This document shows positions 1-64,000 of a stretch of 64,000 nucleotides of DNA, piece by piece. The stretch's first letter is position 1; each line of letters opens with the position of its first letter. The DNA is taken from positions 1,860,001 through 1,924,000 of the forward strand of contig NZ_CP025624.1 of assembly GCF_002874965.1 (NCBI RefSeq), in the 5' to 3' direction. This stretch comes from Pseudomonas sp. NC02 (GTDB lineage Bacteria > Pseudomonadota > Gammaproteobacteria > Pseudomonadales > Pseudomonadaceae). The notes under the pieces were generated by a model. The model had not been told where the DNA came from and did not search any database. It saw nothing but the letters and a program-made list of their open reading frames with translations. A program made the translations under genes and the position numbers.

Positions 1-732
1 CATCGAAACGGGCTGCCCGAGCATCGCGGCTTCCGCTTCAATCCCGCCCACACCCCAGCCCAATACGCCGAGGCCGTTGATCATGGTGGTGTGGGAGTCG
101 GTGCCGACCAGGGTGTCGGGGAAGGCATAGGTGCGGCCGTCTTCATCCTTGGTCCACACGGTGCGGCCGAGGTATTCCAGGTTGACCTGGTGACAGATGC
201 CGGTGCCCGGTGGCACTACGCTGAAGTTGTCGAAGGCGCTCTGGCCCCAGCGCAGGAAGGCGTAGCGTTCGCCGTTGCGCTGCATTTCAATGTCGACGTT
301 TTCCTGGAAGGCGCCGGTGTTGGCGAACTTGTCGACCATCACCGAGTGGTCGATCACCAGGTCCACCGGTGACAGCGGGTTGATGCGTTGCGGGTCACCG
401 CCGGCCTTGGCCACGGCGGCGCGCATGGCGGCCAGGTCGACCACGGCGGGCACGCCGGTAAAGTCTTGCATCAGCACCCGGGCGGGGCGGTACTGGATCT
501 CGCGGTCGGAGCGGCGCTCCTTGAGCCAGGCGGCAATGGCCTTGAGGTCGGCTCCGGTGACGGTCTTTTCGTCTTCCCAGCGCAGCAGGTTTTCCAGCAG
601 CACCTTGAGGGACATCGGCAGCTTGTCCAGATCACCCAGGCTCTTGGCGGCTTCGGGCAGGCTGAAGTAGTGATAGGTCTTGTCGTCGATCTGTAAGGTT
701 TTAAGGGTTCTCAGACTATCAAGGGATGACAT
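1..732 (-). CDS. acnA: Aconitate hydratase A, N-terminal part (cut by window edge)
   Basis: Reading the reverse strand from the ATG at 730-732 gives about 244 residues with no stop before base 1. The protein begins [18 protein letters not shown] and continues with [23 protein letters not shown] and [15 protein letters not shown], all hallmarks of the AcnA/IRP-type aconitase N-terminal domain. The family converts citrate to isocitrate through cis-aconitate in the TCA cycle, in the cytoplasm, using a [4Fe-4S] cluster. The cluster cysteines lie in the part of the gene outside the window, so they cannot be checked. It is divergent from rlmM with a 191-bp gap. Confidence 0.95.
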
Positions 733-923
733 TACATGACTCCTTATGGTCCGCACGGCTACGGACCTGACGGGACGAACAGAGCTTACAAATTAGCCCT
801 GTTTTAAGTAGCTGGCTAATTACTGGACTCTATCAATAAGTCCAAGGTTCCGAACTCGGCTATCATGCGCGCGTTTTCATGACAGGCATTGCGCTATAGC
901 AAGCCCGTGATCCAGGAGAGTTG

Positions 924-1997
924 ATGAACACCCTTTTTATGCACTGCCGCCCGGGTTTTGAAGGCGAAGTCTGTTCCGAGATCGCGGAACACGCCGCACG
1001 CCTGAACGTTTCGGGCTATGCCAAGGCCAAGACCGGCAGCGCCTGCGCCGAATTTGTCTGCACCGAAGAAGACGGCGCCCAGCGCCTGATGCGCGGCCAA
1101 CGCTTTGCCGAGCTGATCTTCCCGAGGCAGTGGGCGCGCGGGGTGTTCATCGACTTGCCGGAAACCGACCGTATCAGCGTGATCCTCGCGCACCTGCGGG
1201 ATTTCCCGGTGTGCGGCAGCCTGTGGCTGGAAATGGTCGACACCAATGACGGCAAGGAGCTGTCGAACTTCTGCAAGAAATTCGAAGTTCACTTGCGCAA
1301 GGCGCTGATGGCCGCCGGCAAACTGGTGGAAGACGCCAGCAAGCCGCGCCTGCTGTTGACCTTCAAGAGCGGCCGCGAAGTGTTCATGGGCCTGGCCGAG
1401 TCAAACAACTCGGCCATGTGGCCGATGGGCATCCCGCGCCTCAAATTCCCGCGGGACGCGCCAAGCCGCTCGACCTTGAAGCTGGAAGAGGCCTGGCACC
1501 ACTTTATCCCCCGTGATCAGTGGGACGAGCGCCTGCACAGCGACATGACCGGCGTCGACCTCGGCGCAGCGCCTGGCGGCTGGACCTGGCAACTGGTCAA
1601 CCGCGGCATGCTGGTGACCGCCATCGACAACGGCCCGATGGCCGAAAGCCTGATGGATACCGGGCTGGTGCAGCACTTGATGGCCGACGGCTTTATCTAC
1701 ACCCCCAAGCAGCCGGTGGACTGGATGGTCTGCGACATCGTCGAGAAACCGGCGCGCAATGCGGCCCTGTTGGAAACCTGGATCGGCGAGGGACATTGCC
1801 GCGAAGCAGTGGTCAACCTGAAGTTGCCGATGAAGCAGCGTTATGCCGAAGTGAAGCGCCTGCTTGAACGCATCGCGGAAGGCTTCAAGGAACGTGGCAT
1901 CCGGGTGGAGATCGGCTGCAAGCAGCTGTACCACGACCGTGAAGAAGTGACCTGCCATTTGCGCCGGTTGGATGTGAAGAAGCCAAAGGCCCGGTAA
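924..1997 (+). CDS. rlmM: 23S rRNA 2'-O-ribose C2498 methyltransferase RlmM
   Basis: 357 residues. The N-terminus (HCRPGFEGEVCSEIAE) is the RlmM THUMP-type RNA-binding part. The C-terminal Rossmann-like methyltransferase domain has the SAM-binding loop LGAAPGGWTWQ near residue 213 and the acidic stretch DWMVCDIVEKPARN. RlmM methylates the 2'-O of C2498 in 23S rRNA. An in-frame TTG lies one codon upstream, but the ATG at 924 is preferred because AGGAG (914-918) is well placed for it. The length is normal for the family. It is a single gene followed by a lone REP copy. Confidence 0.95.
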   Translation: MNTLFMHCRPGFEGEVCSEIAEHAARLNVSGYAKAKTGSACAEFVCTEEDGAQRLMRGQRFAELIFPRQWARGVFIDLPETDRISVILAHLRDFPVCGSLWLEMVDTNDGKELSNFCKKFEVHLRKALMAAGKLVEDASKPRLLLTFKSGREVFMGLAESNNSAMWPMGIPRLKFPRDAPSRSTLKLEEAWHHFIPRDQWDERLHSDMTGVDLGAAPGGWTWQLVNRGMLVTAIDNGPMAESLMDTGLVQHLMADGFIYTPKQPVDWMVCDIVEKPARNAALLETWIGEGHCREAVVNLKLPMKQRYAEVKRLLERIAEGFKERGIRVEIGCKQLYHDREEVTCHLRRLDVKKPKAR

Positions 1998-2008
1998 ACG
2001 CTGCTCAA

Positions 2009-2032
2009 TGTAGGAGCGAGCTTGCTCGCGAA
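2009..2032. repeat. Single REP copy (variant)
   Basis: TGTAGGAGCGAGCTTGCTCG followed by CGAA matches the REP core repeated across the window, with two or three substitutions. It sits between rlmM and tusA without an inverted partner. Confidence 0.75.
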
Positions 2033-2105
2033 AAAACCGAGGGCGCCGCTGGCTACCTGGCGCCCCGCGTTACCGTTAAAATGCCGGCCTGTTTAGGAGT
2101 AAACC

Positions 2106-2357
2106 ATGAGCCTGACCCCTGATTTACCCGTCGATGCCGTCCTCGACGCCACCGGCCTCAACTGCCCGGAGCCAGTGATGATGCTGCACCAGCACATCCG
2201 CGACCTGGCGCCCGGAGGCTTGCTCAAGGTAATCGCGACCGATCCGTCGACCCGTCGCGACATCCCCAAGTTCTGCGTGTTTCTCGACCATGAACTGGTG
2301 GACCAGCAGGAGCAGGCCGGTACCTACCTATACTGGATCCGCAAGAAATCGGCTTAA
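2106..2357 (+). CDS. tusA: Sulfur carrier protein TusA
   Basis: 83 residues with the TusA signature [12 protein letters not shown]; Cys20 is the sulfur-accepting residue. TusA takes persulfide sulfur from IscS and passes it on for 2-thiouridine modification of tRNA. The start at 2106 follows AGGAG (2095-2099). The stop codon TAA (2355-2357) overlaps the stop of the convergent MATE gene by three bases, so the two genes share their 3' ends. Confidence 0.95.
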
Positions 2358-3742
2358 GCCCGGCGAATCCGCTTGCGTGCGCTGCGCACCAGGCGGATCA
2401 CCAGCATCGCCGCGGCACAGCTCAGGCCCACGATCAGCCCCTGCCACAAGCCGCTCGGGCCGCGGGCGTCGCCCAGCCACTCGGTCAGCCCCAGCGCGTA
2501 GCCCACCGGCAAGCCCACGCCCCAATACGCAAACAACGTCAGCACCATGGTCACCCGAGTGTCCTGGTAACCACGTAGTGCGCCGGCGGCCGTGACCTGG
2601 ATCGCGTCCGAGAACTGAAACAGCGCCGCAAACACAATCAGCATCGCCGCCACCTGGATCACCAGCGGATCCTGGGTGTAGATGGTGGCGATCTGTTCGC
2701 GAAACAGCAGCATCAGGCTGCAGGACAGGCAGGCATACACCAGCGCCGTGCCCATTCCGACACCTGCGGCAAAGCGCGCCTCACGGGGTTCGCCACGGCC
2801 CAGGGCCTGGCCCACGCGCACGGTGACCGCCATGCTCAGGGAGTAGGGGATCATGAACACCAGCGAGCTGAAGTTCAGCGCGATCTGGTGTCCGGCCACC
2901 ACCGTGGCACCGAGGCTGCCGATCAGCAGCGCGATCACCGCAAAAATGCTCGACTCGGCAAACACCGCGATCCCGATGGGCAAGCCAATGCTCAACACAC
3001 GCTTGATCACCGACCATTGCGGCCAGTCAAAGCGCTTGAACAGCTCGCTGCTCTGATACACCGGTGCCCAGCGGGTCCAGGCGGCCAGGCCAAGCATCAT
3101 CACCCACATCACGATCGCCGTGGCCCAGCCACAACCGATGCCGCCCATGGCCGGCACGCCGAAGTGGCCGTAGATAAACACATAGTTCAGCGGAATATTC
3201 AGCGCCAGCCCGCACAGGCCCATGACCATGCTCGGCCGCGTTCGGCCCAGCCCGTCGCTGAAGCAGCGCAGCACGTAATACAACGCAATGGCCGGCATGC
3301 CCGAGGCGATGCCGTGCAGGTAGCCCATGCACGGCTTGATCAGCTCGGGATCGACCTTCATCACATGCAGGATCGGTTCGGCACTGATCAGCAACAGCAG
3401 CGCGGTAATCCCCACCACCAGCGCCAGCCACATCGACTGGCGCACCAGCGGGCCGATTTCACCGTGGGTGCCGGCGCCGAAGCGTTGGGCGACTTTCGGC
3501 GTGGTGGCCAGCAGGGTGCCGGTCATCAGCAGGTACACCGGGATCCAGATGGAGTTGCCCAGGGCGACTGCCGCCAGGTCCCGGGAACTCACACGCCCGG
3601 CCATCACGGCATCGACAAAGCCCATGGCGGTGGTCGCCAGTTGCCCGATCATGATCGGCAGGGCCAGGGCCAGCAGATTGCGCACTTCAAGGCTGACGCG
3701 GGCGGGGCGGGAGAGGGCGGTGGTGGTTGTGGCAGTGTTCAC
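2354..3742 (-). CDS. MATE-family multidrug/cation antiporter (NorM/PmpM type)
   Basis: 462 residues with about 12 hydrophobic segments in two MatE halves. The N-terminal half has the family pattern [20 protein letters not shown] and DAVMAGRVS; the second half starts near [15 protein letters not shown]. Family members expel cationic drugs and dyes across the inner membrane using Na+ or H+; the actual substrate cannot be told from sequence. The C-terminus is basic ([13 protein letters not shown]). It is convergent with tusA with overlapping stop codons and has no neighbouring regulator. Confidence 0.9.
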
Positions 3743-3858
3743 GTACGGATGTCCGATAGGGGGAGCGCAGGACGGCGCATTCTACGCCTTGACGTGTTGG
3801 TCAGGAAAAAACCTGTGTTGTGGATTTGTAAACACATCCCCGCGCATATATAGCGTTT

Positions 3859-4025
3859 TGTGGTGAGGGCGCTTGCTGTGGTGAGGGAGCTTGCTGTGGC
3901 GAGGGAGCTTGCTCCCGCTGGGCTGCGCAGCAGCCCCATAACGGGCAACCGATGTGTACCTGAAAAAACACGGTGCTGCATTTGGGAGCGCTGCGCACTC
4001 CAGCGGGAGCAAGCTCCCTCGCCAC
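3859..4025. repeat. REP cluster with three 18-bp tandem heads
   Basis: Three near-identical 18-bp units lie head to tail (3859-3876 TGTGGTGAGGGCGCTTGC, then two with one or two changes). The last continues into a complete REP arm, and an inverted arm ends at 4025. The cluster fills most of the 327-bp gap between the divergent MATE gene and pdxB. Apart from the promoters both genes must have here, nothing else is recognised in the gap. Confidence 0.8.
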
Positions 4026-4069
4026 AAGGAAAACCGCTGTACACTGCTGATCCGCGAAAGGAGCCTGCC

Positions 4070-5212
4070 ATGCTGATTGTTGCCGACGAAAATATCCCGC
4101 TGCTCGATGCATTCTTCGAAGGATTCGGCGAGATTCGCCGGGTTCCGGGCCGGTCCATCGACCGCGCGACGATCGAGCAGGCCGATGTGCTGCTGGTGCG
4201 TTCGGTGACCAACGTCAACCGGGCCTTGCTCGAAGGCACGCCGGTGCGGTTTGTCGGCACCTGCACCATCGGCACTGATCACCTCGACCTCGATTACTTC
4301 CAGCGCGCCGGCATCCAATGGTCCAGCGCCCCCGGCTGCAATGCCCGTGGCGTGGTCGACTATGTACTGGGCAGCCTGCTGACCCTGGCCGAGGTCGAAG
4401 GCGCCGACCTGGCCCAGCGCACCTACGGTGTGGTGGGTGCCGGTGAAGTCGGCGGGCGTCTGGTCAAGGTGCTCAAGGCGTTGGGCTGGAACGTGCTGGT
4501 GTGCGACCCGCCCCGGCAGATCGCCGAGGACGGTGATTACGTCAGCCTGGAGCAGATCGTCGAGCAGTGCGATGTGATCAGTCTGCACACGCCGCTGAAC
4601 AAATCCGGCAACGGCTCCACCTGGCACTTGTTCGACCGCGAGCGCCTCAACCAGCTCAAGCCCGGTGCCTGGCTGATCAACGCCAGCCGCGGCCCGGTGG
4701 TGGACAACGCCGCCCTCAAGGAGGTGCTGCTGGCGCGCGAAGACCTGCAGGCCGTGCTGGATGTGTGGGAAGGCGAGCCGCAGGTGGACGTCGACCTGGC
4801 CGACCTGTGTGTGCTGGCCACCCCGCATATCGCCGGCTACAGCCTGGACGGCAAGCAGCGCGGCACGGCGCAGATCTATCAGGCGTTTTGCCGGCATCTT
4901 GGTCAGGACCCGACGATTCAATTGAGCGACTTGCTGCCGGAGCCGTGGCTGGCCGAAGTCAGCCTCAATGCCAATACCGATCCGGCCTGGGCCTTGGCGA
5001 CCCTGTGCCGCAGCGTGTACGACCCGCGCCGTGATGACGCGGATTTCCGCCGCAGCCTGGTAGGCACAGTGGATGAGCAGCGCAAGGCCTTCGACCTATT
5101 GCGCAAGCACTACCCCGAGCGGCGTGAGATTGACGGCTTGAAAGTGCGGATCAACGGCGAGTCTGCCGCCTTGTCGAGCATCGTGGCAGCATTGGGCGCA
5201 CAGGCAATCTGA
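4070..5212 (+). CDS. pdxB: Erythronate-4-phosphate dehydrogenase
   Basis: 380 residues, the usual PdxB length in Pseudomonas. It oxidises 4-phospho-D-erythronate in the DXP-dependent pyridoxal 5'-phosphate pathway. It has the NAD-binding fold of the D-2-hydroxyacid dehydrogenases ([12 protein letters not shown] near residue 121), the substrate/NAD segment [11 protein letters not shown] and the catalytic-His region [10 protein letters not shown], then the PdxB-specific C-terminal dimerisation domain. The reading frame stays open about 70 codons upstream, but only through REP sequence; the ATG at 4070 follows AAAGGAG and starts the conserved [12 protein letters not shown]. Confidence 0.96.
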
Positions 5213-5218
5213 AGGCAT

Positions 5219-5248
5219 AAAAAACCCGGCCATCAAGGCCGGGTTTAA
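5219..5248. terminator. Bidirectional rho-independent terminator
   Basis: AAAACCCGGCC / loop ATCAA / GGCCGGGTTT lies between the convergent pdxB and the small gene at 5264. A- and T-runs on both sides let it act in both directions. Confidence 0.85.
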
Positions 5249-5263
5249 GAGAGCGTGGGCGAA

Positions 5264-5437
5264 TCAGCCTCGCTTGGCAGGCTTGACCAATTTCTGTTCC
5301 AGTTCGGCGCACGCGCTCTGGATCATTTCTTCGGTGATTTGCACTTCGCGGCCCTGAGCGTCGATGTACGAGCAAGGCAATTGCTGCGGTTGGCGGATCA
5401 CTTGAATTTTGGCGTTGCTGCTGTTTTGCAAGGACAT
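5264..5437 (-). CDS. Small conserved Pseudomonas protein (PA1571-like)
   Basis: 57 residues, MSLQNSSNAKIQVIRQPQ..., hydrophilic, with acidic EITEEM and a basic tail KLVKPAKRG. It resembles the short uncharacterised family annotated as PA1571-like in Pseudomonas; no function is known to me. The start is taken at 5437 because GGGGAG sits seven bases upstream; the in-frame ATG five codons earlier overlaps that ribosome-binding site. Convergent with pdxB. Confidence 0.7.
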   Translation of the reverse strand: MSLQNSSNAKIQVIRQPQQLPCSYIDAQGREVQITEEMIQSACAELEQKLVKPAKRG

Positions 5438-5692
5438 GGCCCGTCTCCCCATCAGGTTGTGTACCTACTTTAAAACCCCCGCGTGACCGCGTTGTTACAA
5501 CTCCTTGCGCGGCCCGCAGATCGAATGCCCAGTCCAGCAGAAACCGATACAAATTTCCAGCCGGTCCTTAGACCGATAGCCTCTAGGGCCTAGGTTCGGT
5601 GAGCATAATTAACCTGACTCATTGTGATTCGCTCAAGTTCCCCCCATGTAGCTATGCAGGTTCCCGTCTCCAACCTTCAGGTGAAACCCTCC

Positions 5693-7462
5693 ATGCTCTC
5701 AGCCCGTCAACGCCGCGCGATTCGCCTGGCCAGTCGCTTCGTCGCTCCCTACCGCTGGCAGGCCCTGGGCGCCTTGTTGGCGCTGATCGTCACCGCCGGC
5801 ATTACCTTGTCCATGGGCCAGGGTATTCGCCTGCTGGTGGACCAGGGGTTCATGACCCAGTCGCCGCACCTGCTCAACCAATCCATCGGTCTGTTCATGA
5901 TCCTGGTGCTGGGCCTGGCGGTGGGCACCTTTGCGCGATTTTACCTGGTGTCGTGGATCGGCGAGCGGGTGGTGGCGGACATCCGGCGGCAGGTGTTCAA
6001 CCACTTGATCTACCTGCATCCGGGCTTCTACGAAAACAACCGCAGCTCGGAAATCCAGTCCCGGCTGACCACCGACACCACCTTGCTGCAATCGGTGATC
6101 GGCTCCTCGCTGTCGCTGTTCCTGCGCAACGCCTTGATGGTGATCGGCGGGATCGTGCTGCTGTTTGTCACCAACCCCAAGCTCACCAGCATCGTCGTGA
6201 TAGCGCTGCCACTGGTGCTGGCGCCGATCCTGATCTTCGGCCGCCGGGTGCGCAGCCTGTCGCGCCAGAGCCAGGATCGCATCGCCGATGTCGGCAGCTA
6301 TGTGTCCGAGACCCTCGGCCAGATCAAGACCGTGCAGGCCTACAACCACCAGGTCCAGGACGAACAGCGCTTCGCGCTGACGGTGGAAGAGGCCTTCACC
6401 ACCGCCCGCAAACGCATCGTGCAGCGCGCCTGGCTGATTACCCTGGTGATCATGCTGGTGCTGGGCGCCGTGGGCGTGATGCTCTGGGTCGGCGGCATGG
6501 ACGTGATCGGCGGGCGCATTTCCGGTGGTGAGCTGGCGGCGTTCGTGTTCTACAGCCTGATCGTCGGCAGTGCCGTCGGTACCTTGAGTGAAGTGTTGGG
6601 CGAGTTGCAGCGCGCCGCCGGTGCGGCGGAGCGGATTGGCGAATTGCTGCAGTCGAGCAATGAGATCAAGGCGCCCGAAGCCAACGTGATCAAGTTGCCG
6701 GAGCGGGTCAGTGGCCGCCTGGAAATCCAGGATTTGCGCTTCTCTTATCCTTCGCGTCCGGATCGTTTTGCCATCGACGGCTTGAGCCTGAGCATCAATG
6801 CTGGCGAAACCCTGGCCCTGGTCGGTCCGTCCGGCGCGGGTAAATCGACGATGTTCGATCTGTTGCTGCGTTTCTACGATCCCCAGCAAGGCCGCATCCT
6901 GCTTGAAGGCCACCCGCTGACCGAGCTGGATCCGCTGGACCTGCGCCGCTGTTTCGCCCTGGTGTCCCAGAGCCCGGCGCTGTTCTTTGGCACTGTCGAA
7001 GAGAACATCCGCTACGGCAATCCGTCGGCCACCTTTGCCCAGGTCGAGGAGGCGGCGCGCATCGCCCACGCCCACGACTTCATTTTGCAAATGCCCGACG
7101 GCTACCAGACCCACCTGGGCGACGGCGGCATGGGCCTTTCGGGCGGCCAGCGCCAACGCCTGGCCATCGCCCGGGCCTTGTTGGTGGATGCACCGATCCT
7201 GCTGCTGGACGAAGCCACCAGCGCGCTGGACGCCCAGAGCGAACACCTGATCCAGCAGGCGCTGCCGCAGTTGATGGAAGGGCGCACCACCCTGGTCATC
7301 GCCCACCGGCTGGCCACGGTGAAGAATGCCGACCGGATTGCCGTGATGGACCAGGGCAAGCTGGTGGCGGTGGGGACGCATCAGCAACTGATCGCCAGCA
7401 ATCCGCTGTATGCACGGCTGGCGGCGTTGCAGTTCAGTGATGGTGAGTCGACCACCCACTGA
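5693..7462 (+). CDS. MsbA/LmrA-type ABC exporter (fused permease-ATPase)
   Basis: 589 residues: a six-helix exporter transmembrane domain (about residues 20-320), then a nucleotide-binding domain with Walker A GPSGAGKST (near 378), Q-loop FALVSQSP, signature LSGGQRQRLAIARAL (near 482), Walker B LLLDEATSALD and the H-loop IAHRLATV. Family members work as homodimers that flip lipids or export drugs. This is the stand-alone Pseudomonas paralogue, not the msbA beside lpxK, so its substrate is unknown. The start at 5693 has AGGTG nine bases upstream; two earlier in-frame ATGs lack a ribosome-binding site. Confidence 0.88.
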   Translation: MLSARQRRAIRLASRFVAPYRWQALGALLALIVTAGITLSMGQGIRLLVDQGFMTQSPHLLNQSIGLFMILVLGLAVGTFARFYLVSWIGERVVADIRRQVFNHLIYLHPGFYENNRSSEIQSRLTTDTTLLQSVIGSSLSLFLRNALMVIGGIVLLFVTNPKLTSIVVIALPLVLAPILIFGRRVRSLSRQSQDRIADVGSYVSETLGQIKTVQAYNHQVQDEQRFALTVEEAFTTARKRIVQRAWLITLVIMLVLGAVGVMLWVGGMDVIGGRISGGELAAFVFYSLIVGSAVGTLSEVLGELQRAAGAAERIGELLQSSNEIKAPEANVIKLPERVSGRLEIQDLRFSYPSRPDRFAIDGLSLSINAGETLALVGPSGAGKSTMFDLLLRFYDPQQGRILLEGHPLTELDPLDLRRCFALVSQSPALFFGTVEENIRYGNPSATFAQVEEAARIAHAHDFILQMPDGYQTHLGDGGMGLSGGQRQRLAIARALLVDAPILLLDEATSALDAQSEHLIQQALPQLMEGRTTLVIAHRLATVKNADRIAVMDQGKLVAVGTHQQLIASNPLYARLAALQFSDGESTTH

Positions 7463-7474
7463 TTCACCGCCCAC

Positions 7475-7510
7475 AAAAAATGCCCGCATCTCTCAATGCG
7501 GGCATTTTTT
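7475..7510. terminator. Bidirectional terminator
   Basis: AAAAAATGCCCGCAT / loop / ATGCGGGCATTTTTT is symmetrical and lies between the convergent ABC exporter and slt. Confidence 0.9.
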
Positions 7511-7524
7511 ATGGGACGCGTTAC

Positions 7525-9453
7525 TCACTGATCATCAAAATACCGCTCATGCCAATCCACCAGCGGCTGCGGTGCATTGAGCTTCTGCCCGTAGATCACC
7601 GAATAAGACAGCACGTTCTGCACATACTGGCGGGTTTCGTCGAACGGGATGCTTTCCACCCACACATCGAAACTCAGGTGATCGGCGCCGCGCAGCCATT
7701 GGCGTACACGGCCCGGGCCGGCGTTGTAGGCAGCGGTGGCGAGCACGCGGTTGCCGTTGAACTGGGCGTGGACCTGGCTCAGGTAGGCGGCGCCGAGCTG
7801 GATGTTCTTGTCCGGGTCGAGCACCTGCTGCTGCGAAGCCAGCGGGATGCTGAACTTTCGCGCAGTCTCCTTGGCGGTACCGGGCATCAGTTGCATCAGG
7901 CCGGTGGCGCCGACGCCGGAGCGCGCGTCGTCCATGAAGGCGCTTTCCTGGCGGGTGATCGCAAATACCCAGCTGGAATGCACGCCGCGGACCTTGGCTT
8001 CGCGCACCAGGGTGTCGCGGTGGGCCATCGGGAAGCGGATGTCCAGGTCGTCCCAGTACTGCGCCTGGCTGATGGTGCGGATCGCCGGGAAGTACCACTT
8101 CATGTCATAGGCCAGCTTGGCCTGGGCGACCATTTCGTCGCGGTTGAAATGCCGGCTGACGTGGTACCACTCGCGGCGGCCATCAACGATCTGGCCACGG
8201 GCGTAGAACTCCAGGGCGCGGCGCACGCCCGGTGTGTTGCGTACCTTGTTCATCAGCGCCTGGCTCATCACCAGTGGCTTGTTGTTCAGTTGGTACGGGG
8301 ACTGGGAGCGATCCGCCGCCAGGAAACCGTAAAAGTCTCGTTCCTTGGCCAGGCCCTTGTACATCACCAGGGCTTGCGGGTTCTTCGGCTCTGCCAGTTC
8401 CAGGCTGCGGGCCTGCCAGTAGCGCCAGCGGTTGGTGGTGGCCAAATCCTGGGGCAGCTTGCGGGTCAACTGGTAGGCGTCTTCCCAGCGGGCCAGGCGC
8501 AACAGCAGGCGCAGGCGCCATTCGGAAACGGTGTTGTCCCGCAGTTCCGGATCGTATTTGGTCATCACGTCGAGGGCGCGCGGGTCGTAGCGACGCGCCA
8601 GGGTCAGGCCGATTTCCCGGGCGATCGACACTTTTTCGTCACGAGAGAAGTGCATGCTGCTGGCATAACCGTCGAGCAGGGCCATGGCCTTGTCCGGGTC
8701 CTGGCGTGCCAGGCGGCGCAGGCCCAGGCCTACGGCGTCGGACATGGCCTCGTTGGCCGGCAGGAAGCGCGATGGGTCGCTCAGCATGTCGGGCTTCTGC
8801 GCCACGTCCACCATCAGGCGGCCCTGGGCGCCGAGGGTCGGCAGGGTCTTCACCAGGCTGTTGGCCAGCGGATAGTTGCGGGCTTCGGCGGCCAGCTTGG
8901 CGCGGTCCCAGATCTTCTGTTCGGTCAGTTGGCCGTCGGCGGCCCACTGGCCAAAGGTGGCATCACAGGCAGCAGGCTGGGATTTACCGGTCAGCCACAG
9001 CTTCTCGGTGGTTTTATAGCCTTCGGCTTTTTGGTTGTGGGTCAGCTGGAATTGGCCATGGAGGCAGTCCAGTTCGACGAAATTGAGTTTGGCGTCGTAG
9101 TACTTTTCAAAGGTTTGCCAGTCGCCACGGTCGGCCAGCCAGCGCAACCAGCGCAGTTTCATCCAGTTGGCCTGGGGCAGGTCGCCGTTCTTGGCGAGGA
9201 ATTGTTCGATCTCCTCGTTGCTGGCGGTTTTCAGTCGCGCGGTCAGCTCGTCGTAGGCGAGGTACGGCGTCAACGGGTAGTCGGCCAGGGCCTGGCTGTA
9301 TTGGAAATACGGGCCGCTGTCGCCTTTGGCGAGGGCTCGTTTGGCTTCATCGTAATATTGACGTTGGGTGGTGAGGTCCACGGCCTGGGCAGATTGAACG
9401 GCGGTGGCAGAAAGAAGCAGACAAGATAAAAAGCTGAAAAGGCGACTGCGCAT
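7525..9453 (-). CDS. slt: Soluble lytic murein transglycosylase
   Basis: 642 residues. An N-terminal Sec signal peptide (MRSRLFSFLSCLLLSATAVQ, cleavage near SAQA) sends it to the periplasm. A long alpha-helical U-shaped domain follows, then the catalytic SLT domain with RQESAF (catalytic Glu near residue 501), GATGLMQLMPGTA and LATAAYNAGPGRVRQW. It cleaves the MurNAc-GlcNAc bond of peptidoglycan to 1,6-anhydro products, which the downstream NagZ (23054) helps recycle. The in-frame start 16 codons upstream is rejected because the signal peptide begins at 9453. Confidence 0.94.
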   Translation of the reverse strand: MRSRLFSFLSCLLLSATAVQSAQAVDLTTQRQYYDEAKRALAKGDSGPYFQYSQALADYPLTPYLAYDELTARLKTASNEEIEQFLAKNGDLPQANWMKLRWLRWLADRGDWQTFEKYYDAKLNFVELDCLHGQFQLTHNQKAEGYKTTEKLWLTGKSQPAACDATFGQWAADGQLTEQKIWDRAKLAAEARNYPLANSLVKTLPTLGAQGRLMVDVAQKPDMLSDPSRFLPANEAMSDAVGLGLRRLARQDPDKAMALLDGYASSMHFSRDEKVSIAREIGLTLARRYDPRALDVMTKYDPELRDNTVSEWRLRLLLRLARWEDAYQLTRKLPQDLATTNRWRYWQARSLELAEPKNPQALVMYKGLAKERDFYGFLAADRSQSPYQLNNKPLVMSQALMNKVRNTPGVRRALEFYARGQIVDGRREWYHVSRHFNRDEMVAQAKLAYDMKWYFPAIRTISQAQYWDDLDIRFPMAHRDTLVREAKVRGVHSSWVFAITRQESAFMDDARSGVGATGLMQLMPGTAKETARKFSIPLASQQQVLDPDKNIQLGAAYLSQVHAQFNGNRVLATAAYNAGPGRVRQWLRGADHLSFDVWVESIPFDETRQYVQNVLSYSVIYGQKLNAPQPLVDWHERYFDDQ

Positions 9454-9665
9454 GAGACGTCCGTGCAGAGGAATCTGGACTAGTGCCGACGTCGCCGACA
9501 CTGATTGCCCCTAGCTTAGCCTTTTGCCCGCAACCGGTGAAAGCTTTGCCGGTCGCTTCGTTCAAGTTCATCTGAAATGTCCAACAGAACGTGTCAGCGG
9601 CGAAAATGCCGGCCGCCTCGAGCCCTAAGTCAGGTAGAATGCGCGCCCAGTTTTTGGAGAAGCGT

Positions 9666-11585
9666 ATGACCCTGCTCAAATTCAGCGATGTGTCCCTTGC
9701 TTTCGGCGCTATGCCGTTGTTGGACAAGGTGTCCTGGCAGATCGCCCGTGGTGAGCGGGTGTGCATCATCGGCCGCAACGGCACCGGCAAGTCCAGCATG
9801 ATGAAGCTGGTAAAAGGCGACCAGAAGCCCGATGACGGCTCTGTCTGGCGCGCCCCGGGCCTCAAGATTGGCGAATTGCCGCAAGAATTGCCGGTGGCCG
9901 ACGGACGGACAGTGTTCGACGTGGTTGCCGAAGGCCTCGACGGCGTGGGCGCACTGCTCGCCGAATACCATCACCTGGCGCAGAACTGCGTCACCGAAGC
10001 CGACCTGGACAAGCTGATGCACGTCCAGCAAGACCTCGAAGCCCGCGACGGCTGGCGCTTGCAGCAATTGGTCGACAGCACCCTGAGCCGCCTGCAACTG
10101 CCCGCCGACAAGACCCTCGCCGAATTGTCCGGCGGCTGGCGTCGCCGCGTCCTGCTGGCCCAGGCCCTGGTTTCCGAACCGGATCTGTTGCTGCTCGACG
10201 AACCGACCAACCACCTGGACATCGGCGCAATCGCCTGGCTTGAAGAAGCCCTCAAGGATTTCCAGGGCGCCGTGCTGTTCATCACGCACGACCGTTCCTT
10301 CCTGCAGAACCTGGCAACCCGCATCCTCGAACTGGACCGTGGCGGCCTGATCGACTGGAACGGCGACTACGCCAGTTTCCTGGTGCACAAGGAAGCCGCG
10401 CTGTCTGCGGAAGAAACCGCCAATGCCCTGTTCGATAAGAAGCTGGCCCAGGAAGAAGTCTGGATCCGCCAGGGCATCAAGGCCCGCCGCACCCGTAACG
10501 AAGGCCGCGTACGTGCCCTGAAAGCCCTGCGTGTCGAGCGCAGCGAGCGCCGTGAACGCACCGGCAAGGCCAATATCCAGCTGGACACCGCCGACAAGTC
10601 GGGCAAGCAAGTGATGGTGCTGGAAAACGTCAGCTTCCATCACCCGGACGGCCCGTTCCTGATCAAGGACTTCTCCATGGTCCTGCAGCGCGGCGACCGT
10701 ATCGGCCTGCTCGGCGCCAACGGTACCGGCAAGACCACCTTGCTCAAGCTGATGCTCAACGGCCTGCAACCCACCAGCGGTACCGTGGAAGAGGGCACGC
10801 GCATCGACGTGGCCTACTTCGACCAGTTGCGCCACCAGTTGGACCTGGAAAAAACCGTGATCGACAACGTCGCCGAAGGTCGCGACTTTATCGACATCGA
10901 CGGCCAGAGCCGCCACGTGCTGAGCTACCTGGGCGACTTCCTGTTCAGCCCGCAGCGTGCACGTACGCCGGTCAAGGCCTTGTCCGGTGGTGAGCGTGCG
11001 CGCCTGCTGCTGGCCAAGTTGTTCAGCAAGCCAGCCAACCTGCTGGTACTCGACGAACCGACCAACGACCTCGACGTGGAAACCCTGGAACTGCTGGAAG
11101 AGGTCCTGCTGACCTTCAACGGCACCGTGCTGATGGTCAGTCACGACCGGGCATTCCTCGATAACGTGGTCACCAGCACCCTGGTCTTCGAAGGTGAAGG
11201 CAAGGTGCGTGAATACGTCGGTGGTTACCAGGACTGGCTGCGCCAGGGCGGCTCGCCGCGCCTGCTGGGCGTGACCGAGAGCAAGTCCGGCAAGGCTGAC
11301 TTGACCTCGGCCGTGGTTGCTCCAGTGGCTGCTGCTCCGGCACCAGCCCAGGAAGCACCTGCTGCGAAGAAGAAGCTCAGCTACAAGCTGCAACGTGAGC
11401 TGGAAGCACTGCCGGGTGATATCGACGCCAAGGAACAGCAGATTGCTGCCGTTGAAGCTGAAATGGCTGACGCGGGTTTCTACCTGCGTCCAGCTGCAGA
11501 AACCGCCAAGGTGATTGCATCCCTCGAGCAGCTTAACAGCGAGCTTGAAGCCCTGGTTGAACGCTGGGCCGAGCTGGATGCCTGA
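9666..11585 (+). CDS. uup: ABC-F family ATPase Uup
   Basis: 639 residues with two ABC ATPase domains and no membrane segments. Walker A motifs are GRNGTGKSS (near 36) and GANGTGKTT (near 350), with LSGGWRRR and LSGGERARLL signatures and LLDEPTNHLD / VLDEPTNDLD Walker B motifs. The domains are joined by a charged ABC-F linker, and the end is an Ala/Pro-rich stretch plus a C-terminal coiled coil as in Uup. ABC-F proteins act at the ribosome; Uup is also linked to precise excision of transposons. The start at 9666 has TTTTGGAGA just upstream. Confidence 0.9.
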   Translation: MTLLKFSDVSLAFGAMPLLDKVSWQIARGERVCIIGRNGTGKSSMMKLVKGDQKPDDGSVWRAPGLKIGELPQELPVADGRTVFDVVAEGLDGVGALLAEYHHLAQNCVTEADLDKLMHVQQDLEARDGWRLQQLVDSTLSRLQLPADKTLAELSGGWRRRVLLAQALVSEPDLLLLDEPTNHLDIGAIAWLEEALKDFQGAVLFITHDRSFLQNLATRILELDRGGLIDWNGDYASFLVHKEAALSAEETANALFDKKLAQEEVWIRQGIKARRTRNEGRVRALKALRVERSERRERTGKANIQLDTADKSGKQVMVLENVSFHHPDGPFLIKDFSMVLQRGDRIGLLGANGTGKTTLLKLMLNGLQPTSGTVEEGTRIDVAYFDQLRHQLDLEKTVIDNVAEGRDFIDIDGQSRHVLSYLGDFLFSPQRARTPVKALSGGERARLLLAKLFSKPANLLVLDEPTNDLDVETLELLEEVLLTFNGTVLMVSHDRAFLDNVVTSTLVFEGEGKVREYVGGYQDWLRQGGSPRLLGVTESKSGKADLTSAVVAPVAAAPAPAQEAPAAKKKLSYKLQRELEALPGDIDAKEQQIAAVEAEMADAGFYLRPAAETAKVIASLEQLNSELEALVERWAELDA

Positions 11586-11601
11586 GTGATTCAAGCGCAA
11601 T

Positions 11602-11641
11602 AAAAAACCCGGCGCTCATTTGTATGAGCGCCGGGTTTTTT
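11602..11641. terminator. Rho-independent terminator after uup
   Basis: AAAAAACCCGGCGCTCAT / TTGT / ATGAGCGCCGGGTTTTTT, a strong symmetrical hairpin. Confidence 0.92.
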
Positions 11642-11660
11642 GTATGAAACGCGGTTCAGA

Positions 11661-11766
11661 TGTGGGAGCGGGCTTGCTCGCGAATGCGGTGTGTCAGTCC
11701 ATATATTTATCGACTGATCCACCGCTTTCGCGAGCAAGCCCGCTCCCACACAAGCCCGCTCCCACA
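11661..11766. repeat. REPIN (inverted REP pair) plus an extra partial arm
   Basis: A forward arm TGTGGGAGCGGGCTTGCTCG (11661 on) and an inverted arm ending at 11750 are separated by a less conserved spacer. A further 16 bases repeat the end of the inverted arm (CAAGCCCGCTCCCACA). It lies between the convergent uup and universal stress genes. Confidence 0.9.
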
Positions 11767-11783
11767 TTGGATTGCCGTTGGTC

Positions 11784-12221
11784 TTACGAGCTCTTGACCA
11801 GTTTCACGGCCAGCACATCGCAAGGTGCGCCGTGCAGCACGTCATTGGCGGTGGAGCCCAGCAGCAAGGCCAGGCCGTGACGGCCGTGGCTGCCGACCAC
11901 GATCAGGTCGCAACCTTGCTCCTTGGCCAGGTGGTGGATTTCCTGGCGCGGCTGGCCGTAGGTCAGGTGGCTCTGGTCTTTTTTCAGGGCAGGGTACTTG
12001 TTGATCAGCCGGTCAAGGCGTTCCTTGGCCTGGTCGAACTGCTGCTGTTGCAGTTGGGAAAGGTCCATCGGCACATCGCCGCCAAAGGCCATGGCCATCG
12101 GTTCGACGATATGCACCAGGGACAGCTTCACCGAGTCGCCTGCAAGGCCTACGGCCCGCTTGATCACGGGGTCGCATTCTTCGGTCAGGTCCACGGCGAC
12201 CAGAATATGTTCGTAGGGCAT
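11784..12221 (-). CDS. Universal stress protein, UspA family
   Basis: 145 residues, MPYEHILVAVDLTEECDPV..., a single Usp domain. The ATP-binding type pattern is visible as VVGSHGRHGLALLLGS near the C-terminus (G-x2-G-x9-G-S spacing), so it probably binds ATP. Cytoplasmic; the role of this paralogue is unknown beyond general stress survival. The start at 12221 is chosen because GGAGGACTCCTC precedes it; the in-frame extension upstream has no support. Located as in other pseudomonads, between uup and fadBA. Confidence 0.88.
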   Translation of the reverse strand: MPYEHILVAVDLTEECDPVIKRAVGLAGDSVKLSLVHIVEPMAMAFGGDVPMDLSQLQQQQFDQAKERLDRLINKYPALKKDQSHLTYGQPRQEIHHLAKEQGCDLIVVGSHGRHGLALLLGSTANDVLHGAPCDVLAVKLVKSS

Positions 12222-12325
12222 GAGGAGTCCTCCAAGGGAAAGCGATAAGTTCAGTATGGCTGGTTTCAAGCGGATGGGGTTGCGTCAGGTCAAATCCGCT
12301 CATCAAGAAATTCGGGAGTACACAT

Positions 12326-12763
12326 ATGACGGTCTGGATAGTGGTGTCAATCCTTGCGCTGGTTTTAAGCCCCCTGGCGTGGCTGCGTCCTTCGCGCCAT
12401 TCGAGCGGGCGCATGGCTTTGCGCATGGAGGCGCGGCGCATTGGCCTGGCCATGCAACTGACGCCCCAGGAATGGCCACACTGGCTCAAGCACGAGCCGC
12501 CAAGCCCGTGTGCCCAGTATCACCGGCCACGGCGTGGCACCACGCGGGTGACCTGGAGTTACTGGCAGTTGGAGCCGGGGGTTTGGGTCAATCAGTGGCA
12601 GGAAACCTGCGTCGATGAAAAGTTGTTGCCACATTTTGCGACGCTGCCGGCAAACGTCTACAAAGTCGAAGCCGACAAGCAAATGATCACCCTGTACTGG
12701 GGCGAGAAGGGCGAGTTGAGCGTGTTGCAGGACATTGACGCGGTGCTCAAGGCGCTGGCCTGA
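12326..12763 (+). CDS. Conserved hypothetical protein with N-terminal membrane anchor
   Basis: 145 residues. Residues 1-20 (MTVWIVVSILALVLSPLAWL) form one membrane segment or uncleaved signal, followed by a basic, Trp-rich soluble part (WPHWLKHE, VTWSYWQLEPGVWVNQW). I recognise no domain. Its position between usp and fadB is conserved in pseudomonads as far as I recall. The start at 12326 is preceded by GGGAG (12312-12316). Confidence 0.65.
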   Translation: MTVWIVVSILALVLSPLAWLRPSRHSSGRMALRMEARRIGLAMQLTPQEWPHWLKHEPPSPCAQYHRPRRGTTRVTWSYWQLEPGVWVNQWQETCVDEKLLPHFATLPANVYKVEADKQMITLYWGEKGELSVLQDIDAVLKALA

Positions 12764-13215
12764 GATTCCTGCGGGCATTAAAAAGCCCGAAAGCATCATC
12801 GGGCTGGAGTTGGCCAGGCAGGCCGGTAATTCGTTTTCAGTGCCGCTAGCCTAGCCGCATATTTGGTTCTGTACAGCCCTTTAAATCAAAATTCACATTA
12901 TTGATTTCGCGAATGATTAAACATTGGCGGGGCGATGCCGGCTGCCCCGGGTTCTGAAATGACTGAAAAGTCGCGTTTTTGCGGCCCTTTCGAGCGATTG
13001 ACAATTCGTCGGATTTGGCTGAAGGTGACGTACCCAAATCAAACGGGCGTATGAATTGAGCGTTTGTCTTTCAGACCGTTCGTACAGAATCCCGACTATC
13101 GCGTTGGCGGGTGTGCCTGGCAAATTGGCGTTAGCATCGACGGTAACGTCAGTGCCTACGCTGAATCCTGCGTCCGACGTGTACTGTTCAGCTTCCATAT
13201 CGTGGAGATCAGTTG
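12764..13215. other. Intergenic region upstream of fadB
   Basis: 452 bp without a supported gene. It holds a hairpin AGCCCGA / AAGCATCA / TCGGGCT (12784-12105 in stem order 12784-12790 and 12799-12805) without a T-run on the plus strand, and a PsrA-like site at 13040-13053 listed separately. A small reverse ORF here has no ribosome-binding site and is ignored. Confidence 0.6.
13040..13053. promoter_or_regulatory. Candidate PsrA operator upstream of fadB
   Basis: CAAAC-GGGC-GTATG differs by one base from the PsrA pattern (G/C)AAAC-N2-4-GTTT(G/C). PsrA is known to repress the fadBA-type beta-oxidation operon in P. aeruginosa. A second GTTTG lies at 13062-13066. Confidence 0.45.
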
Positions 13216-16568
<3,353 letters not shown>

Positions 16569-16586
16569 ACGTTTCGTTGACGGAAG

Positions 16587-16617
16587 CCGGGGCCCAGTGC
16601 CCCGGTTTTTGTTTTTT
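16587..16617 (+). terminator. Terminator of the fadBA operon
   Basis: CCGGGGC / CCAGT / GCCCCGG followed by TTTTTGTTTTTT. Confidence 0.93.
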
Positions 16618-16665
16618 GGAATTTTTTATATTTTTTTTTAACAAATTTTGTAAGAGGGCCAGAGC

Positions 16666-16902
16666 ATGAAAGTCGAACCAGGGCTCTACCAGCATTATAA
16701 AGGTCCGCAGTACCGCGTTTTTAATGTGGCGCGGCATTCCGAGACCGAAGAGGAAGTGGTGTTTTACCAAGCACTGTATGGCGATTACGGCTTTTGGGTG
16801 CGTCCCTTGAGCATGTTCCTTGAGACCGTCGAAGTTGACGGCGAACAGGTCCCGCGCTTTGCTTTGATGCAGGCCGAACCCAGCCTTTTTTCCGTGCAAT
16901 AA
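16666..16902 (+). CDS. DUF1653 domain protein
   Basis: 78 residues, MKVEPGLYQHYKGPQYRVFNVARHSETEE..., typical of DUF1653: the GxYxHYKG start, YRV, VFYQALYGDYGFWVRPLSMF and a closing FxL strand. The function is unknown. It follows an unusually T/A-rich stretch (16613-16650) and lies between fadA and topA. Confidence 0.85.
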   Translation: MKVEPGLYQHYKGPQYRVFNVARHSETEEEVVFYQALYGDYGFWVRPLSMFLETVEVDGEQVPRFALMQAEPSLFSVQ

Positions 16903-17016
16903 AGGCAGGCCGCGCAGAATGCTGCGCTTGACCTCACCTTGTTGCCACTATATATAGCGTTGCCGCGTCAGGCGCCAACCGCCTTTCACTTCTCGAATTC
17001 AGGAATTTTCCGATCC

Positions 17017-19638
17017 ATGGGCAAATCGCTGGTCATTGTGGAATCCCCGGCTAAGGCCAAGACCATCAACAAGTACTTGGGTAACGAGTACGTGGTGAAG
17101 TCGAGTATCGGCCATATCCGAGACCTGCCCACCAGCGGTTCGGCTAGCGCCAGCAAGGAGCCTGCCGCCAAGCGCGGCAAGGCGGCTGCGGGCGAAGGTC
17201 CGGTGCTCACGCCTAAAGAGAAAGCGCGCAAGCAGCTGGTCTCGCGCATGGGTGTCGATCCCGATCATGGCTGGAAAGCCAAGTACGAGATCCTCCCGGG
17301 CAAGGAAAAGGTCATCGAAGAGCTGCGCCGGCTCGCCAAGGATGCTGACACCATCTATCTCGCAACCGACTTGGACCGCGAAGGGGAGGCTATTGCCTGG
17401 CACCTGCGGGAAGCCATCGGGGGCGACGACAGCCGCTACAAGCGCGTGGTGTTCAACGAAATTACCAAGAAGGCGATCCAGGAAGCCTTCTCCAAGCCGG
17501 GCGAACTGGACATTGACCGCGTCAATGCCCAGCAGGCCCGTCGCTTCCTCGACCGCGTCGTGGGTTACATGGTCTCGCCGCTGCTGTGGGCGAAAATCGC
17601 TCGTGGCCTGTCCGCCGGCCGTGTGCAGTCTGTGGCGGTAAAGCTGGTGGTGGAGCGTGAACGCGAGATTCGTGCGTTCAACCCCGAAGAATACTGGGAA
17701 GTGCACGCTGACCTGGGCACTGCCAAGGGCAACAACGTGCGCTTTGAAGTGGCCCGCGAGAAAGGCGAGGCCTTCAAGCCGCTCAACGAAGCCCAGGCCA
17801 TGGCCGCGCTGGAGAAGCTCAAGGCTTCCAGCTACAGCATCGTCAAGCGTGAAGACAAGCCCACCAGCAGCAAGCCGTCGGCGCCGTTCATCACCTCCAC
17901 CCTGCAACAGGCTGCGAGCAACCGCCTGGGCTTCGGGGTGAAGAAGACCATGATGATGGCCCAGCGCCTGTATGAAGCGGGCTACATCACGTATATGCGT
18001 ACCGACTCCACCAACCTGTCGCAAGACGCGGTGGCGATGGCGCGCACTTATATTGAAAGCGAATTCGGCAAGAAGTACCTGCCGGAGAAGCCGAACGTCT
18101 ATAGCAGCAAGGAAGGCGCACAAGAGGCTCACGAAGCGATTCGTCCCTCCGACGCCAATACCGAGCCAAGCAAGCTGAGCGGCATGGAGCGCGACGCTGA
18201 GCGCCTCTACGAGCTGATCTGGCGCCAGTTCCTGGCTTGCCAGATGCTGCCGGCGCAATACCTGTCGACGACTGTCAGCGTGGGTGCTGGTGACTTCGAG
18301 CTGCGTGCCAAGGGCCGTATCCTCAAGTTCGACGGTTACACCCGCGTGATGCCGCAAATCGCCAAGCCGGGCGACGACGATGTACTGCCGGACATGGCGC
18401 AGGGCGATGTGTTGAAGCTGATCAAGCTCGACCCGTCCCAGCACTTCACCAAGCCGCCGGCGCGTTACTCGGAAGCGAGTCTGGTCAAGGAGATGGAAAA
18501 ACGCGGTATCGGTCGTCCTTCGACCTATGCGGCGATCATCTCCACCATCCAGGACCGCGGCTACGTGGCCTTGCACAACCGTCGTTTCTACTCGGAAAAG
18601 ATGGGTGACATCGTCACCGAGCGCCTGTCCGAGAGTTTCTCCAACCTGATGGACTACGGCTTCACCGCCGGCATGGAAGAGAACCTCGATGACGTGGCCC
18701 AGGGCGAACGCGACTGGAAAAACGTGCTCGACGAGTTCTACGGCGACTTCAAGAAGAAACTTGAAGTAGCAGAAAGCGCCGAGAACGGCATGCGGGCCAA
18801 CCAGCCGGTGATGACGGACATTCCGTGCCTCACTTGCGGCCGCCCGATGCAGATTCGTACCGCCTCCACCGGTGTGTTCCTCGGTTGCTCGGGTTACAGC
18901 CTGCCGCCGAAAGAGCGCTGCAAGGCCACCGTCAACCTGGTGCCGGGCGATGAAATCGCGGCCGATGACGAGGGTGAATCCGAGTCGCTGGTATTGCGTG
19001 GCAAGCACCGTTGCCCGATCTGCAGCACGGCAATGGATGCCTACCTGCTGGACGAGAAGCACAAGCTGCACATCTGCGGTAACAACCCGGATTGCAACGG
19101 CTACGAGATCGAAGAAGGCACTTACCGCATCAAGGGCTACGAAGGCCCGAGCCTGGAATGCGACAAGTGCGGCAGCGAGATGCAGCTCAAGACCGGCCGT
19201 TTCGGCAAGTTCTTCGGTTGCACCAATCCGACGTGCAAGAACACCCGCAAACTGCTGAAAAGCGGTGACGCGGCGCCGCCGAAGATGGACCCGGTGAAGA
19301 TGCCTGAGCTCAAGTGCGAGAAGGTCAACGACACCTACATCCTGCGTGATGGTGCTTCGGGGCTGTTCCTGGCTGCCAGCCAGTTCCCGAAAAACCGTGA
19401 GACCCGTGCACCGCTGGTGATGGAGATCGTGCCCCACAAGGACGAGATCGATCCGAAGTACCACTTCCTCTGTGAAGCGCCGAAGAAGGACCCGGACGGT
19501 CGCCCGTCCGTAATCCGCTACAGCCGCAAGACCAAGGAGCAGTACGTGCAGACCGAAGTGGAAGGCAAGCCTACCGGCTGGAAAGCGTTCTACGACGGTG
19601 GCAAGTGGAAGGTCGAGGACAAGCGCCAGGGCGCTTGA
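17017..19638 (+). CDS. topA: DNA topoisomerase I
   Basis: 873 residues. The Toprim domain begins [20 protein letters not shown] and has [14 protein letters not shown]; the catalytic Tyr is near residue 326 in [14 protein letters not shown]. Three C-terminal zinc-ribbon-like modules follow (CLTCGRPM...C, CPICSTAM...C, CDKCGSEM...C). It relaxes negative supercoils by passing a strand through a single-strand break. The frame is open 26 codons further up, but the conserved start is at 17017. Confidence 0.97.
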
Positions 19639-19657
19639 TACGATCAGCTACATGCAC

Positions 19658-19687
19658 AAAGGCCGCCTTGATAGGCGGCCTTTTTTT
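19658..19687 (+). terminator. Terminator after topA
   Basis: AAAGGCCGCCT / TGAT / AGGCGGCCTTTTTTT, a perfect stem followed by a T-run. Confidence 0.92.
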
Positions 19688-19764
19688 GCGCTTGCAGTGG
19701 CCTTGGCTGATCCGTGACACTGTTCAGCCAGCATCACGCTTTATTCGTTGTGGAGACTGCCTTC

Positions 19765-20286
19765 ATGGCCAACGAACTCTATACCCGTACCAACCAGAAA
19801 ATTTACTTCGCGGGTTTGTCCCTGGAAGCCCTTGGCCGTGCCGAGGAAGGAAAGGAGATGAACGCTATCGCGCTGGTACAGGCCGGGCGTGAAGCCGCGC
19901 TGTTCCACCTGTATGGCGCCTTGCTTGGCTTATGCCATGAGATCGCCGGGTTCTACCGTCTGCCGCAGGCCGGCTCGCCGCGTGCGGAAATGATCATCCA
20001 CCGGGATGTGCTGGAGTCCATGGCCATCCCGGAGTTGGCCGAACTGGTGGAGATGGCGCAAAGCCCGGACAGTTGGCTGGCGCGCTTGCTGGTAGCCCAC
20101 GCGGAGATGTTCCAACCGCCACGGGTGAAGCACACGCCCAAAGGCGATGTGACCCAGCCGCTGATCGTGGCCGTAAGCCTGGACGAAGAAGGACCCGAGC
20201 CGTTGAGCCGGGAAGAGCTGGAAAGCTGGCGGCAGGAGCTGAAGAAGTTGGCCATTCGGTTTCGGGATGGATTGAACGAGTGCTGA
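19765..20286 (+). CDS. DUF6586-like conserved hypothetical protein
   Basis: 173 residues, mostly helical, MANELYTRTNQKIYFAGLSL..., no signal or membrane segment. It resembles the Pseudomonas family annotated DUF6586; function unknown. Found between topA and the sulA-lexA block as in other pseudomonads. The start at 19765 is preferred over an upstream frame extension because the conserved sequence begins there. Confidence 0.75.
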   Translation: MANELYTRTNQKIYFAGLSLEALGRAEEGKEMNAIALVQAGREAALFHLYGALLGLCHEIAGFYRLPQAGSPRAEMIIHRDVLESMAIPELAELVEMAQSPDSWLARLLVAHAEMFQPPRVKHTPKGDVTQPLIVAVSLDEEGPEPLSREELESWRQELKKLAIRFRDGLNEC

Positions 20287-20313
20287 AGGCTTTTCGCTGA
20301 CAACTACCGCTCT

Positions 20314-20433
20314 TGTGGCGAGGGAGCTTGCTCCCGCTGGGTTGCGAAGCAGCCCCAAGGCTTTTCAGGCCTGGCAGTGTCAGCTGTCGGAGGGCCGCGG
20401 CTCAGCCCAATGCGGGCAAGCCCGCTCGCCACA
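20314..20433. repeat. REPIN, GTGGCGAGGGAGC variant
   Basis: A forward arm TGTGGCGAGGGAGCTTGCTC and an inverted arm ending GCAAGCCCGCTCGCCACA flank a GC-rich spacer. The forward arm is of the same subtype as the cluster upstream of pdxB. Confidence 0.8.
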
Positions 20434-20474
20434 AGACTGATATAATGCCGGCCTTTCGTGGAGAACAGACTTTT

Positions 20475-20708
20475 ATGCCAACGTCCTTTCTGGAAATTGT
20501 TGAGTTGCCCGACGGCCGAATCGAGCTGCGCCGGGCTGAGGACGAGGGTTCTCTGGTGATCTTGGATTTTTCCGAGGACGCAAAAGCGTTCCTGCAGGGC
20601 CAGCACGTGGAAGTGGCAAAAGCCATGTTGAGCGTAGGTGTGCAGATGGCGGGGCGCCTGGCTGAAGGCGAACCGGAAAAGGAAGACGGCCCGCGGATTC
20701 TTCACTGA
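20475..20708 (+). CDS. Small conserved hypothetical protein
   Basis: 77 residues, MPTSFLEIVELPDGRIELRR..., acidic, one beta-rich N-terminal half then a helix (DAKAFLQGQHVEVAKAMLS). No domain I can name. It is a conserved neighbour of lexA-sulA in Pseudomonas, here convergent with sulA. Confidence 0.7.
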   Translation: MPTSFLEIVELPDGRIELRRAEDEGSLVILDFSEDAKAFLQGQHVEVAKAMLSVGVQMAGRLAEGEPEKEDGPRILH

Positions 20709-20820
20709 GTCCGTCTGTCGACTTTTTTACAGGCTTCAATTGTGCAGATCGGCTTCTCAATTCTGAAGAAGCCTCGCGTCATGGCGGATCCTGACAGCTG
20801 TCAGTTACCCGCGTATCGTT

Positions 20821-21294
20821 TTATCCCAACCGAATGTTCAAGCTTTGCGCATCACCTGTGCGGGCGGCGCTGATCAGTTGCTGCCTGGCCGCTGTGGTCA
20901 GCGGGTTCAGCCAGCTGACCACCGTATGGCTACGGCCCAGGCGCAAGGCTTCGCAGGTCAACTGCTGGGCGCTTTGAGCACCACGGGGTTGCAGCAACAG
21001 GATGCGTTCGCGGTTCAGGCCGGCATCCCGCAACCAGGCCTGGGTCAGGCTGGATGGCGGGGCGATCAGCGTCAACCAGCGGGCGTCCTGTTCCTCGCTC
21101 AGTTCGCGAAGGATCGGCGCCAACAGGCTCAGGCAGTTCCCGGCAGCACCGCGCAACGACAGTTCACTGAACGCCTCGGGTTCGGCGCTCCAGGGCGCTT
21201 CGACCACTTCCTTGAGGATGGGCGCAAGGGGCTGGGCCATAAAGGCCTCAAACAGCGACAGTTGAGTGTGTTGTGGGGTCTGTAGGAACTGCAT
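20821..21294 (-). CDS. sulA: SOS-induced cell division inhibitor SulA
   Basis: 157 residues. The C-terminal two thirds match the SulA fold: LTLIAPPSSLTQAWLRDAGLNRERILLLQ and a closing SARTGDAQSLNIRLG. SulA binds FtsZ and blocks its polymerisation during DNA damage. It starts 10 bp after the lexA stop, so it is co-transcribed with lexA from the two LexA boxes upstream of lexA, the usual Pseudomonas arrangement. Confidence 0.88.
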   Translation of the reverse strand: MQFLQTPQHTQLSLFEAFMAQPLAPILKEVVEAPWSAEPEAFSELSLRGAAGNCLSLLAPILRELSEEQDARWLTLIAPPSSLTQAWLRDAGLNRERILLLQPRGAQSAQQLTCEALRLGRSHTVVSWLNPLTTAARQQLISAARTGDAQSLNIRLG

Positions 21295-21304
21295 GATGCC
21301 TCCG

Positions 21305-21913
21305 TTAGCGGCGAATAACGCCGACGCTCAAGCCTTCAATCACCAGGTCCTGATCCTTCAGGTTCACCTCAATCGGCGCGAATTCGGGGTTCTCGGCCAG
21401 GAGCCAGACCTTGCTGCCTTCGCGCTTGAAGCGTTTGACCGTCACTTCATCGCCGATACGGGCGACGACGATCTGGCCATTGCGAGCTTCACGTGTGGTG
21501 TGGACGGCCAGCAGGTCGCCGTCGAAAATGCCCACGTCCTTCATGCTCATGCCATGGACCCGCAACAGGTAGTCGGCACGGGGATGGAAGAAGGTCGGGT
21601 TGATGTTGCAGGATTCCTCGACGTGCTGTTGCGCCAGGATCGGCGCACCGGCAGCGACCCGGCCGATGATCGGCAGTGTCGACTCGTCGGCCTTGGCTTC
21701 GAAGCCAGGGATGCGAATACCGCGTGAAGCACCCGGGGTCATCTCGATCGCGCCTTTGCGGGCGAGGGCCTTGAGGTGTTCTTCAGCGGCGTTGGGTGAC
21801 TTGAATCCCAGTTCCAGCGCAATTTCCGCCCGGGTCGGCGGGTAGCCGTTGTCATCGAGGCAGCGCTTGATAAAAGCCAGAATCTCAGCTTGGCGTGGCG
21901 TCAGTTTTAGCAT
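21305..21913 (-). CDS. lexA: LexA repressor
   Basis: 202 residues. The N-terminal winged helix has [24 protein letters not shown] split across residues 27-50, and the C-terminal S24 domain carries self-cleavage at Ala88-Gly89 (GRVAAGAP) with Ser123 and Lys160 as the catalytic dyad. It represses SOS genes until RecA stimulates its cleavage. In this window it should act on its own operon with sulA and on the bacteriocin promoter at 55758-55786. Confidence 0.97.
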
Positions 21914-21923
21914 GTTGATCGCT

Positions 21924-21939
21924 CTGTCTTTTTATACAG
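21924..21939. promoter_or_regulatory. LexA (SOS) box 1 upstream of lexA
   Basis: CTGT-CTTTTTAT-ACAG fits CTGT-N8-ACAG exactly. It lies 11 bp upstream of the lexA start. Confidence 0.9.
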
Positions 21940-21942
21940 TGA

Positions 21943-21958
21943 CTGGGATTATATACAG
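21943..21958. promoter_or_regulatory. LexA (SOS) box 2 upstream of lexA
   Basis: CTGG-GATTATAT-ACAG has one mismatch to CTGT-N8-ACAG and lies three bases from box 1, the double-box autoregulation seen for lexA in gamma-proteobacteria. Confidence 0.85.
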
Positions 21959-22116
21959 TGGACTGCGCTTGGCAATCACCGTTTTCAGTCACTCCGCTGG
22001 ACGGTCATTTATCACCTGTCCTACACACTGGAGACAGCGCTGCCTACAGACCTTGGCGAATGTGATTAAATGGCCATGAAATAGCTGACCGGCCAGCCGC
22101 AAACCGACCTGCAGGC

Positions 22117-22145
22117 TTGACAAGACATAGCTTGAAACGTATGTT
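22117..22145 (+). promoter_or_regulatory. psrA promoter
   Basis: A perfect -35 TTGACA (22117-22122), a 17-bp spacer and -10 TATGTT (22140-22145). The -10 lies inside the first PsrA operator, so PsrA binding would block RNA polymerase. Confidence 0.65.
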
Positions 22146-22160
22146 TCAAACAAGTGTTTG
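22134..22160. promoter_or_regulatory. Two overlapping PsrA operators upstream of psrA
   Basis: GAAAC-GTAT-GTTTC (22134-22147) and CAAAC-AAGT-GTTTG (22147-22160) both fit the PsrA consensus (G/C)AAAC-N4-GTTT(G/C) exactly and share base 22147. Confidence 0.8.
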
Positions 22161-22175
22161 TCAGGCGGAGTAGCC

Positions 22176-22883
22176 ATGGCCCAGTCGGAAACCGTTGAAC
22201 GCATTCTCGATGCTGCCGAGCAGTTGTTCGCGGAAAAAGGATTTGCTGAAACTTCATTGCGGCTGATTACCAGCAAGGCCGGGGTCAACCTGGCGGCAGT
22301 GAACTACCATTTCGGCTCCAAGAAGGCGCTGATCCAGGCCGTGTTCTCTCGGTTCCTGGGGCCTTTCTGCATCAGCCTCGACCGTGAGCTGGAGCGTCGC
22401 CAGGCCAAGCCTGAAAACAAGCCAAGCCTGGAAGACCTGCTGGAGATCCTCGTCGAACAAGCCCTGGTGGTTCAGCCACGCAGCGGCAACGACCTGTCGA
22501 TCTTCATGCGCCTGTTGGGCCTGGCGTTCAGCCAGAGCCAGGGCCACCTGCGCCGCTATCTGGAAGACATGTACGGCAAGGTGTTCCGCCGCTATATGTT
22601 GCTGGTCAACGAAGCCGCCCCGCGTATCCCGCCAATCGAACTGTTCTGGCGCGTGCACTTCATGCTCGGTGCCGCGGCATTCAGCATGTCCGGGATCAAG
22701 GCACTGCGTGCGATTGCCGAGACCGACTTCGGCGTCAACACCTCCATCGAGCAGGTCATGCGCCTGATGGTGCCGTTTCTCGCCGCCGGCATGCGTGCCG
22801 AAACCGGCGTCACCGACCAGGCCATGGCCGCCGCCCAATTGCGCCCGCGCAGCAAGTCAGCACCGGCCCCGGCCAAGGTTTAA
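22176..22883 (+). CDS. psrA: TetR-family fatty-acid-responsive regulator PsrA
   Basis: 235 residues. The N-terminal TetR helix-turn-helix (ERILDAAEQLFAEKGFAETS, then ITSKAGVNLAAVNYHFGSKK) is followed by a ligand domain matching PsrA. PsrA senses long-chain acyl groups, represses fad genes and itself, and activates rpoS in Pseudomonas. It lies beside lexA and nagZ as in P. aeruginosa. The start at 22176 has GGCGGAG upstream; an in-frame TTG within the operator is rejected. Autoregulation is supported by the two operators on its promoter. Confidence 0.93.
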   Translation: MAQSETVERILDAAEQLFAEKGFAETSLRLITSKAGVNLAAVNYHFGSKKALIQAVFSRFLGPFCISLDRELERRQAKPENKPSLEDLLEILVEQALVVQPRSGNDLSIFMRLLGLAFSQSQGHLRRYLEDMYGKVFRRYMLLVNEAAPRIPPIELFWRVHFMLGAAAFSMSGIKALRAIAETDFGVNTSIEQVMRLMVPFLAAGMRAETGVTDQAMAAAQLRPRSKSAPAPAKV

Positions 22884-23053
22884 CCCCTCCCGGGTGTGCG
22901 CGGCCGCTTGCATCCGCTAAGCTAGCCGCCCATGCCGATTTCAGCTATTTATCCACAGCCCGTTACGCTTGCTGAGCGTCCGTCTCCAGATTCAATCCTG
23001 GCGATGCGATCTCGCGGGGGCTTCGGGCTGCGCGCGTTATTTAAGGAAGCTAT

Positions 23054-24064
23054 ATGACCCAAGCCCTGCAAGGCTCTTTGATGGTGGACGTTGCCGGCAC
23101 CTGGCTGACGGCTGAGGATCGCCACTTGTTGCGTCAGCCCGAGGTGGGCGGCCTGATCATTTTTGCACGCAATATCGAGCATCCTCGGCAGGTGCGTGAA
23201 TTGAGCGCGGCGATTCGCGCCGTGCGCCCGGACCTGTTGCTGGCGGTCGATCAGGAAGGCGGCCGAGTGCAACGCTTGCGTCAGGGGTTTGTGCGTCTGC
23301 CGGCGATGCGTGCCTTGGCCGACAACCCGAATGCGGAGCAACTGGCCGAGCAGTGCGGTTGGATCATGGCAACCGAAGTGCTGGCGGTTGGCCTGGACCT
23401 GAGCTTCGCCCCGGTGCTGGACCTCGATTACCAACGCAGCGCCGTTGTGGGCACTCGCGCCTTCGAAGGCGACCCCGAGCGCGCCGCCGTGCTCGCGGGC
23501 GCCTTCATCCGTGGCATGAACAGCGCCGGTATGGCGGCCACCGGCAAGCACTTCCCCGGCCACGGCTGGGCCGAAGCCGATTCCCACGTCGCCATTCCCA
23601 ACGACGAGCGCAGCCTGGAACAGATTCGCGCCAATGACCTGGTGCCTTTCGCGCGCCTGAGCAAGCAACTGGCAGCCGTCATGCCGGCCCATGTGATTTA
23701 TCCACAAGTGGACGCGCAACCGGCCGGCTTCTCCCGGCGCTGGTTGCAGGACATCCTGCGTGGCGAGTTGCAGTTCGACGGGGTGATCTTCAGTGACGAC
23801 CTGTCGATGGCGGGGGCTCATGTGGTCGGTGATGCTGCCAGTCGTATTGAGGCGGCGTTGACTGCCGGTTGCGACATGGGCCTGGTGTGCAACGACCGCG
23901 CCGCCGCCGAGCTGGCCCTGAGTGCCGCCCAGCGCATGAAGGTCACTCCGTCGGCGCGTATCGCGCGGATGCGTGGCCAGGCTGTGGCGTCGACCGAGTA
24001 CAAGCAGGATCCGCGTTGGTTGGCGGCGTTGGGTGCGCTGCGAGATGCTCAGTTAATCGACTGA
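23054..24064 (+). CDS. nagZ: Beta-N-acetylhexosaminidase NagZ
   Basis: 336 residues, glycoside hydrolase family 3. It shows VDQEGGRVQRL, the general acid-base loop TGKHFPGHGWAEADSH (near residue 163) and the nucleophile Asp in FSDDLSMAGA (near 247). It removes GlcNAc from anhydromuropeptides in the cytoplasm during cell-wall recycling, and in Pseudomonas this feeds AmpC induction. The start at 23054 follows AAGGAAG. Confidence 0.96.
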   Translation: MTQALQGSLMVDVAGTWLTAEDRHLLRQPEVGGLIIFARNIEHPRQVRELSAAIRAVRPDLLLAVDQEGGRVQRLRQGFVRLPAMRALADNPNAEQLAEQCGWIMATEVLAVGLDLSFAPVLDLDYQRSAVVGTRAFEGDPERAAVLAGAFIRGMNSAGMAATGKHFPGHGWAEADSHVAIPNDERSLEQIRANDLVPFARLSKQLAAVMPAHVIYPQVDAQPAGFSRRWLQDILRGELQFDGVIFSDDLSMAGAHVVGDAASRIEAALTAGCDMGLVCNDRAAAELALSAAQRMKVTPSARIARMRGQAVASTEYKQDPRWLAALGALRDAQLID

Positions 24065-24080
24065 CAACTGCGGTGCGCCC

Positions 24081-24163
24081 TTCGCGAGCAAGCCCGCTCC
24101 CACATCAGACCGCATTCCTCCAGGGTATATGCGGTCAAATGTGGGAGCGGGCTTGCTCGCGAA
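24081..24163. repeat. REPIN
   Basis: Inverted arm TTCGCGAGCAAGCCCGCTCC to forward arm ending GGGCTTGCTCGCGAA. The spacer holds GACCGCAT...ATGCGGTC, which extends the pairing. Lies between convergent nagZ and the SNF2 gene. Confidence 0.92.
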
Positions 24164-24176
24164 GGTGATCTAACAG

Positions 24177-26867
24177 TCAGCGCTTTTCCTGCTTGTGAGG
24201 CAACGGCGCAAACAACGCCTCGATATCCTCATTCCCCAACTTCCAATCCCCCGTCGTCCGCCCATCCAGAACGCCCGCCGCCAGATCAGACTTTTCCTGC
24301 TGCAAATGCTGGATTTTCTCTTCCACGGTGCCCCGGGCAATCATCTTGTAGACGAATACCGGCTTCTCCTGGCCGATGCGGTACGCACGGTCGGTGGCCT
24401 GGTTTTCCGTGGCCGGGTTCCACCACGGGTCGTAGTGAATCACCGTGTCGGCTTCCGTCAGGTTAAGTCCGACGCCGCCTGCCTTCAGGCTGATCAGGAA
24501 GATCTGCAGCTTGCCGCTCTGGAAGTCTTTCACCGGCGTGCGCCGATCCCGCGTCTGACCGGTAAGAAGCGCATAAGCCACGCCGCGCTTCTTCAACTCG
24601 GCCTCGATCAGGCTCAGCATCGAAGTGAACTGGGAAAACAGCAGAATCCTGCGGCCTTCGGCAAACAGCTCTTCGAGCATCTCCATCAAGCTGTCGAGTT
24701 TGCCCGAGCTACTGCCCTTTGCCGGCAGGGTTGCATCATTGACCAGGCGTAAATCACAGCACACCTGGCGCAACTTGAGCAGCGCCTCCAGGATGATGAT
24801 CTGGCTGCGCGCCACACCCTTGCGGGTAATCTCGTCGCGGACTTTCTTGTCCATCGCCAGGCGCATGGTTTCGTACACGTCGCGTTGGGCTTCGTTGAGG
24901 TCGACCCAGTGGATGATCTCGGTCTTGGGCGGCAGCTCGGTCGCCACCTGCTCCTTGGTGCGACGCAGCAGGAACGGCTTGATCCGACCATTAAGGTGCT
25001 GCAATCGCACATCGCTGCCGCGCTTTTCGATCGGTACGCGGTAATCGCGGTTGAAGCTCTTCACGTCCCCCAGCCAACCCGGCAGCAGGAAGTGGAACAG
25101 CGACCACAGCTCGCCCAAGTGGTTTTCCAGCGGTGTACCGCTGAGGCACAGGCGCTGGCGGGCGTTCAGCTCGCGGGCCGCCTGGGCCGCCTTGCTGTTG
25201 GGGTTCTTGATGTACTGCGCTTCGTCAAGGATCAGCACGTGCAAGGGCAGGGCGGCCAGTTGCTCGATGTCCTTGGGCAGCAGGGCGTAGGTGGTCAGCA
25301 GCAGGTCGTAGTCCTGCAACTGAGGGAAATGTTTCTTGCGCCCCGCGCCGTACAACGCCATGACTTTGAGCTGCGGCGTGAAGTGCGCCGCTTCGTCGAG
25401 CCAGTTCGGGATCAGGCTGGTGGGCATCACCACCATGCACGGGCGGTCCAGGCGTCCGGCGATTTTCTCGCTGAGAATATGCGCCAGGGTTTGCAGGGTT
25501 TTGCCCAGGCCCATGTCATCCGCGAGAATCCCGCCGACGTCGAGTTGGCGCAGCGACTGCATCCAGCTCAGGCCTTCCAGTTGATAAGGGCGCAACGTTG
25601 CGTTCAAGCCTTCCGGCGCTTCGCAGCTGAAATCCTTGATGTCCCGCAGGCGCTGGGCGAAGTTGCGGATCTTTTCGCCGCCTTCCCATTGCAGCGGCAG
25701 GTCTTCCAGCGGGTTCAGGCGAATCGCGTCGGCCTTGGCCAGGCGCAGCGCGGTGGTGCCGGGCTCTTGCAGGTAGAACTCGCCCAGGGTTGCCAGCACC
25801 GGTTTCAGCCGGCCATAAGGCAGCGCCACTTGCAGCGGGCCGTGGCCGTTGGGCAGGCCGGGAATGTTCACCAGGATCAGTTCGTCATCACGGCGCCGGG
25901 CGAGTTTTTCCGGGTTGAGGATCTCGGTGTGAGAGCGCATCAGGTTCAACAGGATCGGCAGAAGACTCAGGCGTTCGCCGTTGACGATGATCCCCAGTTC
26001 CAGGTCGAACCAGTCGCGCTCCGGCATCTCGTCGACGCTGGCGTACCAGTCGTCGACGGCGCTCAGGTCAAAACCGAAATCTTCGTCGATCTGTAGTTCC
26101 CAACCCTGGGCGCGCAGGTTCGGCGAGGCATTCAGGGTGAAGTTCAGCCACGCGCTGTCATTGACCATCTCGAACAGCTCGCCGGCGCTTTCCGGCAGGG
26201 CCTTGCTCTGGCGGGTGGCGATCTTGAAGCCCAGCAGGCGCAGCTGTTCGCGAAACTGCTGCTCCACCTCGGGGTGGCGCTTGATCCGCAGGCTCTGCTG
26301 TTCCTGGCGCACGATAATGTCGGCCTTCTTCTGGCCGCTGACGTAGTTGCCCAGATAGTTGAAGGACAACGCTGCGCGATGCTGGATATAACGCTGCATC
26401 TTGCCGTTGCGCGGCTCGAAGGCGCTGAACTCGATGCTCGCCAGCCACAGGCGCGGCACCGGTTGCACGTCTTCCATCACCACTTGCGGCAACACCACGC
26501 GGTTATCCAGCACCGCCTGGAGCTTCTCCAGCAACTCGGCATCCTGGGCCGCCGCAGGGTAGGCCAGGGTTTCCTGGACCTTGAGCAGCACGGCGGCGAT
26601 GTGTTTGCAGTTGGTGTGCACGGGGCACGTGCAGCGGCTGTCCACCAGGATCAACGTGCCCTTGGCGGATTCGCGCAGCGAAATGGTCTGGCGGTAGACA
26701 TTGCCACCCGAGCCTTCGCAGCTGGCAATGATGGTGCTGTCGCCGGACTCGACGATACGCACACGGTTTTCCAGGGCGTAGCGCCGGCCACGCTCGAGGC
26801 TTTGCTCTTTAAAGCGATTGGCCCACGAAGGGGCCAGGGGTTTGGTCAACGACGACGTCAGGGGCAT
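24177..26867 (-). CDS. SNF2-family helicase with SWIM zinc finger
   Basis: 896 residues. The N-terminal SWIM zinc finger is visible as CTCPVHTNCKHIAAVL (near residue 88). The SNF2 ATPase core in the C-terminal half has ILADDMGLGKTLQTLA (motif I), LILDEAQYIKNP (motif II) and LSGTPLENHLGELWS; the helicase-C half has LLFSQFTSM, ISLKAGGVGLNL and QATDRAYRIGQ. Bacterial SNF2/HepA-like proteins translocate on double-stranded DNA; the target of this one is unknown. Its start is 9 bp after csiV, which itself follows mfd, so it is probably the third gene of a DNA-metabolism operon. Confidence 0.88.
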   Translation of the reverse strand: MPLTSSLTKPLAPSWANRFKEQSLERGRRYALENRVRIVESGDSTIIASCEGSGGNVYRQTISLRESAKGTLILVDSRCTCPVHTNCKHIAAVLLKVQETLAYPAAAQDAELLEKLQAVLDNRVVLPQVVMEDVQPVPRLWLASIEFSAFEPRNGKMQRYIQHRAALSFNYLGNYVSGQKKADIIVRQEQQSLRIKRHPEVEQQFREQLRLLGFKIATRQSKALPESAGELFEMVNDSAWLNFTLNASPNLRAQGWELQIDEDFGFDLSAVDDWYASVDEMPERDWFDLELGIIVNGERLSLLPILLNLMRSHTEILNPEKLARRRDDELILVNIPGLPNGHGPLQVALPYGRLKPVLATLGEFYLQEPGTTALRLAKADAIRLNPLEDLPLQWEGGEKIRNFAQRLRDIKDFSCEAPEGLNATLRPYQLEGLSWMQSLRQLDVGGILADDMGLGKTLQTLAHILSEKIAGRLDRPCMVVMPTSLIPNWLDEAAHFTPQLKVMALYGAGRKKHFPQLQDYDLLLTTYALLPKDIEQLAALPLHVLILDEAQYIKNPNSKAAQAARELNARQRLCLSGTPLENHLGELWSLFHFLLPGWLGDVKSFNRDYRVPIEKRGSDVRLQHLNGRIKPFLLRRTKEQVATELPPKTEIIHWVDLNEAQRDVYETMRLAMDKKVRDEITRKGVARSQIIILEALLKLRQVCCDLRLVNDATLPAKGSSSGKLDSLMEMLEELFAEGRRILLFSQFTSMLSLIEAELKKRGVAYALLTGQTRDRRTPVKDFQSGKLQIFLISLKAGGVGLNLTEADTVIHYDPWWNPATENQATDRAYRIGQEKPVFVYKMIARGTVEEKIQHLQQEKSDLAAGVLDGRTTGDWKLGNEDIEALFAPLPHKQEKR

Positions 26868-26876
26868 GGTGCTGGA

Positions 26877-27446
26877 TCAGTCCTGGACATCGGGCGGTGG
26901 AGCGCTGGGCGGCTTGGCGGTCAGCGAAGTGATCTTGATCAGCAGGGCGAGGTGGCCGCCGTCCAGGTAGTTGAGCTGGTTGTTCTTTGTGCGCACGTCT
27001 TGCTGGCTGAGGTGTTCGCTGGCGATGACGCTGCCGTTGGCGTCGAACTGGTTGACCCAGAAGTCTGCGTCGATATCGGTAAAGCGTCCAAGCTGCAGGT
27101 TCAGGGTACCTTCGATGGGGAACTGGCCGAACTGTTCCTGGCCATCGCTGATGGCCAGCTTCACCGGTTGCTCACCGAGATTCTGTTCCCAGGACTTGTG
27201 CAGCAATACGGTGTAGTCGCTGCTGGCTTGCAGCTTCTCGACAATATTGCCCAATCGTGGCGGGCTCATTTTGTCAGTCCCCAGGCGTGGTGCGCCGGCG
27301 TCCCAGTTTTCCGGCGCCGCACGGCTGTTGATCACCGGCTCGGCGTTCTGGCGCACCAGGATCATCTCCACCAGGTACGGGCTGTCGGCGAACGCCGAAG
27401 GGGCAACGACCACCAACAACAAGCTCAAAATGCGGAACAGGCGCAT
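26877..27446 (-). CDS. CsiV-family secreted protein
   Basis: 189 residues. A signal peptide (MRLFRILSLLLVVVAPSAFA) is followed by SPYLVEMILVRQNAEPVIN, as in CsiV-like proteins, a central helix and a beta-rich C-terminus ending in a Pro-rich tail (KPPSAPPPDVQD). CsiV was named for a role in cell-envelope/cell division behaviour in Vibrio; the role in Pseudomonas is not established. The start at 27446 has AAGGA upstream; an in-frame TTG five codons earlier overlaps that site. It begins 11 bp after the mfd stop. Confidence 0.75.
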   Translation of the reverse strand: MRLFRILSLLLVVVAPSAFADSPYLVEMILVRQNAEPVINSRAAPENWDAGAPRLGTDKMSPPRLGNIVEKLQASSDYTVLLHKSWEQNLGEQPVKLAISDGQEQFGQFPIEGTLNLQLGRFTDIDADFWVNQFDANGSVIASEHLSQQDVRTKNNQLNYLDGGHLALLIKITSLTAKPPSAPPPDVQD

Positions 27447-27457
27447 TGGGGCGTCCT

Positions 27458-30400
27458 TCAAGCAGATTTCGGGATGAGGCGCTCAAACAGCGCCTCCAGT
27501 GTATTAAAGCGTTCTTCGGCGCGTTCCATCGGCACCATGAATTTGAACAGCGTAGCCCCTTCGAACTTGTAGCGATTGGGCTGGCCCTGAATCAGCTTGA
27601 TCAGCACCAGTGGGTCCACCGGCGTCTGCGCTTCGAATTCGATACGCCCACCTTGCGGCCCGGCGTCGACCTTCTTGATGCCCAGTTGCTCGGCCTGCAG
27701 TTTGAGCAGGGTCAGGCGCACCAGGTTCTTGGTCGGCTCCGGCAACAGGCCGAAGCGATCGATCATCTCCACTTGAAGGTCCTTGAGACCTTCTTCGTCG
27801 GTGGCCGAGGCGATGCGCTTGTACAGGATCAGTCGCGCGTGCACATCCGGCAGGTAGTCTTCGGGGATCAGCGCCGGCAGGCGCAGGTTGATCTCCGGGC
27901 CGCCACCCAGCGGTTGGTCGAGGTTCGGTTGTTCGCCCTTGCGGATGGACTTCACCGCGCGCTCGAGCATTTCCATATACAGGGTGAAGCCGACGGCCTG
28001 GATCTGCCCGCTCTGGCCGTCGCCCAGCAGTTCGCCGGCGCCGCGGATTTCCAGGTCGTTGGTGGCCAGCACAAAGCCGGCGCCGAGGTCCTGGGTGTTG
28101 GCGATCGCTTCCAGGCGCTTCTCGGCGTCGGAAGTGATCTGCTGGCGCGGCGGTGTCAGCAGATAGGCATACGCCTGGTGGTGACTGCGCCCGACCCGGC
28201 CGCGCAACTGATGCAGCTGCGCCAGGCCGAACTTGTCGGCGCGCTCGATGATGATGGTGTTGGCGCTCGGCACGTCGATGCCGGTCTCGATGATGGTCGA
28301 GGCGATCAGCACGTTGAAGCGCTTGTGATAGAAGTCGCTCATCACCTGTTCGAGTTCGCGCTCGCGCATCTGCCCGTGGCCGATGGCGATCCGTGCTTCC
28401 GGCACCAGTTCGGCGAGGTCGGCGGCGCATTTCTCGATGGTTTTTACATCGTTGTGCAGGTAGTACACCTGGCCGCCGCGCAGCAACTCGCGCAGCAGGG
28501 CTTCCTTGACCGTGCTTTTGTTCTGCTCCATGACGAAGGTGCGCACCGACAACCGGCGCGCCGGCGGCGTGGCGATGATCGACAGGTCGCGCATGCCCGA
28601 CACCGCCATGTTCAGCGTGCGCGGAATCGGCGTGGCGGTGAGCGTCAGGATGTCGACTTCACTGCGCAGGGCCTTGAGCTGTTCTTTCTGGCGAACCCCG
28701 AAGCGGTGCTCTTCGTCGATGATCACCAGCCCGAGGTTCTTGATCTTCACGTCATCCGACAGCAGCTTGTGAGTGCCGATGACAATGTCGATCTTGCCTT
28801 CCGCCAGGTCGGCGATGGCCGCATTCACTTCCTTGGCCGATTTGAAGCGGCTCATCACCTCCACAGTCACCGGCCAGTCGGCAAAGCGGTCGCGAAAGCT
28901 GTTGTAGTGCTGCTGGGCGAGCAGGGTGGTGGGGACGAGGATCGCCACTTGGCGGCCACCGTGCACCGCAATAAACGCTGCGCGCATTGCCACTTCGGTC
29001 TTGCCGAAGCCCACGTCGCCGCACACCAGGCGGTCCATCGGCTTGGGCGCCAGCATGTCGGCGCGCACGGCGTCGATGGTGGTTTGCTGGTCCGGGGTTT
29101 CTTCGAAGGCGAAGCCGGCGCTGAAGGTGGCGTAGTCGGCTTTTGGGTCGGCAAACGCATAACCTTCGCGGGCGGCGCGGCGGGCATAGATGTCGAGCAA
29201 CTCGGCGGCCACATCGCGTACCTGTTCGGCGGCCTTGCGCTTGGCTTTCTGCCAGGTCTCGGAGCCCAGGCGGTGCAACGGGGCGAGGGCGTCGTCGCTG
29301 CCGGTGTAGCGGGCGATCAGGTGCAGGTTTGCCACGGGCACGTAGAGCTTGGCGCCCTCGGCGTATTCCATGGTGAGGAATTCGGCCACCTGGTTGTCGA
29401 TCTCCAGGGTCTGCAGGCCCAGGTAACGGCCCACGCCGTGGTCGATATGCACCACCGGCGCGCCTTCGCGCAGTTCGGTGAGGTTCTTGATCACCGCATC
29501 GTTGTTGGCATCGGCGCGCTTTTCCCGGCGGCGGCGCTGCATCACCCGCTGACCGAACAGCGGGCTCTCGGCAATCAGTGCCAGGGCCGGGTCGTCCAGC
29601 AGCAGCCCTTCGTCCAGCGGTGCGATGGTGATCGCCAGGCGGTCCTTGCTCGCGACAAAGTCCGGCCAGCTATCGACGGTTTTCGGCCGCAGCTTCAGGC
29701 GTTCCAGCAACTCCAGCAGCACCTCGCGGCGCCCGGCGGACTCGGCGGTAAACAGCACGCGGCCGGGGAAGTCACCGAGGAAATTCGACAATGCTTCCAG
29801 CGGCTGGTTGGCCTTGGCTTCAATCGCCAGGTTCGGCAGCGCTTGCGCCGGAAAGCGCTCGCGGCCGGCGCCTGCATCCACGTCCTGCTGGCTGGCGACT
29901 ACTCGCGGCCAGTTTTTCAGGCGGGCGAAGCAGTCCTCCACCGGCAGGAACAGCTCGGCCGGTGGCAATAAAGGACGGGACGGGTCGACGCGGCGTTCTT
30001 CATAACGGTTGCGCACGTCATTCCAGAAATTCTCCGCTGCCTGTTCGATGCCTGGCAGCGAGAACACCTGGGTGTCCTGGGGCAGGTAATCGAAGAGCGT
30101 GGAGGTTTCGTCGAAGAACAGCGGCAGGTAGTACTCGATGCCGGCGGGGGTAATCCCGCTGCTCAAGTCCTGGAAGATCGGGCAGCGACGGAAGTCGACG
30201 TCGAAGCGCTCGCGGAAACGTGCCTTGAAGCGCGTGACCGCGTCTTTTTGCAGCGGGAACTCCCGGGCCGGCAGCAGCTTGATCGACTGCACCTTGTCGA
30301 TGGAGCGCTGGTTTTCCGGATCGAAGGTGCGCAGGGTTTCGATTTCGTCGTCGAACAGGTCGATCCGGTAGGGCAGTTTGCTGCCCATCGGGAACAGGTC

Positions 30401-30907
30401 GATCAACGCGCCACGCACGGCGAACTCACCGTGCTCGTACACCGTGTCGACGCAGCGATAGCCGCTGGCCTCAAGCCGGGTGCGCATTTGCTCCACATCG
30501 AGCTTCTGGCCGATATCCAGCACCAGGCTGCTGCCCAGCAGGAACTTGGTCGGTGCCAGGCGGTGCAGGGCCGTGGTGATTGGCACCACCAGCACGCCGT
30601 GGGCCAGTTCCGGCAAGCGGTACAGGCTGGCGATGCGCTGGGAAATGATGTCCTGGTGCGGCGAGAACAGATCGTAGGGCAGGGTTTCCCAGTCCGGAAA
30701 ATGCAGTACCGGCAAATCGGGGGCGAAGAAACTCAGCTCCTGTTCCAGCCGCTCGGCACTTTGGCTGTCGGCGGTGAGCAGCAGGGTAAAGCGCTTGGCA
30801 GCGCTGGCAGCCTCGGCGATGGCCAGGCTCAGGGCGGCACCGGGCAGATTGCCCCAGTGCTGTTTACCTGCCGCGGCAGGGAGAAGCGGTAGACGCAGAA
30901 CGGGCAC
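27458..30907 (-). CDS. mfd: Transcription-repair coupling factor Mfd
   Basis: 1149 residues. UvrB-like N-terminal modules, then the RNA-polymerase-interacting domain (VVHIDHGVGRYLGLQTLE), then a RecG-like translocase with CGDVGFGKTEVAMRAAF (motif I near residue 632), IIDEEHRFGVRQKE and the GRVGRSHHQAYAYLL motif. A TRCF C-terminal domain closes it. Mfd removes RNA polymerase stalled at DNA lesions and recruits UvrA. First gene of an apparent mfd-csiV-SNF2 operon, divergent from gap. Confidence 0.96.
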   Translation of the reverse strand: MPVLRLPLLPAAAGKQHWGNLPGAALSLAIAEAASAAKRFTLLLTADSQSAERLEQELSFFAPDLPVLHFPDWETLPYDLFSPHQDIISQRIASLYRLPELAHGVLVVPITTALHRLAPTKFLLGSSLVLDIGQKLDVEQMRTRLEASGYRCVDTVYEHGEFAVRGALIDLFPMGSKLPYRIDLFDDEIETLRTFDPENQRSIDKVQSIKLLPAREFPLQKDAVTRFKARFRERFDVDFRRCPIFQDLSSGITPAGIEYYLPLFFDETSTLFDYLPQDTQVFSLPGIEQAAENFWNDVRNRYEERRVDPSRPLLPPAELFLPVEDCFARLKNWPRVVASQQDVDAGAGRERFPAQALPNLAIEAKANQPLEALSNFLGDFPGRVLFTAESAGRREVLLELLERLKLRPKTVDSWPDFVASKDRLAITIAPLDEGLLLDDPALALIAESPLFGQRVMQRRRREKRADANNDAVIKNLTELREGAPVVHIDHGVGRYLGLQTLEIDNQVAEFLTMEYAEGAKLYVPVANLHLIARYTGSDDALAPLHRLGSETWQKAKRKAAEQVRDVAAELLDIYARRAAREGYAFADPKADYATFSAGFAFEETPDQQTTIDAVRADMLAPKPMDRLVCGDVGFGKTEVAMRAAFIAVHGGRQVAILVPTTLLAQQHYNSFRDRFADWPVTVEVMSRFKSAKEVNAAIADLAEGKIDIVIGTHKLLSDDVKIKNLGLVIIDEEHRFGVRQKEQLKALRSEVDILTLTATPIPRTLNMAVSGMRDLSIIATPPARRLSVRTFVMEQNKSTVKEALLRELLRGGQVYYLHNDVKTIEKCAADLAELVPEARIAIGHGQMRERELEQVMSDFYHKRFNVLIASTIIETGIDVPSANTIIIERADKFGLAQLHQLRGRVGRSHHQAYAYLLTPPRQQITSDAEKRLEAIANTQDLGAGFVLATNDLEIRGAGELLGDGQSGQIQAVGFTLYMEMLERAVKSIRKGEQPNLDQPLGGGPEINLRLPALIPEDYLPDVHARLILYKRIASATDEEGLKDLQVEMIDRFGLLPEPTKNLVRLTLLKLQAEQLGIKKVDAGPQGGRIEFEAQTPVDPLVLIKLIQGQPNRYKFEGATLFKFMVPMERAEERFNTLEALFERLIPKSA

Positions 30908-31261
30908 GGAAGGTTGAGCTCCAAGCGTTGCGACAAAGTCGGTAATTGTAACGGCCCGGAGTGCCGCCTGTCAGTTGCTGACTGAGCCTATTACGGTTTG
31001 TAGGAAATGTAGTGGCTAAGACAAACAAAGGTGCCTTTTGACTCATTATGTAGTGCCGAAATCGGTGTATGTTTCGGAGGGTTACGGACACTTTGTCACA
31101 TTGGTCCAACAGGGGGTGCGCTGGAAGCCGCGTATTTACTGGGCTGCAGAGGGGCGATATTTTTTTGCAAGGGTTTTTGTTGCGGGCCGCGCATTGCTCC
31201 GAGGGCGGTCGGGCGGCATAATGTAGCCCCTTTTTTCTGCCCCTACATGTGGAAGGTTCCC
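30908..31261. other. Divergent mfd/gap intergenic region
   Basis: 354 bp with no supported gene. The frame of gap is open through much of it but lacks coding character. The only site I can point to is a probable gap promoter, listed separately. Confidence 0.6.
31194..31222 (+). promoter_or_regulatory. Candidate gap promoter
   Basis: -35 TTGCTC (31194-31199), 17-bp spacer, -10 CATAAT (31217-31222), giving a transcript start near 31229 and a leader of about 33 bases before the GTG. Confidence 0.4.
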
Positions 31262-32710
31262 GTGACTCAGAAGCCCGACCAGTGTCTTGGTGAATGGATC
31301 GACCGTGAAGCACTCGCTGAAGCGATGATTCCGCTTATCGGTCAGCTATACCGCAATAACAACGTGGTGAGCTCGATCTATGGCCGCAGCCTGATCAACC
31401 AATCAGTCATCGCGATTCTCAAGGCTCATCGCTTTGCTCGCCATCGTTCTGCCGACGATAGCGAACTCTCCGTCCACGAAACATTCCCTCTGCTTAAAGC
31501 CATGAGCGAGCTCAAGCTCGGCGCGGCTTCGGTAGACCTGGGCAAGCTGGCCTATAAATTCCGCAAGGAAGGCGCTGGCCGCACCGCCGAGCAGTTCGTA
31601 CGTGAAGAAATGGCCGACGTGGTTGGCCAGCAAAACGCCGCAGCCCGCAAAGGCACCGACGTTGTGCTGTACGGTTTCGGTCGTATCGGCCGCCTGCTGG
31701 CGCGCATCCTGATCGAAAAAACCGGTGGCGGCGACGGCCTGCGCCTGCGTGCCATCGTGGTGCGTAAAGGTGCTGAAAACGACCTGACCAAGCGCGCGAG
31801 CCTGCTGCGTCGTGACTCGGTCCACGGTCCGTTCAACGGCACCATCGTCATCGACGAAGAAAACAACACCATCACCGCCAACGGTAACCTGATCCAGGTG
31901 ATCTACGCGAAGAACCCGTCTGAGGTGGATTACACCCAGTACGGCATCAAGGACGCACTGCTGGTGGACAACACCGGTGTGTGGCGTGATGCCGAGGGCC
32001 TGGGCCAGCACCTGGCGTGCCCGGGTATCGACCGCGTTGTCCTGACTGCGCCTGGCAAGGGCAAGCTGAAGAACATCGTGCACGGCATCAACCACGGTGA
32101 AATCACCGCTGACGACAAGATCGTGTCCGCCGCTTCCTGCACCACCAACGCCATCGTGCCGGTGCTGAAGGCTGTGAATGACAAGTTCGGTATCGTTAAC
32201 GGTCACGTTGAAACGGTTCACTCGTACACCAACGACCAGAACCTGATCGACAACTTCCACAAGGGCGATCGCCGTGGCCGTAGCGCCGCGCTGAACATGG
32301 TGATCACCGAGACCGGTGCTGCCACCGCTGCTGCCAAGGCCCTGCCTGAACTGGCCGGCAAGCTGACCGGTAACGCGATCCGTGTTCCGACGCCGAACGT
32401 GTCGATGGCCATTCTCAACCTGAACCTTGAGAAAGCCGCCACCCGTGAAGAGATGAACGAGTACCTGCGCTACATGGCGCTGCACTCCGATCTGCACAAG
32501 CAAATCGACTTCGTCAATTCGCAGGAAGTGGTTTCCACCGACTTCGTGGGCTCGCGCCACGCCGGTGTGGTGGACGCTGAAGCGACCATCACTCAAGAGA
32601 ACCGCGTTGTTCTGTACGTCTGGTACGACAACGAATTCGGTTACAGCTGCCAGGTGGTTCGTGTGATGGAAGACATGGCCGGGGTTAACCCGCCAGCATT
32701 CCCGCGCTAA
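31262..32710 (+). CDS. gap: Glyceraldehyde-3-phosphate dehydrogenase, long form
   Basis: 482 residues, longer than the usual 330-340 because an extra N-terminal region of about 120 residues (TQKPDQCLGEWIDREALAEA...) precedes the NAD-binding domain (VVLYGFGRIGRLLARIL). The catalytic Cys is near residue 293 in SAASCTTNAIVPVL, and the C-terminus has WYDNEFGYSCQVVR. This matches the PA3001-type enzyme of Pseudomonas. The start is the GTG at 31262, with GGAAGG five bases upstream; an ATG at 31247 (five codons longer) lacks a ribosome-binding site but may be used in other annotations. Confidence 0.9.
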   Translation: MTQKPDQCLGEWIDREALAEAMIPLIGQLYRNNNVVSSIYGRSLINQSVIAILKAHRFARHRSADDSELSVHETFPLLKAMSELKLGAASVDLGKLAYKFRKEGAGRTAEQFVREEMADVVGQQNAAARKGTDVVLYGFGRIGRLLARILIEKTGGGDGLRLRAIVVRKGAENDLTKRASLLRRDSVHGPFNGTIVIDEENNTITANGNLIQVIYAKNPSEVDYTQYGIKDALLVDNTGVWRDAEGLGQHLACPGIDRVVLTAPGKGKLKNIVHGINHGEITADDKIVSAASCTTNAIVPVLKAVNDKFGIVNGHVETVHSYTNDQNLIDNFHKGDRRGRSAALNMVITETGAATAAAKALPELAGKLTGNAIRVPTPNVSMAILNLNLEKAATREEMNEYLRYMALHSDLHKQIDFVNSQEVVSTDFVGSRHAGVVDAEATITQENRVVLYVWYDNEFGYSCQVVRVMEDMAGVNPPAFPR

Positions 32711-32727
32711 GCATCAGCGGTAAATGA

Positions 32728-32756
32728 AAAAGCCCCGACTGGTTCGGGGCTTTTTT
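32728..32756 (+). terminator. Terminator after gap
   Basis: AAAAAGCCCCGA / CTGG / TTCGGGGCTTTTTT. Confidence 0.93.
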
Positions 32757-32791
32757 ATGTCTGTTGTTTTTGTGTTGCTTGTACCGGCCTC

Positions 32792-32865
32792 ATCGCAGGC
32801 AAGCCAGCTCCCACATTTTGATTTGTGAATACATTTCAAATGTGGGAGCGGGCTTGCTCGCGAAA
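32792..32865. repeat. REPIN with one diverged arm
   Basis: The left arm (ATCGCAGGCAAGCCAGCTCC CACA) has several substitutions; the right arm is the standard TGTGGGAGCGGGCTTGCTCG. The spacer has the extra inverted match CACATTTTGA / TTTCAAATGTG. Confidence 0.8.
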
Positions 32866-32873
32866 GCGACCTA

Positions 32874-34172
32874 TCAAGCGCCGCCGACTACAGAGGCCTG
32901 CGCGGTACGCAGTTCATGCCGGTTGCCCTTGAACAGAATCAATGTGGCGATCAAGCCCAGCACCGCCGCGCCGCTGAGCCAGATGCCCGGTGCGGCCTTG
33001 TTGTCCAGCACGTGGATCAGGTAGGTACAGGCCGCCGGAGTAAAGCCACCAAAGGTTGCCGTCGCCAGGCTGTAGGCCAGGGAGAAACCGGTGGTGCGCA
33101 CTTCTACCGGCATGATTTCGGTCAGCGCTACAACCATCGCGCCGTTGTACGAGCCATACAGGAACGACAGCCAGAGCAGCACGATCAGCAGATGGCTGAA
33201 ACTCGGGTTGGCTACCAGCCAGGACAGCGCTGGATAAGCGGTGAGGATCGCCAGAATAGTCGCCCCCAGCAGCAGGGGTTTACGCCCGATCTTGTCGGAC
33301 ACCGCCCCCATCACCGGCAGCCAGATGAAGTTCGAGATGCCCACGCACACAGTGACCAGCAGCGCGTCGAAGTCCGACAGGTGCAGTTCGGCCTTGCCGA
33401 AGGTCGGGGTGTAGGCGGTGATCAGGTAGAACGACACGGTGGTCATCACCACCAGCGCCATGCCGGCGATGACGATGCCGAAGTTCTGGCCGATCGAGCG
33501 GACGATTTCCTGCAGGGTAGGGCGGTGTTTGCGCGCCTGGAATTCCGGGGTTTCTTCCAGGGAGCGACGAATCACGAAGATCACCGGCACGATCAGGCAG
33601 CCGATCAGGAACGGCACGCGCCAGCCCCAGTCACCCATTTCTTCCGGGCTGAGCCAGTGGTTGAGGCCTACGCCCAGCAGGCCGGCGAATACCACCGCAG
33701 CTTGCTGGCTGGCGGACTGCCAACTGACGAAGAAGCCTTTACGGCCTGGAGTGGCGATTTCCGCCAGGTACACCGACACGCCGCCCAGTTCGACACCGGC
33801 GGAGAAACCTTGCAGCAGGCGGCCGAACAACACGATCAGCGGCGCCGCGACACCCAGGGTGGCATACCCGGGAACGCAGGCGATCAGCACGGTACCGGCG
33901 GCCATCATCGCCAGGGTGATCACCAGGCCCTTTTTACGGCCGTGACGGTCGATATAGGCACCGAGGAAAATCGCGCCCAGCGGACGCATCAGGAACCCGG
34001 CACCAAAGGTCGCCAGGGACAGCATCAGGGACGCGAACGCGCTGTCGGTGGGGAAAAATGTCTTGGCAATGGCCGTGGCGTAGAAGCCATAGACCATGAA
34101 GTCGAACATCTCGAGGAAGTTACCGCTGACAACGCGAAAGATCGCCTTGCCCTTGCCCGTTGTAGTGGACAT
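32874..34172 (-). CDS. MFS transporter, metabolite:H+ symporter (citrate/tricarballylate-like)
   Basis: 432 residues, 12 membrane segments. The MHS-family start [20 protein letters not shown], the loop 2-3 motif [13 protein letters not shown] and the second-half repeat [14 protein letters not shown] are clear. It most resembles the CitA/TcuC group that imports citrate or related tricarboxylates with protons; the substrate is inferred only. The start is taken as ATG 34172; a GTG three codons upstream is possible, and neither has a strong ribosome-binding site. It stands alone between REPINs. Confidence 0.85.
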
Positions 34173-34357
34173 GTCATGCACTCATTTTGGCTATCTTATT
34201 AGTAATCCCTGGTCGCAACCGTCCTTGCTGTTAAAGCCTTGGCACGAGGCTGGCGCTGAACAGTTTTGTAACGATATGTGTATAAGCCACCACAGGCAAC
34301 AAAAAACCGATAGCAAGCTGGCAAATTGCCGCAGGCCTCCGGGTGATGAAAATCCAA

Positions 34358-34446
34358 TGTGGGAGCGGGCTTGCTCGCGAATGCGGTGTGTCAGTCAGCT
34401 TATGAGCCAATGACACACCGCATTCGCGAGCAAGCCCGCTCCCACA
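34358..34446. repeat. REPIN with extended inverted spacer
   Basis: Both arms are canonical (TGTGGGAGCGGGCTTGCTCG). The spacer pairs further: ATGCGGTGTGTCA with TGACACACCGCAT, giving nearly 37 bp of continuous inverted repeat. Confidence 0.93.
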
Positions 34447-34458
34447 GGGTTTTTGCGA

Positions 34459-35001
34459 TCAGTTGAGGAGGGTGTTACGCAGGCTGTCGGACAAGCCTTT
34501 TGGTGCCAGCCAGATTCCCAGGTAAGCCTTGGCCAGCTCGTCATTGCGACTGCTGAACACCACCGTGCCGTTGATTTCCAGGTTCAGGCCGCGCTGAGGC
34601 TGGAAGTCCAGCGCATAACGGTCGCCGCTGCGGATGTTGCGGAAGCTTTTGTGCAATTGATCCAGTTCAGGCTTCAGGCGGGCGAGGGCGGCGGGTGTTT
34701 GCTGACGTTCGAGGGTGGCAGTGGCGGCCTTGATCACATCGTTGCGGTCGATATCGCGAAAGTAATACAGCTCCAGGCGCAGGTCTTTTTGCTGATCCAG
34801 GGCTTGTTTGGCGCTCAGGTCAGCCGGGGCGAACAATGCCGCCGCATAGACGTCTGCCCACAGGTAGGTCAGGACGGCCTGGTTTTTCAGCACCAGTTGA
34901 TGAGATTGCGCCGGAAAATCGGCTTGTTTGAGGCGATCAGCCTCATTCGCCAGAACCGGGACCGAAAACATCAGCAATAAACAAATGACGACATGCTTCA
35001 T
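34459..35001 (-). CDS. Secreted chalcone-isomerase-like protein
   Basis: 180 residues with a signal peptide (MKHVVICLLLMFSVPVLA). The mature part resembles the bacterial chalcone-isomerase-like family (YLWADVYAAALFAP, LRLELYYFRDIDRNDVIKA, GLNLEINGTVV). Bacterial members are periplasmic and not known to act on flavonoids; their role is uncertain. Single gene divergent from sthA. Confidence 0.75.
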   Translation of the reverse strand: MKHVVICLLLMFSVPVLANEADRLKQADFPAQSHQLVLKNQAVLTYLWADVYAAALFAPADLSAKQALDQQKDLRLELYYFRDIDRNDVIKAATATLERQQTPAALARLKPELDQLHKSFRNIRSGDRYALDFQPQRGLNLEINGTVVFSSRNDELAKAYLGIWLAPKGLSDSLRNTLLN

Positions 35002-35237
35002 AATGGCCAGTCATGAAAAGGTGCTTGCCTACAGGTTAATTCAATAACGAGCGCCGTGTAGTAAAGGCAAAACTGGCCTACGACGCGACCAAGGGTTAAT
35101 GTGCGCGACGTTGAGCGTTCTATAGACTGTGCCCCGGCTCACACACTTGAGCCACATTGATCCTTCATGACCGCTGGCCGCGGCATGATTTAGCCAGGCG
35201 TCCAACCGTGCGCCCTGGCCTGTTCTGAGGAGTACGC

Positions 35238-36632
35238 ATGGCTGTCTACAACTACGACGTGGTGGTACTGGGTTCCGGCCCAGCTGGAGAAGGTGCGGCG
35301 ATGAACGCCGCCAAAGCAGGGCGCAAGGTGGCGATGGTCGATAGCCGTCGCCAGGTCGGCGGTAACTGCACCCACCTGGGTACCATCCCGTCCAAGGCCT
35401 TGCGTCACTCGGTGCGCCAGATCATGCAGTTCAACACCAACCCGATGTTCCGGGCCATTGGTGAGCCGCGCTGGTTCTCGTTCCCGGACGTGCTCAAGAG
35501 CGCTGAAAAAGTCATTTCCAAACAGGTTGCCTCGCGTACCGGCTTCTATGCCCGTAACCGCGTCGACCTGTTCTTCGGCACCGGCAGCTTCGCCGACGAG
35601 CAAACCGTCGAAGTGGTCTGCGCCAACGGCGTGGTCGAGAAGCTGGTAGCCAAGCACATCATCATCGCCACCGGCTCGCGTCCGTATCGCCCGGCGGATA
35701 TCGATTTCCACCACCCGCGTATCTACGATAGCGACACCATCCTCAGCCTGGGCCACACCCCGCGCAAACTGATCATCTACGGCGCCGGCGTGATCGGCTG
35801 TGAATACGCCTCGATCTTCAGCGGCCTGGGTGTATTGGTCGAGCTGGTGGATAACCGCGACCAGTTGCTGAGCTTCCTCGACTCGGAAATTTCCCAGGCG
35901 TTGAGTTACCACTTCAGCAACAACAACATCACCGTGCGCCACAACGAAGAGTACGAGCGGGTCGAAGGCCTGGACAACGGTGTGATCCTGCACCTGAAAT
36001 CCGGCAAGAAGATCAAGGCCGACGCCTTGCTGTGGTGCAACGGCCGTACCGGCAACACCGACAAGCTGGGCATGGAAAACATCGGGGTCAAGGTCAACAG
36101 CCGTGGCCAGATCGAAGTCGACGAGAACTACCGCACCTGCGTACCGAACATCTACGGTGCCGGTGACGTGATCGGCTGGCCGAGCCTGGCCAGTGCCGCC
36201 CATGACCAGGGCCGCTCGGCCGCTGGCAGCATTGTCGACAACGGCAGCTGGCGCTACGTCAACGACGTGCCGACCGGGATCTACACGATTCCCGAGATCA
36301 GCTCGATCGGCAAGAACGAGCACGAACTGACCAAGGCCAAGGTGCCTTATGAAGTCGGCAAGGCGTTCTTCAAGAGCATGGCGCGTGCGCAGATCGCCGG
36401 TGAGCCCCAGGGCATGCTGAAGATCCTGTTCCACCGCGAGACTCTGGAAGTGCTGGGCGTGCATTGCTTCGGCTATCAGGCGTCGGAGATCGTGCACATC
36501 GGCCAGGCGATCATGAACCAGCCGGGTGAGCTGAATACCCTCAAGTATTTCGTCAACACCACGTTCAACTACCCGACCATGGCTGAAGCCTATCGGGTAG
36601 CGGCCTACGACGGCCTCAACCGGCTTTTTTGA
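35238..36632 (+). CDS. sthA: Soluble pyridine nucleotide transhydrogenase
   Basis: 464 residues. An FAD-binding Rossmann motif ([20 protein letters not shown]), an NAD(P) motif ([20 protein letters not shown]) and a C-terminal dimerisation domain are present. The site equivalent to the CxxxxC disulfide of its relatives has only one Cys ([15 protein letters not shown]), which is characteristic of SthA. It balances NADPH and NADH pools in the cytoplasm. The start at 35238 follows GAGGAG. Confidence 0.96.
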
Positions 36633-36674
36633 GCGGCTCCGGCCGGTGGCCTGAGCCGGCCGGGGAGACCGATT

Positions 36675-37397
36675 TCAGTAATTCCCGAGGGTGGCAGTGG
36701 CCAAACCGGGAAAGTCTGTAATCAGGCTATCTACGCCGAAGTCGGCGAGCCTGCGCATCAGCGCGGGTTCGTTGACGGTCCACACGGACACGTGCAAACC
36801 CTGGCGCTGGGCTTTTTCCAGACGCTCAGGGGTGCACAACGTCCAGTTCAACGCCAGAATCTCACAGCCATAGTTGGCCGCGACCTTCAACGGGTCGAGC
36901 CAGGCGTATTCGGCTACCAGCCCGCGGGACAGGTCCGGGGTGAGGTCCAGCGCCGCTTTCAACACTTCCCGCGAGCTTGAGGTCACGGTGACCTTGTCCA
37001 TCAGCCCGAAACGCTGAGCCATTTCACGGATCGCCAGCACGGTGGTTGCCGCACGGGTGCGCGATGCGCTTTTGACTTCCAGTTGCCAGTGGTCGAAGTC
37101 GCACTGTTCGAACAGCTCTTCCAGTCGTGGGATCGGGCAAGGGTTGACCCAGCCCGGGCCGCCTTTGCGCGCGTCCATCTTGACCAGGTCGGCGGCTGAA
37201 TACTCGACGACCTTGCCGCGCCGGTCGGTGGTGCGCTTGAGCGTCGGGTCGTGGATGACCATCAGCTCGCCGTCCATGGACAGGTGCAAATCCAGTTCGC
37301 AGCGGCGCACGCCGTGCTTGAGGCATTCCTGGAAGCTGGTCAGGGTGTTTTCCGGTGCTTCGCCTTTGGCACCGCGGTGGCCATAAATCAGGGTCAC
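36675..37397 (-). CDS. Glycerophosphodiester phosphodiesterase
   Basis: 240 residues. The GDPD catalytic start YGHRGAKGEAPENTLTSFQE is followed by CELDLHLSMDGELMVIHDPTLKRTTD; these supply the His/Glu/Asp ligands of the metal site. It hydrolyses deacylated phospholipids to glycerol-3-phosphate and an alcohol. No signal peptide, so cytoplasmic (UgpQ-like). The GTG at 37397 is chosen as start because AAAGGAGCAACT lies just upstream; the frame is open 19 codons further. Confidence 0.87.
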   Translation of the reverse strand: MTLIYGHRGAKGEAPENTLTSFQECLKHGVRRCELDLHLSMDGELMVIHDPTLKRTTDRRGKVVEYSAADLVKMDARKGGPGWVNPCPIPRLEELFEQCDFDHWQLEVKSASRTRAATTVLAIREMAQRFGLMDKVTVTSSSREVLKAALDLTPDLSRGLVAEYAWLDPLKVAANYGCEILALNWTLCTPERLEKAQRQGLHVSVWTVNEPALMRRLADFGVDSLITDFPGLATATLGNY

Positions 37398-37463
37398 AGT
37401 TGCTCCTTTACGCCAGGGTTCCTGGCTGGATGGATGACGCGACGCGCCATTCAATGATCGTAT

Positions 37464-38048
37464 TCAGGTGTCGGATTCGTCGCTTTTTTCCCGCGCCAGG
37501 CGCCGTTCCTGGGCCTGTTTCTGCAGGATATAGCGTGCCAGCAACTGGCGTTGGGCATCGGTCATGGCTTCGAATTCCGTGCCGATTTCAAAGCCACCGG
37601 TCTTGGCATCGCAATGGGTAACCTTGGCTCGCAGCAACAGCCCGAGGGCTTGCGGCATCAGCACCAGCTTGACCGCCAGGTGGCTGTCGGGCTGGATCGC
37701 CGTGGGGTTCAGGAACTCGATGCCGCCTTCGGAAATGACCACGGGCTGCGGCGTACCGATCTCGCCCAGCAGGCTTTGCGCCATGATCTGGCTGAGCAAA
37801 TCCATGCGTTTGTTCTGCACTTTGAGGAAGGCGGCCAGGGTGCGGTCCCGCTCGCCGATCTGGCGCAGCAAGTGCTGGGATTCAAATTCACTCAGGTGCA
37901 ACTCGCTGAGCAGATTGAACAGCGGCGAATCATCCAGCAACACTTCCTTGCTCAGCGCTTCCGGGCCCGACAGTGGGGTAATTTCCAGTGCGATCATGTC
38001 CTCGATACGGTAGTATTCGCGGCGATCTTCTTCATCTAATGTCGACAT
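37464..38048 (-). CDS. PilZ-domain protein with degenerate second motif
   Basis: 194 residues. The N-terminal RREYYRIED carries the RxxxR half of the cyclic-di-GMP binding motif. The second half, normally (D/N)xSxxG, reads VVISEGG, so the acidic/Asn position is Val. Between them is a helical YcgR-like insertion (residues 45-95), and the C-terminus is highly charged. It may bind c-di-GMP weakly or not at all. It lies 66 bp from the GDPD gene on the same strand and just upstream of the divergent lol locus, as in P. aeruginosa. Confidence 0.75.
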   Translation of the reverse strand: MSTLDEEDRREYYRIEDMIALEITPLSGPEALSKEVLLDDSPLFNLLSELHLSEFESQHLLRQIGERDRTLAAFLKVQNKRMDLLSQIMAQSLLGEIGTPQPVVISEGGIEFLNPTAIQPDSHLAVKLVLMPQALGLLLRAKVTHCDAKTGGFEIGTEFEAMTDAQRQLLARYILQKQAQERRLAREKSDESDT

Positions 38049-38142
38049 GGCGAACCCAAGGCAGCGGTGATGGTCTGAGTGTAAAGCTGCTTACCTGACC
38101 CCGCCACAAGGACGTCTTCTTTTCCTCCGAACAAGCCCCGAC

Positions 38143-39393
38143 ATGTTCAGACCTCTCTTCGTATTTATTGGCACGCGTTATACCCGTGCAAAACGTCGCA
38201 ATCATTTTGTGTCGTTCATTTCCCTGACCTCGATGATCGGGCTCGCCCTTGGCGTTGTCGTGATGATTGTGGTGCTGTCGGTGATGAACGGCTTCGATCA
38301 TGAGATGCGCACCCGCGTGCTGGGCATGGTGCCCCACGCGACCATCGAGTCGGGTGAGCCCATCAGCGACTGGCAAAGCCTGGCCGCGAAGGTCAAGCAG
38401 AACCCCAAAGTGCTGGCGGTTGCGCCCTTCACCCAGATGCAGGGCCTGTTGACCAATGACGGCAAGGTGCAGAAAGTCCTGCTCAATGCCATCGACCCGG
38501 CGCAGGAACGCAATGTCTCGATCATCGATAACTTCATGCAACAGGGTAAACTGGACGACTTGTCGCCCGGCAGCTTTGGCATCGCTATCGGCGACAAGGC
38601 GGCGGCCAAGCTCGGCGTGGGCATCGGCGACAAGCTGACCTTCGTCGCGCCGGAAGTCACCGTGACTCCGGCGGGCATGTTCCCGCGCATGAAGCGCTTT
38701 ACCGTGGTCGGCATCTTCCATGTCGGCGCCGGTGAGATCGACGGCTACCTGGGCCTGACCAACCTGACCGACCTGGCCCGCCTGCATCGCTGGAAGCCGG
38801 ACCAGGTCCAGGGCTTGCGCCTGAAATTCAACGACCTGTTCGACGCGCCGCGTACCTCGTGGGAAATCGCCCAGCACCTGGGTGAAAACCAGTACTACGC
38901 CCGCGACTGGACCCGTACCCACGGCAACCTGTACCAGGCCATCCGCATGGAAAAAGCCATGATCGGCTTGCTGTTGCTGCTGATCGTCGCCGTCGCCGCC
39001 TTCAACATCATCTCCACGCTGGTGATGGTGGTGAACGACAAGAAGGGCGACATCGCGATCCTGCGCACCCTTGGCGCCACGCCGGGGCAGATCATGGCGA
39101 TCTTCATGGTCCAGGGCACGGTGATCGGTGTCGTCGGCACCTTGATCGGCACCGTGGTGGGGATTCTCGCCGCGCTGAACGTCAGCGCTGCTATCGCCGG
39201 GCTGGAAGTGTTGATCGGCCACAAATTCTTGAACTCCGACGTCTACTTCATCGACTACTTGCCGTCCCAGGTGCAGAGCCAGGACGTATTGATGGTCGGC
39301 GGCGCCGCGTTGGTCCTGAGTTTCCTTGCCACCCTGTATCCAGCCTGGCGCGCGGCACGTACCCAGCCGGCGCAGGCTTTACGTTATGAGTGA
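38143..39393 (+). CDS. lolC: Lipoprotein-releasing ABC permease LolC/E, first copy
   Basis: 416 residues. The cytoplasmic start [20 protein letters not shown] leads into TM1 ([20 protein letters not shown]), a large periplasmic MacB-like domain and three C-terminal segments ([38 protein letters not shown] and the last near [12 protein letters not shown]). LolCDE extracts outer-membrane lipoproteins from the inner membrane and passes them to LolA. It overlaps lolD by a few bases. Confidence 0.92.
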
Positions 39394-39400
39394 ATCGGGC

Positions 39401-40084
39401 ATGAGTGAAAAAGCAATCCTGAGCTGCCGCAACCTGGGCAAATCCTACGAGGAAGGCCCGGAGTCCGTGGTGGTGCTGTCCAACCTGCAGCTGGAACTGC
39501 ACCCGGGCGAACGCGTGGCGATCGTCGGCAGTTCCGGTTCCGGTAAAAGTACCTTGCTCAACCTGTTGGGCGGCCTTGATACGCCGTCCCAGGGCAGCGT
39601 CTGGCTGGCCGGCGAAGAGTTGTCGGCCCTGGGCGAGAAGGCCCGTGGCCAGTTGCGCAACCGTTCGCTGGGTTTTGTGTACCAGTTCCACCACTTGCTG
39701 CCCGAGTTCACCGCCCTGGAAAACGTCTGCATGCCGCTGTTGATCGGCAAGACCGCGATCCCGGAAGCACGCCAGCGTGCCCAGGCGTTGCTGGAGCGCG
39801 TCGGCCTGGGTCATCGCCTGGAGCACAAACCGGCTGAGTTGTCCGGCGGCGAGCGCCAGCGTGTGGCGATTGCCCGTGCCCTGGTCAACAACCCGGGCCT
39901 GGTGATGCTCGACGAGCCGACCGGCAACCTCGACTCCCACACCGCCCAGGGCATCAAGGACTTGATGCTGGAGTTGAGCACCCAGATGCGCACCGCGTTC
40001 CTGGTGGTGACCCATGACATGAGCATGGCCCGCCAGATGGACCGTGTGTTGCACCTGCAGGAAGGTCATCTGGTCGCCATCTGA
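39401..40084 (+). CDS. lolD: Lipoprotein-releasing ABC ATPase LolD
   Basis: 227 residues. Walker [21 protein letters not shown]-loop [16 protein letters not shown] (typical of LolD), signature [15 protein letters not shown] and Walker [11 protein letters not shown]. It powers lipoprotein release together with the flanking permeases. An earlier in-frame ATG at 39386 overlaps the lolC stop and would add MSESG; the 39401 start gives the usual Pseudomonas length. Both starts imply translational coupling to lolC. Confidence 0.93.
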
Positions 40085-40095
40085 CCTGTTTCAAG

Positions 40096-40118
40096 CCCGG
40101 CGCCCGGCGCCGGGTTTT
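40096..40118 (+). terminator. Hairpin/terminator between lolD and the second permease
   Basis: A perfect 8-bp stem CCCGGCGC / CCG / GCGCCGGG followed by TTTTCTATTTTTT. It could reduce read-through into the third lol gene. Confidence 0.75.
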
Positions 40119-40142
40119 CTATTTTTTCAACGGTGCCCGCGA

Positions 40143-41387
40143 ATGTTCAGACCGTTATCGATTTTCATCGGCACGCGCTATACCCGCGCCAAGCGCCGCA
40201 ACCGTTTTGTTTCGTTTATCTCGATGACCTCGATGATCGGCCTCGCCCTCGGCGTGCTGGCGATGATCGTGGTGTTGTCGGTAATGAACGGTTTCCAGCG
40301 GGAAATGAGCTCACGCATCCTCGGCATGGTGCCCCACGCGACCATCGTTGGCGTGAAGCCCATCAGCGACTGGCAGCCGGTGGCAGATGCCGCGATGAAG
40401 AATCCGGAAGTCACTGCTGCTGTACCGTTCACACAGATGGACGGCATGCTCTCCTACAAGGGCGCGATGCAGCCGATCGAGATCAGTGGCGTTGATCCGG
40501 CCCAGGAAGGCAAGGTGTCGATCGTGGCCCAGCACATTGTCCAGGGCCATCTGGAAGACCTGAAGCCAGGTGAGTTCGGTGTGGTGATCGGCGAAATCAC
40601 CGCCCGGCGTTTTCGCCTGAATGTCGGTGACAAGCTGACCCTGATCGTGCCGGAAATCAGCAGTGCGCCCGGTGGCATCACCCCGCGTATGCAGCGTTTG
40701 AACGTGGTGGGTGTGTTCAAGGTGGGCGCGGAGCTGGATGGCTCCATGGCCCTGATCCACATGGCCGACGCCGCCGAGATACAGCATTGGGAGCCGAACC
40801 AGGTGCAAAGCGTGCGCCTGGCGGTGAAAGACTTGTATGCCGCACCCAAGGTCTCGGCGGATATCGCCGCCAGCCTCGGCGCCGACTACAAGGCCGACGA
40901 CTGGACCCACACCCAGGGCAGCCTGTTCAGCGCGATGAAGATGGAAAAAACCATGATCGGCCTGCTGTTGCTGATGATCGTTGCCGTGGCAGCGTTCAAC
41001 ATCATCGCGACCTTGATCATGGTGGTGAACGACAAGGGCGCCGACATTGCGATCCTGCGCACCATTGGCGCCACGCCGCGGCAGATCATGGCGATCTTCA
41101 TGGTGCAGGGGACGGTGATCGGGATCGTCGGTACCTTGATCGGTGGCATCCTCGGCGTGATTGCGGCGCTGAACGTCAGTGAACTGGTGGGTTGGCTGGA
41201 ACGGGTGACCGGGCAGCATATCTTCAGTTCGGACGTGTATTTCGTCAGCAACCTGCCTTCGCAGTTGCAGGGTGGGGATGTGTTGCTGATTTGCTCGGCG
41301 GGGTTTGTGTTGAGCTTTTTGGCGACCATCTATCCGGCGTATCGCGCGGCGAAGATTGAGCCGGCGCATGCCCTCAGGTATTCGTAA
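40143..41387 (+). CDS. lolE: Lipoprotein-releasing ABC permease LolC/E, second copy
   Basis: 414 residues, very similar over its whole length to the first permease: same start pattern ([20 protein letters not shown]), same TM1 ([20 protein letters not shown]) and same C-terminal four-helix FtsX module ([17 protein letters not shown]). By position it fills the LolE place in the LolC-LolD-LolE complex. It differs mainly in the periplasmic domain. Separated from lolD by the hairpin at 40096. Confidence 0.88.
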   Translation: MFRPLSIFIGTRYTRAKRRNRFVSFISMTSMIGLALGVLAMIVVLSVMNGFQREMSSRILGMVPHATIVGVKPISDWQPVADAAMKNPEVTAAVPFTQMDGMLSYKGAMQPIEISGVDPAQEGKVSIVAQHIVQGHLEDLKPGEFGVVIGEITARRFRLNVGDKLTLIVPEISSAPGGITPRMQRLNVVGVFKVGAELDGSMALIHMADAAEIQHWEPNQVQSVRLAVKDLYAAPKVSADIAASLGADYKADDWTHTQGSLFSAMKMEKTMIGLLLLMIVAVAAFNIIATLIMVVNDKGADIAILRTIGATPRQIMAIFMVQGTVIGIVGTLIGGILGVIAALNVSELVGWLERVTGQHIFSSDVYFVSNLPSQLQGGDVLLICSAGFVLSFLATIYPAYRAAKIEPAHALRYS

Positions 41388-41401
41388 TTCTTAAGACCGC
41401 C

Positions 41402-41487
41402 TTCGCGAGCAAGCCCGCTCCCACATTTTGACCGCGTTCTTCCTGAATGCACCCGGTCAAAATGTGGGAGCGGGCTTGCTCGCGAAA
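41402..41487. repeat. REPIN
   Basis: Inverted arm TTCGCGAGCAAGCCCGCTCC (41402 on) and forward arm ending at 41487. The spacer pairs through CATTTTGACCG / CGGTCAAAATG. Lies between convergent lolE and copS. Confidence 0.93.
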
Positions 41488-41505
41488 GGGCCGCTACAGC
41501 TTGCA

Positions 41506-42861
41506 TCAATACCCCTGCGGCAACTCCATCACAAACCTCGCCCATCCCGCCCCCGACTCACAGAAAATCCGCCCCCCATGGGCCCGCACAATCGACTGGG
41601 TAATCGCCAAACCCAGCCCCGCATGTTCGCTGCTCCCTTCATGACGCGCCGGATCTGCCCGGTAAAACCGGTCAAACAACCGTGGCAACAATGCCTCGGG
41701 AATGCCTTCCCCGGTGTTTTCCACACTCAGCGTCACGCCTTGCATCCCCTCGACAATCCGCACGCTGACTTCGCCACCCGGAGGGGTGAACCGCAACGCG
41801 TTATCCAGCAGGTTGGAAATCGCCCGGCGCAACATGCTGCGGTCACCTGAAGTGCTGGCGCTGCCTTCCCGAACCAGCCGCACCTGGACGTCCTCCGCCA
41901 GCGGCGCGAAAAATTCCAGCAATGCCTCCACCTCGTCCGCCAGCACCAGGGTTTCGCGCTTGGGCACCAGCAGCCCATGGTCCGCCTTGGCCAGGTACAG
42001 CATGTCGTTGACCAACTGCGCCATCCATTGCAGTTCTTCCAGGTTGCTGTGCAGGGCTTCGCGGTAGTCCTCCAGCGCCCGTGGCTGCGTGAGGATGACT
42101 TGGGTCTGTGTCAGCAAATTCGACAGTGGCGTGCGCAGTTCATGGGCGATGTCGGCAGAAAACGCCGAAAGGCGCTGGAAGGCATCGTCCAGGCGCCCAA
42201 GCATCGCGTTGAAGGACTGGGCGAGTTCCGCCAGTTCGGCGGGCATTTGTTCCTGGGGCAGGCGCTGGGTCAGGGAGTGGGCAGAGACGCCGCTGGCGAC
42301 TTCGCTCATGCGCCTCAGCGGTCGCAACCCGCTGCGGGCGGCCCAGGCGCCGAGCAGGGCGGTGGCCAGGGCGGAAAGGCCGACGGTCAGCCAGATCAGA
42401 TGCTGCATGCGTTGCAGGAAGTGTTGATGGTGGGTGATGTCGAGCATCAGCGTCAGGCGTGGCGAGTCAGCGTTTCCAGGAATAAGCGGCGCGTTGTACA
42501 CGCGGTAATCGGTGCCGGCGTTCTGCACGCTGTGCAGGCCAGGCGCCTGGGGCAGGGTGATGCCGGGAGCGCCGTCGAACCAGCGCTGATCGCCGGCGGT
42601 GATGCGCAGGGCCAGGTCGGGCTGGCGATTGAGTTCTTCTCGCAGCGTTGTTTCTCGTAAGGCAAATCGTTCTGGCGTGTCGGCACCTTGCAATGTGCTG
42701 CGCAGCGCTATCAGCTTGCCGTCGAGCAACTGCTGGTCCAGCTCGATAAAGTGCGCCTCGCTGGCATGGTTGAACAGCACGCCGGCCAGCAATGAAACCA
42801 CGGCGGTACAGCCAGCAAACAGCAGTGCCAGGCGGCTGGTCAGGGAAATCCGTTTCATCAA
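41506..42861 (-). CDS. copS: Copper/heavy-metal sensor histidine kinase
   Basis: 451 residues. TM1 at residues 10-30 ([20 protein letters not shown]), a periplasmic sensor of about 130 residues, TM2 ([20 protein letters not shown]), a HAMP segment, the phospho-acceptor His in [15 protein letters not shown], and HATPase motifs [16 protein letters not shown] and [11 protein letters not shown]. The CusS/CopS family senses periplasmic Cu or Ag. Its ATG overlaps the copR stop by four bases (ATGA), so the pair is translationally coupled. Confidence 0.88.
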
Positions 42862-43538
42862 CTGAACCGCTCCTCAAGCACGTAGCCCATGCCCCGCACG
42901 GTGTGGATCAACTTGTTGGGGAAGTTATCGTCGACCTTCAGGCGCAGGCGGCGGATCGCGACTTCGATGATGTTGGTATCGCTGTCGAAGTTCATGTCCC
43001 ACACCTGGGAGGCAATCAGCGACTTGGGCAGTACTTCGCCCTGGCGCCGCAGCAGCAGTTCCAGCAGGGAAAACTCCTTGGCCGTCAGGTCGATGCGCTG
43101 GCCGTCGCGCTCTACCCGGCGGCGGATCAGGTCCATGCGCAGGTCGGCCAGTTGCAGGCTGGTTTCCTGGGGTGGGCTGCTGCCACGGCGTAACAGGCTA
43201 CGCACCCGGGCCAGCAGTTCGGAGAAGGCGAAGGGCTTGACCAGGTAATCGTCGGCGCCCAGTTCCAGGCCATGCACCCGGTCTTCCACGGCGTCCCGCG
43301 CGGTAAGGAACAGTACCGGCATGTCGAGCCCGGCGTTGCGTACGGCCTGGAGGATCTGCCAGCCATCGCGACCTGGCAGCATCACATCGAGGATCAACAG
43401 GTCGTAGTCACCGGTCAGCGCCAGGTGCTGGCCGCTGGTGCCGTCGGCCACCAGCTCGGTGTTGAATCCGGCCTCGGCCAGCCCCTGGCGCAGGTAGTGG
43501 CCGGTTTTCGGTTGGTCTTCGACGATCAGCAGTTTCAT
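42858..43538 (-). CDS. copR: Copper response regulator (OmpR family)
   Basis: 226 residues. The receiver domain has the phospho-acceptor Asp in [15 protein letters not shown] and KPF near residue 103; the winged-helix DNA-binding domain ends [17 protein letters not shown]...[10 protein letters not shown]. Belongs to the heavy-metal regulator group (CopR/CusR/IrlR). Transcribed first in copR-copS and divergent from the cupredoxin gene; a cop-box-like site lies between them. Confidence 0.9.
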
Positions 43539-43603
43539 GGGCGGCTCATGGTTTTACGGGAACACAGACGTTATACCGCGCACATCCGGCAGCAGGCTCA
43601 AGC

Positions 43604-43619
43604 TGACAAAGTTGTAATC
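43604..43619. promoter_or_regulatory. Cop box (CopR binding site)
   Basis: TGACAAAGTTGTAATC resembles the CopR/CusR-type half-repeat pattern TGACA-N4-TGTAAT. It sits in the 156-bp divergent gap between copR and the cupredoxin gene and could serve both. Confidence 0.6.
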
Positions 43620-43694
43620 TGGCCGTCAGCTGGCTGGCAGCGGCGCGTTCGTAAAGTGTCCCACAGACTGATTCCGAACCTTTGGAGTGTGAGC

Positions 43695-44219
43695 ATGTTT
43701 TTACGTAAATCCTGGCTGTTGGCTGGCTGCCTGATGGCGCTGAGTCTTCCGGCGCTGGCTTCCCCGGCTGAAACCTTCGCCTTCGGTGAGGCTGCGCCCG
43801 CCGCCAAGGCCACGCGCACGGTGGAAGTGGTGCTGCAGGACATTTCCTTTTCGCCCAAGGCCATCGATGTAAAAGCCGGTGAGACCGTGCGCTTTGTGCT
43901 GGTCAACAAAGGCCAGTTGCTCCACGAGTTCAATATTGGCGACGCTGCGATGCACGCCGCGCATCAGCAAGAAATGCTCAAGATGCAGGCCAGCGGCATG
44001 CTGACGGCCACCGGCATGGGCAAAATGGACCACAGTGCGATGGGCCACGGCGACATGGGCGGCATGAAACACGACGACCCCAACAGCGTGCTGGTAGAGC
44101 CAGGCAAGACCGCCGAGCTGACCTGGACCTTCACCAAGGCCACCGGCTTGGAGTTTGCCTGCAACATTCCGGGGCATTACCAGGCGGGCATGGTCGGCAA
44201 GCTGACCGTCAGCCAGTAA
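43695..44219 (+). CDS. Periplasmic copper-resistance cupredoxin (CopI-like)
   Basis: 174 residues. A signal peptide (MFLRKSWLLAGCLMALSLPA) is followed by a cupredoxin fold with ligand His in LLHEFNIGD and the C-terminal ACNIPGHYQAGM loop (Cys, His, Met of a type-1 site). A Met/His-rich insertion (GMGKMDHSAMGHGDMGGMKH, residues 108-128) probably binds extra copper. Acts in the periplasm in copper tolerance. Divergent from copRS and likely under CopR control. Confidence 0.87.
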   Translation: MFLRKSWLLAGCLMALSLPALASPAETFAFGEAAPAAKATRTVEVVLQDISFSPKAIDVKAGETVRFVLVNKGQLLHEFNIGDAAMHAAHQQEMLKMQASGMLTATGMGKMDHSAMGHGDMGGMKHDDPNSVLVEPGKTAELTWTFTKATGLEFACNIPGHYQAGMVGKLTVSQ

Positions 44220-44276
44220 GCCATTGACGGGCAAAGGCGGGTAGAATGGCGGCGTTTATTTAGCCAGGTTTCCGCC

Positions 44277-45107
44277 ATGCATCCCGCAGCCGAACATTCG
44301 CCGCTGGGCAAGTCCAGTGAATACATCTCCACCTACACCCCGTCGTTGCTGTTCCCGATTCCTCGCGCCGCCAAGTGGGCCGAGCTGGGCCTGAGTGCCG
44401 AGACCCTGCCGTATAAAGGCGTGGATTTCTGGAACTGCTTCGAACTGTCCTGGCTGCTGCCCTCCGGCAAACCCGTGGTGGCCATCGGTGAATTCAGTAT
44501 CCCGGCCGACTCGCCGAACATCATCGAGTCGAAGTCGTTCAAGTTGTACCTCAACTCGCTGAACCAAACCGCGTTTGCCGATGTGCAAAGCCTTGAAGCG
44601 ACGTTGCGCACCGACCTGAGTGCGGCGGCCGGCAAGCCGGTTGGCGTGCGCATCCGCAGCCTGGGCGAGGTTGAAGCCGAAGGCGTGGTCGCGTTGCCGG
44701 GTGTGTGCATTGATGACCTGGACATTACCGTCAGCAACTACGAGCACCCGCGCCCGGAACTGTTGCGTTGCGACGATTCGCGCGTGGTGGAGGAGAGCGT
44801 CCACAGTCATCTGCTCAAGTCCAACTGCCCGGTGACCAGCCAGCCTGACTGGGGCAGTGTGGCGGTGGAGTACCGCGGCGCGGCGCTGGATCATGCCAGC
44901 CTGCTGGAATACCTGGTGAGCTTCCGCCAGCACTCGGACTTCCATGAACAGTGCGTGGAGCGGATCTTTCTCGACCTGCAGCGCTTGCTCAAGCCGCAGA
45001 AACTGACGGTGTATGCGCGCTATGTGCGGCGTGGCGGGCTCGATATCAACCCGTACCGCAGTACGGAAGATCTGCAGTTCCAGAACCTGCGCCTGGCTCG
45101 ACAGTAG
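44277..45107 (+). CDS. queF: NADPH-dependent 7-cyano-7-deazaguanine reductase
   Basis: 276 residues, the two-domain (YqfA/QueF type II) form. The catalytic Cys is in [15 protein letters not shown] with Asp seven residues on, and [13 protein letters not shown] supplies the substrate-binding Glu region. It reduces preQ0 to preQ1 in queuosine tRNA biosynthesis. Confidence 0.95.
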
Positions 45108-45124
45108 CTTTCACCCAAAATAAA

Positions 45125-45214
45125 TGTGGGAGCGGGCTTGCTCGCGAAAGCGGTGTATCAGCCAGCATATGTATCAGCTGACGGACCGCATTCGCGAGCA
45201 AGCCCGCTCCCACA
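45125..45214. repeat. REPIN
   Basis: Two canonical arms around a spacer (forward TGTGGGAGCGGGCTTGCTCG from 45125, inverted arm ending CGCTCCCACA at 45214). Between convergent queF and DUF4404. Confidence 0.93.
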
Positions 45215-45233
45215 TTTGATAGGTGTCCGACTA

Positions 45234-45500
45234 TTAGATCCCGATGTTGCCCAGGGTCACCACAATATTGCGCAAGGTCCCGGCAATGCCCGGGTGCTCC
45301 AGTTCGAAGCGTTCTACCGCCAGGTTCACACCGTCGGCGATGCTTGGATCCTGAATGGCACCTTCCAGTGGCTCCTGAACTTCCAGTTCAGCAATCAAGT
45401 CTCGCAGCTCTTCGCGCTGTTCGAGGGGCATTTCTGGATTCTGATCCAATTGCTCGCGCAAAATTTTGACCTGTTCTTGCAGTTGTTCGCGGGCAGGCAT
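45234..45500 (-). CDS. DUF4404 family protein
   Basis: 88 residues, MPAREQLQEQVKILREQLDQ..., with two heptad-like helices in the first half and the family C-terminus GIAGTLRNIVVTLGNIGI, which is amphipathic. Function unknown. The start at 45500 is chosen at the conserved N-terminus; the longer frame upstream is not supported. Confidence 0.8.
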   Translation of the reverse strand: MPAREQLQEQVKILREQLDQNPEMPLEQREELRDLIAELEVQEPLEGAIQDPSIADGVNLAVERFELEHPGIAGTLRNIVVTLGNIGI

Positions 45501-45610
45501 GGCGTTCTTCCTTTTATCGATAGGCACTGACATAGACCGCGGCACGCCGGGAAAGGTCTATGGGCTGACCTGTAGATTAATCCACTGGCGCCGACTGTGC
45601 ATGATCTCGA

Positions 45611-46222
45611 TCAGGGCTTCTCGCCCTTAAGCTGGCGCAGACTGATGTCGGCCAGGCAGGTCTGCAGTTCGCCCAGGTGGTCAATCACCGAATGCACGCC
45701 TAGGCCATAGAGCGCGACAGTGGCTTTGGCGCGCTTATGCTCGCGTTCCTTCTCGGTGAGTGCTTGCCATTGCTGCGGCGAAAGCCCGCACAGTGAGCCA
45801 CAGGACGCCAGGCCGATGGTCCACAGCCCGGCATTGAGCCCCGATTGCAGCAGGCGTGGCTCGCCGCTGACCAGGACGCAGCCTTCCAGGCGTTCGATAT
45901 TCAGTTCCATCAGGGCCTGCCAGCAGGCGTGAGGCGCCGGCCAGCGGGTGGAGGAGGGCTTGGCAGCCTTGATCCAGCGGGGTAGCCCGGCGGCCAGCGG
46001 TGTGGAAACCGACGCCGGCAACTCGTCCAGCCATGCACAAGGGACGCGCTGTTCTTCGAGGCTGCGCAGGATCTTCAGGGCGCCGACAGTGGCATGGGTA
46101 TCGCTGGAAGGCGCGGAATCGGCGCGGGCCTGGGAACCAAAGTCCACCAGGCAGCCACTAAGCCCGAACAGTACGGCCGTCAAGGACGGGGTGCTGGCAC
46201 TAACAATCTCGGCGTGTGGCAT
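45611..46222 (-). CDS. HAD-like protein with degenerate catalytic motif
   Basis: 203 residues. The start AVLFGLSGCLVDFGSQA lines up with HAD motif I (hhhDxDGTLxD), but both catalytic Asp positions are replaced (GLSG). Later features recall phosphonoacetaldehyde-hydrolase relatives: LEEQRVPCAWLDELPA, VLVSGEPRLLQSGLNAGLWTIGLASCG and SPQQWQALTEKEREHKRAKA. It is likely not a phosphatase by the usual mechanism. Function unknown; upstream of mlaA and divergent from it. Confidence 0.6.
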   Translation of the reverse strand: MPHAEIVSASTPSLTAVLFGLSGCLVDFGSQARADSAPSSDTHATVGALKILRSLEEQRVPCAWLDELPASVSTPLAAGLPRWIKAAKPSSTRWPAPHACWQALMELNIERLEGCVLVSGEPRLLQSGLNAGLWTIGLASCGSLCGLSPQQWQALTEKEREHKRAKATVALYGLGVHSVIDHLGELQTCLADISLRQLKGEKP

Positions 46223-46417
46223 TTCGACGTCCCTGAAATAGCAGTGACGCTAACGGACTTGGGTGACAAGCAAGTTACACCCGCAGCAATTGTAGGAATT
46301 TTGTGCATTTGCTGAATGACATTTCTGCAAGGCTGCCTAATCTGACACTTCCGTCATATACTGACGGCCTCATTCAGGGCATAGCGCCCATGACAGACCA
46401 TTCAAGGAGTTCAAGCT

Positions 46418-47107
46418 ATGCGCTGGAGCCAATGTCTAGCTCAGCTGTCCGTATGTGCGAGTATTTTGCTGGTTCCTTTCGTAGCCCAGGCGGCCTCGGA
46501 AGATGATCCATGGGAAAGCGTCAACCGCCCGATCTTCACCTTCAACGATACCGTTGATACCTATGCCCTCAAGCCATTGGCTCAAGGCTATCAGTTCGTG
46601 ACCCCGCAGTTCGTGCAGGACGGGATCCACAACTTCTTCCGCAACATCGGCGACGTCGGCAACTTTGCCAACGACGTGCTGCAACTCAAGCCCCACGCTG
46701 CAGGCGTCGACACTGCCCGCTTGCTGATGAACACCACGTTCGGCGTGCTGGGTTTCGTTGATGTCGGCACCAAAATGGGGCTGCAACGCAACGACGAAGA
46801 CTTCGGCCAGACTCTCGGCTACTGGGGCGTCGACAGCGGTCCTTACGTGATGCTGCCACTGCTGGGCCCAAGCACCCTGCGTGACGCGCCGTCCAAATAC
46901 GTGGACAGCTACACCCAGCCATACCGCTACATGAACGATATCGGCTGGCGCAACAGCACCTTCGGCCTGAATATCGTCGACACGCGTGCCAGCCTGCTGT
47001 CCTCCGAGAAGCTGATCAGCGGCGACAAATACACCTTCATCCGCAACGCCTACTTGCAGAACCGTGAGTTCAAGGTCAAGGATGGCAAGGTTGTAGACGA
47101 CTTTTAA
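46418..47107 (+). CDS. mlaA: MlaA/VacJ-family outer-membrane lipid-asymmetry protein
   Basis: 229 residues. The mature region has the VacJ pattern DPWESVNRPIFTFNDTVDTY, FFRNIGDVGNFANDVLQ, RLLMNTTFGVLGFVDVGTKMG and FGQTLGYWGVDSGPYVMLPLLGPS. MlaA removes misplaced phospholipid from the outer leaflet with OmpC/F and MlaC. The signal sequence ends VAQA-ASEDD, a signal-peptidase-I-like site; no lipobox Cys is present, unlike E. coli MlaA. AAGGAG precedes the start. Followed by rssBC as in P. aeruginosa. Confidence 0.88.
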   Translation: MRWSQCLAQLSVCASILLVPFVAQAASEDDPWESVNRPIFTFNDTVDTYALKPLAQGYQFVTPQFVQDGIHNFFRNIGDVGNFANDVLQLKPHAAGVDTARLLMNTTFGVLGFVDVGTKMGLQRNDEDFGQTLGYWGVDSGPYVMLPLLGPSTLRDAPSKYVDSYTQPYRYMNDIGWRNSTFGLNIVDTRASLLSSEKLISGDKYTFIRNAYLQNREFKVKDGKVVDDF

Positions 47108-47126
47108 GCCCCAGGCTTGAAAGAAG

Positions 47127-47152
47127 AAGGCGGCCCTCGGGTCGCCTTTTTT
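47127..47152 (+). terminator. Terminator after mlaA
   Basis: AAGGCG / GCCCTCGGGT / CGCCTTTTTT; the loop can pair internally (CC/GG). Confidence 0.8.
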
Positions 47153-47453
47153 GTGGGCGGCATTCGAGGTTTATCCGTGGGTTACGTGCTTACTTTAAGT
47201 CGCGGTTTTATGCGTTCTTATAACTACTGGTGATTTGCGATGTAAAGACGCCCGGCGACCATCGCCGTGAGCTTGAAACCCCTGGCGGATGGGAGTACCG
47301 TCTGCGCCTTAGAAGGGCACCTCTGCTTTACCTTTGTGCGTCGGCAATAACTCGGCGTTTTGTAGGACAGAGAGGCTAGAAAGCGAATCCAGTAGTAAGC
47401 CCGGCCATTGTCGAGCTGCCTACGCCAACCTAATTCTGGCGCCGTTTGCCCAC
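47153..47453. other. Upstream region of rssB
   Basis: 301 bp between the mlaA terminator and rssB with no ORF that looks coding. It presumably holds the rssB promoter, but no convincing -35/-10 or regulator site is visible. Confidence 0.5.
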
Positions 47454-48635
47454 ATGCAGAAAACCAGTGCCACGCTGCTGATAATCGATGACGACGAAGT
47501 AGTGCGCGCGAGTCTTGCGGCCTATTTGGAAGACAGTGGCTTCAGCGTCCTGCAGGCCAGCAACGGCCTCCAGGGTCTCCAGGTATTCGAGCGCGACAAG
47601 CCCGACCTTGTGATCTGCGACCTGCGCATGCCCCAGGTGGGCGGCCTTGAGCTGATCCGCCAGGTGACCGACATCGCCCCGCAGACGCCGGTGATTGTCG
47701 TGTCCGGTGCCGGCGTGATGAACGATGCCGTCGAGGCCTTGCGCCTCGGCGCTGCCGACTACCTGATCAAGCCCCTGGAAGACCTGGCTGTGCTGGAGCA
47801 CTCGGTGCGTCGTGCCCTGGATCGTGCACGGCTGCTGCTGGAAAACCAGCGTTACCGTGAAAAGCTCGAAACCGCCAACCGCGAACTCGAAGCCAGCCTG
47901 AACCTGCTCCAGGAAGACCAGAACGCCGGTCGCCAGGTGCAGATGAACATGCTGCCGGTGAGCCCGTGGAGCATCGACGAGTTCAAGTTTGCCCACCAGA
48001 TCATCCCGTCGCTGTACCTGTCGGGTGATTTCGTCGACTACTTCCGCGTTGATGAGCGGCGTGTCGCGTTCTACCTGGCCGACGTTTCCGGCCACGGCGC
48101 CTCCTCTGCATTCGTGACCGTGTTGTTGAAGTTCATGACTACACGGCTGTTGTTCGAGTCCAAGCGCAATGGCACCTTGCCGGAGTTCACCCCTTCGCAA
48201 GTGCTGGGCCACATCAACCGGGGCCTGATCAGCTGCAAGCTGGGCAAGCACGTGACGATGGTCGGCGGCGTGATTGATGAAGAAACAGGTCTTTTGACCT
48301 ACAGCATTGGCGGTCACCTGCCATTGCCGGTTTTATACACTCCAGACAGTGTGCGCTACCTGGAAGGGCGTGGTTTGCCGGTTGGCTTGTTCAATGAAGC
48401 CACCTACGAAGACCACATCCTGGAATTGCCGCCGACGTTCAGCCTGACGCTGATGTCCGACGGTATCCTGGACCTTTTGCCAGAGCCTACACTCAAAGAG
48501 AAAGAAGCCGCCTTGCCCCAACGGGTCAGGTCGGCGGGCGGCAGCCTGGATGGCCTGCGGCAGGTTTTTGGATTGGCCACGCTAGGGGAGATGCCGGATG
48601 ATATCGCCCTATTGGTGTTGAGCAGGAATCTTTGA
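47454..48635 (+). CDS. rssB: Response regulator RssB with PP2C-like domain
   Basis: 393 residues. The N-terminal receiver has phospho-acceptor Asp56 (LVICDLRMPQ) and KPLED; a coiled linker (RYREKLETANRELEASLNLL) leads to a PP2C/SpoIIE-type serine phosphatase domain (GDFVDYFRVDERRVAFYLAD, GHGASSAFVTVLL, MSDGILDLLPEP, PDDIALLVL). In Pseudomonas it pairs with the STAS protein RssC in a partner-switch linked to RpoS levels. The start at 47454 is the conserved MQKTSATLL; the longer frame is upstream leader. Confidence 0.9.
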   Translation: MQKTSATLLIIDDDEVVRASLAAYLEDSGFSVLQASNGLQGLQVFERDKPDLVICDLRMPQVGGLELIRQVTDIAPQTPVIVVSGAGVMNDAVEALRLGAADYLIKPLEDLAVLEHSVRRALDRARLLLENQRYREKLETANRELEASLNLLQEDQNAGRQVQMNMLPVSPWSIDEFKFAHQIIPSLYLSGDFVDYFRVDERRVAFYLADVSGHGASSAFVTVLLKFMTTRLLFESKRNGTLPEFTPSQVLGHINRGLISCKLGKHVTMVGGVIDEETGLLTYSIGGHLPLPVLYTPDSVRYLEGRGLPVGLFNEATYEDHILELPPTFSLTLMSDGILDLLPEPTLKEKEAALPQRVRSAGGSLDGLRQVFGLATLGEMPDDIALLVLSRNL

Positions 48636-49117
48636 TGAGTACCGGAAGAATCCAATTCGCCGAGCAAGACGGGACTTTTGTCCTGAAGTTTGTCGGTGAA
48701 GTGCGCCTGACCTTGTGTTCGGCGCTGGATGCGACGATTGAGCGGATCTTCACAGCCTTGAATTTCTCGGCGATCGTGATCGATCTGACCGAAACCCGCA
48801 GCATCGATAGCACCACCCTTGGGCTGTTGGCCAAGTTGTCCATTCTGTCTCGGCAGAAGGTCGGACTGCTGCCGACCGTCGTCACCACCCACGAAGACAT
48901 CACCCGTCTGTTGCAGTCCATGGGCTTCGATCAAGTTTTCAACATCGTTGACCGCCCGATCCCGTGCCCGGAATGCCTGACCGACCTGCCGTCCCAGGAC
49001 CAGTCCGAGGAAGTGGTACGGGTCAAGGTACTGGAAGCCCACAAGATCCTGATGGGCTTGAACGACTCCAACCGCGAGGCGTTCCACGACCTGGTGAATG
49101 CGCTGGAGCGGCACTAA
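48635..49117 (+). CDS. rssC: STAS-domain anti-sigma factor antagonist RssC
   Basis: 160 residues. The STAS core has the phosphorylatable Ser region TRSIDSTTLGLLAKLS, near residues 53-68, followed by a C-terminal extension with CPECLTDLP. Its ATG overlaps the rssB stop (TGATG), so the two are translationally coupled. By analogy, RssB dephosphorylates RssC. In-frame TTG one codon up is rejected. Confidence 0.88.
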   Translation: MSTGRIQFAEQDGTFVLKFVGEVRLTLCSALDATIERIFTALNFSAIVIDLTETRSIDSTTLGLLAKLSILSRQKVGLLPTVVTTHEDITRLLQSMGFDQVFNIVDRPIPCPECLTDLPSQDQSEEVVRVKVLEAHKILMGLNDSNREAFHDLVNALERH

Positions 49118-49141
49118 TTTCCAGCTGAAACACTGTCAAAG

Positions 49142-49229
49142 TGTGGGAGGGGGCTTGCTCCCGAAAGCGGCGGGTCAGTAGTGAATGTAGCGACTGACGC
49201 CTGTATTCGGGAGCAAGCCCCCTCCCACA
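49142..49229. repeat. REPIN, GGGAGGGGGC variant
   Basis: Arms TGTGGGAGGGGGCTTGCTCC and GGGAGCAAGCCCCCTCCCAC differ from the others in the window (GGGGGC/CTCCC instead of GCGGGC/CTCGC), with compensating changes on both sides of the stem. Confidence 0.92.
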
Positions 49230-49264
49230 TTTTTAACTGAGTTCGGCTCGAAATCGGCTAATAC

Positions 49265-49302
49265 AAAAAAAGGGCGGCACCCTCACAGGTGCCGCCCTTT
49301 TT
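49265..49302 (-). terminator. Terminator after tal
   Basis: On the reverse strand AAAAAGGGCGGCACC / TGTGA / GGGTGCCGCCCTTTTTTT. Confidence 0.92.
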
Positions 49303-49315
49303 GTCGCCGCCGTTT

Positions 49316-50242
49316 TTAGAGCTTGGCGGTCAACAGCGCTTCGAGTTTTTCCTGGTCGCGGGCGAACTGACGAATGCCCTCGGCCAGTTTCTCGGTGGCC
49401 ATCGCATCTTCGTTGGATTCCCAACGGAACTGCGCTTCGGTCAAGTGCACACGAGCTTCGCCCGCATGGCCTGGCGACAATTTGCGTTCCAGCTTGCCGT
49501 TGTCGGCTGCGAGTTTTTCCAGCAGGTCCGGGCTGATGGTCAGACGGTCGCAACCAGCCAGCTCTTCGATCTGGCTCAGGTTACGGAAGCTTGCACCCAT
49601 TACCACGGTCTTGTAGCCATTGGCCTTGTAGTAGTTGTAGATGCGCGTCACCGACTGCACGCCCGGATCTTCGGAGCCGGTGTAGTCGTTGCCGTTGGCC
49701 TTCTTGTACCAGTCGTAGATACGGCCCACGAACGGCGAAATCAGGAACACGCCGGCTTCGGCGCAAGCCACGGCCTGGGCGAAGGAGAACAGCAGCGTCA
49801 GGTTGGTCTGAATGCCTTCCTTTTCCAGCTGCTCGGCGGCGCGGATGCCTTCCCAGGTGGAAGCGATCTTGATCAGCACGCGGTCACGGCCAATGCCGGC
49901 CTTGTCGTACAGGTCGATCAGGCGATGGGCGCGCTTGAGTACCGCGTCGGTATCGAACGACAAGCGGGCATCCACCTCGGTGGAAATGCGGCCGGGCACC
50001 ACTTTCAGGATTTCCTGGCCGACAGCTACCGCAAAACGGTCGCTGGCCAGGCCTACATCGCCGTTGCAGTCGGCAACAGCCTCGTCCAGCAGCTTGGCAT
50101 AGCCTGGGATCGACGCGGCCTTGAGCAGCAGGGAAGGGTTGGTAGTGGCGTCTTGCGGCTTGAGCTTGGCGAGGGTAGAAAAATCGCCGGTATCGGCTAC
50201 TACAGTGGTGAATTGCTTGAGTTGTTCCAGCTTGGAAGTCAT
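49316..50242 (-). CDS. tal: Transaldolase
   Basis: 308 residues. The Schiff-base Lys lies in [20 protein letters not shown]; other family motifs are [30 protein letters not shown] and [11 protein letters not shown]. It transfers the dihydroxyacetone unit between sugar phosphates in the pentose phosphate pathway. The start is the conserved [20 protein letters not shown] at 50242, not the longer frame. Confidence 0.96.
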
Positions 50243-50479
50243 GGGCGTGCTCTGTCCTGTGGGTCTGATGACATTACCCGAGCGCTGACAGCCGCTCAAG
50301 GGCGCAAATGCATTCGATCGTTTGCGAGGGCAACAACCTGAAAACAGCCGTTTGAATCACCGGCCAATGCTCAATAGGAGGCCAAAACAGCCAGCAGGTT
50401 CAACCCAACTGCCCGATGACCACCCGATCAAACGGTGGGAGCAGCCTTGCCCCATCTTCCTGACATCCCCCCCTCCAAA

Positions 50480-50503
50480 TGTGGGAGCGGGCTTGCTCGC
50501 GAA
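50480..50503. repeat. Single REP copy in the tal-dusA gap
   Basis: TGTGGGAGCGGGCTTGCTCG CGAA starts at 50480 without an inverted partner. The rest of the 302-bp gap (50243-50544) shows no gene or clear site. Confidence 0.85.
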
Positions 50504-50544
50504 GGCGTCGTGTCAGCCACCCAATAAACCCACTGACACCCAAA

Positions 50545-51531
50545 TCACCGCCCCTCCAACAACTCCCCGGCCTTATCCAGCAACGCCAGCGGATCACTGG
50601 CCTTATGAATATCCACTGACAACAACTGCCGAAACTTCCGCGCCCCCGGGAAACCCGTCCCCAGCCCCAGTGCGTGGCGCGTGATGTGATGCATCGAGCC
50701 ACCTGTCGCCAGGTGTTCGGCTATATAAGGACGCAACTGCGCCAACGCCTCGGCGCGGGTGATCACTGGTGCCGTGCTGCCAAACAGCTGCTGATCCACC
50801 TCGGCCAGCAAATACGGATTGTGATAAGCCTCGCGGCCCAGCATCACGCCGTCGAAGGTCTGCAAATGCTCCTGGCACTGTTCGAGGGTCTTGATGCCGC
50901 CGTTGAGGATGATCTCCAGTTCAGGGAAATCCTGCTTCAACTGGGCGGCAACGTCGTAGCGCAAGGGCGGGATGTCCCGATTTTCCTTCGGTGACAGCCC
51001 TTCCAGAATGGCGATTCGCGCATGCACGGTAAAACTGGTGCAGCCCGCGTCCTTCACCTGGCCAACGAAATCGCACAGCTCGGCGTAACTGTCCCGGCCG
51101 TTGATGCCGATGCGGTGCTTAACCGTTACCGGGATCGAGACCGCGTCCTGCATCGCCTTTACGCAATCCGCCACCAACGCAGGGTGTGCCATCAGGATCG
51201 CGCCAATCATGTTGTTTTGCACCCGGTCGCTGGGGCAGCCGACGTTGAGGTTCACCTCGTCGTAGCCGGCGTCCTGGGCCATGCGGGCGCAGGCGGCCAG
51301 GTCAGCGGGGACGCTACCACCCAACTGCAAGGCGAGTGGATGCTCGGCCTCGTTGTGGCGCAGGAAACGTTCGTGGTCGCCGTGGAGGATTGCGCCGGTG
51401 GTGACCATCTCGGTGTAGAGGAGGGCGTTTTTGGACAGCAGGCGCAGGAAGTACCTGCAGTGCCTGTCAGTCCAATCCATCATCGGGGCGACGGAGAAGC
51501 GGCGGGAGAGTGGAGCGGTTTGTATGGGCAT
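50545..51531 (-). CDS. dusA: tRNA-dihydrouridine(20/20a) synthase DusA (5' end replaced by island)
   Basis: 328 residues. The FMN TIM barrel starts FSVAPMMDWTDRHCRYFLR, the catalytic Cys is in NVGCPSDRVQNNMIGAIL, and the DusA C-terminus MHHITRHALGLGTGFPGARK is intact. It reduces U20/U20a in tRNA. The first 19 residues (MPIQTAPLSRRFSVAPMMDW) come from the inserted island; the ancestral start survives at 60580-60663. So dusA remains expressed from island-borne upstream sequence that also copies the original leader. Confidence 0.93.
   Translation of the reverse strand: MPIQTAPLSRRFSVAPMMDWTDRHCRYFLRLLSKNALLYTEMVTTGAILHGDHERFLRHNEAEHPLALQLGGSVPADLAACARMAQDAGYDEVNLNVGCPSDRVQNNMIGAILMAHPALVADCVKAMQDAVSIPVTVKHRIGINGRDSYAELCDFVGQVKDAGCTSFTVHARIAILEGLSPKENRDIPPLRYDVAAQLKQDFPELEIILNGGIKTLEQCQEHLQTFDGVMLGREAYHNPYLLAEVDQQLFGSTAPVITRAEALAQLRPYIAEHLATGGSMHHITRHALGLGTGFPGARKFRQLLSVDIHKASDPLALLDKAGELLEGR
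51471..51486. repeat. attachment site, left junction (core copy)
   Basis: TCCAATCCATCATCGG, identical to 60594-60609. On the coding strand it spells the PMMDW codons of dusA, the usual target of dusA-type integrases. Similarity continues with mismatches for about 100 bp to the right. Confidence 0.88.
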
Positions 51532-51705
51532 TGGAGATCTGAGTCAACGAGGCGAATGGTGTGCAGTTTATCAGGGAAGCATCGCGGGTGTCGGGGAGGT
51601 GTGTGATGCGCTCCTGACCATGTCGCACGTAACGTTAACGCGTGTGAAATATGCCGAGGATCAGAAGCCGACCATTGCGTCATATATCGTGGTCTTACCC
51701 CGATA

Positions 51706-52101
51706 TCCGTTCGCCAGGTCTCCAGACGCTACTGGGTGACCTACATCGGGATCGATATCACCGGCACGGGTTCCGGCGTGGCGCAGCTGGTGAAGCAGTT
51801 CTTCCCGAACATCACCACGTTCAGCTACTCACCCGAAGTCAAAACCCGCCTGGTGCTGAAGGCTTATGACGTCATCAAAAACGGCCGTCTGGAATTCGAT
51901 GCAGGCTGGACGGATATGGCCCAGTCATTGATGGCTATCCGCAAAACAATCACCGCCTCCGGGCGCATGTTCACTTACACGGCCGGTCGCACAGACGAGA
52001 CGGGCCATGCCGACCTGGCGTGGGCGCTGTTCCACGCACTGCACAACGAACCCCTTGAAGGGCAGACCACGGCGAATACCGGATTTATGGAGTCCTACTG
52101 A
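51706..52101 (+). pseudogene. Phage terminase ATPase subunit (P2 gpP-like), C-terminal fragment
   Basis: About 130 codons matching the C-terminal nuclease part of P2-type large terminases (YIGIDITGTGSGVAQLVKQF, SYSPEVKTRLVLKAYDVI, GRTDETGHADLAWALFHAL). The N-terminal ATPase of some 450 residues is missing; homology fades near 51706, just inside the island edge. The frame continues upstream into non-phage sequence. Its stop overlaps the portal start. Confidence 0.75.
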
Positions 52102-53153
52102 TGAGCAGACGTAAGCGCGGAACCCAGCTGGCCACCGCTCAGCCACCCGTTGAAGGGGACTTGCTGCCGCCTGAGTCCGGGCCGGTTGAAGCGTTCACTT
52201 TCGGTGATCCCGCCCCCGTGCTGGATAGCCGGGAGATCCTCGACTACCTGGAGTGCTGGGCCAATGGGCGATGGTTTGAAACACCGATGTCCATGGACGG
52301 CCTGGCGAAAACGACCCGGGCCAGCGTTTACCTACAGTCGGGGCTGAACTTCAAGCGCAACATGCTCGCCCGCACGTTCGTTCCTCACCGGCTGCTAAGC
52401 CGTCAGGCCTTTGAGCAGTTCGCCCTGGACTGGCTCTGGTGTGGCAACTGCTATCTGGAAAAGCGCAACAACATGCTCCGCAACACCATGAGCCTGTTGC
52501 CCCCACTGGCGAAGTACATGCGCCGTGGTGTGGACATGGAGACCTATTACCAGGTGCGTGGCTGGAAGGACGAGCACGAGTTTGCCCCTGGTTCGATCTG
52601 CCACTTGCGCGAGGCCGATATCAACCAGGAGATCTACGGCCTGCCGGAGTGGCTGGCAGCGCTGCAAAGTGCGTTGCTCAACGAGAGCGCCACGCTGTTC
52701 CGGCGCAAGTACTACAACAACGGCAGTCACGCCGGTTTCATCCTGTACATGACCGACGCGGCGCAGAAGGAAGAGGACATCGACTCACTGCGCACCGCGC
52801 TGAAGAACTCGAAAGGGCCAGGCAACTTTCGAAATCTGTTCGTGTACGCGCCGGCCGGGAAGAAGGACGGTATTCAGCTCATCCCGGTGAGCGAAGTCGC
52901 GGCCAAGGACGAATTCAGCTCGATCAAAAACATCAGCCGTGACGATCTGCTCGCGGCGTTGCGCATTCCACCGCAGTTGATGGGCATCGTGCCGCAGAAC
53001 GCGGGCGGTTTTGGGTCGTTGCGGGAGGCTGCTGAGGTTTGGGCGGTCAACGAGCTGGAGCCGTTGCAGGCGAGGCTGGCCCAGGTCAACGAGTGGCTGG
53101 GTGAAGAGGTTGTCAGCTTCAAGGAGTTTGAGCTTCCTACGGGAGGAAAATAA
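52101..53153 (+). CDS. Phage portal protein (P2 gpQ-like)
   Basis: 350 residues, full-length compared with about 344 for P2 gpQ. PBSX/P2-type portal features: LDYLECWANGRWFETPMSMD, FVPHRLLSRQAFEQFALDW, GLPEWLAALQSALLNESATL, NISRDDLLAALRIPPQLMGI and QNAGGFGSLREAAEVW. It forms the ring for DNA entry in the capsid. The TGATG overlap with the terminase remnant preserves phage gene order (P then Q), but no scaffold, capsid or tail genes follow, so it has no obvious function here. Confidence 0.85.
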   Translation: MSRRKRGTQLATAQPPVEGDLLPPESGPVEAFTFGDPAPVLDSREILDYLECWANGRWFETPMSMDGLAKTTRASVYLQSGLNFKRNMLARTFVPHRLLSRQAFEQFALDWLWCGNCYLEKRNNMLRNTMSLLPPLAKYMRRGVDMETYYQVRGWKDEHEFAPGSICHLREADINQEIYGLPEWLAALQSALLNESATLFRRKYYNNGSHAGFILYMTDAAQKEEDIDSLRTALKNSKGPGNFRNLFVYAPAGKKDGIQLIPVSEVAAKDEFSSIKNISRDDLLAALRIPPQLMGIVPQNAGGFGSLREAAEVWAVNELEPLQARLAQVNEWLGEEVVSFKEFELPTGGK

Positions 53154-53354
53154 GCATGGCATAGTTCTAACGTGGGGTTGAGGTGGCATTGTTCGTTCGG
53201 AGTACCGACGAAGATAAGCCCAAAAGGTGAACAGTCAGAATTGTTTAGCAAAACCACGCGATAATGCAAAGGGGACTACTGCCGACAGGACGAAATTTTA
53301 GAGGTGCTCTTAAAATGCTATCTAAACGGCGCCAAAGTAGCGATTCTTGAAAAG

Positions 53355-53386
53355 TTAAATGGTCGGAATCTTCATTCGACCATTTA
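53355..53386. terminator. Bidirectional terminator before the immunity gene end
   Basis: TTAAATGGTCG ... CGACCATTTAA, an 11-bp perfect stem between the portal gene (plus) and the immunity gene (minus). The 53154-53354 stretch holds nothing else recognisable. Confidence 0.75.
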
Positions 53387-53395
53387 ATCTTCGAG

Positions 53396-53953
53396 TCATT
53401 GCTTTTGTTTTTGACGCTTCAATAATAGTTGTGGAATGAAATAGAACGCGGAGTAAGCAATGATCGGGAAACAATGAAAAACAAGTAGAATGCCGGAAGA
53501 AAATAGTGCGTAGGGAATAATGTGCCTACCTAAGAATCCCCATTTTTGAGTGAGAGTTCCTAGATCGGTTTCCTGCATGTAAAAAGCATAGATGGCAAAA
53601 AAAATAAAAGCAGTAATTGAAATTAATATTGCGGAGTATTTCGCGATAGTCATGCTTTCGTATTGGTCAGGGTCAATTATCATGGTTTTGCGAATTTTTA
53701 TAAAGGTTATAACGGAGAATAGTGGGCCGAAAATACTGATGTAGTTTGTGATTAGCTTGGAGTTAAATGGAGAGTTGGATGTCCAGAATCCCACAAGTCC
53801 AAGTAGTTTTTCATTAATGAAGGTGTCTAGCTCCAAATGAAAATGTGTTTCGGGACTTGTTGGTAGTAGAAATGCAATAATGAAGATTGGAATTATCGTG
53901 AGCACGATAAATGCATATGGCATTTCGATTAATTGTTTGGTTTTTTTGGTCAT
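53396..53953 (-). CDS. Membrane immunity protein for pore-forming bacteriocin
   Basis: 185 residues, AT-rich codons, about four hydrophobic segments (FIVLTIIPIFIIAFLLP, ITNYISIFGPLFSVITFI, YSAILISITAFIFFAIYAF, YALFSSGILLVFHCFPIIAY). It lies directly downstream of the pore-forming bacteriocin on the same strand, the classic immunity position for inner-membrane-acting colicins and S-type pyocins. Sequence alone does not place it in a named immunity family; the role is inferred from context and topology. Start at 53953 has no strong ribosome-binding site; M at 53923 is an alternative. Confidence 0.7.
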   Translation of the reverse strand: MTKKTKQLIEMPYAFIVLTIIPIFIIAFLLPTSPETHFHLELDTFINEKLLGLVGFWTSNSPFNSKLITNYISIFGPLFSVITFIKIRKTMIIDPDQYESMTIAKYSAILISITAFIFFAIYAFYMQETDLGTLTQKWGFLGRHIIPYALFSSGILLVFHCFPIIAYSAFYFIPQLLLKRQKQKQ

Positions 53954-53980
53954 TTGATTTGCATTCCGGGATCGTAAATA

Positions 53981-54017
53981 GATGGCGCCTTGCCAAATTT
54001 CCTAGCAAGGCGCCATC
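53981..54017. promoter_or_regulatory. Strong hairpin between bacteriocin and immunity genes
   Basis: GATGGCGCCTTGC / 11-base loop / GCAAGGCGCCATC, a 13-bp perfect stem starting four bases after the bacteriocin stop. The reverse strand lacks a long T-run after it, so it may stabilise RNA or partly terminate. Confidence 0.7.
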
Positions 54018-54020
54018 GTA

Positions 54021-55697
54021 TCAGTTAAGAACCAAGTTGTTGATTTTATCTACAGATTTAGCATTGAATAGTGACGCTATTGCAGCCATTAGAACTGCTA
54101 CAACTACCACTCCAATCGCTGTGCTACTCCATACAGGAGCCGTTAAGGCGAAGATTACGGCAAGCAAGGCACCTGCACCGATGCCTAGCGCCATGGCCTC
54201 AAGCTCCAGCATTAGCGGTTTCCAAGAGCCAGTTTCAAAACCAACTGCAGCCGCTTCTCGGACGGAGTTTGCTTGAGAAATGTAGCCTACAACACCAAAC
54301 GCCTTGCCTAGGCGAGTAACATTGTCCGCAAAAGTCGCTTTGTCTAAAGCTCTGAGCGCGTCAACGACCGCTTTTGTATCTTGTGCACTCAGCCTTGTAT
54401 TTGGATTGACTCTAACCTTTTCGAACGTTGTCATTGCATCATTGAAGCTTCGGATTTTACTGCCTGAGATGCTAGCCTGCATCTCGAGAGCAATATTACT
54501 CATGTTTGCGCCATACTTTTGGAGAATGCGTTCACCAGATGCTGCAGCAAAATTTACAGAGTCGATGTAATTTTGCTTTTGTTTCTCTTCTCGTTCTTTC
54601 GCTTCAGCCTCTCTTGCTCGCGCGGCCAAGTCTTTAAAGGCATTTGCCGTATCGGTTAGTTGTCGCACCGATTCTGAATGAAGAAGCGAATCATGATAGT
54701 CGGCCCAACGCTTCCCTAGATCAGTGTTTGCTTGCAATTCAACTAGTTTATGAAGAGCTTCCAGTTCTGGTTTGGACATTGGAGACTTAATGTGAGGGCT
54801 GTCACGGTTTACTGACTTATATGGTCCGATGGCTGCTGTTTCAATCTTGATCTTGGCTTCTATTGCAGTCAGGTAGTTTTGTAGCGCTTGCGAGTGTGTT
54901 GTACCTTCTAAAGGTGGTACGGACTTCACGATATGCTCTTGCAGAAAATACGGAAGTAGCTGAATTTGAAAGTCCTTTTCAGTATCAATGACAGATAGAC
55001 TATTTCCAACCCAAGACGCAGTTTGATCTAGCGCGGAGCCTGGAGCGAGTTTAGCTTGATCGATTTTTTTGGCTAGCAGCGGTAGTTGGTTCACCAAGAT
55101 GGTGTTTTCTAGCGAAATCCGCTTTAGTTCCAGGGCTGCTCTGTAAGCTGAATCAATCTCCGCAAGGGCTTCATTGAACTTTGCTGCATGCACACCTTCA
55201 TAGATCTTTCGAAATGGCAGGTCAACCATCAAGAATAGTGGGTTCAATCCGTAAAGAGCATGTGCTGCGGGCACTTTGGCTTGATACTCATCGGTTTTTG
55301 ATTTGATAACTTTAACAGTTGTTTCGAGATCCTTCTGAGCCGCGTTGATTGGGGAAAGTACGAGTCCACCTCGAGCCACAAATTTTTTTTGCTCGATTTC
55401 ATTTTTGACTGTTTCTGAAAGTTTGTTGAAAACTCCAGTATATTCTTCATCAATAACGATTTTCAGATACTTGTGTTCTCCTACAAAATCATCCCACATG
55501 AATGGGGTGAGTGGGTTGAGCTTACCTGAACCACTACCTTCCCCTCGACGGGGACCGTCATACAGTCCCCAAGCCACATTGCCCATATACATCGAAGTCA
55601 TCGTGGGTAGGTGGCCGGTGATGGGAATTGGACCCAGTAGATATGAGCTCGGACCAGTTTTGATGTGTGGGCCTAAGTACGTTCCAGTGCTAGACAT
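54021..55697 (-). CDS. Pore-forming S-type bacteriocin (pyocin S5/colicin Ia-like)
   Basis: 558 residues. The N-terminus is Gly/Pro/Thr-rich (PSSYLLGPIPITGHLPTMTS, RRGEGSGSGKLN), a long helical middle (residues 80-430) follows, and the last 190 residues match colicin Ia/Ib-type pore domains: YGANMSNIALEMQASISGSK, AFGVVGYISQANSVREA and the hydrophobic hairpin LGIGAGALLAVIFALTAPVW...VVVVAVLMAAIASLF. Such proteins enter related bacteria and depolarise the inner membrane. The start at 55697 has AAAGGGA upstream. Expression is likely SOS-induced (LexA box and promoter overlap). Confidence 0.85.
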   Translation of the reverse strand: MSSTGTYLGPHIKTGPSSYLLGPIPITGHLPTMTSMYMGNVAWGLYDGPRRGEGSGSGKLNPLTPFMWDDFVGEHKYLKIVIDEEYTGVFNKLSETVKNEIEQKKFVARGGLVLSPINAAQKDLETTVKVIKSKTDEYQAKVPAAHALYGLNPLFLMVDLPFRKIYEGVHAAKFNEALAEIDSAYRAALELKRISLENTILVNQLPLLAKKIDQAKLAPGSALDQTASWVGNSLSVIDTEKDFQIQLLPYFLQEHIVKSVPPLEGTTHSQALQNYLTAIEAKIKIETAAIGPYKSVNRDSPHIKSPMSKPELEALHKLVELQANTDLGKRWADYHDSLLHSESVRQLTDTANAFKDLAARAREAEAKEREEKQKQNYIDSVNFAAASGERILQKYGANMSNIALEMQASISGSKIRSFNDAMTTFEKVRVNPNTRLSAQDTKAVVDALRALDKATFADNVTRLGKAFGVVGYISQANSVREAAAVGFETGSWKPLMLELEAMALGIGAGALLAVIFALTAPVWSSTAIGVVVVAVLMAAIASLFNAKSVDKINNLVLN

Positions 55698-55757
55698 ATA
55701 AATCCCTTTAATTTGTTGATAGTGACTGTTGCTGCTTGGAAGTAAGCAGTCGCACGC

Positions 55758-55786
55758 ACTGTATGCATGTACAGTATTTATGGCAA
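55758..55786 (-). promoter_or_regulatory. Bacteriocin promoter overlapped by a LexA box
   Basis: On the reverse strand -35 TTGCCA (55786-55781), 17-bp spacer, -10 TACAGT (55763-55758). A perfect LexA box CTGT-ATGCATGT-ACAG (55759-55774) covers the -10 and spacer. It lies about 60 bp upstream of the bacteriocin start. Confidence 0.85.
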
Positions 55787-56688
55787 CATACAATTGATAA
55801 CCATTCGTATCAAAACATTTCAACCCGATAAGCTCGCTCGCACTTGGCGCGCGCCGTCGTCCCCCCACCACGCCTGCGGGCTAAATGAGTCGTTTTTTCT
55901 GCGCACCTGCGGATCACTCTCGGCGGCTCAGGCTGGGCGGTTGCTTGGCGTCTTGGAGGGAGCAGAAACCTGCGGAACCCTGCGAGGATGGAGGTTTTAC
56001 GCAACGCTTATAAGCACGCGCGATCTGCTGAATTAAGTAGGTGGCACGGGAAAAGGGTTAGTTTTTTTTCGAAGTGGAGGGGTGGGCTTGGACGGCCCGT
56101 ATTTGTTGGGGTTGAGGCCTAACTTTGATGGGTTAGGTTGGGTTAGGTTAGAGGTTATATTTTCGTAAGCTACTGTTTTTAAAGGAATTAATATACTGAA
56201 TATTTAACACTAATAAAGGTTAGGAAATAACCTTACCTAACCAAAAAGCTAACCTTGTGAACTCTTCGAAAAACCCTAATAAACAAGGCTTTCAGGGCAT
56301 CCAGCAAAAAACTAACCCTCCTAACCTCTTTCCCCTGGGTCAACATGAAAACGCGAGATGTGCCTAGGGCGGGGTTCTTTTGAAGCTGCGTGCTGCATTG
56401 CGCAGTACTCACGACCTTTACGTTCACGCGCCCGCACTCTCACTCAAACAGCGTCAGCTGTGGCGGTTACAGGGGATGTTGGGGTTGGGGCGACAGGCAC
56501 TAGCGATAAGCACCATGTGGATATGGTTTTGGCGGCCAGACCAAGGTTAATTCAGAGGGTGAGTGGTACGAGAGTGGCACATAAGACCAGGCTCCCGGGG
56601 GCTGGTTTCCGCCAAATACAAAAGCTCGTCGGAGCGTGTCTTGGTGTGGGGAACCATTGAACATAAGCAACGTTATTGGCAACACGAA
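55787..56688. other. Non-coding, degenerate island region
   Basis: Nearly 900 bp with only short unconvincing ORFs. 56126-56156 has GGTTAGGTTGGGTTAGGTTA, and further CTAACC/GGTTAG copies lie near 56218, 56236, 56250, 56312 and 56321, flanking a very AT-rich stretch (56156-56217). The short reverse ORFs at 55810-56004, 56233-56427 and 56500-56685 have no clear start signals; they may be decayed phage sequence. Confidence 0.5.
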
Positions 56689-56883
56689 CTAGCCGACTCG
56701 TGGGGCATCCGGCTTACCGAATTCCTCGTACGTCATCTCACCCAGGTAGGACAAGCTGCTCAGAATTGCATTGGGTTCAGCCCCCGCTATCTTTCTAGCG
56801 GCCACGATCATCGGATAGGGAAACTTGGACTCTACCAGCCCAACAAGGCCGGACTTGTATACGCACTTCTGTTGATTACTCAT
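56689..56883 (-). CDS. Small putative phage protein
   Basis: 64 residues, MSNQQKCVYKSGLVGLVESK..., with SKFPYPMIVAARKIAGAEPN and YLGEMTYEEFGKP. Compact and well balanced in composition, so probably a real product; it feels like the short uncharacterised proteins of Pseudomonas P2-like phages, but I cannot name a family. No good ribosome-binding site is seen, and a 12-codon extension to 56919 runs into a terminator. Confidence 0.4.
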   Translation of the reverse strand: MSNQQKCVYKSGLVGLVESKFPYPMIVAARKIAGAEPNAILSSLSYLGEMTYEEFGKPDAPRVG

Positions 56884-56919
56884 GAAAAGGCGGTGTGGCG
56901 CAATTAATGCTCTGTCCAT

Positions 56920-56944
56920 AAAAAAGCCTGCAAATTGCAGGCTT
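56920..56944 (-). terminator. Terminator of the ParA-HEPN operon
   Basis: Reverse strand AGCCTGCAA / T / TTGCAGGCTTTTTT, six bases after the HEPN stop. Confidence 0.88.
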
Positions 56945-56949
56945 AATAT

Positions 56950-57561
56950 TTATCGTGTTACTAATTTGGCTATTTCATTGCCACAGCGGTGCAAAAATTC
57001 AGTTAGCTCCTCACACTCTGCCTTAGTTATACTGAGTTTTTCATTTGTCAAAGGATCAATATCAGCTTCGTGGACGATTGTGTTTCGCCTGTCTGCGATC
57101 AATTTTAATGTGGTTCGAATGACGCTATCTGGCTGTGCCATTTTTTCAGAAATCTTTTGCCATTTTTGACCTTCATCCCAAATGTAGCTTAGTCCATCGG
57201 CCACCTTTATTGGATCCTGGTAGGAAACAATTTTTAGTTTTCGAAAAATGGCTTGTTCAAAAATGTGTTCCTTTGGGGGTATTGATGCAGTAATTAAGTC
57301 GCTGTGGATCTGGATTGAAATCGGTTCCGACAAGTACTTCGGAGTAGGAGGGCGAGCACCCGTGAAAATCTCTAGCATACCTATGCGCACTAGGTCATGA
57401 ATGAGCTTGTCGAATGCGCTGACTGCGTAGACTATTTGTGAACGCAGTAAGTCTTCAAAGGAAGCAGGTACAGTTACGGATGCAGTTAAGTAATCATAGA
57501 GCCCTCCCGCATGGCGAGCGCTCATGATATTTTCGTTAAAGAGAGCGAGGGCGTTACGCAT
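56950..57561 (-). CDS. HEPN-domain protein (RiboL-PSP-type), putative RNase
   Basis: 203 residues. The front half resembles RiboL-PSP HEPN domains (RSQIVYAVSAFDKLIHDLVR), and near residue 160 lies ADRRNTIVHEADID, the RN-x3-H (R-x4-6-H) motif that forms the RNase site in HEPN dimers. HEPN RNases occur in toxin-antitoxin and phage-defence systems. It overlaps the ParA-like gene by 8 bp, so the two products are probably made in a fixed ratio and act together. AT-rich like its neighbour. Confidence 0.75.
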   Translation of the reverse strand: MRNALALFNENIMSARHAGGLYDYLTASVTVPASFEDLLRSQIVYAVSAFDKLIHDLVRIGMLEIFTGARPPTPKYLSEPISIQIHSDLITASIPPKEHIFEQAIFRKLKIVSYQDPIKVADGLSYIWDEGQKWQKISEKMAQPDSVIRTTLKLIADRRNTIVHEADIDPLTNEKLSITKAECEELTEFLHRCGNEIAKLVTR

Positions 57562-58585
57562 GGGCTAACAAGCCCACAAGTTTGTCGGTGATATGTATGA
57601 AATGTTTATTAAATAATTCTCGCTTGGTTTGCAGCCCCGCGAGGACTGGCCCAGTCTCTGCAATATCTTCATCTGTTACCTCGAAGACGGGAACGCCGGC
57701 CTGGTGCGCCTTAGGAAGTAGCCCTTGGAAGTCCGGAACCTCAGCGAGACAGTACTGTGCTTCTATAAGTTCGGCACCGTACTCCTCAGGCGTGAAAACC
57801 ATACCGACACTAGCGATTGCGTCGTAGAAATTACCACTAAGAGATGTTTTTATTTCATCAATATTGTCTCGATAAGGTCTAGCAGCTTTACCGTTTCGAA
57901 TATTAAATCTTTGAATCAGGCTTCCGGAAAATTTTGGTACGCCAGGGAGGAGTGGGTAGGCTGATTCAGAAAAAAGTGGAACAGCCGTTTTTTTCCATTC
58001 AGCCCATCGAGGCAAAGTTGACCTTAATGTATTGATAGCCATAATGGAAAATGGGTCTGGATTGGTCGGAATTACGAAAGCGTGAGCAGAAAGGAAAAAG
58101 TTTTGATTGGTTGCACTTAAGCTAGGGTTAAGGTCAATTATGGTGTAATCAATTGAATACTTTTCCTCAGTCAATCGAAGCAGTTCTGAAAAAGCACCAG
58201 GCAAGTTTTGGAGCGTCGAGAGTGCGTTGTTAGAAGTTTGTGCAAACGTAAGGGATGCATCGTATTCTGATAAATTTGCATGCCCAGCTAAAAGGTACAG
58301 AGAAGGCGCTTTCTGAGGGCTGAAGCAATTCACAGCAGTGATTGGGTGAGGCTTGCCTTGGAATGCCATTGCTACGCCGTCTTTAATATTATGCAGGCGT
58401 GTTTGGTCTTCGAGATAATATTTTTCGAAATCATCCCCCAGTATTAGGCTCGTCAGGTTGCACTGTGCATCTGCGTCAACTACGAGTACTTTGTATTTTT
58501 TCGAAAGCATCCAGCCGATATTGTAAACAGTGGTGGTTTTGCTAACTCCGCCCTTGTGATTAAAAACAACAAGTCGTTTCGACAT
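57554..58585 (-). CDS. ParA-like deviant-Walker ATPase
   Basis: 343 residues. The deviant Walker A (FNHKGGVSKTTTVYN, residues 8-22) has the signature Lys; VLVVDADAQCNL (A') and YTIIDLNPSLSATN (Walker B) follow. The C-terminal third is unlike chromosomal ParA (AEVPDFQGLLPKAHQAGVPV...). No ParB gene or parS-like array is near. Instead, a HEPN gene overlaps its 3' end, so it may act as a sensor or switch for the HEPN RNase. AAGGGAC lies eight bases before the ATG. Confidence 0.8.
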   Translation of the reverse strand: MSKRLVVFNHKGGVSKTTTVYNIGWMLSKKYKVLVVDADAQCNLTSLILGDDFEKYYLEDQTRLHNIKDGVAMAFQGKPHPITAVNCFSPQKAPSLYLLAGHANLSEYDASLTFAQTSNNALSTLQNLPGAFSELLRLTEEKYSIDYTIIDLNPSLSATNQNFFLSAHAFVIPTNPDPFSIMAINTLRSTLPRWAEWKKTAVPLFSESAYPLLPGVPKFSGSLIQRFNIRNGKAARPYRDNIDEIKTSLSGNFYDAIASVGMVFTPEEYGAELIEAQYCLAEVPDFQGLLPKAHQAGVPVFEVTDEDIAETGPVLAGLQTKRELFNKHFIHITDKLVGLLAHA

Positions 58586-58862
58586 TTTTAGTCCCTTAAT
58601 AGTTGGTTTTACAAGATTTTCTATCTGGATTGAGATGGCTTCAGAGGTCAGATAGACGCTGATGCGGTGCCAGTCTAAGCGAGCTGAATCGCTCAGGAAA
58701 CGAAATTTTAGCTATTTGACCACCAAAAATTTTGCGCCAGCAGTGAGTATCCTCTCGCCATCAATATCGCCCTGATTCGTAAATCTGAAACATCGCAGCG
58801 GATCTGCGCAAAGCTGATGGGCTGACAGGAACGAAGAGCTGTCGTGCTTGGCGGGGGGGATA
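58586..58862. other. Upstream region of the ParA-HEPN operon
   Basis: No supported gene. It must hold the ParA-HEPN promoter; no site is convincing. A second decayed attachment site follows at 58863-58950. Confidence 0.5.
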
Positions 58863-58950
58863 GTACAAAGGTGGTACTAGTTATTCTACGGACGGCTACA
58901 GGTCACGGCTGACGGGGTCTCTAGAGTTAGACGTTCCAGTCCATCACCGC
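58863..58950. repeat. Decayed attachment site (third copy)
   Basis: GTACAAA-N2-TGGTAC (58863-58877) and TCCAGTCCATCACCGC (58935-58950) reproduce the arrangement GTACAAA-N2-TGGTAC (60522-60536) and TCCAATCCATCATCGG (60594-60609). The distance between start points is 72 bp in both. The core differs at three of 16 bases. Confidence 0.65.
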
Positions 58951-59098
58951 AGCGGCTTCTAATTCAAGCTCTCGTATCCGGCTGCAAGCGACCTTTTTTG
59001 TGGTCATTCACAGATCTTAGATTGCCCAGGGTTTTAACGTTGAAGCGAGCGGTCCGGGCCGCTTATGCGATCGGCTGTTGGACCGATTCACTGGTCCA

Positions 59099-59815
59099 TT
59101 AGACGCCGCAAACTGCTTTTCCCTCGGCAACGGTAAGCCAGCGCTTCTCGATGGCGATTGCTCGATGAAGAAGACGATGACAATTTGCGCATAGCAGAGC
59201 CATATCGGATAAGCGCGTAATTCGGGCACCTGTGCTCGCTAGTGGGACAAGGTGGTGGGCTTCAAAGTGAGCCTCCCTCAGCGCTTCATTTGAGGAAGGC
59301 GCAGGAGTAATACACATTTCGCAGAACAACCGCTCAGAATTACGTCGTGATGAAAGCAAGCGTTCTCGCAACTTTGGCTCACGCTCCCGCCGTGAGTGCA
59401 GTTCCGTGATGACACGCCCCTCAGTGAACTGGACGTCTTCAATTACTGGCTTTGCAGACTCAGATGCAACTACGCCAGCCCGAATTAGGTTGGCTAGAGA
59501 TTTGGTCTTCTTGGGTGATGATCCAAATTCCAGCCAAACCGCACGGTCTGTTTCGGAAACATTGCCCAACCCTTTACCGGTTGCGACTTGCTTCAGATTC
59601 TGCAGCTTAAAGGCTACACCATCGGGGTTCCGAAACGACTCCTTCCTTGATGCCTCTGCATGATACGGAAAACGACGAAGCATTCCGGAAAGCGCCTTCA
59701 CTCGCTCGTCCGAGCCGGAGGGGATTTTTCCATTCAAGTCGAAGTATAGGTCGAGCGCGAGAATCGTTTCATCGCGCGTCCAATTCGGGTTGCCGTGTCC
59801 GTGAGTACGAGCCAT
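59099..59815 (-). CDS. HNH endonuclease, McrA-like
   Basis: 238 residues. The N-terminal WTRDETILALDLYFDLNGKI, RFPYHAEASRKESFRNPDGV and LGNVSETDRAVWLEFG are typical of HNH restriction-type endonucleases. The C-terminal HNH site reads FCEMCITP...FEAHHLVPLAS...MALLCANCHRLLH, with the zinc cysteine pairs and catalytic His. Such enzymes often cut modified DNA (McrA-like), which is an inference here. No methylase is nearby. The start is ATG 59815; the TTG five codons up is unlikely. Confidence 0.8.
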   Translation of the reverse strand: MARTHGHGNPNWTRDETILALDLYFDLNGKIPSGSDERVKALSGMLRRFPYHAEASRKESFRNPDGVAFKLQNLKQVATGKGLGNVSETDRAVWLEFGSSPKKTKSLANLIRAGVVASESAKPVIEDVQFTEGRVITELHSRREREPKLRERLLSSRRNSERLFCEMCITPAPSSNEALREAHFEAHHLVPLASTGARITRLSDMALLCANCHRLLHRAIAIEKRWLTVAEGKAVCGV

Positions 59816-59895
59816 GACTAGGTTGTCCAATTTAGAGGTAACCGGCTGACGTTAGGCCTGCGGATGCCGGCGTAACTTACGCATGGACCGACATG

Positions 59896-60375
59896 TTAGA
59901 CAGTATTGCGCCTGGTTCCTACCTTTGGAAGCTTGGTCCTTCCCTTCAGATTCCAGATAAGGTGCTCCGCGGACATCGAGTTGCGGTTGATCAACTCCTC
60001 TTCGATGGCGAGACGCATAGAGTCCGGCTCCACTAGAATCGCAGTAATTCCGATTTCCGCCCCTGATTCGATTACAGCTCTAACTTCGAGCAATTTCGAT
60101 TGAGTCCTTTTTGACTTCTTGAAGAGGTGCTCCGCAATACGGGACCAACCCGACTTGAAGCTCCTCTGGCCGATGTACATCAGTTGCCAAGTTTTGCCCT
60201 CTTCTCGCTTCCACAGGGCGTAAATGTTAACTGGACTGGTCCCTAGCGAAGGTGGAAGCCGATTATTCTCTAGTTCGTGCCTGTCGGAGTAGCCGATGGG
60301 ACAAGGTTCTGCATCCACGAGGCTCTTCTGCGCTTCCGCGATCAGAGAGCTGATGTCTATTTTAAGTGTATTCAT
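59896..60375 (-). CDS. GIY-YIG-like nuclease-fold protein
   Basis: 159 residues. VNIYALWKREEGKTWQLMYIGQR matches the two short strands of the GIY-YIG fold (IYALW...YIGQ), followed by SRIAEHLFKK and, later, EEELINRN and IWNLKGR, equivalent to the conserved Arg/His, Glu and Asn. Whether it is an active nuclease is uncertain since the tyrosines are partly changed. It is 80 bp upstream of the HNH gene on the same strand, suggesting a joint role, probably restriction-like. Confidence 0.6.
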   Translation of the reverse strand: MNTLKIDISSLIAEAQKSLVDAEPCPIGYSDRHELENNRLPPSLGTSPVNIYALWKREEGKTWQLMYIGQRSFKSGWSRIAEHLFKKSKRTQSKLLEVRAVIESGAEIGITAILVEPDSMRLAIEEELINRNSMSAEHLIWNLKGRTKLPKVGTRRNTV

Positions 60376-60579
60376 TTCGTCTTACGCCTGAATTAAACCA
60401 CACTATAAAACACCGTAATCAAACGGCAAGGCCTGCCGCAAGCGATGACCACTTTTTGCCGATGTCTGTCATTTGTAAACGCAGTTAGCTATAGCGGAAA
60501 GTCGATTGAGAGGGCTTCGTGGTACAAAATTGGTACGGAGATAATAGATAACTGCTGCAAGCCTTTATTTTTAAGCTCT
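60376..60579. other. Right end of the island, non-coding
   Basis: No gene. Contains the GTACAAA-N2-TGGTAC element (60522-60536) 72 bp before the attachment core. A site like this next to the core would fit an integrase arm-binding or promoter position; that is a guess. Confidence 0.5.
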
Positions 60580-60663
60580 TTAGCGTAAGTCGATCCAATC
60601 CATCATCGGAGCAACGGAGAAGCGACGGGAGAACGATGGCGTTGGTGCTATAGGTGAGGACAT
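60580..60663 (-). pseudogene. Displaced 5' end of the original dusA
   Basis: Reverse strand from ATG 60661-60663: MSSPIAPTPSFSRRFSVAPM-MDWIDLR, then TAA. Residues 10-23 (SFSRRFSVAPMMDW) match the functional dusA, after which island sequence takes over and stops the frame. It marks the right junction and shows what the ancestral DusA start looked like. Confidence 0.85.
60594..60609. repeat. attachment site, right junction (core copy)
   Basis: TCCAATCCATCATCGG, identical to 51471-51486. Confidence 0.88.
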
Positions 60664-60769
60664 TAGGATCTGAGATGGATAAGGCGAAGGGCGGACAGTT
60701 TAACAGGAATGGGCGTGGTGCCGTGGTGGCCAGTGCCAGAGCTCCAGCCACCCTGGCACGGTTTTCAGC

Positions 60770-60907
60770 TTATTTCTTCTTTTTGTCGGGCGCCTGAGTC
60801 AGCGCCGAAGCCGCCACCGATTTCACATCCGGCGGAGTGGTGGGATCCGCCAGCAGCTTGGCTGCTTTTGAAGCGACGCTTTCACTGGTTTTTTCGTCTT
60901 TAGCCAT
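60770..60907 (-). CDS. 45-residue Lys-rich conserved peptide
   Basis: MAKDEKTSESVASKAAKLLA..., ending APDKKKK; basic, Ala/Ser-rich, probably one helix or unstructured. AGAGGGAAG lies about 10 bases before the ATG. It is a short gene near dusA in the native chromosome, with codon use like its neighbours. I believe similar short proteins are annotated in Pseudomonas, but no function is known to me. Confidence 0.65.
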   Translation of the reverse strand: MAKDEKTSESVASKAAKLLADPTTPPDVKSVAASALTQAPDKKKK

Positions 60908-61133
60908 TATTGAGCTTCCCTCTACGTAGGCCGCAGGCTCATCTGAATTGATGCCTGGTCGGCTTTAATATGTAGGGGCTAACCGTTGATATCGCCAATC
61001 AGAATATGTGCCGGGATAATTCGTCGCCAAAACGACATCAACCTGAACCGATCCTGTCCTACGGCAAAGTTTCATAATTCTCACCGGCATTGAGGCCTAC
61101 GCTCAGCCCATAAGCCCAAAGGGAACTGAAAAA

Positions 61134-61367
61134 ATGATCTCCAACCTCGTCAAAGTCGTGATGGTCGCAGGCACGTTGCTCTTGGCCGCTTGTTCGTCGG
61201 GTTCATCGGGCATGAGTAGCGACCTGAGTAGCGACCCTTGTTATTCAGGGGGATGCCAGGCGTTTGGGGACCACAGCCCCAGCAAGGCCGCCAAGATGAA
61301 TTTTGGCGGCAGTGCGCTGGGGAGCAGTTACGGGGAGTATGGTTCGGGGTTGATGCATGATGACTGA
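61134..61367 (+). CDS. Small putative lipoprotein
   Basis: 77 residues. Signal with lipobox LLLAAC (Cys20), then a Ser/Gly-rich mature part with Cys36 and Cys41 (DPCYSGGCQAFGD). It is probably anchored in the outer membrane, since the residue after Cys is Ser. No homologous domain known to me. Confidence 0.75.
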   Translation: MISNLVKVVMVAGTLLLAACSSGSSGMSSDLSSDPCYSGGCQAFGDHSPSKAAKMNFGGSALGSSYGEYGSGLMHDD

Positions 61368-61411
61368 CTGAGCGGGTGGGGCAGTCATTTACTCAGTGAC
61401 TGACCCACCGC

Positions 61412-61436
61412 TTTCGCGAGCAAGCCCGCTCCCACA
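61412..61436. repeat. Single REP arm
   Basis: TTTCGCGAGCAAGCCCGCTC CCACA between the lipoprotein and the convergent MFS gene. Confidence 0.85.
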
Positions 61437-61454
61437 TTGGATCGTGGAAGGGCT

Positions 61455-62642
61455 TTAGTGGCCGCCTTTCATACGTCGGGCGATCAGGTAGATGCCCAAG
61501 CCTACCAGCGCCGTAGCCGCGCCAATGTAGCCCGTGCTGGTCCACCCATACCCCGCCGTAATCGCCATCCCACCGAACCACGGCCCCAGCGCATTCGCCA
61601 GGTTGAACGCCGCGTGGTTGGACGCCGCCGCCAGGCTCGGTGCTTCATGCGCAATGTCCATCAAGCGGATTTGCAGCGGCGCGGCCATGGCGATCATGGT
61701 GCCGACCAGGCCGATGCCCAGCAGCACGCTCCACAGCGAACTGGCGGCGAAGGTGAAGAAGATCAGCACGGCCATCGACCACACCATAATCCAGCCCACG
61801 GCGCGAAATTGCAGACGATCAAACAGTTTGCCGCCGGCGATGTTGCCGATGATGCCGCCTACGCCAAACGCGGCCAGACCGAATGGGATCCACTGCGGCG
61901 AGACTTTGGTCACTTCGAGCATGGTCGGCGCCAGGTAGCTGAACACGCAAAACATCCCGGCAAAACCAATAGCGCCAATGGACAGCGCCATCCACACCTG
62001 CGGTTTGGTGAAGGCGCGCAGTTCTTTGCGCGGGTCGCTGCGGGGTTCGTCGTGGCGATCCGGCACGAATTGCCAGACCAGCGCGATGGTGCACAGGGCG
62101 ATAGCACTGACCAGCGCGAACGCCGAGCGCCAGCCAAAGTGTTGACCGAGGAAGGTGGCGATGGGGTTGCCGAGCAGCATGGCCAGGGTCAGGCCCATCA
62201 TCACCCGCGCGACCGCGCCGGCACGTTTGTCGTTGGGCACCATGCTGGAGGCGACCACGGCGGCGATGCCGAAGTAGGCGCCGTGGGGCAGGCCGCTGAT
62301 AAAGCGGAAGGCCACCAGCGAGCCGAAGGTCGGGGTAAACGCCGTGGCGAGGTTGCCCAGGGCATAAAGGCCCATCAGCAATAGCAGCATGTGTTTACGC
62401 AGCAACTTGGCGCCGAGGATCGCCAGCAGCGGGGCGCCGACCATCACGCCCAGCGCATAGGCGCTGATGGCGTGGCCCACTTGCGGTTCGCTGAGATTGA
62501 GGTTGTGGGCGATGTCGGGCATCAGGCCCATGATGGCGAATTCGCCGGTGCCGATCGCAAAGGCGCCCACGGCCATGGCCGCTTCCATTTTGGCGGCGCT
62601 GCGCGCGGGCAGCACGTGCCCGGGTGTTTGCTGGATAGTCAT
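61455..62642 (-). CDS. MFS exporter, DHA1 (AraJ/SotB-like)
   Basis: 395 residues with 12 membrane segments. The start MAVGAFAIGTGEFAIMGLMPDIA and ISAYALGVMVGAPLLAILGA are typical of the DHA1 subgroup with sugar/drug exporters (AraJ, SotB, Ydh-type). The C-terminal half has FGVGGIIGNIAGGKLFDR. Substrate unknown. Divergent from the sensor gene, with 170 bp between. Confidence 0.87.
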   Translation of the reverse strand: MTIQQTPGHVLPARSAAKMEAAMAVGAFAIGTGEFAIMGLMPDIAHNLNLSEPQVGHAISAYALGVMVGAPLLAILGAKLLRKHMLLLLMGLYALGNLATAFTPTFGSLVAFRFISGLPHGAYFGIAAVVASSMVPNDKRAGAVARVMMGLTLAMLLGNPIATFLGQHFGWRSAFALVSAIALCTIALVWQFVPDRHDEPRSDPRKELRAFTKPQVWMALSIGAIGFAGMFCVFSYLAPTMLEVTKVSPQWIPFGLAAFGVGGIIGNIAGGKLFDRLQFRAVGWIMVWSMAVLIFFTFAASSLWSVLLGIGLVGTMIAMAAPLQIRLMDIAHEAPSLAAASNHAAFNLANALGPWFGGMAITAGYGWTSTGYIGAATALVGLGIYLIARRMKGGH

Positions 62643-62812
62643 GGGTAACTCTGTTTGATGAAGTGCACGAAGGACAGCCGCCGATGCTACGCAAGCAGCG
62701 ACGAAGGTGTCTAGAACAGCGTGTTGCGCGAGAGTTCCATCGGCGCAAGCAGTGCGGGGCTTTGAGATCCGTCTTATTCAACTACCCTCTCGCCACGCTT
62801 ACTCTTTTGGCG

Positions 62813-64000
62813 ATGAAGCTCAAACATTTCCTGCAACCACTCGACTCTTCTTTTTCGACGCCCAAGGCCGCGCGCAAGTTGTTGCGGCTGTTTGCCCTGG
62901 CATTGGTGCTCGGCGTGTATGTGGGTGCCTACAGCTACTTGCGTGCGGCGTTGAATGAGGAAATTTCGCTACGGCGCAGTTATATGAATGAGGCGATTTC
63001 CGATGCGCAGAGTTTTTTTGTCAGCCGCCAGACGCTGCTCAAAAGCCTCGGCCTGTCGACGGTTCGTCATGTCACGCCACCCGTGGGCAACCTCAATAAT
63101 GTGCCGGCCGAAGAGTTGCACATCACCTTGGGCGAGGCGGGCAATATCTGGAGCCTTTGGCTGACTAGGCGCCTGCTTGATTACCTGCAGGTCAACCAGG
63201 TCAACCTGATCTACGTCGCGCAGCGCGCCGAGCCGGTGGTGGAGCGCCTGTTTACCGTTGGGGCGGCCCCGGAGAATGTGCCGCAGCCGGTATTGCAGCG
63301 GTTGATGGCGGTGGACACCGGCAAGGTCTCGGTCAGCGATGAGTTGTGGCTGACTGAGCAGAGCCGCCTGGATTCACCGCTATACATCTTCACCCGCCTC
63401 GACGACCGTAGCCCCACGTCGGGTTGGCTCGGGCTGGAGGTGGACGGCCCGGACCTGATCAACGCCCTGCAGCATGAAAAAGCCGGGGACTTCATGTTGC
63501 TTGACGGCGCCGGGCAGCTGATTTTCAGCAGCACGCCTCATCAACCGTCGGCTGCGCAGGTGCTGCGCCAGTATCACGCCACGGCCAGCTTTGGTTGGGA
63601 AGGCAGCCGCTGGCTGCCGGATCGCTTGGCCATTCGCAAGCACCTGGGTTACTCCCAGTGGCAGATCGTCTACAGCCTGGAGCTGAGTTCACTGTTGCCC
63701 AGCCTGGCCATGCCGTTGCTGCTGTGCCTGCTGTTGTGCGCAGCGGCCAGCTTGTTGATGGTGCGGTTGGTGCGGCGCATCGATCAGCGTTTGATTATCC
63801 CGGCAGCCAATCGCATCGAAGCGCTGGTGGAGAGTGAGGCATTCAGCAGTGCGGTGATTCGCATCGCGCCAGTGGCCTTGTGCGTGCTGCGCCGCAGCGA
63901 CGGCGAGGTAGTGCTGGAAAACCCCCTGTCCCGGCAATGGCTGGGCAACGGCCACGAGCGCCAGCAACTGTGTCACGGCTGGATTCGCCGCGCGTTCGAT
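62813..64000 (+). CDS. Membrane sensor, N-terminal part (cut by window end)
   Basis: 396 codons without a stop from ATG 62813 to the window end. A basic N-terminus (MKLKHFLQPLDSS) leads to TM1 (LFALALVLGVYVGAYSYL), a periplasmic domain of about 250 residues, TM2 (LPSLAMPLLLCLLLCAAASL, near residue 305) and the start of a PAS-like domain (VIRIAPVALCVLRRSDGEVV). The layout fits a hybrid sensor histidine kinase, but the kinase region is outside the window, so a diguanylate cyclase is also possible. Confidence 0.7.
   Translation, partial: MKLKHFLQPLDSSFSTPKAARKLLRLFALALVLGVYVGAYSYLRAALNEEISLRRSYMNEAISDAQSFFVSRQTLLKSLGLSTVRHVTPPVGNLNNVPAEELHITLGEAGNIWSLWLTRRLLDYLQVNQVNLIYVAQRAEPVVERLFTVGAAPENVPQPVLQRLMAVDTGKVSVSDELWLTEQSRLDSPLYIFTRLDDRSPTSGWLGLEVDGPDLINALQHEKAGDFMLLDGAGQLIFSSTPHQPSAAQVLRQYHATASFGWEGSRWLPDRLAIRKHLGYSQWQIVYSLELSSLLPSLAMPLLLCLLLCAAASLLMVRLVRRIDQRLIIPAANRIEALVESEAFSSAVIRIAPVALCVLRRSDGEVVLENPLSRQWLGNGHERQQLCHGWIRRAFD

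Follow-up and report, generated by a model that had tools for sequence, protein, structure and literature searches.

A ParA-like ATPase and a HEPN protein form a two-gene module of phages, plasmids and many bacterial phyla, with a predicted role in phage defence or addiction

The window analysed here, a stretch of 64,000 nt from contig NZ_CP025624.1 of Pseudomonas sp. NC02, carries a gene for a ParA/Soj-like ATPase (57554–58585, minus strand, 343 aa) followed by a gene for a HEPN protein (56950–57561, minus strand, 203 aa). ParA ATPases are familiar as movers of DNA and organelles. What does such a protein do beside a putative RNase, and do the two genes belong together at all? A preliminary description of this DNA, made from the letters alone, had reported an 8-bp overlap and a shared terminator, an intact deviant Walker A with its signature Lys in the first product and an RN-x3-H site in the second, all of which was borne out. 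According to the ORF coordinates, the HEPN start overlaps the ParA gene by 8 nt, and a stem-loop of nine pairs with a T tail 3' of the HEPN stop (56924–56944, minus strand; fold z=−3.9) provides a strong intrinsic terminator common to both genes. Pfam assigned the 343-aa ORF product to AAA_31 (4.4e-25) and the 203-aa product to HEPN_RiboL-PSP (PF18735; 4.7e-12, 46.6 bits against a cut-off of 28.4). The Walker A motif reads FNHKGGVSKTT (signature Lys: K11, K16), further ATPase residues (D37/D39 and the Walker B D151) are present, and the HEPN site R159-N160-x3-H164, which corresponds to the RX4-6H catalytic motif, is intact. In confident structure models the ParA protein clearly folds as Soj and its partner has a helical, HEPN-like fold. 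HepT chains rank among the top structural matches of the HEPN model, and a comparison of the HEPN protein with PDB sequences gave no significant match.

PHROGs matched the ATPase to phrog_164, 'ParA-like partition protein' (7e-41), and the HEPN protein to phrog_13503 (8e-64), the function of which is not annotated. A search of defence-system HMMs, as proposed in the preliminary description, returned no model for the pair: in PADLOC-DB 2.0.0, 0 models matched the HEPN protein, and ParA matched only the P-loop stretch of PDC-M28B, weakly (1.2e-4). A simple scan found no sigma-70-like promoter on the strand of the two genes. Six aligned upstream regions and a repeat search revealed no convincing operator or centromere 5' of ParA. 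The GC content of the pair is 44%, compared with 59% in the window.

The pair lies within an element at an ORF (50545–51531) that we take to be a dusA-like gene. One copy of a 44-bp repeat is located inside the 5' end of this gene (51466–51509) and a second, 89% identical copy at 60589–60632, the two copies probably being the att sites that bound a 9.1-kb element. Downstream of the first copy we found the C-terminal fragment of a terminase large subunit (P2-like GpP; 51736–52101, plus strand) and a P2-like portal gene Q (52101–53153, plus strand), whose product is 73% identical to that of the Pseudomonas phages Dobby and vB_PaeM-D14A and which marks the cargo slot. A gene on the minus strand (54021–55871) encodes a protein with a colicin pore-forming domain (PF01024; 4.6e-27); the small hydrophobic protein encoded behind it (53396–53953, minus strand) has no family match and might perhaps be its immunity protein. 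The upstream neighbour of ParA encodes an HNH endonuclease (59099–59830, minus strand). Beside it, still inside the element, lies a gene for a 159-aa protein without supported family match (59896–60375, minus strand). The preliminary description had placed the pair in a dusA island next to other nuclease genes; the island and one nuclease gene, that of the HNH protein, stand, and the 159-aa gene cannot be counted as a second. None of the ORFs scanned could be recognised as an integrase gene. The element (51466–60632) is a P2-like prophage remnant in which the terminase end, the portal and the cargo have been kept.

The ParA–HEPN pair thus sits just past gene Q of a P2-like remnant. The corresponding place in Dobby is taken by small hypothetical genes; in OQ658368, the annotation shows no gene between Q and attL. 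The main text of Rousset et al. (2022; PMC9122126) describes the gpA–gpQ region as a place where anti-phage genes concentrate in the P2-like phages of E. coli, a hotspot represented in P2 itself by old and tin, and states that about one fourth of P2-like phages carry a putative plasmid partitioning system there; the word 'ParA' is absent from that main text. The likeness of our pair to the old/tin hotspot cargo lies in its position just past Q (PMC9122126).

Whether the two genes form a unit was decided by their co-occurrence. An alignment of the HEPN protein was scanned against genome_contigs, where it found 92 relatives; among the best 80 of these (79 loci), 77 loci had a ParA match immediately upstream of HEPN and in the same orientation, and in L069 and L087, the remaining two, the HEPN gene sits at the start of the contig. 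On viral contigs, ParA was directly upstream in six of six HEPN loci. Not all of the genome loci are complete: the contig ends within L037, both genes are disrupted in L061, L081 and L085, and three (L067, L079, L080) have a broken HEPN gene beside an intact ParA gene. In L026, ParA is frameshifted, possibly by a sequencing error, and HEPN is intact. The catalytic residues are conserved in the HEPN proteins (R159 in 76/76, N160 in 75/76 and H164 in 76/76), as are those of the ATPases (K11 in 74/75, K16 in 75/75 and D151 in 75/75). The gene ends overlap in 75 of the 100 loci in which both ends were available, by exactly 8 nt in 43, a count that favours overlap since starts nearest to it were picked and in which some phage pairs appear twice or three times.

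We also searched from the ParA side, which is independent of HEPN. With a match cut-off of 1e-40, 398 Pseudomonadota genomes gave 26 ParA matches; all four at or above 400 bits adjoin a HEPN gene, and none was found beside the other 22 (at most 227 bits) within the flanks inspected, which were roughly 1.5 kb long and shorter where some contigs ended. Among the 321 genomes of a second sample, HEPN lay beside all three ParA matches of at least 476 bits and beside none of the other 11 (at most 187 bits). As the genome of the window belongs to both samples, these are six distinct genomes with the pair, and in each of the six the close ParA adjoins HEPN. Among viral ParA relatives (best 80 of 132, some of them near-copies), HEPN was present in 21 loci and absent in 59. 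The motif was likewise conserved in 13 HEPN proteins that had been reached via ParA (R159 in 13, N160 in 12, H164 in 13), a count free of the search pattern. HEPN searches of 95 genomes, the window's own included, found the genome of the window alone and one distant match (G045). A distant PF18735 HEPN gene without ParA occurs in L175 (1378–2028; 3.6e-11), where it shares 4 nt with the 3' end of the integrase-like gene in front of it.

The two genes also share their descent. In the ParA tree, 95 HEPN-paired ParAs fall into a single clade of 96 rows (SH-aLRT 99); the one row without HEPN inside it, L125, is a long branch, and the other HEPN-less phage ParAs in the tree fall outside. The clade includes Pseudomonadota, Cyanobacteriota, Bacteroidota, Bacillota and Actinomycetota as well as Acidobacteriota, Chloroflexota, Spirochaetota, Poribacteria and others. 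In a smaller ParA tree, L088 lay outside the HEPN clade and its support decreased to 82. ParA and HEPN distances were strongly correlated (Mantel r 0.89, 75 loci), with none of 2000 permutations reaching a value as high. The genes have a common history. Taken together, these findings strongly support a real two-gene module that has spread as one unit through phages, plasmids and many bacterial phyla.

The filamentous phages Pf1 and WX-TY carry the pair, which in each of them follows a gene with a match to a family of phage transcriptional regulators. Orf317 of Pf1 ('similar to Soj') is the ParA, 66% identical to that of the window over 94%; the HEPN protein is encoded by the ORF after Orf317, which has no annotation in AY324828, and is 53% identical over 86%. 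It has 175 aa and a shorter C end than the window HEPN, and the motif is kept. Among 72,556 plasmid records, HEPN matches were obtained in 13 (12 from B. glumae, one from B. arboris), and the presence of ParA alongside was checked in two of these. Neighbours in 20 phage loci (66 of 92 called genes) included four integrase-family and at least four repressor-family matches. In cellular genomes we scanned the nearest 126 of 237 genes called within 3 kb, without a control set. Among the 25 commonest of 135 Pfam families, defence genes were few (two DNA methylases and one type I R subunit); these families also gave six Uma2 proteins, two integrases and two transposases, the remainder being mostly metabolic or transport proteins. 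Of 81 PADLOC models, the 25 commonest each occurred in two members and were nearly all DNA-methylase models. Defence-island enrichment was thus not seen among the families listed for these 126 neighbours, for which there was no control set, suggesting that the pair acts as a free cassette and not as a fixed member of defence islands.

More distant ParAs have other partners, or none. We inspected the genes downstream of 32 of the 33 lower-scoring ParAs from the two genome samples (21 of 22 and 11 of 11). In five, a head-to-tail gene matched an enzyme family or was recurrent, and 27 had no recognisable constant partner. The ParA of L201 is followed with a 4-nt overlap by a SIR2_2 gene (8.9e-28), the product of which matches the LmuA, ThsA and Dsr models of PADLOC. 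In L185 the ParA is followed by a RelA_SpoT protein (2.7e-14) and in L208 by a RelA/SpoT-domain protein recognised by motif only; it is possible that this partner is an alarmone-synthetase toxin. Searches with the ParAs of L185 and L201 in 172 and 174 genomes, respectively, gave 12 loci, both queries among them, including a second ParA–SIR2 pair (L250; SIR2_2 6e-19, 4-nt overlap) in the same bacterial family as the window and one further locus (L248) with the partner family described next. Eight of the 12 had no such partner, of which L246 and L251 end at or near ParA.

A further partner, of 224–244 aa and with the motif FxDxLG...SDS, lies behind ParA in L183, L212 and L248 and in the phage loci L172 and L173. 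This family gave no Pfam match where it was scanned and no PDB match; we take its FxDxLG motif to resemble that of class III cyclases. In a ParA branch near the HEPN clade (L112/L114), a 310-aa protein with an RN-x-A-x-H site (P0241) is encoded behind ParA in seven of seven full-length relatives, the copy in L114 being cut short. Profile comparison with the HEPN alignment revealed no relation for P0241 or for the partners in L114 and L172, so that P0241 is 'HEPN-like' by its RN-x-A-x-H site only. A protein search returned six P0241 relatives; 398 genomes gave none in a search that had no positive control. The tree, built by a quick method and with one SIR2 row, keeps the partner types of ParA apart except for L088. 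ParAs with RelA/SpoT and SIR2 partners group with 24 partnerless ParAs, and a deep branch separates them from the ParAs with HEPN, those with the FxDxLG...SDS family and the solo ParAs of phages. Two ParAs of the partnerless branch (L213, L216) are followed by genes whose products resemble restriction or methylase proteins. A HEPN-less ParA clade of L003, L006 and about 24 further tree rows occurs in P22-like and other phages. No constant partner was found among the genes downstream of the P22-like solo ParAs.

The idea of such a pair is already in print. Anantharaman et al. (2013; PMC3710099) described a 'less common gene dyad' of a MAE_18760-family HEPN protein and a ParA/Soj-like ATPase and postulated it to be a toxin–antitoxin system with the ATPase as antitoxin, so that the earlier remark that the pair could not be named among established systems has to be corrected. 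A ParA/Soj-like ATPase gene is paired with a HEPN gene in both cases; the window HEPN, in contrast, belongs to PF18735 (RiboL-PSP), a name that appears separately in the 2013 table with the comment 'operon with ParB' (PMC3710099). The window pair may be the 2013 dyad itself, the families having been set side by side by name only. PF18737 (HEPN_MAE_28990) was tried as the dyad family and rejected: ParA was present within about 1.5 kb in none of its 14 loci. The survey of the pairing, the P2 and Pf1 context and the SIR2 and RelA/SpoT partners come from the present work and go beyond the passages on the dyad in that paper (PMC3710099). Among titles, abstracts and text passages of a literature that covered few subscription papers and no bioRxiv preprints, we found no functional study of the ParA–HEPN pair. 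New here is that some more distant ParAs lie head-to-tail with SIR2, RelA/SpoT or FxDxLG...SDS genes, and what would be novel is that a ParA gate exchanges its effectors.

In the MntA–HepT (HEPN–MNT) system, a HEPN RNase is held by the product of the neighbouring gene. There the antitoxin is a nucleotidyltransferase, whereas the partner in the window is a ParA, and the HEPN protein is longer here (203 aa) than the HepT chains (~130). Unlike the Soj/ParA proteins of chromosome partition, the window ParA has no ParB, is longer (343 aa) and has a near-constant HEPN partner.

Our findings point to a phage-defence or addiction module of a poorly studied kind, with a predicted function. This proposal of the preliminary description held in part: the prophage slot, the filamentous phages, the plasmids and the relatives with SIR2 and RelA/SpoT partners agree with it, whereas the cellular neighbours listed are not rich in defence genes and PADLOC-DB has no such system. 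As the best explanation we favour, with slightly better than even confidence, a ParA-gated RNase module of two genes carried as cargo of mobile elements. The gating is modelled on ParA and HEPN biology. An ATP-bound ParA dimer, probably on DNA, would bind the HEPN protein and either keep it off or hold it ready. A signal of phage infection, in the simplest case the invading DNA or a phage protein, would alter the nucleotide or DNA state of ParA, and the RNase would be freed or switched on. It would then cut cellular RNA, growth would stop, and the infected cell would yield no phage. The pair would act as a toxin–antitoxin system at rest and by abortive infection on attack. Besides the scarcity of defence genes nearby, several observations count against this explanation: the frameshifted ParA beside a whole HEPN in L026, the distant HEPN of L175 without ParA, the 59 viral ParA loci that lack HEPN, the grouping of the SIR2 and RelA/SpoT ParAs with partnerless ones, and the 27 of 32 lower-scoring ParAs with no recognisable partner.

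The strongest competitor, to which we assign a lesser but real share of probability, is a plain addiction module in which the ATPase is the antitoxin and HEPN the toxin and which merely stabilises its carrier element, as postulated for the 2013 dyad (PMC3710099). The gene order and the overlap are as expected for it, and so is the carriage by plasmids and phages. Lesions of HEPN alone in three loci compared with ParA alone in one also favour addiction, although these counts are tiny and assembly errors are possible. However, in many loci the contig is cellular and the genes around the pair are mostly ordinary, and the SIR2 and RelA/SpoT genes beside related ParAs were judged more usual for defence systems. 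ParA is also large and ATP-driven, unlike most antitoxins. A simple or strictly needed antitoxin is disfavoured because HEPN is whole beside a broken ParA in L026 and occurs without ParA in L175.

It is rather improbable that the pair is instead a regulator of prophage or host expression that controls the lysogeny of its element. Such a role would agree with the Pf1 annotation ('putative regulatory protein'), with the position of the pair after phage-regulator genes in Pf1 and WX-TY and with the repressor and integrase families among the phage neighbours. It would also agree with a ParA relative in the P22-like phage ST160, annotated as partition protein, which lies behind a CI-like repressor with one small gene between. 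However, the pair is also found in plasmids and in cellular loci, where phage genes next door are not the rule, and the catalytic motif of HEPN is strictly kept.

Less probable still is a partition or positioning system with HEPN as an adaptor in place of ParB. A ParABS system was rejected, in line with the earlier statement that neither ParB nor parS is near: the genome's sole ParB_N match lies at 6,877,715 of the 6.89-Mb contig, far from the locus at 1.917 Mb, and the window contains no parS of the canonical consensus type even with three mismatches allowed. For the adaptor version as well, ParB and canonical parS are missing nearby, no repeat array lies upstream of ParA, no part in partition is known for the conserved RNase motif, and integrated elements should not need partition. 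That the two genes are chance neighbours, for which only the distant ParA-less HEPN of L175 could be cited, is refuted by the pairing in 77 of 79 loci, the single clade, the Mantel test and the ParA-first searches, and its probability is next to nil.

Beyond the ParA-gated RNase module itself, the wider ParA group may serve more generally for sensing or gating, given that SIR2, RelA/SpoT or another protein is coupled in the same way to some of the more distant ParAs; the effectors of the module are possibly swappable. More tentatively, and with rather less than even confidence, we propose a superfamily of phage-defence modules with a ParA-type sensor or gate, each branch having captured its own toxic effector. 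These effectors would be the HEPN RNase, the RN-x-A-x-H protein, the RelA/SpoT alarmone-synthetase-like protein, SIR2 and the FxDxLG...SDS family. In that case, a machinery for segregating DNA would have become a switch of immunity, which senses foreign DNA and sets free toxic effectors that can replace one another. The ParA tree speaks against one single gate lineage.

If ParA proteins do gate an RNase in one branch and SIR2 proteins or alarmone synthetases in others, a partition switch would have been reused as a sensor of phages and plasmids. The pair is compact, and one of the genomes that carry it is that of Pf1, a phage that has been studied for a long time. If our reading is true, it would provide a function for phage HEPN and ParA genes that are now annotated as partition, regulatory or hypothetical.
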